This document shows positions 1 through 39,580 of a stretch of DNA of 39,580 nucleotides, piece after piece. This DNA is from Actinomycetes bacterium. Lineage in GTDB: Bacteria > Actinomycetota > Acidimicrobiia > Acidimicrobiales > RAAP-2. Each line of letters opens with the position of its first letter. The first letter of the stretch is position 1. The stretch is taken from positions 1 to 39,580 of the forward strand of contig JAJXUK010000018.1 in NCBI GenBank assembly GCA_021782915.1. Direction: 5' to 3'. A program made the translations under genes and the position numbers. The notes beneath the pieces are model-generated. The model searched no databases. It was given only the letters and a program-made list of their open reading frames with translations, and was not told where the DNA came from.

Positions 1-700
1 CGCCGTGCTCGTTGCGTGGTGGTTCGTCCCACCCAACGCGGCGAACCTCGCAGCCGAACTGGTCCGAGAGTCGACGGGCGGCTGACTGCGAGGTCCCGCG
101 GTCCACGAGCACGAGTTCGAGGCGTTCATCAGCACCGATTCGCGAGAGATCTGCGAGTATGAGTTCGACGGCCCGTGCCTCGGACGTTGAGGCGGGGACA
201 ACTCTCACGCAGAGTGGCAGACCGGTGATGTCCACGCAGACAATTCGCTTGGCCCCGTTGGTTCGTCCATAGGGGCCGCCCTGGTCATGGAACGTCGCCC
301 CGCCGTTGGAAGCCCCTCTCGCGAGGTGGGTGTCGATGACCAACATCGAGGGCTGCGCGTCTTGTCGACCAAAGGCTGTGCGTGACGACGCGTGCAATGA
401 GGCGAGAACCCGGGCCCACGTCCCGTTTCTCGACCACCGGCGAAACTGGGACCACACCCTCGTCCAGGGGCCGAACTGGTGGGGCAGGAAACGCCACTGG
501 CACCCAGTGTGCGAAATGTAGAGCATTGCATCGACGATGTGGCGCAAGTCATCGCCGTGTTTTGGCCCTCGCTTGGAGGAAGTTACGAGCAAGGGTTCGA
601 GGAGGTTCCACTGGGCGTCGGTTAGATCACTTGAATAGGCCACGACGTGATGGTGCCGGCGGTGGCTCCCGACGCACTCGCCAAATAGAACACAGCCTCT
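1..700 (-). mobile_element. IS5-family insertion sequence, 5' part, cut by the window edge
   Basis: This segment holds a transposase gene read on the minus strand and about 57 nt of leader. Base composition is visibly less GC-rich than the rest of the window, as expected for a recent arrival. The outer end is not certain: on the minus strand the run GAGGCTGTGTTC near 688-699 looks like the start of an IS5-type terminal repeat, and TAA/TTA next to it could be the target duplication. The other terminal repeat lies outside the window, so the boundary at 700 is an estimate. Confidence 0.6.
2..643 (-). CDS. IS5-family DDE transposase (partial, C-terminus beyond window)
   Basis: Minus-strand frame open from GTG at 643 to the window edge, 214 codons. 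It begins VAYSSDLTDAQWNLLEPLL, the usual opening of the DUF4096 N-terminal domain, followed by a conserved stretch with CQWRFLP and GPWTRVWSQFRRW at residues 48-70. The DDE catalytic part carries VIDTHLARGASNGG (first Asp at residue 104) and the block GPYGRTNGAKR at 123-133. The second Asp is D181 in VLVDRG. The Glu of the triad and roughly 50 C-terminal residues are out of view. There are no frameshifts or internal stops, so the gene could be active if its missing end is intact. The GTG start is chosen because it directly precedes the conserved first residues. Confidence 0.9.
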   Translation of the reverse strand, partial: MAYSSDLTDAQWNLLEPLLVTSSKRGPKHGDDLRHIVDAMLYISHTGCQWRFLPHQFGPWTRVWSQFRRWSRNGTWARVLASLHASSRTAFGRQDAQPSMLVIDTHLARGASNGGATFHDQGGPYGRTNGAKRIVCVDITGLPLCVRVVPASTSEARAVELILADLSRIGADERLELVLVDRGTSQSAARRLSDQFGCEVRRVGWDEPPRNEHG

Positions 701-735
701 TAGGCGACGCCCAGGTGCCTCGGAGCCGGCGTCCG

Positions 736-741
736 TAGGGT
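736..741 (+). promoter_or_regulatory. Predicted -10 box (TAGGGT), leaderless start
   Basis: TAGGGT ends 7 nt before ATG 749, so transcription would begin at or next to the start codon. It also argues against the in-frame GTG at 740, which lies inside the box. No clear -35 is seen. Confidence 0.55.
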
Positions 742-748
742 GGCCGAG

Positions 749-1708
749 ATGCATCTGTCGTCTCGAAGCACCGCGCGGGCGCGCCGCCTAGGCGGCCTCG
801 GAGCGCTCAGCGCGAGCCTCGCCGTCGCCCTCGGCCCGCTCGCCCCGAGCGCGCCGGCGCACGCCGCCAGCGTGGTGGCGCCATCGCCCCCCGCGCTCAT
901 CAGCTTCGTGCACCCGCACCCGGTCGCCTGGCACGCGGCCGGCCGAGCAGTGAGGGGCCAGCGAGCGGTCTACGTCACCAGCCTGCTCATGCCCGACGCT
1001 CCCGCGCGCTACGCCGGCGTCGCCTGGATGAACATGCGCCTGCTGCGCGCGCGCCTCTACTCGGGCAGCCTCAGTCCCGGGGGAGTCGCCTGGCACTTCA
1101 GCGCGCCGATCAGCCCGAGCGCGGCGCGTAGCCTCGTCGCGGCCTTCAACGGCGGCTTCCTGCTCAAGGACTCGCGGGGCGGCTATCTCTCCGAGGGCCG
1201 TCTCGTGGCCCCGCTGCGCGCCGGGGCCGCCTCGCTGGTCATCTACCGCAACGGCACCGCCACGGTGGGCCAGTGGGGCCGGGACGTGGGCCCGGGCCCG
1301 AACGTCGTCGCGGTGCGCCAGAACCTGAGCCTGCTGGTGGACCACGCCCGCCCGGTGGCGGGTCTGCACCCGGAGGACACCCTCGCCTGGGGCCTCAGCC
1401 TGCACCACGTGATCAACGACTGGCGCAGCGGCCTGGGCGTGACCCGCTCGGGCGACCTCGTCTACGTGGTCGGCCAGCTGAACATCGTGGACCTGGCCCA
1501 CACGCTGGTGCGCGCCGGCGCGCTGAGGGCCATGGTGCTGGACATGAACCCGCTGTGGACGATCTTTGCCACCTACGACCCCGCGAGCCCCACCGGGCTG
1601 GCCAGCCCGGCCAACGGGACCCGGCTGCTGGCCTCGCTGGTCCAGGGCCCGGCGCGCTTCTTCCAACCGACCTACTCGCGCGACTTCGTGACGATGTCGG
1701 CCCGGTGA
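749..1708 (+). CDS. Secreted NAGPA-domain (phosphodiester glycosidase-like) protein
   Basis: 319 residues. An Arg-rich N-terminus, a hydrophobic Ala/Leu segment and an APAHAAS cleavage-like site at about residues 30-40 indicate a Sec signal peptide. The mature part has the NAGPA/DUF2233 hallmarks: VAAFNGGFLL (family 'NGGF'), GLGVTRSGDLVYVVG, and GALRAMVLDMNPLW in place of the 'DGGGS' of the mammalian enzyme. The 'LD-x-N-P-x-W' variant is, to my knowledge, typical of an actinobacterial branch. Founding members cleave GlcNAc-1-phosphodiesters; the substrate here is unknown and may be a cell-envelope glycan. ATG 749 is chosen over GTG 740 because of the -10 box. It stands alone, with a small exported protein gene following 20 nt later. 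Confidence 0.8.
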   Translation: MHLSSRSTARARRLGGLGALSASLAVALGPLAPSAPAHAASVVAPSPPALISFVHPHPVAWHAAGRAVRGQRAVYVTSLLMPDAPARYAGVAWMNMRLLRARLYSGSLSPGGVAWHFSAPISPSAARSLVAAFNGGFLLKDSRGGYLSEGRLVAPLRAGAASLVIYRNGTATVGQWGRDVGPGPNVVAVRQNLSLLVDHARPVAGLHPEDTLAWGLSLHHVINDWRSGLGVTRSGDLVYVVGQLNIVDLAHTLVRAGALRAMVLDMNPLWTIFATYDPASPTGLASPANGTRLLASLVQGPARFFQPTYSRDFVTMSAR

Positions 1709-1716
1709 GGCGCCCC

Positions 1717-1722
1717 TACGCT
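1717..1722 (+). promoter_or_regulatory. Predicted -10 box (TACGCT), leaderless start
   Basis: TACGCT ends 6 nt before GTG 1729. It lies just after the stop of the upstream gene, suggesting that the small gene has its own promoter. Confidence 0.45.
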
Positions 1723-1728
1723 GAGGAC

Positions 1729-2001
1729 GTGCCCTCTCGACCACGTCGACGCCTCACACGGCTCCTCGCGGGGATCCTGGTGGCGCTGAGCCCCGCCAGT
1801 GGCCTGGCCGTCGTGGCGCGCCCCGTCACGGCGCCCGACGTGGGGCCCGCACCGAGCGCCTGGATCCTGCGCCAGCGCCGGCGCGGCCGTCGCCGTCACC
1901 GCGAGTCCAGCCGCGAGCTGACCTACCTCGCCGCGCCGGCACGCGCCGAGGACGGCGTGGGCCCGCTCATTGGCGTGGTGCGCCTCAGCGCACGCACCTA
2001 G
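1729..2001 (+). CDS. Small exported or membrane-anchored hypothetical protein
   Basis: 90 codons beginning GTG, VPSRPRRRLTRLLAG. A basic N-terminus and a hydrophobic stretch (about residues 11-28, LLAGILVALSPASGLAVVA) look like a signal peptide or single membrane anchor. Then comes an Arg-rich patch (RQRRRGRRRHRESSR, about 48-62) and an Ala-rich tail. I do not recognise a family. Support is the leaderless -10 box 6 nt upstream, the signal-like N-terminus, and a stop that overlaps the convergent permease stop in a shared CTAG (1998-2001). It lies 20 nt after the NAGPA gene. It could still be a spurious frame. Confidence 0.5.
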   Translation: MPSRPRRRLTRLLAGILVALSPASGLAVVARPVTAPDVGPAPSAWILRQRRRGRRRHRESSRELTYLAAPARAEDGVGPLIGVVRLSART

Positions 2002-2765
2002 CGAGCCGGCTCGAGGCGAAAGCGCCTCGCGGCGATCAGCAGGCCGAGCCCGCCCCAGAGCGCCACGACGCCCACGTCGCCCCAGTTAAAGGCGGTGCCG
2101 AGGAATCCCGACTGCATCCCGGCCGCGAAGTGGCGGACCGGGAAGATCTGACCCGTCCAGGTGATCCAGGCGGGTGTGTGGTCCCCGAGGGGGATGAAGA
2201 TGCCCGACAGGAAGAGCAGGGGCATGATCGAGATGTTGATGAGCGCGGGCGCGGCGTCGGCGTTGGGCACGAACGTGCTGACCGCGAAGGCCAGGGCGCT
2301 GAAGCTGAGCGCGCCGACGAAGAACATCACCACGAAGCGCGCGAGGGCGAAGCCAGTGGGCAGGTCGGCCTGCAGCACCAGACGGCCGAAGAGCGCCGTG
2401 ATGGCCACCAGCACGACCGCCACGCCCAGCGCGTGCAGGACGCGCGCGGCCAGGTAGACCCACGAGGGCAGCGGCGTGCCCTGGATGCGCTTGAGCACGC
2501 CCTGCTCGCGCTGGAAGCTCACCGCGATGGACAGGTTGAGATAGCAGGCGCTGATCAGCCCGTAGGAGGACATCTCGGCCACGTAGTAGGTCGTCTGGTG
2601 CACGAGTCGCCCGTCGAGCATGAACGTGTGCTGGCCCAGCAGGGCGCTGAAGATCACCAGGAACATGAGGGGGAAGGCGAAGGTGAACAGGGCCGAGCTC
2701 GGATTCCTCCAGTAGGCGAGGTTCGTGTAGCGCAGCTGGGCGAGGGTGCGGCGCAGGTTGATCAC
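1998..2765 (-). CDS. ABC-2 type transporter permease
   Basis: 255 residues with about six hydrophobic segments. An N-terminal cytoplasmic stretch (LRYTNLAYWRNP) is typical of ABC-2 permeases, then TM1 (FTFAFPLMFLVIFSALLG) and an extracellular loop with HQTTYYVAEMSSYG. The conserved EQGVLKRIQGTPLP coupling helix lies before TM3, and FLSGIFIPLGDHTPAW before the last segments. It pairs with the ATPase encoded just upstream; their genes overlap by 4 nt (GTGA), implying translational coupling and equal amounts. The probable role is export of a drug, lipid or polyketide-like compound; the substrate cannot be read. Its stop overlaps the stop of the opposing small gene. Confidence 0.9.
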   Translation of the reverse strand: MINLRRTLAQLRYTNLAYWRNPSSALFTFAFPLMFLVIFSALLGQHTFMLDGRLVHQTTYYVAEMSSYGLISACYLNLSIAVSFQREQGVLKRIQGTPLPSWVYLAARVLHALGVAVVLVAITALFGRLVLQADLPTGFALARFVVMFFVGALSFSALAFAVSTFVPNADAAPALINISIMPLLFLSGIFIPLGDHTPAWITWTGQIFPVRHFAAGMQSGFLGTAFNWGDVGVVALWGGLGLLIAARRFRLEPAR

Positions 2766-3652
2766 GCCGTCGCCTGCGCCTCGCTCGTGAGCTCGAGGTA
2801 GACGTCCTCGAGCGAGGGACGCGCCACCTCGAGGCTCTGCAGCGAGACGCCCCGCTCGAGGGCCCAGGTCGTCACCTCGTGCAGCGTGCGCGCGACGTCC
2901 TCGGCGACGATCTCGTAGTGCCCACCGCGAAGCTCGGCGCCCCGCGGTGGCTCCTGGCCCAGCGGAACGTCGAAGCGCACGCGCACCGAGCCGGCCCGGT
3001 TGGCCAGCTCGTCGGGACGGCCCTCGGCCACGATGCGCCCGGCGGACATCACCGCCACGCGCCGCGCGAGGTAGTCGGCCTCCTCCATGTAGTGCGTCGT
3101 CAAGAGCACCGTCGTGCCCAAGCTGGTCAAGTCCCGCACGAGCTGCCAGGCCTCGCGACGGGCCGAGGGGTCAAAGCCGGTGGTCGGCTCGTCGAGGAAG
3201 AGCAGCTCGGGGTCCCCGACGAGGCCCAGGGCCAGGTCGAGTCGGCGCTGCTGGCCCCCGGAGAGGGTGCGCACGCGCTGAGTGGCCTTCTCTCGCAGCC
3301 CGACCAGCTCGAGCAGCTCCTCGACCGGTCTCGGGCGCTCGTAGTAGCGCGAGAACATCGAGAGCGTCTCGCGCACCGTCAGGTACTGCTCAACCCCCGA
3401 TGACTGCAACACGATGCCGATGCGCGCGCGCAACGCTCCCGCGTCGCGACGCGGGTCCAGCCCGAGCACGCGCACCTGTCCGGCGTCGGCGTGTCGGTAG
3501 CCCTCGAGGATCTCCACCGTGGTTGTCTTGCCGGCCCCGTTGGGGCCCAGCAGTGCGAACACCTCGCCCTCGTCGACCGAAAGGTCGATGCCCCGCACGG
3601 CCTCGGTGTCCCGGTAGGCCTTGCGCAGTCCCCGCACGTCGATGGCAGCCAT
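2762..3652 (-). CDS. ABC transporter ATP-binding protein (ABC-2/DrrA-like)
   Basis: 296 residues. Walker A GPNGAGKT at 36-43, signature LSGGQ at 130-134 followed by QRRLDLALGLVGDP, Walker B LLFLDEPTTGFDP at 150-161 and switch His in TTHYMEEAD. The C-terminal 80 residues form the extra domain seen in DrrA/CcmA-like exporters (VSLQSLEVARPSLEDVYLELT). It energises the permease encoded immediately downstream. The start ATG is preceded by a purine-rich GAGGGGGG stretch. A TAAAACT run in the 63-nt gap after recA may be its -10. The gene occupies the place downstream of recA where recX usually lies in Actinobacteria. Confidence 0.93.
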   Translation of the reverse strand: MAAIDVRGLRKAYRDTEAVRGIDLSVDEGEVFALLGPNGAGKTTTVEILEGYRHADAGQVRVLGLDPRRDAGALRARIGIVLQSSGVEQYLTVRETLSMFSRYYERPRPVEELLELVGLREKATQRVRTLSGGQQRRLDLALGLVGDPELLFLDEPTTGFDPSARREAWQLVRDLTSLGTTVLLTTHYMEEADYLARRVAVMSAGRIVAEGRPDELANRAGSVRVRFDVPLGQEPPRGAELRGGHYEIVAEDVARTLHEVTTWALERGVSLQSLEVARPSLEDVYLELTSEAQATA

Positions 3653-3715
3653 GGCCCCCCTCGAGCCCCTCGCCAGTGAGGGCCACGCCTAGTTTTAGCC
3701 GAATTCTCCCGGACG

Positions 3716-4762
3716 CTAGTCCAGCGACAGGGGCGCGTCGGCGTCGATGCCGCCCACCACGTCCGGCGCGAGCGAGTCGTTCAGGCGCTCGCGCACGCGT
3801 CCGTCGATCTCGGCCATCAACTGGGGGTTCTCGCTCAGGAAGTTCTTGACGTTCTCACGGCCCTGGCCGAGTTGCTCACCCTCGTAGGTGAACCACGCAC
3901 CGGCCTTCTTGACGAAGCCCAGCTCCACGGCGACGTCCAGCACCGATCCCTCGCGGCTGATGCCCTGGCCGTACATGATGTCGAACTCGGCCTGCTTGAA
4001 GGGCGCTGCGCACTTGTTCTTGACGACCTTGACCCGCGTGCGGTTGCCCACCACATCGGTGCCGTCCTTGATCGACTCGATGCGTCGGATGTCCAGGCGA
4101 ACCGAGGCGTAGAACTTCAGTGCGCGTCCGCCGGGAGTCACCTCGGGCGAGCCGTAGATGACGCCGATCTTCTCGCGCAGCTGGTTGATGAAGATCGCCA
4201 CGGTGTTCGACTTGGACAGTCCCCCGGTGATCTTGCGCAGTGCCTGACTCATGAGCCGAGCCTGCAGCCCGACGTGCGAGTCGCCCATGTCGCCCTCGAT
4301 CTCCGCCTTGGGCGTCAGGGCCGCCACCGAGTCGATCACGATCACGTCCAGGGCGCCCGAGCGAATCAGCATGTCGGCGATCTCCAGGGCCTGCTCGCCG
4401 GTGTCCGGCTGGCTGATCAGCAGGTCATCGACGTTGACCCCGATAGCGCGCGCGTAGACCGGGTCCATCGCGTGCTCGGCGTCGATGTAGGCGCACACGC
4501 CGCCGTTGCGCTGGGCCTCGGCTACGACGTGCATGGCCAGCGTCGACTTGCCCGAGGACTCCGGACCGTAGATCTCCACCACGCGACCGCGCGGCAGGCC
4601 CCCGATGCCCAGGGCCAGGTCCAGGGCCAGGGCGCCGGTCGCCACGGCCTCGATGTTCATGTGCAGGTTCTCGCCCATGCGCATGATCGAGCCCTTGCCG
4701 AACTGCTTCTCGATCTGGCCCACCGCGGCCTCGAGGGCCTTGAGCCGGTCGTCACTTGGCAT
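3716..4762 (-). CDS. recA: Recombinase RecA
   Basis: 348 residues, normal family length. It forms the ATP-dependent filament on single-stranded DNA for strand exchange and for LexA self-cleavage. Walker [10 protein letters not shown] is at residues 66-74, followed by [10 protein letters not shown]; Walker B is [10 protein letters not shown]; loop L1/L2 sequences [22 protein letters not shown] and [10 protein letters not shown] are intact. The start is ATG 4762 because a good Shine-Dalgarno (AAGGAGA) lies 6 nt upstream and conserved RecA sequence begins there; the in-frame extension upstream runs through the leader. A LexA-type palindrome and -10 box lie 77-99 nt upstream. No recX follows, and no clgR precedes it. 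Confidence 0.98.
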
Positions 4763-4838
4763 CGATGTCTCCTTGGTTCTGGTCATCCCGGGCACGCTAG
4801 GGACCCAGTGTGACACCGGAGGGTGCGCCGGTAGGCCC

Positions 4839-4844
4839 ACCCTA
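4839..4844 (-). promoter_or_regulatory. recA -10 box (TAGGGT)
   Basis: On the minus strand TAGGGT lies just after the LexA palindrome (CGAACACCTGTTCG, TAC, TAGGGT). This gives a leader of about 70 nt ending in a strong Shine-Dalgarno, so recA is leadered, unlike most genes here. Confidence 0.6.
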
Positions 4845-4847
4845 GTA

Positions 4848-4861
4848 CGAACAGGTGTTCG
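4848..4861. promoter_or_regulatory. SOS box / LexA operator of recA
   Basis: CGAACAGGTGTTCG has perfect 5-nt arms (CGAAC...GTTCG) around 4 nt and matches the Gram-positive/actinobacterial LexA consensus CGAAC-N4-GTTCG. It sits 3 nt upstream of the -10 box, where bound LexA would block RNA polymerase. It lies between the serine hydrolase stop (4872) and recA, so SOS induction would act on recA and not on the upstream chain. Confidence 0.9.
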
Positions 4862-4871
4862 CTATGCGGAT

Positions 4872-6098
4872 TCAGCCCACCGCGGCCGCGTAGACCAGAC
4901 GCTGCAGCTCTCGACGCACGGGGTAGGTCGAGCTCGGCAGCATCTGGGTGAAGAAGCTCACGGTGATCTCCTCGGCCGGATCCACCCAGAAGACGGTCGA
5001 GGCGGCCCCGCCCCAGGCGTAGGAGCCCTCGGTGACGAGCGAGCGGTTGGCCACCTGATCCAGTACCACGGAGAAGCCCAGGCCGAAGCCCACCCCCGCG
5101 TACTCGGGCACCGCGAAGGTGTCCAGCGCCGAGCTCGCGATGTCCGCGCCGGCGGGCAGGTGGTTGCGCGTCATCAGCTCCAGGCTGGCCGGCGAGATGA
5201 GCCGCTGGGTGCCCAGCGCCCCGCGTCCGAGCAGCATCTGGGTGAAGCGCCAGTAGTCGCCCGCACTGGCGAGCAGGCCCCCGCCGCCGCCGAGCATCGA
5301 GGGCCACTTCAACGCGTATCGGCCCAACTCATCGAAGGCCACCGCGCGGCCCTGACTCGGCACGTACAGACGCGCCAGGCGCTCGGCCTTCTCTGGTGGG
5401 CAGTACCAGTCGGTGTCGTACATGCCGAGCGGCTCGAGTATGCGCTCTCGCATGAAGCGGTCCAGGCTCAGGCCGGACCAGACCTCGACCAGGCGACCCA
5501 GCACGTCGGTGGCCACGGAGTAGTTGAAGTGCCTGCCCGGATCGGCGATCAGCGGAAGGCGGGCCCAGTCCGCCACGGCTCGGGCGAGGTCGGTGCCGGG
5601 CGGGTAGCCGAAGTCGTAGCCGTGCAGTCGGTAGATCGCGTCGACCGGATGCGTGTAGTGAAAGCCGTAGGTCAGCCCCGCGGTGTGCGTGAGCAGGTGC
5701 AGGACCCGCACCGGCTCCTCGGGCGCACGCGTGCGTGGCGCCTCCGGTGTGCCGCCGAGGAACACGCGGGCCTCGGCGAACTCCTCGACGTAGCTCGACA
5801 CCTCGTCGTTCAGGTCGAAGGCCCCCTCCTCGTACAGCATCATCGCCGCGAGCGAGGTCAGGGGCTTGGTCATCGAGTAGATGCGCCAGATCGTGTCCTC
5901 ACTCACCGGTACGCCCGCCTCGCGATCGGCGTGCCCGCCGCGGCCCACCCAGACCAGGTCCGAGCCGCGCGCGACCGTGGCCAGCCAGCCACTCAGGCGC
6001 TCGTCGGCGACGTAGCGATCAAAGTGCGCACGGATGCGATCGAGTCGCGCGGCGTCGAAGCCGGCCTCGGCGGGCTCACGAGTGACGATGAGGCTCAC
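4872..6098 (-). CDS. Serine hydrolase of the class C beta-lactamase/esterase family
   Basis: 408 residues, cytoplasmic (no signal peptide). Active-site SxxK is S75-M-T-K78; the second motif YxN is Y193-S-V, as in EstB-type esterases; the third motif is near WGGAASTVFWVDP at about residue 365. This set fits the beta-lactamase-related esterases (PF00144) better than true resistance enzymes, which are exported. Its GTG start overlaps the cinA stop by 4 nt (GTGA), so it is the last gene of the rimO-pgsA-cinA chain. Many Actinobacteria have clgR or other regulators at this place before recA; here this hydrolase replaces them. Substrate unknown. Confidence 0.9.
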   Translation of the reverse strand: MSLIVTREPAEAGFDAARLDRIRAHFDRYVADERLSGWLATVARGSDLVWVGRGGHADREAGVPVSEDTIWRIYSMTKPLTSLAAMMLYEEGAFDLNDEVSSYVEEFAEARVFLGGTPEAPRTRAPEEPVRVLHLLTHTAGLTYGFHYTHPVDAIYRLHGYDFGYPPGTDLARAVADWARLPLIADPGRHFNYSVATDVLGRLVEVWSGLSLDRFMRERILEPLGMYDTDWYCPPEKAERLARLYVPSQGRAVAFDELGRYALKWPSMLGGGGGLLASAGDYWRFTQMLLGRGALGTQRLISPASLELMTRNHLPAGADIASSALDTFAVPEYAGVGFGLGFSVVLDQVANRSLVTEGSYAWGGAASTVFWVDPAEEITVSFFTQMLPSSTYPVRRELQRLVYAAAVG

Positions 6099-7363
6099 GC
6101 GCTCCTCACTCGCTCATCCAGGCTGCGGCGCAGGAAGTCGAGCGCGCTGATCGCGCTGTAGGCACGCACGCGCGCCCGGTCCCCCGGCAGCTGGAGCCGC
6201 CGATGCGTGACGGCGTCACCCACGGCGAGACCGACGAAGACGGTCCCCGGGGCCTGCCCGTCCTGCTCCGTGGGTCCGGCCACGCCGGTGACCGACAGGC
6301 CGACGCTCGCGCCCAGCACCCGACGCGCTCCCAGGGCCATCGCCTCGGCCGCCTCGGGCGAGACCACCGGGCCGCGCGCCACACCGAGCACGTCGAACTT
6401 GACCTCGGCGTCGTAGGCAACGACGCTCCCGCGCAGCCAGTGCGAGGCACCGGCCACGTTGACCAGGCGACTGGCGATCAGCCCGCCGGTGAGCGACTCA
6501 GCCAGTCCCAGCGTCTCGCCCTGGGCGCGAAGACGCTCGGCCACCGCGTGCTCCATCGTCTCCTCGTCGATGCCGAAGATGATGTCGCCGAAGGCCCCGG
6601 TGATCGCCTGGCGCACGAGAGCCTCCTCGCGAGCCAGCAGCGCAGCGACGTGCTCCTCGTCATCCCCGCGAGCGGTCACGCGGACCTTGATGCCCTCGAT
6701 GCCCGAGGCCAGGAAGGCGATGGTGACGTTGGGATCGCTCTGCAGAGCCGTGAAGCGATCGGCGACGGCCTCGGCCAGCGCGGACTCACTCGAGCCCCAG
6801 GTGCGCAGGACCCGGCTGCGAATGACCGCGGTGAGCCCCGCGGCACGCTGTCGCGCCAGCAGATCGTCCAGGATCGCGCGCTGGAACATGTCCGTCATCT
6901 CGTAGGGCACGCCGGGCACGGCGTAGAGCACCTTCTCGCCCACCGGACAGATGAGCCCGGGGGCCGTGCCGCGCGTCTGGGGGATGACCGTGGCGCCTTC
7001 GGGCACCTCGGCCTGGGTCAGGTTGTTGTCGGGCATGGAACGCGCGCGCGAGGCGAACATCGCACGGATCGCCTCTGCGATCTCCTCGTGGCGAACGAGG
7101 GGCACGTTCATGATCTCGGCGATGGCCGCGCGCGTGATGTCGTCCTGCGTCGGGCCGAGCCCGCCGCAGACGATCACCGCGTCGCTGCGCGCGAGCGCGG
7201 TGCGCAGGGCCAGCACGATGCGCTCGTGGTTGTCCCCCACGTGCTGGTGGAAGTGTGACGCGACGCCGTGCTCGGCCAGGCGCTCACCGAGCCACTGGGA
7301 GTTGGTGTCCGCGATCTGGCCCAGGAGCAGCTCGGTGCCCACGGCGACGATCTCAACGCGCAC
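6095..7363 (-). CDS. cinA: CinA: competence/damage-inducible protein, NMN deamidase
   Basis: 422 residues with both usual domains. The N-terminal MoCF/COG1058 domain (about 1-170) starts VEIVAVGTELLLGQIADTNS and has GGLGPTQDDITR and PNN/PGTAPG-like motifs. The C-terminal PncC-type amidase (about 260-420) has LAESLTGGLIASRL, GSVVAYDAEVK and VTGVAGPTEQDG. In the family it deamidates nicotinamide mononucleotide and hydrolyses ADP-ribose in NAD recycling. The usual Cys of ESCTGG is Leu here; that residue is not the catalytic Ser. GTG 7363 lies inside the end of pgsA (11-nt overlap), so it is translated from the same message. Confidence 0.95.
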   Translation of the reverse strand: MRVEIVAVGTELLLGQIADTNSQWLGERLAEHGVASHFHQHVGDNHERIVLALRTALARSDAVIVCGGLGPTQDDITRAAIAEIMNVPLVRHEEIAEAIRAMFASRARSMPDNNLTQAEVPEGATVIPQTRGTAPGLICPVGEKVLYAVPGVPYEMTDMFQRAILDDLLARQRAAGLTAVIRSRVLRTWGSSESALAEAVADRFTALQSDPNVTIAFLASGIEGIKVRVTARGDDEEHVAALLAREEALVRQAITGAFGDIIFGIDEETMEHAVAERLRAQGETLGLAESLTGGLIASRLVNVAGASHWLRGSVVAYDAEVKFDVLGVARGPVVSPEAAEAMALGARRVLGASVGLSVTGVAGPTEQDGQAPGTVFVGLAVGDAVTHRRLQLPGDRARVRAYSAISALDFLRRSLDERVRSA

Positions 7364-7925
7364 GGGCGAGTCTCCGTCCCTCGACGTAGTACTGGACGCC
7401 GGTGTAGACGGTCAGCACCGCCGCCAGCCACACGGTCGCCACGCCCAGAGCCGTGTGGTGCCCGGTGATCGGCAACACGCACAGGGCGATCGCCCAGTCC
7501 TGGACGAACGTCTTCCACTTGGCCAGCTTGCTGGCCGGGATCGAGACCCCGCGCCGGGCCGCGCGCGAGCGATACGCGCTCATCCAGACCTCGCGCAGCG
7601 TGATGATGACACTCGGCACCAGGAACGCGCTGACGCCGTGCGGACGGGCGAGCACGATCGCGTAGAAGGATCCGAGCACGACCACCTTGTCGGCCAGCGG
7701 GTCGAGGAAGGCGCCCGACGTCGTCGTGCCGTGGCGGCGCGCCACGATCCCGTCGAAGTAGTCAGACGCCGCGGCCGCCAGGCCGACCAGGGCGGTCCAC
7801 CACGAGACGCGATGGAAGAGGATCATGTAGATCAGCACCGGCGCGACCAGGATTCGAAAGCCGGTCATCAGGTTCGCCGGCGTCAGCAGCGCCGTCGGTC
7901 CGTAGGTGCGATCACCCGTCGTCAC
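7353..7925 (-). CDS. pgsA: CDP-diacylglycerol-glycerol-3-phosphate 3-phosphatidyltransferase
   Basis: 190 residues, an integral membrane enzyme of phosphatidylglycerol synthesis. The CDP-alcohol phosphatidyltransferase signature is perfect: D55-YF-D58-G59-IV-A62-R63, then G71-AFL-D75-PLA-D79-K. Several hydrophobic helices surround it (about 25-38, 42-55, 85-105, 140-175). The start is GTG 7925, overlapping the rimO stop by 4 nt (GTGA) and placing TPANLMTGFRI at the usual distance from the N-terminus; longer readings upstream run inside rimO. Position between rimO and cinA is the standard actinobacterial arrangement. Confidence 0.95.
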   Translation of the reverse strand: MTTGDRTYGPTALLTPANLMTGFRILVAPVLIYMILFHRVSWWTALVGLAAAASDYFDGIVARRHGTTTSGAFLDPLADKVVVLGSFYAIVLARPHGVSAFLVPSVIITLREVWMSAYRSRAARRGVSIPASKLAKWKTFVQDWAIALCVLPITGHHTALGVATVWLAAVLTVYTGVQYYVEGRRLARAR

Positions 7926-9208
7926 GCCAGGACCGCCTCGAGGTCCGTGCCCCGACTGGCCACGACGCGCACGTCGTAGAGCCGGCCCACCTCGAGGGCC
8001 GGCTCGACCAGGACGATGCCGTCGATCTCGGGACACTCGCGCACGCTACGCGCCACGCCGGGCGCGTCGATCAGCACGCGCTGAATGGAGCCGACCAGCG
8101 CGTCACGTCGCCGGGCCGTGATCGCGTCCTGGACCTCGCTGACTTCGCGCAGTCGCTCCAGGGCCAGGGCGGCGGGCACCTGATCGTCTCGGGCGGCCGC
8201 GTAGGTGCCCGCCTCGGCCGAGTAGGGGAAGAACCCGGCCCAATCGAGCTGGGCCGCATCTAAAAAGTCGATCAGCGCAGCCTGGTCGTCCTCAGTCTCT
8301 CCGGGATATCCCACGATGAAGGAGGAGCGAAAGGTCGCCTCCGGCGCCAGGGCGCGAATCGCGCCGATGCGCTCGAGGAAGCGGTCCGCGTCGCCCCAAC
8401 GGCGCATCGCGCGAAGCAGCGGGCGCGACGCGTGCTGCAGCGAGAGGTCGAAGTAGCTCACCCCGGTCTCGAGGATCGCCTCAATCAGCCCCTGGGTGAG
8501 GCCCGAGGGGTACAGGTACAGCAGGCGCACGCGCGTCGCGACGCGCGCCAGTTCTCGGGTCAGCGACACCAGGGGCTGAGTGCCACCCTCGTCGAGCACC
8601 TCCAGGGGACCCGCGACGCCGGCGCGACGCCGGTCGTGGCCCCAGCTGGCCAGGTCCTGGGCGATGAGCACGATCTCCTGGACCCCACCGGCCACCAGGG
8701 CGCGCGCCTCGTCCAGCACGTCGTCGCGGGTGCGCGAGCGCTGCTCGCCCCGAAAGCTCGGTATGGCGCAGAAGCCGCAGACCCGGTCGCAGCCCTCGGC
8801 GATCTTCAGGTACGCCCAGGGCGCACGCGGCGCCGGGCGGGCCAGGTTGAGCAGGTCGAAGGCGGGCGTGGCGCGCAGGGTGACGGGAGTGCCGAGCAGG
8901 GACTGACCGAAGCCGGCGACCAGGTCCACCTCGGGCAGGGCGGCGGCGAGCTCGCCGCCGTAGCGCTCGGCCATGCATCCGGTCACGACCAGGCGCGCGC
9001 CGTCGCGGCGGCGCTCGGACAGATCGAGCACCGTCTCGATCGATTCCTCACGCGCGGCCTCGATGAAGGCGCACGTGTTGGCGACCACGAGGTCGGCCGC
9101 CTCGGCCGAGGCCGCCTCCTCGTAGCCCTCGGCGACGAGGAGCCCGGCCAGCTTCTCGGAGTCGACGTGGTTCTTCGGGCACCCGAGGGTCTCGATCCAG
9201 TACCGCAC
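7922..9208 (-). CDS. rimO: Ribosomal protein S12 methylthiotransferase RimO
   Basis: 428 residues. It adds a methylthio group to the conserved Asp of ribosomal protein S12. The N-terminal UPF0004 domain has cysteines C10 (ETLGCPKNHVDSE), C46 (NTCAFIEAA) and C78 (VTGCMAERY) for the auxiliary cluster. The radical-SAM motif is C140-DRV-C144-GF-C147. FPYSAEAGTYAA near residue 330 separates RimO from MiaB, and a C-terminal TRAM domain follows. GTG 9208 is chosen because GGAGGAG lies 5-6 nt upstream and the protein then starts at the conserved YWIETLGCPKN; readings further upstream run into a hairpin and the tRNA. It heads the overlapping chain rimO-pgsA-cinA-serine hydrolase. Confidence 0.96.
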   Translation of the reverse strand: MRYWIETLGCPKNHVDSEKLAGLLVAEGYEEAASAEAADLVVANTCAFIEAAREESIETVLDLSERRRDGARLVVTGCMAERYGGELAAALPEVDLVAGFGQSLLGTPVTLRATPAFDLLNLARPAPRAPWAYLKIAEGCDRVCGFCAIPSFRGEQRSRTRDDVLDEARALVAGGVQEIVLIAQDLASWGHDRRRAGVAGPLEVLDEGGTQPLVSLTRELARVATRVRLLYLYPSGLTQGLIEAILETGVSYFDLSLQHASRPLLRAMRRWGDADRFLERIGAIRALAPEATFRSSFIVGYPGETEDDQAALIDFLDAAQLDWAGFFPYSAEAGTYAAARDDQVPAALALERLREVSEVQDAITARRRDALVGSIQRVLIDAPGVARSVRECPEIDGIVLVEPALEVGRLYDVRVVASRGTDLEAVLA

Positions 9209-9227
9209 GCCATCTCCTCCACACGAG

Positions 9228-9254
9228 AACACCGAGCGCCAAGCGCTCGGTGTT
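9228..9254 (-). terminator. Perfect 12-bp hairpin between tRNA-Ser(GCT) and rimO
   Basis: AACACCGAGCGC and GCGCTCGGTGTT pair perfectly across a CAA loop. On the minus strand it lies directly after the tRNA and 20 nt before the rimO start. No U-tract follows (TTCTCGTG), so it may be a weak terminator, a processing signal, or a leader structure for rimO, which has no other visible promoter. Confidence 0.65.
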
Positions 9255-9259
9255 CGTGG

Positions 9260-9350
9260 CGGAGAGGGAGGGATTCGAACCCTCGGGCCCGCGTTAACAG
9301 GCCGCATTCTTAGCAGGAATGTGGTTTAAGCCTGACTCACCCACCTCTCC
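9260..9350 (-). tRNA. tRNA-Ser (anticodon GCT)
   Basis: Acceptor GGAGAGG pairs with CCTCTCC, discriminator G, and CCA is encoded just after (9257-9259 on the plus strand). Anticodon stem CATTC/GAATG encloses CTGCTAA, giving GCT, which reads AGC/AGU. A long variable arm (CGGCCTG...CGCGGGCC) and TTCGAAT T-loop are typical of tRNA-Ser. Confidence 0.97.
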
Positions 9351-9359
9351 AGACCTCAC

Positions 9360-9365
9360 AGTCTA
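9360..9365 (-). promoter_or_regulatory. Predicted -10 box (TAGACT) of tRNA-Ser(GCT)
   Basis: TAGACT on the minus strand ends 9 nt before the first base of the mature tRNA, a normal distance for a tRNA promoter. Confidence 0.5.
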
Positions 9366-9391
9366 GTGAGTGGCGAGTCGGTGGTGCCTGC

Positions 9392-9856
9392 CTAGGAGGC
9401 GAGCGCGCGCAACTCCGGCATGTTGAGCGCGATGCTGAAGAGCTCCTGGTCTCGGTCCCAGGTCAGGTGGTTCGACACGCTGGCCACGTCGAGCCAGACG
9501 AGCTCGTCGACCTCGTCGTTGGGCGCGAACTCGCCGTGGGCGACCTCCATGAGGTAGTAGGCGACGATCTTGGGCCGGCCCTTGCGGTGCGTGTAGTTGG
9601 TCGTGCCGACGAAGCGCACGATCTCGCAGTGCAGGCCGGTCTCCTCGTAGACCTCGCGCAGCGCGGCCTCCTCGAAGCTCTCCCCGCGGTCGAGCTTGCC
9701 CTTGGGGAACGTCCAGTCACCGCGCGCCTCTCGGTAGATGCAGGCGATCTCGATGCGTCCGAGGCCGTCGCGGCGGATCACGATGCCACCGGCGGCGCGG
9801 ATGAGATCCAGGGGCGCGTCCTGGGGAACGACCAGCTCACCCGCCATCAGCCTCAC
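9392..9856 (-). CDS. Nudix hydrolase
   Basis: 154 residues, cytoplasmic. The Nudix box G-x5-E-x7-REVxEExG occupies residues 53-75 (GKLDRGES... then REVYEETGL), with all metal-binding Glu present. Sequence before it (REARGDWTFPKGK) and after it (YYLMEVAHGEFAPNDEVDE) resembles small NUDIX pyrophosphatases such as diadenosine polyphosphate or MutT-like enzymes. The family hydrolyses nucleoside diphosphates linked to another moiety; the substrate is not predictable. GTG 9856 is supported by a -10 box 7 nt upstream; ATG 9847 is an in-frame alternative. It is transcribed divergently from the TauE-like gene across a 71-nt gap. Confidence 0.93.
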   Translation of the reverse strand: MRLMAGELVVPQDAPLDLIRAAGGIVIRRDGLGRIEIACIYREARGDWTFPKGKLDRGESFEEAALREVYEETGLHCEIVRFVGTTNYTHRKGRPKIVAYYLMEVAHGEFAPNDEVDELVWLDVASVSNHLTWDRDQELFSIALNMPELRALAS

Positions 9857-9863
9857 ACCCCAG

Positions 9864-9869
9864 AGGGTA
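9864..9869 (-). promoter_or_regulatory. Predicted -10 box (TACCCT), leaderless start
   Basis: TACCCT on the minus strand ends 7 nt before GTG 9856 of the Nudix gene. Confidence 0.5.
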
Positions 9870-9914
9870 GGCCCTGGCGCACGCGCGACGCGGACACACG
9901 AACTGGCACCCTCG

Positions 9915-9920
9915 TAGAGT
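9915..9920 (+). promoter_or_regulatory. Predicted -10 box (TAGAGT), leaderless start
   Basis: TAGAGT ends 7 nt before ATG 9928. The alternative GTG 9922 would be only 1 nt away, too near the box, so ATG 9928 is preferred. Confidence 0.55.
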
Positions 9921-9927
9921 AGTGAAG

Positions 9928-10701
9928 ATGCTGCTCGCCACGGTCCCCCTGGCCTGGCGCAGTGTGATCGTCTTCGTCGCCGGCGTCGCCGGCGGCGTCG
10001 CCAATGGACTCGCCGGCGGCGGCACCTTCATCACCTTTCCCACGCTGCTGGCCCTGGGCGTGCCGGCCCTGAGTGCCAATCTGACGACCACGGTGGGCAT
10101 CGTGCCGAGCTTCTTCAGTGGGGTGCGCCTGGCCCGCACCGACACCGTGGACCAGTCGCGAACCGTGGCGGCCCTCGTGCCCAGCGTCGTCGTGGGCACG
10201 CTGATTGGCTGCGCGCTGCTGCTGAGCGGTTCGCCCACGACCTTCGAGAACGTCGTGCCGTACCTGGTTGGTGGCGCGACGATCCTCTTCGCGGCCGCGC
10301 CGCGCATCACGAGAGCCGTGGCGCGCTGGAAGCACGCGCACCACGTGCGTCGATTGGGACTCCACCTGGGCATCGGCGTGGTGGCCGTCTACGGCGGCTA
10401 CTTCGGTGCCGGCGTGGGCATCATGCTCCTAGCGGTCACGACGCTGAGCCTGCCCCTGGCGATTCATCAGCTCCAGGGGCTGCGCAACGTGCTGTCCATC
10501 GTCATGACCGCCGTGGCCAGCCTCGTCTTCCTCGTGCACGGGCACCTCGCACTGAGCGAGCTCTGGCCCCTTCTCGGCGGCACGTTGCTCGGCGGCTGGC
10601 TCGGCACACGCCTGGTCACGCGCCTGCCCGCGCGCGGCGTGCGCGCACTGGTCATCGCCATCGGCACCCTGACCACGCTCAAACTCCTGTGGCCCGCCTG
10701 A
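9928..10701 (+). CDS. TauE/SafE family membrane transporter
   Basis: 257 residues with about eight hydrophobic helices in two halves, the layout of the TauE/SafE (old DUF81) family of sulfite/sulfonate/anion exporters. The N-terminal repeat has GVAGGVANGLAGGGTFITFPTLLALGVP, with the family's Gly-rich signature and the following 'N-x-T-x-x-x-G' region (SANLTTTVGIVPSF). The second repeat has GGYFGAGVGIMLL. The real ligand may be a sulfur or organic anion. It is a single gene with its own leaderless promoter; the DUF4395 gene follows with another promoter. Start ATG 9928 is set by the -10 box. Confidence 0.92.
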   Translation: MLLATVPLAWRSVIVFVAGVAGGVANGLAGGGTFITFPTLLALGVPALSANLTTTVGIVPSFFSGVRLARTDTVDQSRTVAALVPSVVVGTLIGCALLLSGSPTTFENVVPYLVGGATILFAAAPRITRAVARWKHAHHVRRLGLHLGIGVVAVYGGYFGAGVGIMLLAVTTLSLPLAIHQLQGLRNVLSIVMTAVASLVFLVHGHLALSELWPLLGGTLLGGWLGTRLVTRLPARGVRALVIAIGTLTTLKLLWPA

Positions 10702-10723
10702 GTGCGAATCATGACAATTCCAC

Positions 10724-10729
10724 TAGCAT
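10724..10729 (+). promoter_or_regulatory. Predicted -10 box (TAGCAT), leaderless start
   Basis: TAGCAT ends 7 nt before ATG 10737 and lies in a small AT-rich patch (10705-10735) in otherwise GC-rich DNA. Confidence 0.5.
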
Positions 10730-10736
10730 TAGACGG

Positions 10737-11246
10737 ATGAGGCGCCTCTTCAGCTTCCCCAACCCCGTCAACGACGCCGCGGCGCGCACCGTGGCCCTCG
10801 GCGTGCTGGGCATGTGCGCCCTGGCCTGGGCCACCGGCTGGTCCTGGATGCTGATCCCGATCACCTACGGGTTCCTCGCCCGCGTGGCGGCGGGTCCGCG
10901 ACTCTCACCGCTCGGACAGTTCGCCACGCGGGTGGCCGGCCCGCGCCTCGTGGCCTGGCAGCGCTTCGTCGCCGGACCACCCAAGCGCTTCGCCCAGGCC
11001 CTCGGCTCTCTCATGACGCTGGCGGCCACCGCGACGTGGCTCAGCGTGGGCTGGTCCGACGCGCGCTGGATTCTCGTGCCCCTCATGGCCGCGGCGAGCC
11101 TCGAGGGCTTCGTCGGCTACTGCGTGGGCTGCGCGGCCTTCGGCTGGCTCATCCACCTGGGTCTGGTGCCGGCCTCGGTGTGCGCCGAGTGCTCGGACCT
11201 CAGCGCGCGCTACGCCGCAGCGGGATATCCGGTCAACGAAAAGTAG
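10737..11246 (+). CDS. DUF4395 membrane protein
   Basis: 169 residues. It opens with FSFPNPVNDAAARTVA, the DUF4395 signature, followed by GPRLSPLGQ and GPPKRFAQALG, two membrane-spanning regions, and the Cys-bearing end GYCVGCAAFGWL...VPASVCAECSD. The conserved CxxC pairs (YCVGC, CAEC) suggest a redox or metal role at the membrane. DUF4395 often lies beside thioredoxin or sulfurtransferase genes in Actinobacteria; here the neighbour is a TauE/SafE-type transporter, so a sulfur link is plausible but inferred. ATG 10737 is fixed by the -10 box; a longer in-frame reading to 10689 overlaps the previous gene. Confidence 0.88.
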   Translation: MRRLFSFPNPVNDAAARTVALGVLGMCALAWATGWSWMLIPITYGFLARVAAGPRLSPLGQFATRVAGPRLVAWQRFVAGPPKRFAQALGSLMTLAATATWLSVGWSDARWILVPLMAAASLEGFVGYCVGCAAFGWLIHLGLVPASVCAECSDLSARYAAAGYPVNEK

Positions 11247-11295
11247 TCAGCTGTCACGGGCCCGACGCGATGCCGGTAGGGCGCGTCGACCTACG

Positions 11296-11301
11296 TAGGC
11301 T
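11296..11301 (+). promoter_or_regulatory. Predicted -10 box (TAGGCT), leaderless start
   Basis: TAGGCT ends 6 nt before ATG 11308 of the S53 protease gene. Confidence 0.55.
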
Positions 11302-11307
11302 GGTGCG

Positions 11308-13599
11308 ATGAGAGGATCCCGTGCGGCCTGGTCGCTTCTCGCCCTGGGACTGGTGACGCTGACACTGCCGGGCGCGTCCTCGGGCGCGGCGTCCGCGCGC
11401 GTGCAGGTGGCCAGCGCGAGCGCGCTGCCGCGCGGCGCGCAGGTGGTGCCCGGATCGATGAACGCGAGCTTCGACCTCGTCCTGGCGCTCCCGCACGACG
11501 CGGCGCTGCGAGGCTTCCTCGCGGACCTCTACGACCCCGCCTCGGCCCAGTACCGTCACTTCCTGAGCCCGAGCCAGTTCGGCCGTCGATTCGGAGCGAC
11601 GTCGGCGACCGTCGACGCCCTGCGGCACTACTTCGCCGGCTTCGGCCTGCACGTGGGCGCGCCGAGCACCGGGCGAATCCTCCTGCACGTCAGCGGGCCG
11701 AGCTCGCGCATCGCGGCGGCCTTCGACACGCCGGTCGAGACGGTGCGCCGCGCGGACGGCACTCGAGCCGTGCAGTTCACGCACGCGGCGACGCTGCCGG
11801 GCGACGTCGCCGCTCTCGTGCGCGCTGTGGCCGGCTTGAGCAGCGTGGCCGCACCGAGAGCACGAATCCTCGCAACCCACGCCGCCGCGCACGCCGGTGC
11901 GCCTGGCGTCTGCCCGTCGGCGGGCAGCTCTAGCTCCAATGGACCGAATGTGCTCGGTGGCTACACCCTGCAGCAGCAGGCTCAGCTCTACGGGCTGAAC
12001 AACGCGTGGGCCAAGGGTGACACGGGCGCCACCCAGACCATCGCCATCTACGAGCTGGGCGTCTATCGCCCCGCTGACGTCGCCGCCTTCGCCAGCTGCT
12101 ACGGGATCACGCCGAAGATCAACGCGATCGCCGTCGACGGCGGGGGCTCCAGCGGCGGCGCCGACGAGGCGACCCTCGACGTCGAAGAGGCCCTCGGGCT
12201 CGCGCCGGGGGCCACGATCGACATCTACGCGGGACCCAACTCGGGAAGCGGACCGACGGACACCTACGCGCGCATCGCCGACGACAACACCGCCTCCATC
12301 GTCACCACCTCGTGGGGCACGTGCGAGGCCGACCCGACGGGCAACCCCTACGCCGAACAGGCGATCTTCGAGCAGATGGCCGCTCAGGGACAGACCGTCT
12401 ACGCATCCTCCGGCGACTCGGGCTCCTCGGACTGCGCCGGGGTCGTGAACAACTCCCTGGCCGTGGACGATCCGGCCTCGCAGCCCTACGTCACCGGCGT
12501 TGGTGGCCTCTCGGTGACCAGCATCAACCCGCTGGTGCAGAGCGTGTGGAACGACGGCATCAACTCCGGCGGCGGAGCGAGCGGTGGCGGGATCTCGACG
12601 CTGTGGTCGCGACCGAGCTGGCAGAACGCACCGGGCATCGACCCGAGCCAGACGATGCGCCTGGTGCCCGACCTGTCCGTCATGGGCGACCCCGGAACCG
12701 GCTTCATCGAGTACTACAACGGCTCCTGGGGCCCGGTGGGCGGCACGTCCATCGGCTCGCCGCTCATGGCTGGGCTGACGGCGGTGGCCGCCCAGGCCTG
12801 CGGCGTGGCCCGACTCGGCTTCCTCAACCCCACGCTGTACGCCATGGCCAACACCGGCTACATCGACGTGACGAGCGGCTCGAACGACCTCTTCGGGGTG
12901 GGCGCCTACAGCGCGGGGCCCGGCTACGACATGGCCTCGGGCCTGGGCAGCCCGAACCCGGCCACGTTCCTCAGCGGGCTGTGCCCGGCCGCGCCGGGCT
13001 CGCTGAGCGTCACGCCCCACGTCACGAACACCCGTCCCACGATCGGCGCTACGGAGCCGACGATCTCGTTGAACGTCACGAGTGCCACCGGCCAACCCCT
13101 CGCCAACACGACCCTCACCATCTCGGCCAGCGTCAGCAGTGGCGTCGCGCTCATCGACGACGACCAGGCCTCGAGGACGTCCAACGGCAACGCCTCCTAC
13201 AGCGTGGCCACGGACGCGAGCGGGGCGCTGAGCTTCAGCGTCTCTTCCTCGAGCCCCGGACCGGTCAAGGTCAGCGTGACCTACCAGGGTGTGAGCATCT
13301 ACGCGACCACGCTGCAGTTCGTGAGCGCCGCCGCGCGCGTGAGCACTCGGGTGCGCGTGGCCTCGCTGGCACCACTGGTGGGTGGCTTCCGGCTGGTGGC
13401 CGCCGTCAGTGGTCCTCGCCCGAGCGCGCTGCAGTACTCGATCAACGCGGGCAGGTCGTGGGCGGGCTTCTCGGCCGTCACGCGCTCCGTGACGGTCACG
13501 CGCCTGGCGCGCGGGCGCACCTACCGCGTGATCGTGCGCGCCGTCGTCGCGGGACAGGCCGGACCGACCTCCGCTGCGGCCGCGGTGACCACGAAGTAG
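11308..13599 (+). CDS. Secreted S53 (sedolisin/kumamolisin-like) serine-carboxyl peptidase
   Basis: 763 residues. Signal peptide at 1-28 (SLLALGLVTLTLPGASSGAA). A pro-kumamolisin activation domain (about 45-180) has YDPASAQYRHFLSPSQFGRRFG. The catalytic domain (about 215-565) has E287 and D291 (DEATLDVEEALGLAPGA), oxyanion D370 (SSGDSGSSDC) and nucleophile S481 in GGTSIGSPLMAG, all four S53 hallmarks. A Ca-site-like end follows (GYDMASGLGSPNP). The last 180 residues form Thr/Ser-rich beta-sandwich modules, the final one like fibronectin III (ALQYSINAGRSWAGF...), possibly for binding substrate or the cell wall. S53 enzymes work at acid pH, outside the cell, and mature by self-cleavage. An adjacent large secreted protein follows. 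Confidence 0.95.
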   Translation: MRGSRAAWSLLALGLVTLTLPGASSGAASARVQVASASALPRGAQVVPGSMNASFDLVLALPHDAALRGFLADLYDPASAQYRHFLSPSQFGRRFGATSATVDALRHYFAGFGLHVGAPSTGRILLHVSGPSSRIAAAFDTPVETVRRADGTRAVQFTHAATLPGDVAALVRAVAGLSSVAAPRARILATHAAAHAGAPGVCPSAGSSSSNGPNVLGGYTLQQQAQLYGLNNAWAKGDTGATQTIAIYELGVYRPADVAAFASCYGITPKINAIAVDGGGSSGGADEATLDVEEALGLAPGATIDIYAGPNSGSGPTDTYARIADDNTASIVTTSWGTCEADPTGNPYAEQAIFEQMAAQGQTVYASSGDSGSSDCAGVVNNSLAVDDPASQPYVTGVGGLSVTSINPLVQSVWNDGINSGGGASGGGISTLWSRPSWQNAPGIDPSQTMRLVPDLSVMGDPGTGFIEYYNGSWGPVGGTSIGSPLMAGLTAVAAQACGVARLGFLNPTLYAMANTGYIDVTSGSNDLFGVGAYSAGPGYDMASGLGSPNPATFLSGLCPAAPGSLSVTPHVTNTRPTIGATEPTISLNVTSATGQPLANTTLTISASVSSGVALIDDDQASRTSNGNASYSVATDASGALSFSVSSSSPGPVKVSVTYQGVSIYATTLQFVSAAARVSTRVRVASLAPLVGGFRLVAAVSGPRPSALQYSINAGRSWAGFSAVTRSVTVTRLARGRTYRVIVRAVVAGQAGPTSAAAAVTTK

Positions 13600-13630
13600 G
13601 CCCGCACGGTGCGCACACGCCGTCGCGGGC
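13600..13630 (+). terminator. Hairpin directly after the S53 protease gene
   Basis: GCCCGCACGG pairs with CCGT-C-GCGGGC (10 bp with one bulged C) across a 10-nt loop, starting right after the TAG stop. No U-tract follows. It would separate this gene from the next one, which has its own -10 box at 13650. Confidence 0.5.
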
Positions 13631-13649
13631 CGGCACACGTCACGCTCCG

Positions 13650-13655
13650 TAGACT
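13650..13655 (+). promoter_or_regulatory. Predicted -10 box (TAGACT)
   Basis: TAGACT lies 15 nt before GTG 13671. Together with AGGGAG 9 nt before the start codon it suggests a short-leader transcript. Confidence 0.4.
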
Positions 13656-13670
13656 AGGGAGTGCGATTCC

Positions 13671-16004
13671 GTGCCCCGATCTTCTGCGAGGTTGCGAGTG
13701 CTGAGACGAGTTTGGGTCGCCTTCCTGCTGCTGGCTGGTGTCGCCGTCCCCGCTGCGGCCTCGCACGCGGCGTCGAGCACGAGCACCACGAGCACGACGA
13801 CGAGCACGCTGGGCCCGGGAACCGGCTCGGCCGGGGGCAGCGCCGCGCCCGCGAGCCTGCCCCTCTACCAGTTCACGGACTCCGGAGTTGGCGCGCTGCC
13901 CTGGTCGGCCCAAGCCCTGACGGGTGCTCTCAACAACTCGACGATGCTGGGCGGTCCGCACGCGGCCGCCTCGAGCACGACGGGCGTGCTGGCCTATCGC
14001 ACCGCCAACTCCCAGGTGGCCCTCTACACGCAGCCCCTGAATGGCCTCGCGAGCCCACCCACGAGCACGACGATCCCCTCGAGCACCAACACCGCCTCTT
14101 CGAGCCCCGGCTCGGGCTCGAGCGCGACGGGCACCTCCACGAGTTCGAGCGCGTCCAACCTCGCCAGCTCGGGTGCTCAGTGGCAAGACCTGTCCCTGGG
14201 CATCGACGCGCTGGCGCCGGCGAGCGACCCCGTGCCCTTCTTCGACCCGTGGGGCAACGTCGACGTGCTGTACGTCAGCGCCTCCGGGGACCTAGAGCTG
14301 CTCACGCCGAACGACCCCGTGAGCGCCCTCTGGCTGCACACTCATCGCGGCGTGGCCTGGCGAGCGACGGTCTCGACGGACCTCAGCGCCCTCAGCGGCG
14401 TGAGCGCCGCCGTCGGCTCGCCGAGCGTCGTCGTCTCCGCCGACACCGCCGAGATCGCGCTGCGCGGCACGAACGGCCACGTCGTCACCCTGAGTCTGAG
14501 CTGGGCGCCGAACCAGCCCATCCCCACGCTCGCCCAGCCGGCCCTCGACCTCACGGCGCTCACGCACAGCCCCGGCGTGGCGAGTGATCCAGTGGTCCTC
14601 TCGCCCGGATCTGTCGCCGTGGGCGCGATCACGAGCGCAGGACACCTCGAGATCTACGGGGTCAATCCCTCCACGGGTCTGTGGTACGCCCAGGACTTGA
14701 CCAAGGCGACGTCGACGACCCGGCTGGTCGGCGCGCTGGCCAGTACAGACACGTCCTACAGCGTCGAGGTCGCCGGGCTCAGCCCGACCGGTGCGGTCAT
14801 CCTGTTCTCCGCGCCGCTGAGCACCCTGAGCCTGCCGCCGAGCACCGTGGCGGTCACGACGACGCCCACGACGGCGCCCGTGACGAGCGGCTCCGGGCTG
14901 GGCACGACCAGCACCACTGGTCTCGTGAACTACTCGGCCTGGAGCGCGACCAACGTCACCGCCGCCACGGCCGGCTCGCCACCGCTGTCCGGACGTCTCT
15001 TCCTCGCGTCCTCGAGCAGCGGGCTCAGCATTGCGGGCTCGGCCCTGGGCTGGGGCGACCTCTTCGTCCTGCAAAGCCCCAACGGCTTCACGTCATGGAC
15101 TGACACGGACGTGTCGGTCACCGCCGGCAACGCCGCACGCACCGTCGCCCCCGCGGTCACGGGCCTGCCCCTCAACGGCGGCGTGGCCCTCTTCGCCGCG
15201 GGCATCAGCTCTCCGCCTCCCCAGGGCGTGGGCGTCTACGCCATCCCGTCGAGCAAGTGGACGCGCGCCGTGCAGGACGGCTGGCCGATCCTGAGCGAGA
15301 CGGGTGGCCTGGGCACGATGCAGTCGCCGTGGGTCGGCTTCACCAGCGCGAGCTCGGTGGCCAGCTCACCCGACTACGTGATGGGCCAGAGCATCTACAG
15401 CGGCCACAAGCGCGTCACCTGGCTCTCGTACTGGACCGTGAGCGGCCCGCTGCCGGGCGAGTCCCAAGTCGGCGCCACGTACTACAAGCACGGCTTCGCG
15501 GCGGGCGCCTGGGTCGCGAGCCAGATCGACCAGTACGCGAGCCTCGGCGAGGGCCTCAAACCCGACTGGGTGATCCTGGACCCCGAGGGTTACCCCGACG
15601 CGCACTCGGGTCTGGACGCGCCCAGCGGCTCGAGCACGGCCACACTCAACCTCTACGCCACCTACTGGAGCGCGATGCTCTCGGGCTGGTCCGCGGGGTT
15701 GAACTCCGTAGACCCCTCACTCAAGCCCGGCATCTACGCCACCCAGTCCGAGTACCGCAACTACCACCTGGCCAATCAGGCTCTGCCGGTCTTCATGGCG
15801 ATCGCCTTCGGTGGCGGGGGCCCGATACCGGTGCCGGGAGCCAGCGGGGCGAACGTGCGCGGCTTCATCGCCTTCAACGGCGTCTGCACGCCGACCAGCA
15901 CCCTGGCCACCCAGGAGCAGACCCTGGCCAATGCGCCCTGGGGAGGCCAGTTCAACACGTTGCAGTTCAACGCCGGCGTCTACTGCCCGCCCGCGCCCTT
16001 CTAG
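13671..16004 (+). CDS. Large secreted Ser/Thr-rich protein with GH25-like C-terminal domain
   Basis: 777 residues. Signal peptide at 1-34 (LRRVWVAFLLLAGVAVPAAASHA). Two low-complexity Ser/Thr linkers (about 35-50 and 125-160). The middle (about 165-540) is beta-rich, with repeating segments such as NVDVLYVSASGDLELLT and GHLEIYGVN that resemble propeller-like blades. The C-terminal 190 residues have DWVILDPEGYP, where D637-x-E639 resembles the D-x-E active site of GH25 lysozymes, then GLNSVDPSLKPGIYATQSEY and PVFMAIAFGGG. A GH25/DUF1906-like TIM barrel acting on cell wall is my inference; no exact family is recognised. GTG 13671 is supported by AGGGAG upstream; GTG 13698 is an alternative. Confidence 0.75.
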   Translation: MPRSSARLRVLRRVWVAFLLLAGVAVPAAASHAASSTSTTSTTTSTLGPGTGSAGGSAAPASLPLYQFTDSGVGALPWSAQALTGALNNSTMLGGPHAAASSTTGVLAYRTANSQVALYTQPLNGLASPPTSTTIPSSTNTASSSPGSGSSATGTSTSSSASNLASSGAQWQDLSLGIDALAPASDPVPFFDPWGNVDVLYVSASGDLELLTPNDPVSALWLHTHRGVAWRATVSTDLSALSGVSAAVGSPSVVVSADTAEIALRGTNGHVVTLSLSWAPNQPIPTLAQPALDLTALTHSPGVASDPVVLSPGSVAVGAITSAGHLEIYGVNPSTGLWYAQDLTKATSTTRLVGALASTDTSYSVEVAGLSPTGAVILFSAPLSTLSLPPSTVAVTTTPTTAPVTSGSGLGTTSTTGLVNYSAWSATNVTAATAGSPPLSGRLFLASSSSGLSIAGSALGWGDLFVLQSPNGFTSWTDTDVSVTAGNAARTVAPAVTGLPLNGGVALFAAGISSPPPQGVGVYAIPSSKWTRAVQDGWPILSETGGLGTMQSPWVGFTSASSVASSPDYVMGQSIYSGHKRVTWLSYWTVSGPLPGESQVGATYYKHGFAAGAWVASQIDQYASLGEGLKPDWVILDPEGYPDAHSGLDAPSGSSTATLNLYATYWSAMLSGWSAGLNSVDPSLKPGIYATQSEYRNYHLANQALPVFMAIAFGGGGPIPVPGASGANVRGFIAFNGVCTPTSTLATQEQTLANAPWGGQFNTLQFNAGVYCPPAPF

Positions 16005-16047
16005 GAGCATCACCTCCAGCGCGCCCGAGCCTCTCGCACGTCCCCGG

Positions 16048-16053
16048 TAGGGT
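16048..16053 (+). promoter_or_regulatory. Predicted -10 box (TAGGGT), leaderless start
   Basis: TAGGGT ends 6 nt before GTG 16060 of the 75-residue coiled-coil gene. Confidence 0.5.
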
Positions 16054-16059
16054 GACGAC

Positions 16060-16287
16060 GTGGAAGAGTCCGCCGAATCCAGCCGACCCCGCGACCTGCG
16101 TGATCGGCTCAAGGCGCTCGCCCAGCCCCTCGTGGACTCCCTGGACGCGCGTCTGCGCGAGCAGGTCGACGCACGCGTGGACGAGCGCGTCGAGCAGGCG
16201 GTGGCCGACCGGCTTGCCGTCATCGAGCGCGCGATCGCGGATCTCGACCGTCAGGTCCGCGCCCTGGCCGAGCGCCTGGGCGACTAG
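16060..16287 (+). CDS. Small charged coiled-coil protein
   Basis: 75 residues from GTG (VEESAESSRPRDLRDRLKAL). From about residue 11 on it is one long amphipathic helix with regular hydrophobic spacing (LKALAQPLVDSLDARLREQ, then DRQVRALAERLGD at the end) and many Arg/Asp/Glu. No Cys, no membrane segment, no family recognised. A leaderless -10 box 6 nt upstream supports expression. Its stop overlaps the stop of a 38-residue membrane peptide on the other strand (CTAG 16284-16287). Its role may be oligomerisation or binding of a partner; this is a guess. Confidence 0.7.
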   Translation: MEESAESSRPRDLRDRLKALAQPLVDSLDARLREQVDARVDERVEQAVADRLAVIERAIADLDRQVRALAERLGD

Positions 16288-16400
16288 GTCCGGGGCCCGC
16301 GGGAGCGCAACTCGCGATCCCGCCGTAGTGCCCAGCGCAGCGTGAACACCGCCAGCACGACCATGGCGAGCACGAACAACCCGAAGACGAGGGCGAACAC
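16284..16400 (-). CDS. 38-residue single-pass membrane peptide
   Basis: GTG 16400 opens a 39-codon frame, beginning VFALVFGLFVLAMVVLAVF, one membrane helix at residues 1-20, followed by a strongly basic tail (LRWALRRDRELRSRGPRT). TAACGT lies exactly 6 nt upstream, and the stop overlaps that of the opposing coiled-coil gene in a shared CTAG. These independent signs, and the clean hydrophobic/basic pattern with no N-terminal soluble part, support a real small gene. It is short enough to be missed by automatic calling. Family unknown. Confidence 0.6.
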   Translation of the reverse strand: MFALVFGLFVLAMVVLAVFTLRWALRRDRELRSRGPRT

Positions 16401-16406
16401 GCGGCC

Positions 16407-16412
16407 ACGTTA
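16407..16412 (-). promoter_or_regulatory. Predicted -10 box (TAACGT), leaderless start
   Basis: TAACGT on the minus strand ends 6 nt before GTG 16400. The start of the divergent 246-residue gene lies 47 nt away. Confidence 0.45.
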
Positions 16413-16446
16413 GGGCGCTGTCACAGCTGCTCGCAACAGTGGAGAC

Positions 16447-17187
16447 GTGAGCTGTGCGACCATGACGAGCCTCCTTGAGTCACTGCGCTCGGCCCCGCAC
16501 GAGCGCGCGCTCAGCGACGAGTCCGTGGTGCGGCGCCTGCTCGGGCGGCTCGAGTCCTGGTTGGACTCGACGGGCGAGCCGCTCACGCTGCGCGCGCCGC
16601 GCGAGCTCGCCCACGGACCCGCCTCGGCGCTGGGACGACTGCGGGGCGTAGCAGTACATCAGATGGTGCGCCTGGCCGCAGCGGGCTACGACTGGGACAA
16701 TCCCGCCCGGGACGCTCTCAGCACGTGGCGTGCCGAGAGTGAGGGCGAGCTGACGGTTGAGCTCGGGCGCCTCGACGCCGAGGAGCGCGCGGCACTGCTC
16801 GCCGAGCTCGACGCGCACGCGGTCGTGCTGCGCCGCTCACTGGGACCTATCGCGCCGGGCTGGATGCCCCGAGCGGGCCAGCGCGTGCGCGTCGTGCTGG
16901 GCGGCGGACGCCTGGTACTAGCCGACGTGGTGGACCTCATGCTGGGCGTCGTGGGCGAGCACGCCTCCGTCGCCCTCATCGACGTGACGAGCGCGCCGCT
17001 GGGTCCGGGGGCCGAGGCCCGTCTCGCCTACCACGCGCTGTGTCAGACCCTGCGCACCTCGCACGTCCCGCTCGCCAGTGCGGTGCTCTCCAGCGCGACC
17101 GGTGAGGTGATCCACCGTTACGTGGACGAGGCCCTGTTGGACGAGGCCCTGTCGCAACTGCGTCTGCGCGTAGAGGAGCCCGCGTGA
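16447..17187 (+). CDS. PD-(D/E)XK (RecB nuclease)-like protein lacking the catalytic Lys
   Basis: 246 residues, no signal peptide. The C-terminal half reads like the core of RecB-family nucleases: GQRVRVVLGGGRLVLADVVDLMLG with D163, then VALIDVTSAP at 176-184, where active relatives have (D/E)-x-K but here D179-V-T181. A helix with AYHALCQTLR follows, as in the motif after the catalytic Lys. The loss of Lys suggests an inactive, structural or regulatory relative, or that I have mis-assigned the fold. The N-terminus (1-130) is helical. GTG 16447 has AACAGT 6 nt upstream, a near -10 box. The next gene overlaps by 4 nt (GTGA), so the two products probably act together. Confidence 0.7.
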   Translation: MSCATMTSLLESLRSAPHERALSDESVVRRLLGRLESWLDSTGEPLTLRAPRELAHGPASALGRLRGVAVHQMVRLAAAGYDWDNPARDALSTWRAESEGELTVELGRLDAEERAALLAELDAHAVVLRRSLGPIAPGWMPRAGQRVRVVLGGGRLVLADVVDLMLGVVGEHASVALIDVTSAPLGPGAEARLAYHALCQTLRTSHVPLASAVLSSATGEVIHRYVDEALLDEALSQLRLRVEEPA

Positions 17188-17984
17188 GCGCGCTGACGGT
17201 GGTGCCGATCTACGGCGCGTCGTGGCGCGGGCTGCTCGAAGTGGCGCCCCCGGAGTCGGCGCACCTGGACGACCAGCACCGGCGCCAGTTCGCCGAGCGC
17301 TTCGGGGACCTCGGCACGGCGCTCCCGCAGCGCCTGGACGCGTGGAGCGTGGAACGACCGGCGACGTCCCCCTTCGCCTGGAGCCCACGGCGCGCGCGAC
17401 GCTCGCTCGGCAACGCCGCGCTGCGGCGCCTCGTAGCGGGCTCACCCAGCGTGCGCGAGGCCGTCGAGGACGTGATCACGGACCGGCTGCTGTCAGCCGC
17501 CGCAGGTCTGGCGCGACCCGGGACGCTCGCGCACTGGCTCAGCTCGCTCGCTGCGCCGACGCGCGCCATCGTCATCGGCGAGGCCGCCACGTGGGCGACG
17601 TCTCTGGTCGAGCTGAGCCAGGCGCTCGAGGCACCCTGGCACCCAGCGCCCGCGGACGCCTACTACGCGATAGCGGGGGCACGCACCAGCCTGCGCGCGG
17701 CCCGCGAGATCATCGTGACCGGGCCCACACGCGTCGTCGTGCGCGTGCGGGCCGGCTCGCCCGGGCGCAGCGCCGGCGCGGGCCTGCGAGCCGACCTGGC
17801 CATCGACGCGCTGGCTCATCCGCACGGCGAACTGGCTGGCCGACTCGTGGGAGTCTGGCCGGAGGCCGGCCTCGCCCTGGCCGTGGAGGGCACGCTCGAG
17901 GACGCGCGCGCCGGCGCGCGCCACCTGCTGCGCGCGGCTCGGCGCGCGTGCGCCACCGCGCCACTGAGCGTCGTCGCCGCCTAG
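17184..17984 (+). CDS. Unrecognised protein coupled to the RecB-like gene
   Basis: 266 residues from GTG 17184, overlapping the previous gene by 4 nt. No signal peptide, no Cys-rich or Walker motif that I can find. It is rich in Ala, Arg and Leu and mostly helical, with a more beta-like C-terminal part (TRVVVRVRAGSPGRS, RADLAIDALAHPHGELAGRLVGVWPEAGLALAVEG) that could be a small second nuclease-like or nucleic-acid-binding domain. The pair ends 42 nt before typA, which has its own -10 box. Codon bias matches real genes. Function unknown. Confidence 0.75.
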   Translation: MSALTVVPIYGASWRGLLEVAPPESAHLDDQHRRQFAERFGDLGTALPQRLDAWSVERPATSPFAWSPRRARRSLGNAALRRLVAGSPSVREAVEDVITDRLLSAAAGLARPGTLAHWLSSLAAPTRAIVIGEAATWATSLVELSQALEAPWHPAPADAYYAIAGARTSLRAAREIIVTGPTRVVVRVRAGSPGRSAGAGLRADLAIDALAHPHGELAGRLVGVWPEAGLALAVEGTLEDARAGARHLLRAARRACATAPLSVVAA

Positions 17985-18011
17985 CCCGCCGGGACCATGC
18001 CGTGGAGCCAG

Positions 18012-18017
18012 TAGCGT
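18012..18017 (+). promoter_or_regulatory. Predicted -10 box (TAGCGT) of typA
   Basis: TAGCGT ends 9 nt before ATG 18027, implying a leader of only a few nucleotides. Confidence 0.45.
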
Positions 18018-18026
18018 GGATCGGTC

Positions 18027-19865
18027 ATGCCCGTACGTCACTCCCTGCGCAACGTCGCCATCATCGCCCACGTCGACCATGGCAAGACCACCTTGGTCGA
18101 CGCCATGCTGCGCCAGACCGGCGCCTTCTCCGAGCGCGAGGAGCTCACCGATCGCGTCATGGACTCCGGGGACCTGGAGCGCGAGAAGGGCATCACCATC
18201 CTGGCCAAGAACACCGCGGTCAAGTGGGGCGAGCTGACGATCAACATCATCGACACGCCAGGCCACGCCGACTTCGGCGGCGAGGTCGAGCGGGGCCTGG
18301 AGATGGTCGACGCGGTCATCCTGCTCGTGGACGCGGCCGAGGGACCGCTGCCCCAGACCCGCTTCGTGCTGCGCAAGACCCTGCACAAGCGCCTCCCCGT
18401 GGTCCTGGTCATCAACAAGGTCGACCGGCCCGACGCGCGCATCGCCGAAGTCGTGCACGAGGTCGAGAGCCTCTTCCTCGACCTCGACGCGGACGAGCAC
18501 CAGATCGACTTCCCGATCCTCTACGCGAGCGCGCGCCAGGGCTGGGCGTCGAGCGACCCCGGGGCCACCGGCGGAGACCTGACGCCGCTCTTTCGCACCA
18601 TCGCCGACTACGTTCCGGCGCCGTCCTACGAGGAGGGTCACGGCCTGCAGGCCCTGGTGTGCAACCTGGACGCCTCGCCGTACCTCGGGCGCCTCGCGCT
18701 GTGCCGCGTGATCAACGGCACCCTCGAGCGTGGCCAGCGCGTGGCGTGGTGCCACGTGGACGGCACCCTCGAGCACGCCAAGGTGACCGAGCTGTTCATT
18801 ACGGAGGCCCTGGATCGAGTGCCGGCCCAGAGCGCCGGGCCGGGCGACATCGTCGCCGTCGCGGGCTTTGACGAGATCACCATCGGCGAGACCCTGGCCG
18901 ATCCCGAGAACCCCGAGCCGCTCGAGCCGCTCCACGTCGATGAGCCGAGTTTGTCGATGACCATCGGCATCAACACCTCGCCGCTGGCCGGCACGGAGGG
19001 CCGACTCCTCACCGCGCGCATGGTCAAGGACCGCCTCGATCGCGAACTGGTCGGCAACGTCTCGCTGCGCGTGCTGCCCACCGAGCGTCCCGACGCCTGG
19101 GAGGTGCAGGGTCGCGGCGAGCTGCAGCTGGCGGTGCTGATCGAGACCATGCGCCGCGAGGGCTTCGAGCTGACCGTGGGCAAGCCCCAGGTCGTCACTC
19201 GCCTTCTCGACGGCAAGATCCACGAGCCCGTCGAGCACGTCACGATCGACGCGCCCGAGGAGTTCGTGGGGGCGGTCACCACCCTGCTGGCCACGCGCAA
19301 GGGCACGATGGTCGACATGGTGAACCACGGCACCGGCTGGGTGCGCCTGGAGTGGCGCGTGCCGGCGCGTGGTCTGGTCGGCGTGCGCACGGACTTCATG
19401 ACCGAGACGCGCGGTGCCGGGGTCATGCACTCGATCTCGGACGGCTACGCCCCGTGGTTCGGCGAGATCCGCGCACGGCGCAGCGGCGTGCTCGTGGCCG
19501 ACCGGCGAGGCGTGACGACGGCCAACGCGCTGCTCGACCTGGAAGAGCGCGGCACGCTCTTCGTGGGGCCCGGCGTCGAGGTGTACGAGGGCATGATCGT
19601 GGGCGAGAACGCGCGCAGCGACGAGATGAACGTGAATCCCACCAAGGAGAAGAAGCTCACGAACATGCGCGCGGCGGGCAGCGACAACTTTGAGAAGATC
19701 GCACCACCGACGATCCTCACCCTCGAGCAGGCCCTCGAGTTCATCGCCGACGACGAGGCCGTCGAGGTCACGCCCAAGTCGGTCCGCCTGCGCAAGATGA
19801 CGCTGGACCATGCGATGCGCGCGCGCGAGCGAAAGCGCGCCGAGCGCCCTTCGGTACAGTCGTAG
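18027..19865 (+). CDS. typA: Translational GTPase TypA/BipA
   Basis: 612 residues, normal length. It is a ribosome-associated GTPase of the EF-G/LepA type, involved in 50S assembly and stress growth. G1 AHVDHGKTT (residues 14-22), switch region LEREKGITI, G3 DTPGHADFGGEVER, G4 NKVDRPDAR, G5-like YASARQGW. Domain II and the EF-G-like domains III and V follow (TEGRLLTARMVKDRL, GRGELQLAVLIETMRREGFEL, ARGLVGVRTDFMTETRG), then the BipA-specific C-terminus (NPTKEKKLTNMRAAGSDNFEK, TPKSVRLRKMTLDH). tRNA-Ser(TGA) starts 2 nt after the stop, so both may share a transcript. Confidence 0.98.
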   Translation: MPVRHSLRNVAIIAHVDHGKTTLVDAMLRQTGAFSEREELTDRVMDSGDLEREKGITILAKNTAVKWGELTINIIDTPGHADFGGEVERGLEMVDAVILLVDAAEGPLPQTRFVLRKTLHKRLPVVLVINKVDRPDARIAEVVHEVESLFLDLDADEHQIDFPILYASARQGWASSDPGATGGDLTPLFRTIADYVPAPSYEEGHGLQALVCNLDASPYLGRLALCRVINGTLERGQRVAWCHVDGTLEHAKVTELFITEALDRVPAQSAGPGDIVAVAGFDEITIGETLADPENPEPLEPLHVDEPSLSMTIGINTSPLAGTEGRLLTARMVKDRLDRELVGNVSLRVLPTERPDAWEVQGRGELQLAVLIETMRREGFELTVGKPQVVTRLLDGKIHEPVEHVTIDAPEEFVGAVTTLLATRKGTMVDMVNHGTGWVRLEWRVPARGLVGVRTDFMTETRGAGVMHSISDGYAPWFGEIRARRSGVLVADRRGVTTANALLDLEERGTLFVGPGVEVYEGMIVGENARSDEMNVNPTKEKKLTNMRAAGSDNFEKIAPPTILTLEQALEFIADDEAVEVTPKSVRLRKMTLDHAMRARERKRAERPSVQS

Positions 19866-19867
19866 CC

Positions 19868-19952
19868 GGAGGGATGACAGAGCGGACGAATGTACCGGTC
19901 TTGAAAACCGGCGTGGGCTTGCCCACCGTGGGTTCGAATCCCACTCCCTCCG
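19868..19952 (+). tRNA. tRNA-Ser (anticodon TGA)
   Basis: Acceptor GGAGGGA pairs with TCCCTCC; discriminator G; no CCA encoded. Anticodon stem CCGGT/ACCGG encloses CTTGAAA, giving TGA. A long variable arm (CGTGGGCTTGCCCACC) and GTTCGAATC T-arm mark class II tRNA-Ser. It begins 2 nt after typA and is followed by a strong hairpin. Confidence 0.97.
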
Positions 19953-19958
19953 CAGCGA

Positions 19959-19999
19959 CGCCGAGGCCCCGGCACCACGACGGTGCCGGGGCCTCGGCG
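19959..19999. terminator. 18-bp perfect hairpin, probable bidirectional terminator
   Basis: CGCCGAGGCCCCGGCACC pairs without mismatch with GGTGCCGGGGCCTCGGCG across an ACGAC loop. It lies 6 nt after tRNA-Ser(TGA) and 14 nt beyond the stop of the convergent gene, so it can end transcripts from both sides. No U-tract is present. Its core arm GAGGCCCCGG recurs in the hairpin at 38309-38339. Confidence 0.8.
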
Positions 20000-20013
20000 C
20001 GACTAGAGCGAAG

Positions 20014-21768
20014 CTACAAGACCTGCACCAGCGTGTAGCCGCTCGTGGTCTGGTTGACCAGCACGCCCACCGTCACGTTCGGGGACACCGCCAGAGAGAG
20101 CGAGGCCATCGCCGAGGGGATGACAATGGTCGCGGACTGGCTGCCGCCAGAGAGCAGGAGCGTCATTGAGCCGTTCGAGGTGCCCGTCGCGGACGTGAAG
20201 GCACTCACCGTGCCCGACAGCTGGACGGTCGGGGCCGTGCTCAGGACGTTGCCCGCACTCGTCTGCGAGGCCGTCACGTTCACCTGCTCGCTCGTGGACA
20301 GGGCGAGGCTGAGCAGACTGCTCGGCACGACGAAGATCACCGTGGCGCCGGTCGAGGGCTGAACCACGAGCGAACCGGTCGAGGTGGACGTCGCCGCCTG
20401 AAACGTCACCACCGTGCCGGACAGCTGGAGCGTGCTCGGCGTTGCACCGGTGCTGGTCGAGCCGCCGCCGTCACCCTCGGGCTGCTGAATCTTGATGTCC
20501 ACCAGCGTCAGGCAGATGGTGCCGGGAGAGCTCGTCGAGGTGCAGACACTCTCCATGGCGCGCACGTGCACTCGTGAGCCTGGCTGCGCCGGCGCCGCCT
20601 CGCTCTGCATCGAGGGCGGGATGATCACGCTCTGACTCGAGGCCTGGGAGTTGTCGCCCTGGTTCGTCTGAATGACGAGCGTGGTGCCGTTGTTCGAGGA
20701 GACCGTGCCCTCGATCTCAACGACGCCCGACTGTCCACCGTCACCCTCCGCGGGGTGGATGGAGACGAGAGTCGTCGTCGCCACGCCGTTGAGCGAGACG
20801 ATCGTCGCCTCGGCGTGCACGTAGGTGTTCAGCTGCACCGCTGGGGGCACATTCACCGTCGAGGGCACGCTCATCGTGACCACCGAGCCGCCCTCACCGG
20901 GCTGGACCGAGATGGTGCCCAGGGCCGTGCCCGATGCCGGCGTCATCGCCGTGACCAGACCCTCGACGTCAAAGACCGCGTCCTCAGAGGGCTGACTCAC
21001 GCCCTGGGCACCGCCCGTGCCGTCGGTCGAGATCGTCACCAACGAGAAGCTCGACGTGCTCGGGTTGTAGTCGACGAGCAGCTCCACCTGCTGGCCGGTG
21101 CTCAGCGTGCTCGGCAGCATGATGGAGCTCGGCACGATCACCGTGATCGTCTCACCGCTCTCCGTCGTGACCGTCAGCGAGCCCGACGCGGGAGTGCCCA
21201 GCGTGCCCTGCAGGGTGATGAGCGCCGTCGAGCCCGAGGGGATCACGGTGATCTCATCGAGGCCCTGGGCGCCCAGGCCGGCGTTCACGTTGACGATCGT
21301 GCCGGTGCCCGGATTCGAGCTCGAGCCCGAGCTGTCGTGCGCGTGGCGCGCGTGGGCCGCGCGAGTCAGTGTGACCACGCTGCCGCCGCCCGACACCGAC
21401 ATCGACGTGGGGCTCGAGGACACCACGACGGCGCGGAAGTGCGCCCGGTTCGTGTGGCGACCCGTGCTCATGGACAGAACGTGGTCGGTCCCGTCGGCCA
21501 GGTGCGTGACGCGCGCGCGAACCAGCGTTCCCAGACGGGTCCGGGCGGCCGTGGCGGCGCTGACGCGCAGGGTGACCAGGTGAGCGTGGCTGGCCAGGAC
21601 CAGGGTGTCGCGCGAGGTGTTGGTGGCAACGACAGCGCCGCTCACCGAACTCGCTCGCACGCTGGTGTGGGACTGTGCGCTGGCTCCGGCCAGTCCGGCC
21701 AGCGGTCCGGCCAGCAGCACGAGGGCGCCGGCTACGGCGCCGGCTCGACTCATTCGGCTAGGAAACAT
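20014..21768 (-). CDS. Secreted protein of tandem beta-rich modules (DUF5666-like)
   Basis: 584 residues. Signal peptide at 1-32 (GALVLLAGPLAGLAGASAQS). The rest is built of divergent repeats of about 65-80 residues, clearest at 185-249, 265-337, 349-428, 447-511 and 516-583. Each opens with a '[IV]xGTV'-like strand, has a Thr/Ser hairpin, then a 'VVPSS/IIPPS' strand, and ends with a V-x-V strand. This resembles DUF5666 beta-barrel repeats, by pattern only. One Cys pair (CTSTSSPGTIC, 409-419) could form a disulfide loop. ATG 21768 is chosen for GGAAGGAG 9 nt upstream and the signal peptide directly after; the open frame upstream is leader. It may be a surface or matrix protein. Confidence 0.85.
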   Translation of the reverse strand: MFPSRMSRAGAVAGALVLLAGPLAGLAGASAQSHTSVRASSVSGAVVATNTSRDTLVLASHAHLVTLRVSAATAARTRLGTLVRARVTHLADGTDHVLSMSTGRHTNRAHFRAVVVSSSPTSMSVSGGGSVVTLTRAAHARHAHDSSGSSSNPGTGTIVNVNAGLGAQGLDEITVIPSGSTALITLQGTLGTPASGSLTVTTESGETITVIVPSSIMLPSTLSTGQQVELLVDYNPSTSSFSLVTISTDGTGGAQGVSQPSEDAVFDVEGLVTAMTPASGTALGTISVQPGEGGSVVTMSVPSTVNVPPAVQLNTYVHAEATIVSLNGVATTTLVSIHPAEGDGGQSGVVEIEGTVSSNNGTTLVIQTNQGDNSQASSQSVIIPPSMQSEAAPAQPGSRVHVRAMESVCTSTSSPGTICLTLVDIKIQQPEGDGGGSTSTGATPSTLQLSGTVVTFQAATSTSTGSLVVQPSTGATVIFVVPSSLLSLALSTSEQVNVTASQTSAGNVLSTAPTVQLSGTVSAFTSATGTSNGSMTLLLSGGSQSATIVIPSAMASLSLAVSPNVTVGVLVNQTTSGYTLVQVL

Positions 21769-21814
21769 CGTTGTGGACTCCTTCCAGTGGGCGTCGTCCG
21801 CCCGACTGAAACCC

Positions 21815-21820
21815 ACGCTA
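21815..21820 (-). promoter_or_regulatory. Predicted -10 box (TAGCGT)
   Basis: TAGCGT on the minus strand gives a leader of about 40 nt that includes GGAAGGAG before ATG 21768. Confidence 0.4.
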
Positions 21821-21826
21821 CGAAGC

Positions 21827-21840
21827 GAGCCTGTGGGCTC
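21827..21840. promoter_or_regulatory. Small inverted repeat upstream of the repeat-protein promoter
   Basis: GAGCC-TGTG-GGCTC, 5-bp arms around 4 nt, lies 6 nt upstream of the -10 box. Its place in the promoter would suit an operator, but arms this short occur by chance in GC-rich DNA. Confidence 0.25.
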
Positions 21841-21991
21841 GTCCAAGGTCACCTGCGAGTTTCCTGTGAATCGCGACAACGCCATCACACGCGGCCCACG
21901 ACCACCCGGTGCGGCACAGGCCACGAGTGCACTAGGACGGGGGTGTGCCGGTGAGCCGCGGCGCGCTCGCACGCCGCACGGAAGATGAGCG

Positions 21992-23359
21992 ATGAGGCTG
22001 CATCGCGCAATGCCGGTGCGCCAGCTGGCCGAGGCGACTCCGGCCCGACGAGATCGGGTGATCGACGGCCTGCGTGCCGGGAGCCTGAGCGTCGTGGTGA
22101 TCGGCCACTGCGCGATGGCCCTCGTGTACTGGCACCGAGGCGTCCCGGAGCTCGGCAACGTTCTGGCCGCGCACCGCTCCGCCCAGCTCGCGACCTGGGT
22201 GCTGCAGGTGGTGCCGCTCTTCTTCGTCGCCGGCGGGGCGTCCAACGCGCTCAGCTGGCGCTCGAGGCGTGCGCAGGGCTACGCCGCCTGGCTGTGGTCG
22301 CGCTCGGCGCGCCTGCTGCGCCCGGTGCTGGTCTATCTCGCTCTCACGGCGCCGATCGCGTGGCTGGTGGCTCGCCTCGTGCCGAACGCCGTGAGCGCGC
22401 CGCTGCTGGCGCTCAGCACCCAGCTGCTCTGGTTCCTCGGCGCCTACCTCGTGGTCACCGCCCTGGGTCCTCTGCTGCTGCGCGCCCACGACCGAGCGCC
22501 GTGGCTCAGCGTTCTCGGCCTCGGTGCGAGCAGCGTGGTCGTGGACGTGATCCGCTTTGGCGGCGGCGTGCGCATCGTGGGCGTGCTCAACTTCGTCACC
22601 GTGTGGGCCCTGTGCGCGCAGCTGGGCGTGTGCTACGTCGACCGGCTCATCCCGAGTCGTCGGGCCGGCATCCTGGCCCTCGTCGGCGTCGGCCTGAACG
22701 CCCTCGTGGTCACGCGGTTTCACTACCCGCTGTCGATGGTGGGCATGCCGGGCGATCGATTCTCCAACGTGTCCCCGCCCACGACGGTGCTGATGATCCT
22801 CGGCGTCGTCGAGGCTCTCGCGGCGATCGCGCTGAGAGAGCCACTGGGCCGCCTGATGACTCGCGTGGGCGTGTGGCGCTACGTGGTCGCGGTGAACGCG
22901 TCGGCGATGACGCTGTACCTGTGGCACCTGCCCGTGCTGATCGTCCTGTACGTCCTCGAGCACGCCAGCGGGCTCACCCTGCCCACGTCTCGCTCGGGCG
23001 GGCTCGTCGTCATGGGCCCGCACTACCCGTGGCTGTGGCCGGTGCACTTCGTGCTCTTCGCGCTCGGGGTCGTCGGCGTGGTGAGCGTCCTGTGGGTGCT
23101 CGAGAGCGCTCCCCTGGTGTTCTGGGACCGTGCGTCGCGCCTCGCGCCGCTGCCGGGAGGCCTGGCGAGTGCGCTCGGGGCCCTGGGCGTGATCGTCTGC
23201 GGCACGGGGCTCCTGGTCCTGGCCGGTGTCGGCCTCGCGGGATTTCCCACTCGCGTCGTGCACTTCAGCGGCCTGAGCCTGAGCAGTGGCCTCGGCACGG
23301 GTCTCACCCTCGTCGGCGCGCTGGGCGTGCGCGCGGCCACCGCGCCGCGCCGGCTCTAG
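21992..23359 (+). CDS. Acyltransferase family 3 membrane protein
   Basis: 455 residues with about ten membrane helices. It opens with RRDRVIDGLRAGSLSVVVIGHCAMAL, the acyltransferase-3 signature (D-x-LRA ... GH with the catalytic His). A second conserved region is VPLFFVAGGASNALSWRSR, and MTLYLWHLPVLIVLY carries the late His of the family. Members move acyl groups from the cytosol to surface sugars, lipids or peptidoglycan. There is no SGNH domain, so this is the membrane part alone. The start is ATG 21992, with GGAAG about 7 nt upstream. It ends on CTAG shared with the stop of the TetR gene opposite. Confidence 0.9.
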   Translation: MRLHRAMPVRQLAEATPARRDRVIDGLRAGSLSVVVIGHCAMALVYWHRGVPELGNVLAAHRSAQLATWVLQVVPLFFVAGGASNALSWRSRRAQGYAAWLWSRSARLLRPVLVYLALTAPIAWLVARLVPNAVSAPLLALSTQLLWFLGAYLVVTALGPLLLRAHDRAPWLSVLGLGASSVVVDVIRFGGGVRIVGVLNFVTVWALCAQLGVCYVDRLIPSRRAGILALVGVGLNALVVTRFHYPLSMVGMPGDRFSNVSPPTTVLMILGVVEALAAIALREPLGRLMTRVGVWRYVVAVNASAMTLYLWHLPVLIVLYVLEHASGLTLPTSRSGGLVVMGPHYPWLWPVHFVLFALGVVGVVSVLWVLESAPLVFWDRASRLAPLPGGLASALGALGVIVCGTGLLVLAGVGLAGFPTRVVHFSGLSLSSGLGTGLTLVGALGVRAATAPRRL

Positions 23360-23970
23360 CGCAGCACGCGCATCGAGTCGCGCATCGCGTCCACCAGTCC
23401 GTCCAGGACGCCGATCGCGCCGACCTCGCCGATCTCGCCCGCCGCGACGAGGTCCCAGAGGCCGAAGACGACCTGGAAGAGGGCCCACACCCGCGCGCGT
23501 CCGGCCGGGTCCGCGGAGAAGGCCTCGCCCCCCACACCCGCCCAGCGATCGATGAGCCGACGACGCAGCTCGGCGACGCCGGTCCCCAGGTCCGGCTCGA
23601 GCTGCTCGATTCCCGAGAAGACCGTGCGCAGCAGGAGTCGGTCGCGCGGCGCCATGCCCATGGCGCGCACGAAGCGCTCGCGCAGCAGCTGGCGCGGGTC
23701 CCCCAGGGCGGCCCGCTCGACGCTGAAGTCGCCGTCGACGATGGCGAAGCGGTACTCGACCAAGGCCACCAGCAGCTCGGAGCGACTGGCGAAGTGACGG
23801 TAGACGAGCTGGCGGCTGACGTGGGCCTCCTGGGCGACCGCCATCATCGACAGCTGGCCCAGCCCGTCACGCTCGACGATGCGCTCGGCCGCGCGCAGCA
23901 GGTTCAACCGGCGCTCCTCGGCGCGCAGGTAGGGCCTCTTCATCGGCCTCGCCAGTATCTGTTGCGCCAT
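23356..23970 (-). CDS. TetR family transcriptional regulator
   Basis: 204 residues. The N-terminal DNA-binding domain (about 18-65) reads RLNLLRAAERIVERDGLGQLSMMAVAQEAHVSRQLVYRHFASRSELL, written here in part: helix-turn-helix MMAVAQEAHVSRQLVYRHF. The C-terminal ligand domain is not assignable. ATG 23970 has AGGGG 7 nt upstream; ATG 23943 (MKRPYLRAEER) is an in-frame alternative. Targets cannot be read; the nearest candidates are the convergent acyltransferase and the gene itself. No clear palindromic operator is seen in the gap to pheA. Confidence 0.9.
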   Translation of the reverse strand: MAQQILARPMKRPYLRAEERRLNLLRAAERIVERDGLGQLSMMAVAQEAHVSRQLVYRHFASRSELLVALVEYRFAIVDGDFSVERAALGDPRQLLRERFVRAMGMAPRDRLLLRTVFSGIEQLEPDLGTGVAELRRRLIDRWAGVGGEAFSADPAGRARVWALFQVVFGLWDLVAAGEIGEVGAIGVLDGLVDAMRDSMRVLR

Positions 23971-23997
23971 TGGTAACCCCTGACCACTTCTCCCACG

Positions 23998-24003
23998 ACG
24001 CTA
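23998..24003 (-). promoter_or_regulatory. Predicted -10 box (TAGCGT) of the TetR gene
   Basis: TAGCGT on the minus strand lies 27 nt before ATG 23970, giving a short leader with a Shine-Dalgarno-like AGGGG. Confidence 0.35.
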
Positions 24004-24038
24004 ACGGGCGAGGTCACAACTGGCGGACAAAAATTGGC

Positions 24039-24953
24039 CTACTGCGTGCGCACGCGCGCGCGGAGATCGCCGATCCAGGCGGCCGCGTGCGCGCGCGCCC
24101 GGCGCACCTCGTCGCGACGCTCCTCGGCGGCCTCGCCCTGGACCGGGTAGGAGCCCAAGAACTTCACGCGCGCCAGGTGAGCCTGCAGATCGACCAGGCA
24201 GTCGGCGACCACGTCGTCGAGCACGTGGCCCTCGAACTCGATCACGAAGCAGTACTCGCCCAGGCCCCGCTTGGTCGGGCGGCTCTCGAGCTTGGTCAGG
24301 TTGATGTCGCGCGCGGCGAAGCGCCCCAGGATGCCGTAGAGAGAGCCGGGCTGGTCGGCGTCCTGGAAGCAGACGATCGTGGTGCGGTCGTGGCCCGAGG
24401 CCGGCGCGATGCTGTCGCGGCCCACGACGACGAAGCGCGTGGCGTTGCCCGGGTGGTCCTCGATGTCCCGGGCCACGACACGCAGTCCGAAGAGCCGCCC
24501 GGCCATCGCCGAAGCCACGGCCCCCCAGGGCTCGCTCGACTCGGCCACCAGGCGCGCGGCCTGAGACGTCGAGGTCGTCTGGTGCGCGCTCGCTCCCAGG
24601 CGCGAGAGGAAGCCGCGCACCTGGGCCAGGGCGTGCACGTAGCTCCACACCTCGGCCACGTCCTCGAGCGCCACACCGGGTCTGGCCAGCAGGTGCAGGT
24701 GAATGGGCAGGACCACCTCGCGCTGGATGAAGAGGTCGTGATCAAAGACCAGGCCGTCGATGGTCGCCGAGACCGTGCCCTCGATGGCGTTCTCCAGCGG
24801 GGCCAGCGCCAGGTCCAGGGTTCCCTCGGCCACTCCCGCCAGGGTGTCAGGAATCGTCTCCATGCTCACGGCGTCGAGCTCGCCCAGGCTCGCCAGGGCC
24901 TCGTGTGAGAACGAGCCCTCCGGGCCCAGGAATCCCACGCGCGCGCCGAGCAT
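24039..24953 (-). CDS. pheA: Prephenate dehydratase
   Basis: 304 residues. It converts prephenate to phenylpyruvate in phenylalanine synthesis. It opens VGFLGPEGSFSHEAL; PLENAIEGTVSATIDGL and the catalytic T172-R173-F174 (GNATRFVVVG) are present. An ACT regulatory domain follows (GSLYGILGRFAARDINLTKLESRP), where phenylalanine binds and inhibits. It is a stand-alone PDT without chorismate mutase, as usual in Actinobacteria. ATG 24953 is set by TAGTGT 6 nt upstream. It diverges from a PLP decarboxylase gene that may use aromatic amino acids, a possible link but not shown. Confidence 0.96.
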   Translation of the reverse strand: MLGARVGFLGPEGSFSHEALASLGELDAVSMETIPDTLAGVAEGTLDLALAPLENAIEGTVSATIDGLVFDHDLFIQREVVLPIHLHLLARPGVALEDVAEVWSYVHALAQVRGFLSRLGASAHQTTSTSQAARLVAESSEPWGAVASAMAGRLFGLRVVARDIEDHPGNATRFVVVGRDSIAPASGHDRTTIVCFQDADQPGSLYGILGRFAARDINLTKLESRPTKRGLGEYCFVIEFEGHVLDDVVADCLVDLQAHLARVKFLGSYPVQGEAAEERRDEVRRARAHAAAWIGDLRARVRTQ

Positions 24954-24959
24954 GGCAGA

Positions 24960-24965
24960 ACACTA
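24960..24965 (-). promoter_or_regulatory. Predicted -10 box (TAGTGT), leaderless start of pheA
   Basis: TAGTGT on the minus strand ends 6 nt before ATG 24953. Confidence 0.55.
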
Positions 24966-25007
24966 CCCGTCGACTCCGGCGGCTCCGGGCCCGCGTGGCG
25001 CCACGCC

Positions 25008-25013
25008 TACGAT
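25008..25013 (+). promoter_or_regulatory. Predicted -10 box (TACGAT) of the PLP decarboxylase
   Basis: TACGAT lies 12 nt before ATG 25026 and 30 nt before ATG 25044, implying a short leader with AGAAAGG ahead of the second ATG. Confidence 0.4.
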
Positions 25014-25043
25014 GGCACGGGACGAATGAGAAAGGCTGGCGCA

Positions 25044-26411
25044 ATGGGGCACCGCATGTTCGAGTACAACGCCGACGTGACGAACATGATCTTCGACTAC
25101 TGCCGCGAGCGGCTCTCCCTGGACCCGGTTCCCCTGGACTACGGCAGCCTCACCCCGGAACCGCTGGCCAGCCTCGACGGGCTCATCTGCCCCGAGGGCC
25201 ACGCCCCGGACGAGATCCTGAGCTTCTTCAAGCAGAACCTGGCGCCCGCGGTGATCTCGATCGACGCGCCGACGTTCCTCGCCTTCATCCCCAACGCGCC
25301 GACCAAGAACTCCCTGCTCTTTGACATGGTGGTGGCCTGCTCCGGGCTCAACGGCACGAGCTGGCTCGAGGCCGCCGGCGTCGTGGTGGCCGAGAACCAG
25401 GCCCTCGAGTACCTGGCCGGCCTGGCGGGCATGCCCCCGAGCGCCGGCGGGGCCTTCGTGTCCGGCGGCTCGATGGGCAACCTGTCCGGACTCACGGTGG
25501 GCCGCGACCTCGGGCGTCGACGTCGCCCCGAGATTGCGGCGCACCAGTTGCGCTACGCGATCTCGGCCGACGCACACTCCAGCGTGGGCAAGGCCCTGCA
25601 CGTGCTGGGCATGGAGACCCTCGTGGTCGAGGCCGACGACCACCGCTTCACCCTCGAGGGCCTGCTCGGCGCTCTGGCGGCCGACGAGCACCCCGAGAGC
25701 GTGATCGGTGTCGTGGCCACGGCCGGCACCACCAACGCCGGCATCGTCGATGACTTGGAGGGTCTGGGCGCCTACGCGCGCGAGCACGAGCTGTGGTTCC
25801 ACGTCGACGGCGCCTACGGCGGCGCGGCCCTCTTCTCGCCCACGCACCGACACCTGTTCTCGGGCCTGCGCCACGCGGACAGCTTCGTGGTCGACCCGCA
25901 CAAGTGGCTCTTCGCCCCGCTGGACTGCGCCGCGCTGCTCTACCGCGAGCCCCACGTGGCGCGCAAGTTCCTCGCCCAGCAGGCCGGCTACCTGGACATC
26001 CTGCACGCGGACAAGGACGAGGACTACGAGTGGAACCCGTCGGACTTCGCGATTCACCTCTCGCGGCGCGCGCGGGGCCTGCCCTTCTGGTACTCGCTGG
26101 TGACCAACGGCACCACGGCCTACGAGACGGCCGTGCAGGCCGCCATCGACCTGGCCCGAGCGAGCGCCGCGCTCATCGACGAGCTCGAGCACGTCGAACT
26201 CGTGCGCGAGTCGAGCCTCTCGGTCGTGCTCTTCCGGCGCCCGGGCTGGAGCGAGGAGGACTACGTCGCCTGGAGCCACCGGCTCCTGCGCGAGCAGATC
26301 GCCTTCGTGACGCCGACCAAGTGGGAGGGCGAGACCATCGCGCGCTTCGCCTTCCTGCACCCGGACACGGACCTGGACCTCGTGGCTCGCGTGCTGGAGA
26401 CGATGCGCTAG
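25044..26411 (+). CDS. Group II pyridoxal-phosphate-dependent decarboxylase
   Basis: 455 residues. Family marks: APTFLAFIPNAPTKNSLLFDM near the N-terminus, SGGSMGNLSGL (phosphate-binding region), ADAHSSVGKA (stacking His), FHVDGAYGG (Asp for the pyridine N) and VDPHKW with Schiff-base K287. Members make amines from aromatic amino acids, glutamate or 2,4-diaminobutyrate; the specificity is not readable. ATG 25044 is preferred because AGAAAGG lies 9 nt upstream; ATG 25026 is in frame and nearer the promoter. Its TAG overlaps the agmatinase-like stop in CTAG. A second family member lies at 38335, only distantly similar. Confidence 0.93.
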   Translation: MGHRMFEYNADVTNMIFDYCRERLSLDPVPLDYGSLTPEPLASLDGLICPEGHAPDEILSFFKQNLAPAVISIDAPTFLAFIPNAPTKNSLLFDMVVACSGLNGTSWLEAAGVVVAENQALEYLAGLAGMPPSAGGAFVSGGSMGNLSGLTVGRDLGRRRRPEIAAHQLRYAISADAHSSVGKALHVLGMETLVVEADDHRFTLEGLLGALAADEHPESVIGVVATAGTTNAGIVDDLEGLGAYAREHELWFHVDGAYGGAALFSPTHRHLFSGLRHADSFVVDPHKWLFAPLDCAALLYREPHVARKFLAQQAGYLDILHADKDEDYEWNPSDFAIHLSRRARGLPFWYSLVTNGTTAYETAVQAAIDLARASAALIDELEHVELVRESSLSVVLFRRPGWSEEDYVAWSHRLLREQIAFVTPTKWEGETIARFAFLHPDTDLDLVARVLETMR

Positions 26412-27400
26412 CCCAGCAGCGCCGCGCCGGGCGTGCGCCCGCCGCGCGTGCGCCAGGCGACCCCGCCCAGCGCCTCGAGCACGACGCGATTCGCCAGGTA
26501 GGCGGTGATCTCGGCGTGGTCGTAGGGCGGCGAGACCTCGACGACGTCCATGCCCGCCACGGGCACCTGCATCGCGATGCGGCGCACCGCGTCCAGCAGC
26601 TGGCGACTGCTCAGCCCGCCGGGCTCGGGTGTGCCGGTGCCCGGCGCCGCGCCGGGATCGACGACGTCCACGTCCACCGAGAGGAACACGGCGTCGCAGT
26701 CGATCAGCGCGAGCTCGAGGGCCTCGTCGAGCACGGCGTCGAGCCCGCGCGCGACGATCTCGGACATCTCGAAGGACCTCATTCCCTGAGCCGCCATCCA
26801 GGCCAGGGTCTCGGGCTCGGGCCAGTAACCACGCAGCCCGATCTGGATGAAGCGCTCCCCGCGGCAGGCGCCGGACTCGATGAGCCGGCGCATCGGCGTG
26901 CCGTGGCCGTAGAGCGAGCCCATCTGCGTGTTGGCCGTGTCGGCGTGCGCGTCGAAGTGGATCACGCTCACCCGGCCCCAGCCCACGTGGCGGGCCACGC
27001 CGGTCACGTCGGGCAGCGCAATCGTGTGATCGCCCCCGAGCACGACGGGCATCACGCCCGCCGCGGCCACGTCGGTGACGCGCGCCTCGAGCGCGGCGAG
27101 CGAGCGCTCGATCTCCCCGGAGGGCATCTCCACGTCGCCGAGGTCCACGACGCCGAGCTCGACCAGCGGGTCCACGCCCAGGGCCAGGCTGGGGCGCATC
27201 CCGTCGTGGGGCAGGTAGTCGGTGGTGCGAATCGCCTGGGGTCCGAAGCGGCATCCGGCGCGGTGCGAGGTGCCACCGTCAAAGGGCGCGCCCACGATCA
27301 CCGCGCGCGCGCCGCTCCAACTCCCTCGATCATCCGGATCACCAGCCGGCACGCCAAGAAACGTCGCGTCAGCACCGTAGAGGTTGCCGATGCGGGTCAC
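26408..27400 (-). CDS. Ureohydrolase family protein (agmatinase-like)
   Basis: 330 residues. All manganese ligands of the arginase/agmatinase fold are present: H125 (GGDHTIALP), D150-H152-D154 (HFDAHADT), D243 and D245 (SVDVDVVDP). The N-terminal DGGTSHRAGCRFGP is the agmatinase-type nucleotide. Such enzymes release urea from agmatine, guanidinobutyrate, guanidinopropionate or similar; agmatine would lead to putrescine. GTG 27400 overlaps the stop of the alpha/beta hydrolase gene by 4 nt (GTGA) and places the conserved GNLYG at the N-terminus; the longer frame runs inside the neighbour. It is the last gene of a DUF3048 - hydrolase - ureohydrolase operon. Confidence 0.94.
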   Translation of the reverse strand: MTRIGNLYGADATFLGVPAGDPDDRGSWSGARAVIVGAPFDGGTSHRAGCRFGPQAIRTTDYLPHDGMRPSLALGVDPLVELGVVDLGDVEMPSGEIERSLAALEARVTDVAAAGVMPVVLGGDHTIALPDVTGVARHVGWGRVSVIHFDAHADTANTQMGSLYGHGTPMRRLIESGACRGERFIQIGLRGYWPEPETLAWMAAQGMRSFEMSEIVARGLDAVLDEALELALIDCDAVFLSVDVDVVDPGAAPGTGTPEPGGLSSRQLLDAVRRIAMQVPVAGMDVVEVSPPYDHAEITAYLANRVVLEALGGVAWRTRGGRTPGAALLG

Positions 27401-28284
27401 GCGGGCCCCCACAGGTGCGTGATCGCCACTCCGAGCTCGCCCTGGTGGGCCGCGACCAGGCTGAGGTGCCCGTCTGCGGGCAGGTGCACCGCACTGGCCG
27501 TGGGAATCGCGCGCGCCAGCCACGCGCCGTGGCTGGCCGGGACCATCAGGTCATTGTCCCCGTACCAGATCTGCACCGGTCGGCTGATGGAGCCCAGATC
27601 GAAGCCCCACGCAGCGAAGAAGGCACGGTCGTCGTCGATGTAGCCCTCCGCGGAGCGGGCGAAGGCCTCGCGACAGCTCTGGGCCAGGATCTCGCGCGCG
27701 GCCTGGGGCTCCAGCGCGGCGCGGTCGACGTCGCTCAGCAGTTCACCGAAGAGGTCCACGATGCTCATCGCGCTCGCGCGCGCGAACTGCTCGGCCGTGG
27801 CCTGCATGTGCGCGACGTACGCCGCACCGCCCTCTCGAGCCAGGATGAACTCCTCCACGTTCTCCGGGGCCATGCCCTCGGTCCAGTCGAAGTCGGCGTC
27901 GATGGGCGCCACGCCCGCCAGACTGATCGCCCCGCGACAGTGCTCGTCCAGGCTCGCGCAGGCCAGGGCGTGAGGACCTCCCCCGGACCAGCCCACGGCG
28001 ACGTAGTCCCCGACGCCGAAGTGCGCGCGCAGCGCCGCGACGTCGGACACGACCGCGGCCACGTCGCGTCCGGGCCGCGCACTCGAGTGCCCGTAGCCCG
28101 CGCGCGAGCTCGTCAGGATGTCCAGTCCGTGGCTCAAGCCCATCGCCTCGAGGCTCAGCGCCGTGGCGCACGAGCCGGGTGAGCCGTGATGAAAGACAAC
28201 GGGCACGCCGCCCTCGGTGCCCAGACGGGCCACCTCGAGCTCTCGCCCGTCCGGGGTCCTGATCAGCTCGAGCGCGTAGGGCAC
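27397..28284 (-). CDS. Alpha/beta hydrolase
   Basis: 295 residues, cytoplasmic. Oxyanion HHGSPGS (32-38), nucleophile S100 in GWSGGGPHA, acid D245 in YGDNDLMVP (or D243), and H273 in ADGHLSLV. The cap (about 125-215) is helical. The HGxPG and G-x-S-G-G-G forms fit the proline-iminopeptidase / haloalkane-hydrolase-like group of unspecified substrate. GTG 28284 has GGGAGG 4-5 nt upstream. It lies 22 nt after the DUF3048 gene and overlaps the agmatinase-like gene, so the three are probably one transcript. Confidence 0.92.
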   Translation of the reverse strand: MPYALELIRTPDGRELEVARLGTEGGVPVVFHHGSPGSCATALSLEAMGLSHGLDILTSSRAGYGHSSARPGRDVAAVVSDVAALRAHFGVGDYVAVGWSGGGPHALACASLDEHCRGAISLAGVAPIDADFDWTEGMAPENVEEFILAREGGAAYVAHMQATAEQFARASAMSIVDLFGELLSDVDRAALEPQAAREILAQSCREAFARSAEGYIDDDRAFFAAWGFDLGSISRPVQIWYGDNDLMVPASHGAWLARAIPTASAVHLPADGHLSLVAAHQGELGVAITHLWGPA

Positions 28285-28306
28285 GGCGCCTCCCTTCGGC
28301 GCCAGG

Positions 28307-29341
28307 CTACTTGGCAGGCGTCACCGACATCGGCCCGCCGACGTACTGCAGCTCGACCCAGGTCTGGCCCGCAGTGAGCGCGAGCGGCTTGCCGTTCGCG
28401 CCGGTGTAGGCGATGACGTCGGACTTGGACGTGCCGCGTGACCAGGTCCCGCGCACCTCGCGCCCGTCGCTGAAGACCCAGACCGTGCCGGAGCCCTGCA
28501 GGTTCGCGTACGAGCTGAACGTGCCCACGCCGTTGACGTAGTTGACGAACATCACCACGACGTTCTTGGGTGAGACGCGCACGCCCGTGCCCGTCACGAT
28601 CGGCTGACCGAAGAGCGTGCGGTCCCAGGAGGACGTGGCCACGTTCCACGTCCAGGTCACCGGGTAGATCGAGGGGAAGCCCACGGTGAAGCTCGCGACC
28701 TTGAGGCCCGTCGCGGCCTGAGTGGCGCTGCGGTAGGTGAACAGCGAGGGCGGCGGCGTCGGCGAGCCCTTGAAGGCGAAGAGGCCCGCGGCGTTGGCGT
28801 AGAGGTTGTGTGGCGCCTGACGATTTGGGTCGCGGAACATCGCCGCGCCCGAGCTCGACTCGTCCTCGAGCTTCACCGGCGCTTGAGAGATCGCGTTGAT
28901 GGCGTAGGGAGCCCCGCCGGAGAAGGCGAAGATGCCCCCCAGGGGCCACACGATCTGCGCGTCGGTGGGGCGCACGGAGCGCACCGGGCCGACCTTGGTG
29001 GGCGCGTGCGAGTTGAAGACCGCCGCCAGGCGCGTGATGCCGCCGTTGACGATCTCCTCGTAGACCACGTCGGCCTGGTCGATGCCCCATTGGGGCAGCG
29101 CCTCCGGGGTGTTCTCTATCTTGATGGTCAGCGCCGGGCGCGTCGCCGACAGCCCGCTGGGATCGGCCAGTCCGGTTAGCGGCGCGGTGGCGTAGCTGTG
29201 CGCAGTCGTGGTGCTGGTCGTGCTTGTCGCGCCCGCCGCGGATCCCGGGGAGCTCGACGAGGTGTGCCGAAGGACCTTGGCCGCCACGGCCGCCCCCGCA
29301 GCCAGGACGAGGACGAGCAGGACGAGCAGGACGCGGCGCAT
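28307..29341 (-). CDS. Secreted or membrane-anchored DUF3048 protein (YerB-like)
   Basis: 344 residues. N-terminal anchor/signal VLLVLLVLVLAAGAAVAAKV followed by a Ser/Thr linker. No lipobox Cys is seen, so it is anchored by the helix or cleaved rather than a lipoprotein. DUF3048 marks follow: PLTGLADPSG, RPALTIKIENTPEALPQWG, ADVVYEEIVNGGITRLAAVF, VGPVRSVRPTD; the C-terminal DUF3048_C part has VVVMFVNYV and GREVRGTW. The function of the family is unknown, likely envelope-related. A TACATT box 6 nt upstream makes it the head of the operon with the hydrolase and ureohydrolase. Confidence 0.92.
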   Translation of the reverse strand: MRRVLLVLLVLVLAAGAAVAAKVLRHTSSSSPGSAAGATSTTSTTTAHSYATAPLTGLADPSGLSATRPALTIKIENTPEALPQWGIDQADVVYEEIVNGGITRLAAVFNSHAPTKVGPVRSVRPTDAQIVWPLGGIFAFSGGAPYAINAISQAPVKLEDESSSGAAMFRDPNRQAPHNLYANAAGLFAFKGSPTPPPSLFTYRSATQAATGLKVASFTVGFPSIYPVTWTWNVATSSWDRTLFGQPIVTGTGVRVSPKNVVVMFVNYVNGVGTFSSYANLQGSGTVWVFSDGREVRGTWSRGTSKSDVIAYTGANGKPLALTAGQTWVELQYVGGPMSVTPAK

Positions 29342-29347
29342 TCGCCC

Positions 29348-29353
29348 AATGTA
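29348..29353 (-). promoter_or_regulatory. Predicted -10 box (TACATT), leaderless start
   Basis: TACATT on the minus strand ends 6 nt before ATG 29341. Confidence 0.55.
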
Positions 29354-29377
29354 GTAAACGGCGCCGGCAACGGGCCC

Positions 29378-29836
29378 TCAGGACGGCGCGGGGCCGAGGT
29401 CCTTGAGGATCACCGTGTGGGGGATCTGGGTCTCGGCACTGAGGTGCTCGCTGCCCTCCAGGACGCTCCAGCCGCAGGCCCGGTAGAAGCCGAGCGCCGA
29501 GTCGCGCGCGTTGGCCCAGACGCGACGCACCCCGACGCTGGCCAGGGTGGTCTCGGCGACGACCAGCACGCGGCGCCCGAAGCCGCGACCTTGCACCGCG
29601 GGCTCGGTGGCCATGTAGCGCAGCTGGTGCGTCGCCTCGCGCGGACCGGGCGCGACGAAGAACGAGGCGCTCACGACGATCTGGGCACCGAGGCGTCCGG
29701 CGAAGTGGAGCGTGCCGATCGCGTCGTCGGCCGGATGAGCCACCACCGCGTCCGCGCGTCCGGCGCGCAGCACGCGCCGGCGCAGCTCGTAGAGCTCACG
29801 CGGCGCCACGGCGGCAACGGTGAAGGCCTCAGTCAA
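29378..29836 (-). CDS. GNAT family N-acetyltransferase (second of two)
   Basis: 152 residues from TTG 29836. The acetyl-CoA site is Q-x-x-G-x-G in EPAVQGRGFGRRVLV, preceded by LRYMATEP, and the late motif FYRACGWSVLEG closes the fold. The start is uncertain: TTG 29836 overlaps the stop of the previous GNAT gene by 8 nt and gives a usual length, while GTG 29809 is an in-frame alternative; neither has a clear Shine-Dalgarno. Translation probably depends on the gene upstream. Acceptor unknown. It is the last gene of the ClC - PaiB - GNAT - GNAT row. Confidence 0.85.
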   Translation of the reverse strand: MTEAFTVAAVAPRELYELRRRVLRAGRADAVVAHPADDAIGTLHFAGRLGAQIVVSASFFVAPGPREATHQLRYMATEPAVQGRGFGRRVLVVAETTLASVGVRRVWANARDSALGFYRACGWSVLEGSEHLSAETQIPHTVILKDLGPAPS

Positions 29837-30314
29837 GCCGGCGCACCATCGTCTGTATCGGCGCGTTCGCGTCGCGGTGCATCGCGCGCACCTCGCCGAC
29901 CTCGACGTAGCCCAGACGCCGATAGAAGGCCACCGCACGCTGCTGGCTGAGCACGACCGATAGGTGCAGCTCGTGCGCACCCGACTCGGCCGCCCACGCC
30001 TCGACTGCTCGCACCAGTGCCTCAGCCAGTCCCGTGCCGCGCGCGTCCGGGCCCACGTACATGCCGAAGAGCCAGAGCGTGCCCGGGAATCGATCGTGGG
30101 TGCCGCCGACCGCCAAGCCCCGCACGCGAGAGTCCCGCAGCCCAAAGAAGTGTGGCGTGCCGCTCAGCCTCGCGGCCCACTGCTCGAGGCTCCAGCCGAT
30201 CACGTCGTCGTAGGTCGTGCCGTAGGCCCCGGGCGAGTCGGAGAGGGCCTCGAGACGGATGGCGCGCAGCGTCTCGGCCTCCTCGGGCCCGGCCCGGCGC
30301 ACGCTCAGCTCCAT
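29829..30314 (-). CDS. GNAT family N-acetyltransferase (PaiA position)
   Basis: 161 residues. N-terminal VRRAGPEEAETLRAIRLEALSDSP, acetyl-CoA motif DARGTGLAEALVRAVEAWA (R-x-x-G-x-G/A), then LSVVLSQQRAVAFYRRLGY. The ATG overlaps the end of the paiB-like gene by 10 nt, so they are translated together. In Bacillus the pai operon pairs a polyamine acetyltransferase (PaiA) with PaiB; sequence alone does not show that this one uses polyamines, but the pairing makes it a fair guess. Confidence 0.9.
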   Translation of the reverse strand: MELSVRRAGPEEAETLRAIRLEALSDSPGAYGTTYDDVIGWSLEQWAARLSGTPHFFGLRDSRVRGLAVGGTHDRFPGTLWLFGMYVGPDARGTGLAEALVRAVEAWAAESGAHELHLSVVLSQQRAVAFYRRLGYVEVGEVRAMHRDANAPIQTMVRRLD

Positions 30315-30919
30315 CGGGCGATCTCCTCGGCCAGCGCGCGCTGGGCCAGCGAGCCGGACGCCAGTGCCGCTCGCATGCCCGCGACGTCCTGCGCGCTGCG
30401 GTTCTGGGAGTACTTGGCCTTGCCCTCGATCTGGCGCACCTGGATCTCAAGGCCCACCACGGCGCGTCGCATGCGCGCCAGGTACTCCTCGGGTGCCTCG
30501 GCCACACGCCAGGCGTCATCGCGGCCCGCCTCGAAGCGCTCGGCGAGTCGACGCACGCACGACTCGACCCACTCGTCCTCCTCGTGCAGGTGCAGCTGAC
30601 CGTGAACCTCGATCGCGACGTAGTTCCACGTGGGCACGGCCGCCGGGTTCTCACGGGTCGAGGGGTAGTCACGCGGCGAGATGTACCCGTCGGCCAGTAC
30701 CGCCAGGGCCAGCACCTCAGCGCCCTCGCCCGCCTCGCGCCAGAAGGGGTTCGCCCGCGCGACGTGCGCGTGCAGGGCGCTCGGGGCCTCGGCCAGGGTT
30801 GGCACCAACGCGCTGACCAGGCCCGTGGGACCCGTGGCCACCAGGCTTACCAGGCCCGCGCGAGCCAGGGCCCGCCAGGCCTCGTCCTCGGACAAGGCGA
30901 AGTGCGCGGGGTTGTACAC
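30305..30919 (-). CDS. FMN-binding negative transcriptional regulator, PaiB-like
   Basis: 204 residues. Family marks are MYNPAHFA at the N-terminus, DGYISPRDYPSTRE and VPTWNYVAIEVHG in the middle, and EIQVRQIEGKAKYSQNRS at the C-terminus. The fold is a flavin-reductase-like split barrel. In Bacillus subtilis PaiB represses degradative enzyme and sporulation genes; here it may bind FMN or haem rather than DNA. GTG 30919 has AGGAGG 7 nt upstream, the best Shine-Dalgarno in the region. It lies 10 nt after the ClC gene and overlaps the first GNAT gene. Confidence 0.9.
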   Translation of the reverse strand: MYNPAHFALSEDEAWRALARAGLVSLVATGPTGLVSALVPTLAEAPSALHAHVARANPFWREAGEGAEVLALAVLADGYISPRDYPSTRENPAAVPTWNYVAIEVHGQLHLHEEDEWVESCVRRLAERFEAGRDDAWRVAEAPEEYLARMRRAVVGLEIQVRQIEGKAKYSQNRSAQDVAGMRAALASGSLAQRALAEEIARWS

Positions 30920-30929
30920 GCTGGGCCTC

Positions 30930-32303
30930 CTACTCTGGTTCGCGCTGTGGCAGACGGGCCGAGTACATCGAGTAGCCGTCCACGTAGCGCACGAACATCG
31001 TGGCGATCGCCGTGGCCACGATCATGGGCACCATGATGTTGAGCCCCGAGTGCGTCATCTCCATGACCAGCGCCAGACCCGCCAGCGGGGCCTGCATCGA
31101 GGCCCCGATCATGGCGGCCGCGCCCACTAGGGCGTAGGCGCCCACCGACGAACCGGGCCACACGTGCACCCACACCAGGCCGAGCCAGCCGCCGAGCACG
31201 GCGCCCGTGGAGAGAAACGGCGTGAAGACACCACCCGCGGCGCCGCTGGCCAGGGTGAAGGACGTGACCAGGGGCTTGAGGGCGAAGAGGGCGAAGAGCA
31301 GCCCGGCGCCGCCCACGCCGAGGAACGCCTGATGCGCCATGTCCTTGCCGTTGCCGAAGAGCTGCGGGTACCAGATCCCCAGGGCGCCCACGCCGAGGAA
31401 GGTCAGGGGCATGGCCCAGAAGAGGTGCACACCACTGGCGCGGTGGTGCGACGCCCAGCCCACCGCGCGCACGTAGACGACGGCGACGAGGCCCACCACG
31501 AGACCGGCCACCAGTGAGAAGGCCATGATCGAGGCGCTGAAGTGGTAGTCCCGGATGTCCGCGTAGGTCGCCCCGCCGGGCAGGTAGAGCCAGCCGACGA
31601 AGGTGGCCAGGCCCGTGCACACCAGGGCCGGCGCGACCACCGGCAGGCTCAGCGAGCCGTAGAGGACCTCGGCGGTGAAGAGCGCGCCGCCCAGGGGCAC
31701 GTTGTACACCGCGGCGAGTCCCGCGCCGCCCCCGCAGGCCACGAGCAGGCGCACTTGAGCCGGGCTCAGCCCCAGCCAGCGGCCGAACACGCTGCCCGAG
31801 GCCCCGCCCATGAGCTTCGGGGCCGCCTCGCGACCGATGGAGGCGCCCATGCCGATCACGAGCTCGGAGACGAGTGAGGTCAAGATGCTGCGCGAGAAGG
31901 ACAGGTTGCCGTCGCCCCTCCAGAGGGCGTCGTCGATCTCGGCGCGTCGGTTCTTCATGAAGCGACGAATGAGGTACCACCCGAGGGAGCCGAGGAGGCT
32001 GGCCAGCACCAGGCTGATCACGCGGCGCTCACCCGAAACCGCGGCCACGGCCGCCTGGTAGCTGCCCGAGTGGTAGTTAAAGGCGGCGTTCTCCGCCAGG
32101 TACAGCACCCACATCAGGAATGCTCCGAGACCCCCGGTCAGCACCCCGGTCAGCACGAGGGCGATCCAGAAGGGTCCGTTCAGGGCCGCGTGCTCGTCCC
32201 CGGTGGCGTTGGGCTGCTCGGTGGCGCCACGCCCGGAGGCGATGCGCTTCTTGATGAGTGGCTGCGGCACCCGCTGGCGCTCGCTGCCCTCGCGCTTGTC
32301 CAT
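30930..32303 (-). CDS. ClC family chloride channel or Cl-/H+ antiporter
   Basis: 457 residues with about ten or more membrane helices. ClC marks: GASIGREAAPKLMGG, which carries the gating Glu of the 'G(K/R)EGP' filter; GGGAGLAAVYNVPLGGALFTAEV; and GAAGGVFTPFLSTGAVLGG, the G-x-F-x-P filter. The terminal CBS domains are absent. Whether it is a channel or a proton-coupled exchanger is not decidable by eye. ATG 32303 has GAGG 6 nt upstream; a TTG at 32309 is in frame. It heads a row with PaiB-like and two GNAT genes. Acid resistance would be one use of a ClC exchanger. Confidence 0.94.
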   Translation of the reverse strand: MDKREGSERQRVPQPLIKKRIASGRGATEQPNATGDEHAALNGPFWIALVLTGVLTGGLGAFLMWVLYLAENAAFNYHSGSYQAAVAAVSGERRVISLVLASLLGSLGWYLIRRFMKNRRAEIDDALWRGDGNLSFSRSILTSLVSELVIGMGASIGREAAPKLMGGASGSVFGRWLGLSPAQVRLLVACGGGAGLAAVYNVPLGGALFTAEVLYGSLSLPVVAPALVCTGLATFVGWLYLPGGATYADIRDYHFSASIMAFSLVAGLVVGLVAVVYVRAVGWASHHRASGVHLFWAMPLTFLGVGALGIWYPQLFGNGKDMAHQAFLGVGGAGLLFALFALKPLVTSFTLASGAAGGVFTPFLSTGAVLGGWLGLVWVHVWPGSSVGAYALVGAAAMIGASMQAPLAGLALVMEMTHSGLNIMVPMIVATAIATMFVRYVDGYSMYSARLPQREPE

Positions 32304-32341
32304 TCCCAACCTCGCGGTGTGGCGCTCGTCAAACCCGTCTC

Positions 32342-32347
32342 AGTGTA
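32342..32347 (-). promoter_or_regulatory. Predicted -10 box (TACACT) of the ClC operon
   Basis: TACACT on the minus strand lies 38 nt before ATG 32303, giving a leader with GAGG ahead of the start. Confidence 0.4.
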
Positions 32348-32360
32348 GGTGGCTTCGGAC

Positions 32361-32534
32361 TCAGCGCTGGCCCCGGGGCTTGCTGCAGCCCGCTCGGTGC
32401 TCACCGCGCTCGTTGAGGAAGATGCCGCACTCCTCACACAGCAGGTGCGCCCAGCACGCCGCGTCCCCTCCGAGCCCGCCGAGGGAGTCCGTGAGATCCT
32501 CCAGACGCGGCACGGGCTCGGGGTGCTCGCTCAC
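32361..32534 (-). CDS. 57-residue Cys-rich (zinc-ribbon-like) protein coupled to the methyltransferase
   Basis: GTG 32534 overlaps the methyltransferase stop by 4 nt (GTGA), the same junction used by six other gene pairs here. The product begins VSEHPEPVPRLEDLTD and ends with a small metal-site-like cluster: CWAHLLCEECGIFLNERGEH then RAGCSKPRG, giving C-x6-C-x2-C and a fourth Cys 16 residues on, with nearby His. It would bind Zn and may act as an adaptor of the methyltransferase. No family name is recognised; similar short 'CxxCG...HxxGC' proteins are, I believe, common in Actinobacteria. Confidence 0.72.
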   Translation of the reverse strand: MSEHPEPVPRLEDLTDSLGGLGGDAACWAHLLCEECGIFLNERGEHRAGCSKPRGQR

Positions 32535-33181
32535 GTCGCGCTGCCCGGTTCGTCAAGAAACGCGAAGAGGCGCCGTCCCGCGACGAAGTGCCCGGGAGCG
32601 CTTGCCAGGCGGTGCGTGCCCACCCCGTAGGAGAAGCCCGACGGCGCGCTCCACTCCTCCTCGACGAATCCCACGCGCTCGAAGGCCGCGCGCATCGCCG
32701 ACGTCGCGTCGGGCTCACGACGATGACGCGTCCAGATCACGCGCGCACCCTCAGCGCAGAGCGTCGGCAGGAAGGAGATGGTGCGTGCGATGTCGTTCTC
32801 GCTGATGTTGCCGAAGACGCCGCACACCATCACGATGTCGGCCGGCACCGCGCCCTCGAAGGCGTCCGAGTTGCCCGCGTCGGCCTCGAGGACCTGTACG
32901 CCGACCAACCCCAGACGAGCGGCGAGCGCTCGTGCGAAGGCCGCGTTGTGCGCATCCAGCTCGACCAGGCGGGCCGAGACGTCTCCCGCGCGCGGGTGAT
33001 CGCTCAACACGCCCAGCAGGTCCCGGCCCTGGCCGGCGCAGAGCGACAGCACGCCGATGGGCCCCGGCGCGCACTCCTCGAGGGCGCGCGCGAGCTGGCG
33101 CTGGACCTCGGCCAGGCGAGCGGACAGGTACGAGTCAGGATCCTCGTAGGGCTCGTGCCAGGCCACCCACTTTGAACTCAC
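32531..33181 (-). CDS. SAM-dependent methyltransferase (class I fold)
   Basis: 216 residues. The SAM-binding glycine loop is VLSLCAGQGRDLLGVL (motif I), then RLVELDAHNAA (motif II acid) and ADIVMVCGVFGNISENDI (motif IV region). C-terminal HRREPD and FSYGVGTHRL are conserved-looking but of unknown role. Substrate unknown. GTG 33181 is set by TACGCT 6 nt upstream. The tiny Cys-rich gene downstream overlaps its stop by 4 nt. Confidence 0.88.
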   Translation of the reverse strand: MSSKWVAWHEPYEDPDSYLSARLAEVQRQLARALEECAPGPIGVLSLCAGQGRDLLGVLSDHPRAGDVSARLVELDAHNAAFARALAARLGLVGVQVLEADAGNSDAFEGAVPADIVMVCGVFGNISENDIARTISFLPTLCAEGARVIWTRHRREPDATSAMRAAFERVGFVEEEWSAPSGFSYGVGTHRLASAPGHFVAGRRLFAFLDEPGSAT

Positions 33182-33187
33182 GACGTG

Positions 33188-33193
33188 AGCGTA
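33188..33193 (-). promoter_or_regulatory. Predicted -10 box (TACGCT), leaderless start
   Basis: TACGCT on the minus strand ends 6 nt before GTG 33181 of the methyltransferase. Confidence 0.5.
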
Positions 33194-33201
33194 CGTCGCT
33201 C

Positions 33202-33702
33202 TCAGCTCGTCGCGACGCGCAGCGCCCGCGCCCCGCTCGCCGCGGCCAGCTCCTCGAAGGTGGTGGGAAAGACCGCGTGCGGGTGCCCAGCCGCCGCCCA
33301 GATGACGTCGTAGCCAGCCAGATCCTCGTCGATCAGCACCGTCAGCGCGCGCGTGTCACCCTCCCAGCCCAGCGGCGCCACTCCCCCGATGGAGAAACCG
33401 CTGCGAGACTTGACGTACTCGGCGTCCACGCGGGCAAGGTGAGCCTCGCCGATCTCGCGGGCGACCAGCTCGGCGTCCACGCGATGCGCGCCGCTCGTGA
33501 TGATGAGCACGGGCTCATCATCGGGGCGCCGGAAGACGAGGGACGAGGCGATCTGGCCGACGCCCACGTCGAGGGCCGCGGCGGCCTCGGCCGCGGTGCG
33601 CGTCGAGTCGGCCAGGGCTCGGATCTCACCGTGCACGCCCGCCGCCTCGAGTGCGGCGCGCACGCGGCGCACCGGCGCGCGCTGCAGTATCGCCTCGCTC
33701 AC
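33202..33702 (-). CDS. YbaK/EbsC-type aminoacyl-tRNA deacylase
   Basis: 166 residues, the single-domain form. VRAALEAAGVHGEIRAL at the N-terminus, QIASSLVFRRPDDEPVLIITSG, and GFSIGGVAPLGWEGD, where 'GG(V/I)xPxG' is the family's catalytic loop. Such enzymes cleave mischarged aminoacyl-tRNA (often Cys-tRNA-Pro) in trans. GTG 33702 overlaps the aminopeptidase stop by 4 nt (GTGA); the longer frame runs inside that gene. Confidence 0.92.
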   Translation of the reverse strand: MSEAILQRAPVRRVRAALEAAGVHGEIRALADSTRTAAEAAAALDVGVGQIASSLVFRRPDDEPVLIITSGAHRVDAELVAREIGEAHLARVDAEYVKSRSGFSIGGVAPLGWEGDTRALTVLIDEDLAGYDVIWAAAGHPHAVFPTTFEELAAASGARALRVATS

Positions 33703-36239
33703 GCCCCGAGAAATCCGTTCAGCACTGCCGCCAGGCTCGGCGACGTGCGCTCGGCCCAGGCCAGGTTCACGTCCAGGATGTCCAGGTGCTGGGCCACCGA
33801 GAGCTGTGAAGTGGGCACCGGGTGGGACTCGAGGAAGTCGCGCACCGATCCGGCCAGGTCCGCGTCGGTAAAGAACGTGGAGACTGAGCTCACCATGCGG
33901 TGATGCGAGGACTCCGGGAAGCGCTCCAGTGCCTCGTCCCAGCGCGCGCTGAGCCGGCGCCACACCTCGGGCCCGGCCCGCAGGTTGCCCATGAGGGCCA
34001 TGATCACGTACGGGGCGTCTTGGGTACGCACCTCGGAGAAGGCGGCCTCGAAGGCGTCGAGCACGACGCTCGGCTCCCGCGAGGCCGCGGGAGCGAACAG
34101 GTAGCGCATCTCCTCCTGGGGAGTGGGCGCGTTCAGGCGTCGGCTCCGGCAGGTGTCGGCGTCCCCGGGACGGCTCTGATGCATCGTGATCGTCACGATG
34201 GCGTCGGCGAGATTGCCCTCCAGCTCATTGGCGTCGAAGCGCCGGGCGGCCTCGGCGGCGACGTCCGGGTCACGCCCGAGCGTGCCCAGGTACTGCAGCA
34301 CGCTCGCGCGCAACGTCGCGGCCTCGGCGCTCTCCTTCTCGCGCGGCTCCCAGCCCAGGCGCGCGTGCAGCGGGGCCAGCAGCTCGCGCACCACGCGCGC
34401 GAGGACCTCGCGACTCGCGTCGTCGCCCAGGCGATCGACCATGGCCAGGCCCCGCAGGACGACGCTCCACGGGGTGGGCTCGTCAAAGCCCCCCAGCCCG
34501 CGCGCCAGAGTGAGCAGGTCACCCAGTCCGAGTCGCCCCAGCAGGATCGAGGCCCAGGTGTCTGACACCAGCACCGCGCGCTCGCTCTCGTCCAGATCCT
34601 GGAGGCGCTCGGCGAGCCCGGCGAGTTGCGCGGAGTCGTAGGCGGTGCGATAGAAGCCCGAGCCGCCGGCGTTGACCACGACCGGTGCCTCGAGCGACAG
34701 CGTCACCGGCTCATCCTCGAGCAGGACCCGCTCGACGTCATCCGCGCCGAGGGCACGCACGAGCACCGGCACCTTCCAGCTCGCTCCGATGTTGGACGAC
34801 CCGCGAGGAGCGCGGAAGCTGAACGGCGCCTGGGACAGGCTCGTCGCCTCGAGGCTCAGCAGCGGGAAGCCGCCCTGGAGGATCCAGGTGTCCATGATCG
34901 CGCCCACCGGCTCGCCCGAGGCCGTCTCGAGGGCCGACCACAGCTCAGCCGTGATCGCGTTGTCATAGGCGTGACGGCGCAGGTAGAGCCGGATGCCGTC
35001 GCGGAAGGTCTCCGCACCCAGGTACTGCTCGAGCATGCGCAGCACCGAGCAGCCCTTCTCGTAGGTCAGCACGTCGAACATGCCCCGGCACTCGTTCGGC
35101 GAGACGACACGGTACTCAACGGGACGCGTCGTGTGCTGAGCGTCCACGGCGAAGGCCGCGTCGCGCTCGCGGGTGAAGTTGACCCAGCGGCGCCAGTCGG
35201 GACGGAAGTGATCCGAGCAGATCGCCTCCATGAAGGTCGCGAAGGCCTCATTGAGCCAGATCCCCTCCCACCACTCCATCGTCACCAGGTCCCCGAACCA
35301 CATGTGGGCAACCTCGTGGTTCACCACGAGGGCCACCTGGCGCATCTCGGCATCCGTGGCCACGGCCGGATCGATGAGGAGGTACTCCTCACGGAACGTG
35401 ACACAGCCGAGGTTCTCCATGGCTCCCGCGGCGAAGTCGGGCACGGCCACCAGATCGATCTTGTCCCCCGGATATGGCCGGTCGAAGTACTCGCTGAAGA
35501 AGACCAGGGCGTGCTCGAGCAGCTCGAGCGCGAAGCCGCTCAGGTGGCCCTTGCCCACTGGGTGCACGACGCGCGTCGGCACACCGAGCACGAGACGCTC
35601 GGCCGTGGCCTCGAAGGGTCCCACCACGAAGGCGACCAGGTACGTCGACATCACCATCGTGGGCGCGAAGCGCACCTCGCGCCGCCCGTCGGCAAGTTCA
35701 CGGGAGGCGACCTCGGCGCTGTTGGAGAAGGCGCCCATGTCGCCCGGCACCACCAAGGTGATCTCGAAGGTCGCCTTCTGGGCCGGATCGTCAAAGCACG
35801 GGAAGGCCCGACGCGCGTCGGTGGACTCGAACTGCGTCGTGGCGATAGTGCGCGTCACGCCGTGCGCGTCGACGTAGCTCGAGCGATAGAAGCCGTGCAG
35901 CTGGTCGTTGAGAACCCCCGCGAACTCGACGCTCAGGCTCACCGGCCCCGCGGGCACACTGCGCGAGAAGTCGAAGGTGACCGTCTCGTAGTCGGCGTCA
36001 CGCGATACGGGCGCCGAGGTGAGGACCTCGGGGCCCACGCGCAGAGAGCCCGGCTGGATGTCCAGGTCCAGAGCGTTGAGGGTGATCGCCGACGTCGCCT
36101 CGGTGAGTTCGAGATCGATCTCGACGCGACCCGTGAAGCGAGCGGCCTCGATGTCCGGCTCCAGGTGCAGTCGGTAGGCCCGCGGGGTCACGTGCGGGCT
36201 CAGGCGGTAGGGATTGTCGAAGGTCGCGGCGCGTCTCAC
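33699..36239 (-). CDS. M1 family metallopeptidase (aminopeptidase N-like)
   Basis: 846 residues. The N-terminal beta domain starts PYRLSPHVTPRAYRLHLEPD. GAMEN exopeptidase motif at 272-276 (AAGAMENLGC) and zinc site H308-E-V-A-H312 with E331 (HEVAHMWFGD ... WLNEAF). Tyr of catalysis lies further on (LTYEKGCSVLRMLE). The ERAP1-like helical C-terminus (about 520-846) completes the four-domain enzyme. It removes N-terminal residues from peptides in the cytosol. GTG 36239 is set by TAGTCT 7 nt upstream and gives family length; the open frame further upstream runs through the DUF1697 gene. The YbaK-type gene follows with 4-nt overlap. Confidence 0.96.
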   Translation of the reverse strand: MRRAATFDNPYRLSPHVTPRAYRLHLEPDIEAARFTGRVEIDLELTEATSAITLNALDLDIQPGSLRVGPEVLTSAPVSRDADYETVTFDFSRSVPAGPVSLSVEFAGVLNDQLHGFYRSSYVDAHGVTRTIATTQFESTDARRAFPCFDDPAQKATFEITLVVPGDMGAFSNSAEVASRELADGRREVRFAPTMVMSTYLVAFVVGPFEATAERLVLGVPTRVVHPVGKGHLSGFALELLEHALVFFSEYFDRPYPGDKIDLVAVPDFAAGAMENLGCVTFREEYLLIDPAVATDAEMRQVALVVNHEVAHMWFGDLVTMEWWEGIWLNEAFATFMEAICSDHFRPDWRRWVNFTRERDAAFAVDAQHTTRPVEYRVVSPNECRGMFDVLTYEKGCSVLRMLEQYLGAETFRDGIRLYLRRHAYDNAITAELWSALETASGEPVGAIMDTWILQGGFPLLSLEATSLSQAPFSFRAPRGSSNIGASWKVPVLVRALGADDVERVLLEDEPVTLSLEAPVVVNAGGSGFYRTAYDSAQLAGLAERLQDLDESERAVLVSDTWASILLGRLGLGDLLTLARGLGGFDEPTPWSVVLRGLAMVDRLGDDASREVLARVVRELLAPLHARLGWEPREKESAEAATLRASVLQYLGTLGRDPDVAAEAARRFDANELEGNLADAIVTITMHQSRPGDADTCRSRRLNAPTPQEEMRYLFAPAASREPSVVLDAFEAAFSEVRTQDAPYVIMALMGNLRAGPEVWRRLSARWDEALERFPESSHHRMVSSVSTFFTDADLAGSVRDFLESHPVPTSQLSVAQHLDILDVNLAWAERTSPSLAAVLNGFLGA

Positions 36240-36246
36240 CTGGTGA

Positions 36247-36252
36247 AGACTA
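36247..36252 (-). promoter_or_regulatory. Predicted -10 box (TAGTCT), leaderless start
   Basis: TAGTCT on the minus strand ends 7 nt before GTG 36239 of the M1 aminopeptidase. Confidence 0.55.
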
Positions 36253-36282
36253 CCCAGGGCACCGCCCCGAGCGCGCCGGGGC

Positions 36283-36876
36283 TCACTCGGCCAGCAGGTC
36301 CCCCAGGGCTCGTGCCGTGGTCCAGTTGCGCGCCGTGCCCCGGCTGAGAGCCGAGCGTGCCCCGCCGGAGCCCAACGCACGCACGAGGCGACTGTGGGCG
36401 AAGCCCCCGGGAGTCCACAGGTACAGCGCCCGCGACACGATCCGGACCTCGTCGGGCTCGCCGGTTTCGGCGAGCACGGCCTGCGCTCGTTCAACTCGCT
36501 CGCGCACGTCGTCGTCCACGCCGTTCCGAAACAGGACCACGTGCACGCTCGCGCCCTCGGAGACCTCGGCGAACGGATTCGCTTCGAGGACTCGCTCAAA
36601 GGCGGCGCGCTCGCGCACGACGACTCCGACACGTAGGCCCCGCTGCCGGTGCAGCGCCTCGCCGATCGACTCGGCGAGCGAGGCCTCCTCGGCGAGGGGG
36701 CCGGCGCGGAAGACGGCGTTGCCCGACTGCAGGTACGTGAGGACATCCTCGAACCCGAGCTCGTCCAGCGTCTCGCGCAGCCCTCTCATCGCCAGGCGGT
36801 TATGCCCCGAGACGTTGATGCCGCGCAGCAGGGCGACGTGGGTGCGAGCCACGTCGGGCCTAGGGCGCGCCGTCAT
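36283..36876 (-). CDS. DUF1697 protein
   Basis: 197 residues. Family marks: HVALLRGINVSGHNRLAM, LTYLQSGNAVFRAG, and the C-terminal WTTARALGDLLAE. DUF1697 is a widespread cytosolic family without known function. The start is unsure: ATG 36876 overlaps the VOC gene by 17 nt, while GTG 36852 (VARTHVALLRGIN) lies just after that gene's stop and is nearer the conserved part. Either way it is co-transcribed with the VOC gene. Its stop is 31 nt before the aminopeptidase -10 box. Confidence 0.9.
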   Translation of the reverse strand: MTARPRPDVARTHVALLRGINVSGHNRLAMRGLRETLDELGFEDVLTYLQSGNAVFRAGPLAEEASLAESIGEALHRQRGLRVGVVVRERAAFERVLEANPFAEVSEGASVHVVLFRNGVDDDVRERVERAQAVLAETGEPDEVRIVSRALYLWTPGGFAHSRLVRALGSGGARSALSRGTARNWTTARALGDLLAE

Positions 36877-37327
36877 AGGCCGCGTGCAGAGCGTCGCAGT
36901 CGAGCTTGCTCATGCTCAGCATGGCCTCGATCGCGCGTGTTCGGGCGGCGTCGTTCTCACCGGCCATCATCTCCTCGAAGCAGCGCGGCACGACCTGCCA
37001 CGAGACGCCGAAGCGGTCCACGAGCCAGCCGCAGACGCCCGGACGACCGCCCTCGCACAGCCCGTCCCAGATGCGATCGACCTCGTCCTGGTCCTCACAG
37101 CTCACGTACAGCGACAGCGCCTCAGTGAAGGAGAAGACGCCGTGGGCCTCGCCGTTGAACACCATGACGCGTGAGGACCCGATCTCCAGCGTGCCGATCT
37201 GCAGCGCGCCAGCCGGGTCCGAGGAGCGCGACACCCTCACCCCCGAGCGCGCGAAGACGCGCTCGTAGAGCGCGAGGGCGGCCTCGGCGTCGTGACTGAT
37301 CCACAGGAACGGGCTCACGCGAGCCAT
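36860..37327 (-). CDS. VOC family protein (PhnB/3-demethylubiquinone-methyltransferase-like)
   Basis: 155 residues. VSPFLWISHDAEAALALYERVF at the N-terminus and the VFNGE...FSFTEALSLYVSCEDQDEVDRIWD, read in parts, match the PF06983 type of vicinal-oxygen-chelate fold, with GWLVDRFGVSWQVVP later. These proteins are usually of unknown activity despite the methyltransferase name. ATG 37327 is set by TAGGGT 6 nt upstream. It is divergent from the SDR gene across 51 nt and overlaps DUF1697 downstream. Confidence 0.9.
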   Translation of the reverse strand: MARVSPFLWISHDAEAALALYERVFARSGVRVSRSSDPAGALQIGTLEIGSSRVMVFNGEAHGVFSFTEALSLYVSCEDQDEVDRIWDGLCEGGRPGVCGWLVDRFGVSWQVVPRCFEEMMAGENDAARTRAIEAMLSMSKLDCDALHAAYDGAP

Positions 37328-37333
37328 GGCCTC

Positions 37334-37339
37334 ACCCTA
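37334..37339 (-). promoter_or_regulatory. Predicted -10 box (TAGGGT), leaderless start
   Basis: TAGGGT on the minus strand ends 6 nt before ATG 37327. Confidence 0.55.
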
Positions 37340-37378
37340 GGGGTGGGGCCCACTCTCTCGCCTGACAGACTGGCCGGC

Positions 37379-38281
37379 GTGGCGGACTGGCGCACCGGGG
37401 ACCTTGGGGGCCGTCGCGTCGTCGTCACCGGGGCCACGTCGGGTCTGGGTCGAGAGATCACGCGAGTGCTCAGCGCGCGTGGGGCCCACGTGATCATGGC
37501 CTGTCGCTCGCCGCACAAGGGTGAGGCGGTCGCGCGGGAGCTGCGTCGCGAGGTGACGAACGCGTCGCTGCAGGTTGAGTCCCTCGACCTCGCCGAACTC
37601 GACTCGGTGCGCGACTTCGCGGCCCGCCTCACGGCGCGCCTCGAGGGCCTGGACGTTCTCATCAACAACGCCGGGGTGATGGCCATCGACGAGGCGCGCA
37701 GCGCGGACGGCTTCGAGCTGACACTGGCCACGAACCACCTCGGCCCGGCAGCGTTGAGCCTGGGCCTGCTCGATCTGCTCGGGCGAGGCGACACTCCACG
37801 CGTGACGAGCATGTCGAGCATCGTGCACTGGGCGGGTCGCGTGGATCTCGAGGACCTGAACTTCGAGCGCCGGGCCTATCGGCCCAGCGCGGCCTACGCC
37901 CAGTCCAAGCTGGCGAACCTGCTCTTCGCCCTCGAGCTCGATCGCCGTCTGCGCCGCGTCGGCAGTCCCGTTCGATCGCTGGCCGCGCACCCCGGGGCCA
38001 GCGCGACGAACCTCGGCCACGAGGGCTCCGGGCTGGTCAACGCCCTGATGCGCCACGTCGCCCCCCACGTGCTCCAGGGAGTGTCACGAGGTGCCGCGCC
38101 GATGCTGCGCGCGGCGCTGGACCCCGAGCTGGCCGGCGGCACGTACGTCGGCGCGCGCTACCTGCTCTTCGGGCCCGCCCGCCTGGAGCGCCCGGCGCGC
38201 CGGGCGCGCGACAGCGCCCTGGCGAGCGCACTCTTCGAGCGCACGCTCGGCCTCGTGGGCGCCACGTCTCCGGGTCTCTGA
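37379..38281 (+). CDS. Short-chain dehydrogenase/reductase (retinol-dehydrogenase-like)
   Basis: 300 residues. NAD(P) site TGATSGLG at 17-24, ACRSPHKGE favouring NADP, NNAGVMA at 96-102, catalytic S146/S147 with Y173-AQS-K177. The longer C-terminus and HPGASATNL fit the group called 'oxidoreductase/retinol dehydrogenase-like' SDRs. Substrate unknown. GTG 37379 is preferred because CAGACT (one mismatch to the -10 pattern) lies 7 nt upstream and the protein then starts close to the Rossmann strand; the open frame continues upstream to 37292 through the divergent promoter. A hairpin follows its stop. Confidence 0.92.
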   Translation: MADWRTGDLGGRRVVVTGATSGLGREITRVLSARGAHVIMACRSPHKGEAVARELRREVTNASLQVESLDLAELDSVRDFAARLTARLEGLDVLINNAGVMAIDEARSADGFELTLATNHLGPAALSLGLLDLLGRGDTPRVTSMSSIVHWAGRVDLEDLNFERRAYRPSAAYAQSKLANLLFALELDRRLRRVGSPVRSLAAHPGASATNLGHEGSGLVNALMRHVAPHVLQGVSRGAAPMLRAALDPELAGGTYVGARYLLFGPARLERPARRARDSALASALFERTLGLVGATSPGL

Positions 38282-38308
38282 CGCCTCGGCCGGCTCCGGG
38301 ACGCCCGC

Positions 38309-38339
38309 GCTGAGGCCCCGGGCCCACCGGGGCCTCAGC
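38309..38339. terminator. 13-bp perfect hairpin between convergent genes
   Basis: GCTGAGGCCCCGG pairs with CCGGGGCCTCAGC across a GCCCA loop, 28 nt after the SDR stop. Its right arm includes the stop codon of the convergent decarboxylase gene, so it can act on both transcripts. No U-tract. It shares the arm GAGGCCCCGG with the hairpin at 19959-19999. Confidence 0.7.
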
Positions 38340-39580
38340 CGTGCAGGTCCCCGCAGCCCAGGCCGAGCTCGAGCACGACGTCCACGAGCACGCGCACGTC
38401 GTCGTCTCGCGTGCGGAAGTTGGTGAAGCAGGGCCGCAGCCAGGTGCGAGAGTCGATCGTGGCCGGTGAGACGAAGACGCGCCCGTCGGCCTGCAGCGCC
38501 GCACAGAGGGCGTCGTTGTGCGCGTTCGGATCCTCGCAGCCCTCCACCAGCACGCGAAACGGGCTGATCGACAGCTGCGGGCGGTTGGCCAGGCCCTCCA
38601 GCTGGTCGTGGCGAGCGACGAGGTCGTAGAGCAGCTCGGCCTGCTCGCAGTTGCGTGCCACGGCCCGGCGCAGCGCGCCCGCGCCGTGCGTGGCGAGGGC
38701 CAGCCAGAGCTTCAAGGCCCGAAAGGGCCGCGAGTACTCCAGCGTGATGTCCACCGCATTGAACTGCTCGCCCTCGTGGGGCATGTAGGCCTCGTCGTGC
38801 GAGAAGGCGCGCACGAGGGTTCCCACCTCACGCACGAGCACGGCGCTGCACGCCTTGGGCACGAACATCCACTTGTGACAGTCCACGGTGAGCGAGTCGA
38901 CCCGCTCGAGCCCGCTGAAGAGGTGCCGCCGGCTCGGCACCGTCGCTGCCGGCAAGCCGTAGGCGCCATCGACGTGCAGCCAGACCCCGAACTGCGCGGC
39001 CACGTCGGCCAACGCGTCGATCGGGTCCACCGCCCCGGTCAGCGTGGTGCCGGCGGTGGCCACGACGGCCACCGGGGTCACCCCCTCGGCCACGTCGGCC
39101 GCCAGCGCCTCGGCCAGTCGATCCGCCCGCATGCGCCGCTCGTCGTCGATCTCGATGGCCCGCACGCTCTGACTGCCGATGCCCAGGACCTCGGCCGCGC
39201 GCGTGATGGAGTAGTGCGCCTCGCTCGAGCAGTAGATGGCGGGACGCACGCCGGCCAGGCCGCGATGGCGCGAGCCGGGCAGGGCCGCCTCGCGCGCCGA
39301 GGCGAGCGCGGTGATGTTGCTGATGGTGCCGCCGCTGGTGAAGGTGCCGGTCTCGGCCGGAAAGCCCAGGAACTCGGCGAGCCAGTGCACCGCCTGCCAC
39401 TCCAGCTGGGTCGCAGCCCTGGCCTCGACGGCCAGGTTGATGTCGTAGGAGTGGGCGAGCAGGTCCGCCAGCGCGCCCACCTCGAGACCACTCGAGCCGA
39501 TGAAGCCGAAGTAGCGCGGACGGGACTGGGCGAGCGAGGCGTCCAGCACCTCGACCGCGTGCGCGATCATCTCGAGCACG
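38335..39580 (-). CDS. Group II PLP-dependent decarboxylase (N-terminus beyond window)
   Basis: At least 414 residues; the frame is open at the right edge and about 50 N-terminal residues appear to be missing. Marks: RPRYFGFIGSSG, TSGGTISNITAL (phosphate region), SSEAHYSITRAAEVLG (stacking H122 of the visible part), LHVDGAYGLPA (D204) and VDCHKWMFVPKACS with Schiff-base K236. EYSRPFRALKLWLALATHG is close to aromatic-L-amino-acid / tyrosine decarboxylases. The substrate is not certain. It differs clearly from the enzyme at 25044, so the two are not a recent duplication. Confidence 0.93.
   Translation of the reverse strand, partial: VLEMIAHAVEVLDASLAQSRPRYFGFIGSSGLEVGALADLLAHSYDINLAVEARAATQLEWQAVHWLAEFLGFPAETGTFTSGGTISNITALASAREAALPGSRHRGLAGVRPAIYCSSEAHYSITRAAEVLGIGSQSVRAIEIDDERRMRADRLAEALAADVAEGVTPVAVVATAGTTLTGAVDPIDALADVAAQFGVWLHVDGAYGLPAATVPSRRHLFSGLERVDSLTVDCHKWMFVPKACSAVLVREVGTLVRAFSHDEAYMPHEGEQFNAVDITLEYSRPFRALKLWLALATHGAGALRRAVARNCEQAELLYDLVARHDQLEGLANRPQLSISPFRVLVEGCEDPNAHNDALCAALQADGRVFVSPATIDSRTWLRPCFTNFRTRDDDVRVLVDVVLELGLGCGDLHG

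Follow-up and report, generated by a model that had tools for sequence, protein, structure and literature searches.

A maintained pair of probably inactive RecB/Cas4-type nuclease paralogues beside typA in a genus of Acidimicrobiales

PD-(D/E)XK enzymes require an acidic pair that binds metal and usually also a lysine, and dead paralogues are known among them. RecC of RecBCD is such a case, its nuclease domain being dead and its paralogous partner a live enzyme. Pfam family PF12705 (PDDEXK_1) describes proteins of the RecB/Cas4/Dna2/AddB type; NucS belongs to a different Pfam family, is active and does not form a tandem pair. This actinobacterial mismatch nuclease is named together with RecB in one article (PMC5290159). 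According to a review (PMC8998825), mL65 and mL37 are repurposed endonucleases that form a pseudo-dimer on domain III of the large ribosomal subunit.

We compared these systems with two genes, P1 and P2, found in the window, that is, in the whole stretch of 39,580 nucleotides that was analyzed. P1 and P2 belong to two paralogous lineages, here termed X and Y.

16447 to 17187, plus strand: P1, 246 aa, X-lineage predicted pseudonuclease with a RecB/Cas4-type PD-(D/E)XK fold
17184 to 17984, plus strand: P2, 266 aa, Y-lineage predicted pseudonuclease and paralogue of P1
17184 to 17187, plus strand: 4-nt overlap of the P1 stop and the P2 start, likely reflecting translational coupling
18027 to 19865, plus strand: typA (bipA), identified by Pfam, 42 nt 3′ of P2 and on the same strand

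P1 and P2 share fold and motif order with PF12705 proteins, and their homology to that family is traced through single-copy relatives that score above its cut-off. In contrast to PF12705 members, however, the lysine, the tyrosine and the four cysteines are missing from both, the motif-III aspartate is missing from P2 as well, and neither protein scores against the model. ACE1, an Argonaute-associated Cas4-family protein (PDB 9iab/9iac), ranks with the nearest stand-alone folds for each of the two models, but no Argonaute occurs among the annotated neighbors of the pair, and the site appears inactive in P1 and P2. RecC follows a like logic, with an inactive paralogue beside its partner, and RecC chains appear low in the structure list of P2 (Z 5.3); P1 and P2 differ in having no helicase domains and in that both members appear to be dead. 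The mL37-mL65 pair of the animal mitoribosome, described in that review as a dimer of probably repurposed endonucleases, gives weak structural matches to P1 and P2, but it belongs to a eukaryotic organelle, and the three genus genomes with a 23S rRNA match over the whole model show no reduction of this rRNA. The open-licence PMC literature yielded no description of such a pair or of nuclease-fold pseudoenzymes of this sort, in line with the proposal of the first-pass annotation that the locus is a candidate for an undescribed function. What is new here is a bacterial pair that is doubly dead, coupled or fused, linked to typA and of traceable intact ancestry.

The two overlapping ORFs and the residues D163...D179-x-T181 in P1 are present as first annotated; an alternative P1 start is possible at the ATG at 16462. 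The P1-P2 genes and typA are likely carried on the same transcript. Scans of P1 and P2 against Pfam, NCBIfam, PADLOC and PHROG returned nothing usable, and PF12705 was absent from their Pfam matches at E values up to 10. FeS_assembly_P was discarded as a match for P2 (12.8 bits against a cut-off of 23.5). Searches of the PDB with P1 and P2 sequence profiles found no relative; two matches of the P1 profile to Rop (E 0.4-0.9) were discarded. Elsewhere in the window, positions 13671-16004 hold a large Ser/Thr-rich ORF without a Pfam match; 51 of 63 genus loci have a relative of it upstream of P1 and P2. Before this ORF, at 11308-13599, lies another with a pro-kumamolisin activation domain. Beyond typA, a 743-aa Ser/Thr/Val-rich protein without a Pfam match is encoded on the opposite strand (20014-22245).

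AlphaFold2 models built from genus alignments of 62 P1 and 64 P2 sequences (the window plus one of two overlapping collections of loci, and hence free of duplicates between collections) reached mean pLDDT values of 91.2 and 94.4, respectively. In the P1 model, D163 lies on the strand 156-166, D179 and T181 lie on the next strand (176-181), and a helix follows (189-204), which is the arrangement of RecB-type nucleases. Foldseek matched the P1 model to ACE1, Cas4, Dna2 and AddAB, and VIA-align gave Z 11.7 for the AdnAB nuclease domain (rmsd 4.1, 191 aligned residues), 10.7 for MGME1 and 10.6 for Dna2. A separate search with the P2 model matched AdnAB, Dna2 and ACE1 more weakly, with no Foldseek hit at E ≤0.001; its best VIA-align match was ACE1 (Z 8.8, rmsd 4.6, 192 aligned), a value subject to the aligner's own caution that Z near 8 can reflect a common arrangement. 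We accept the nuclease fold for P2 despite this modest score, since nucleases of the same fold head its list and the sequence profiles concur. Both proteins are confidently predicted to carry a Cas4/RecB-type PD-(D/E)XK core, P1 more strongly than P2, and the RecB-nuclease-like fold with a lost lysine that was first proposed for P1 is borne out by the models.

An iterated profile seeded with P1 retrieved the P2 family, and the converse search retrieved P1. P2, which had been taken for an unrecognized partner, is instead the sister copy of P1 and a second, apparently dead nuclease with the same kind of fold. In other families of the order, loci carry one gene of the P1/P2 type, which we call the single-copy relative. 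Comparison by hhalign, in which each group included one pair from family f9 (L030), joined the P1 family to the single-copy relatives at E 2.5e-37, the P2 family to them at 1.5e-13, and the P1 and P2 families to each other at 2.5e-6. The motif-I histidine, two aspartates, lysine, tyrosine and four cysteines were all present in 35 of 35 single-copy rows scoring at least 300 bits, a tally that contains duplicates because the two loci collections overlap. Seven of the eight single-copy or X relatives scanned exceeded the PF12705 cut-off, and L023 fell short of it (19.3 against 22 bits). Judging from these motifs, the single-copy relatives probably cut nucleic acid, and their four cysteines, a trait of the Cas4/AddB-like branch, presumably bind an Fe-S cluster. 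Their recurrent neighbors (an acyltransferase, an epimerase and an enoyl-CoA hydratase) offered no clue to function.

Adjacent gene pairs occur in families f9, f20, f23, f27, f40 and f43, with an intact D/E-x-K in the upstream copy and none in the downstream copy, which sometimes retains the four cysteines. In a quick-search tree of 95 proteins, the upstream copies and P1 formed one clade (X; 26 rows, SH-aLRT 98) and the downstream copies and P2 another (Y; 24 rows, SH-aLRT 99); the single-copy group occupied one side of a branch with low support (18). The tree fits an origin of X and Y by one tandem duplication. None of 63 distinct Y sequences holds both D/E and K at motif III. Among 148 sampled genomes, the single-copy gene was found in 68, the pair in 23, both in none and neither in 57 (Fisher 1.9e-7, uncorrected for relatedness). 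These counts rest on scores, with part of the matches read as sequence: single-copy calls used a chosen limit of 300 bits and excluded G044, an X in the tree, and pair calls comprised 19 genomes that reached a chosen Y limit of 160 bits together with four that fell short of it, two of them tandem and two fused. Since families f23, f27 and f40 hold both states, our data suggest that the pair replaces the single gene. One genome, G182, carries an X-Y pair together with a degraded single-copy relative (L121:895-1950) in which the motif-II aspartate is glycine and the lysine is arginine, as if the pair had taken the place of the single-copy gene.

In the genus of the window, the D...(D/E)-x-K set is missing from both proteins. 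P1 reads D...D-x-T, with T181 replacing the catalytic lysine and H196 the tyrosine, and D163, D179, T181 and H196 are identical in all 62 aligned genus copies. P2 has R187-x-R189 where D-x-K is expected, both arginines being present in 64 of 64 aligned copies; a genus member outside the alignments (L116) has C-x-R, and other genera differ as well, so that R-x-R is not universal. No conserved cysteine is left in either alignment (62 and 64 rows), the most cysteine-rich column holding cysteine in 11 of 62 P1 rows and 16 of 64 P2 rows. Four of the five active-site equivalents of P1 are among its 11 invariant columns of 246 (p 1e-5), and the fifth, the motif-I histidine, is variable. A threonine fixed in 62 of 62 genus copies where 35 of 35 single-copy relatives have lysine reflects neither chance nor a sequence error. 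The question first raised about Thr181, whether it is always present in homologues, thus has a divided answer: the residue is constant and genuine within the genus, but homologues elsewhere have the lysine. The first-pass view that P1 is an inactive nuclease is probably correct.

The unusual constraint on the former active site of P1 would also fit an altered catalytic activity, in which P1 still cuts through a modified site (D163, D179, H196 and T181) or with an arginine of P2 substituting for the lysine. We regard this as improbable, because the tyrosine and the four cysteines are gone as well and because other genera of the family lost an aspartate instead (S-x-K, A-x-K) or both residues (R-x-R). 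The Y profile was matched in 93 of 99 genomes, covering all 21 sampled genera of the family of the window. Outside the genus, X copies kept the catalytic set in 7 of 40 cases (genera g278, g281 and g285) and lost it variously in the other 33 (for example S-x-K, A-x-K, R-x-R, G-x-S and E-x-T). On a 49-row tree, whose outgroup is not one clade, some of whose forks are open and whose labels for typA and activity were assigned manually, the activity state requires five changes. Our comparison indicates that catalysis was lost several times in the wider family. Since active-site positions drift across the family, there is no family-wide new site. All 40 X copies outside the genus, even the seven with the catalytic set, lack some or all of the four cysteines, which in this family were therefore lost before catalysis or independently of it. 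Other nucleases occur in the genus genomes: a separate PF12705 protein, mostly of about 265 aa, has the full motif set in the 9 copies read, and an ORF of about 1,120 aa that also matches PF12705 is usually present, its length suggesting a putative helicase-nuclease.

Of 37 genus genomes, 36 contain P1 and 35 contain P2. The absences look like assembly gaps: in G002, which lacks both, typA begins 69 bases into its contig, and in G022, which lacks P2, there is no full typA match either. The 63 genus loci include 5 records titled Acidobacteria or Acidobacteriota, the others being titled Acidimicrobiaceae, Acidimicrobiales or actinobacteria. For the 25 closest pairs listed for each gene, duplicate loci included, dN/dS (NG86) was 0.13-0.28 for P1 and 0.07-0.25 for P2, which shows both genes to be under purifying selection. 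Coupling of the pair, as first described in the window, recurs across the genus: when P2 is read from its nearest possible start, it overlaps P1 by 4 nt in 56 of 61 loci. Distances among P1 copies correlated with those among P2 copies at 0.92, and at 0.77 given the typA distances (Mantel p 0.0005, 50 loci). Furthermore, X and Y are joined in one ORF in two genomes of family f39 (821 and 864 aa; L119:2519-5110 and L120:3703-6165) and in two of genus g293 (746 and 868 aa; L180:1629-3866 and L201:1036-3639), none of these fused ORFs having an intact catalytic motif. Overlap, correlated distances and fusions together support an association of P1 with P2. One MAG carries two similar P1-P2 pairs on separate contigs (L051 and L052; JAJYGN010000100.1 and JAJYGN010000115.1), perhaps because two strains were binned together.

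A decayed immunity unit, which the first-pass annotation had entertained, or a set of pseudogenes would account for the lost catalytic residues, and some intact relatives weakly match the DruK and Cas4 defense models. The near-universal presence of the pair in the genus, its kept place, its open frames, its fixed residues and dN/dS values well below 1 nevertheless make this reading very improbable, and neither P1 nor P2 has a PADLOC match at E values up to 0.1 or a PHROG match. The sequence comparisons thus indicate a maintained pair rather than decay.

The genomic context of the pair was then compared across loci. A search located typA downstream in 54 of the 63 genus loci, and 49 of the 54 have the first start codon that it could use 33-50 nt beyond P2. 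Among the nine misses, L051 and L056 show the first typA codons on reading, four loci extend no more than 40 nt beyond P2, and L097 and L108 belong with a subclade that carries an insert of about 2.3 kb (by eye, a CoA-transferase-like gene and a second gene) between P2 and typA, P1 and P2 remaining adjacent. In L079, typA is absent from the 333 nt after P2, which likely makes this locus a real exception. Of 41 loci from other genera of the family, 24 have the conserved N-terminal motif of typA beginning 33-138 nt beyond Y. X is present in 23 of these 24 and is dead in all 23; among loci without typA, X is intact in 7 of 17. The fused locus L180 is uninformative about typA, since its contig ends just after the fused gene. 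The 28 rows of the 49-row tree in which X-Y lies beside typA are without exception dead and are nearly monophyletic (2 changes), and they adjoin an intact group (g281 and g285) that has no typA in the loci read. Because typA linkage arose only once or twice, its coincidence with inactivation is suggestive only. Pairs of other families do not lie beside typA in any of the loci read. Five of 63 genus loci have an lhr-type helicase gene in divergent orientation beside X, an arrangement shared by many other genera, g281 with its intact X among them (lhr-bearing loci: L068, L092, L093, L098, L104, L038, L040, L115, L133, L114 and many of L166-L196); lhr was possibly a neighbor of the pair before typA.

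These contexts bear on two further readings of what the pair does. As a DNA-repair helper, the heterodimer would assist a helicase (Lhr or some other) by binding single strands or the ends of DNA without catalysis of its own, much as the dead nuclease domain of RecC does in RecBCD. The nearest folds are DNA nucleases, many of them inside helicase complexes, X relatives with intact sites exist, and the divergent lhr stands beside X-Y in several genus loci and many genera of the family, some of them with an intact X. We consider this role possible though doubtful, given that lhr is found in so few genus loci, that another gene stands upstream in 51 of 63, that no operon with a helicase was seen and that the constant downstream neighbor in the clade of the window is typA.

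That neighbor points instead to the ribosome, where the heterodimer would bind 23S rRNA or a 50S precursor and work with TypA, convergently with mL37-mL65. The frequency of typA downstream of the pair within and beyond the genus, and the dead state of X in every typA-adjacent row of the tree, fit such a role, and both models match chains of the mammalian mitoribosome (Z 4.3-5.9), which we take to be mL37 and mL65. The mL65-mL37 pseudo-dimer, as set out in the review (PMC8998825), supplies a precedent. These matches, however, rank far below those to nucleases and could follow from the shared fold, the insert separates pair and typA in one subclade, L079 has no nearby typA, and pairs in other families lie away from it in the loci read. 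In addition, 23S rRNA matches cover model positions 1-2925 in three genus genomes, with a partial match in a fourth and none in 17 of the 21 searched; the three whole-model matches rule out compensation for a missing rRNA domain and thereby remove the simplest version of the idea. We judge a ribosomal role unlikely, and a shade more unlikely still its specific form, in which the pair is the bacterial counterpart of mL37-mL65, two retired nucleases in a typA operon serving 50S assembly or translation under stress.

Our preferred explanation, to which we assign a probability of roughly 60%, is that P1 and P2, expressed with typA, form a heterodimer of pseudonucleases that binds nucleic acid without catalysis. 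The comparisons above show that the two proteins are homologous, that their predicted folds agree, that catalytic residues are gone and that both genes are under selection, inherited together and fused in some lineages; from these we infer the dimer, its binding of nucleic acid and its co-transcription with typA. Sequences and tree support the view that the ancestor of both proteins was one Cas4/RecB-type PD-(D/E)XK nuclease with four cysteines, presumably for an Fe-S cluster, and that its tandem duplication gave rise to upstream X and downstream Y. On this view, the catalytic residues disappeared early from Y; in X they survived in several families, but in the family of the window they were lost more than once. 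In that family the Fe-S cluster was probably lost before catalysis, the cysteines being mostly gone even from catalytically intact copies. In the clade of the window, the pair sits directly upstream of typA. P1 and P2 may bind to one another, as expected if their ancestor was a homodimer, and may hold nucleic acid without cutting it, with the fixed D163, D179, T181 and H196 in the old cleft of P1 and a cleft in P2 that would have turned basic through R187-x-R189. Made together with TypA, the dimer could act as a scaffold or a sensor. By our own estimate, DNA, the ancestral substrate, is somewhat more likely to be the target than rRNA or a 50S precursor; DNA would agree with the ancestry and with lhr, and rRNA with typA and with the precedent of mL37-mL65.

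These proteins preserve an unusually complete series that leads from an intact single nuclease to an intact-plus-dead pair, then to repeated death of the second copy and to fusions, and finally to a fixed, doubly dead pair beside the ribosome-linked gene typA. This series makes it testable why a cell retains a pair of dead enzymes and whether evolution has turned nuclease folds into scaffolds for nucleic acids time and again. Should the pair prove to be a counterpart of mL37-mL65, free-living bacteria would have evolved the same solution independently, and the intact nuclease would survive in their present-day relatives.
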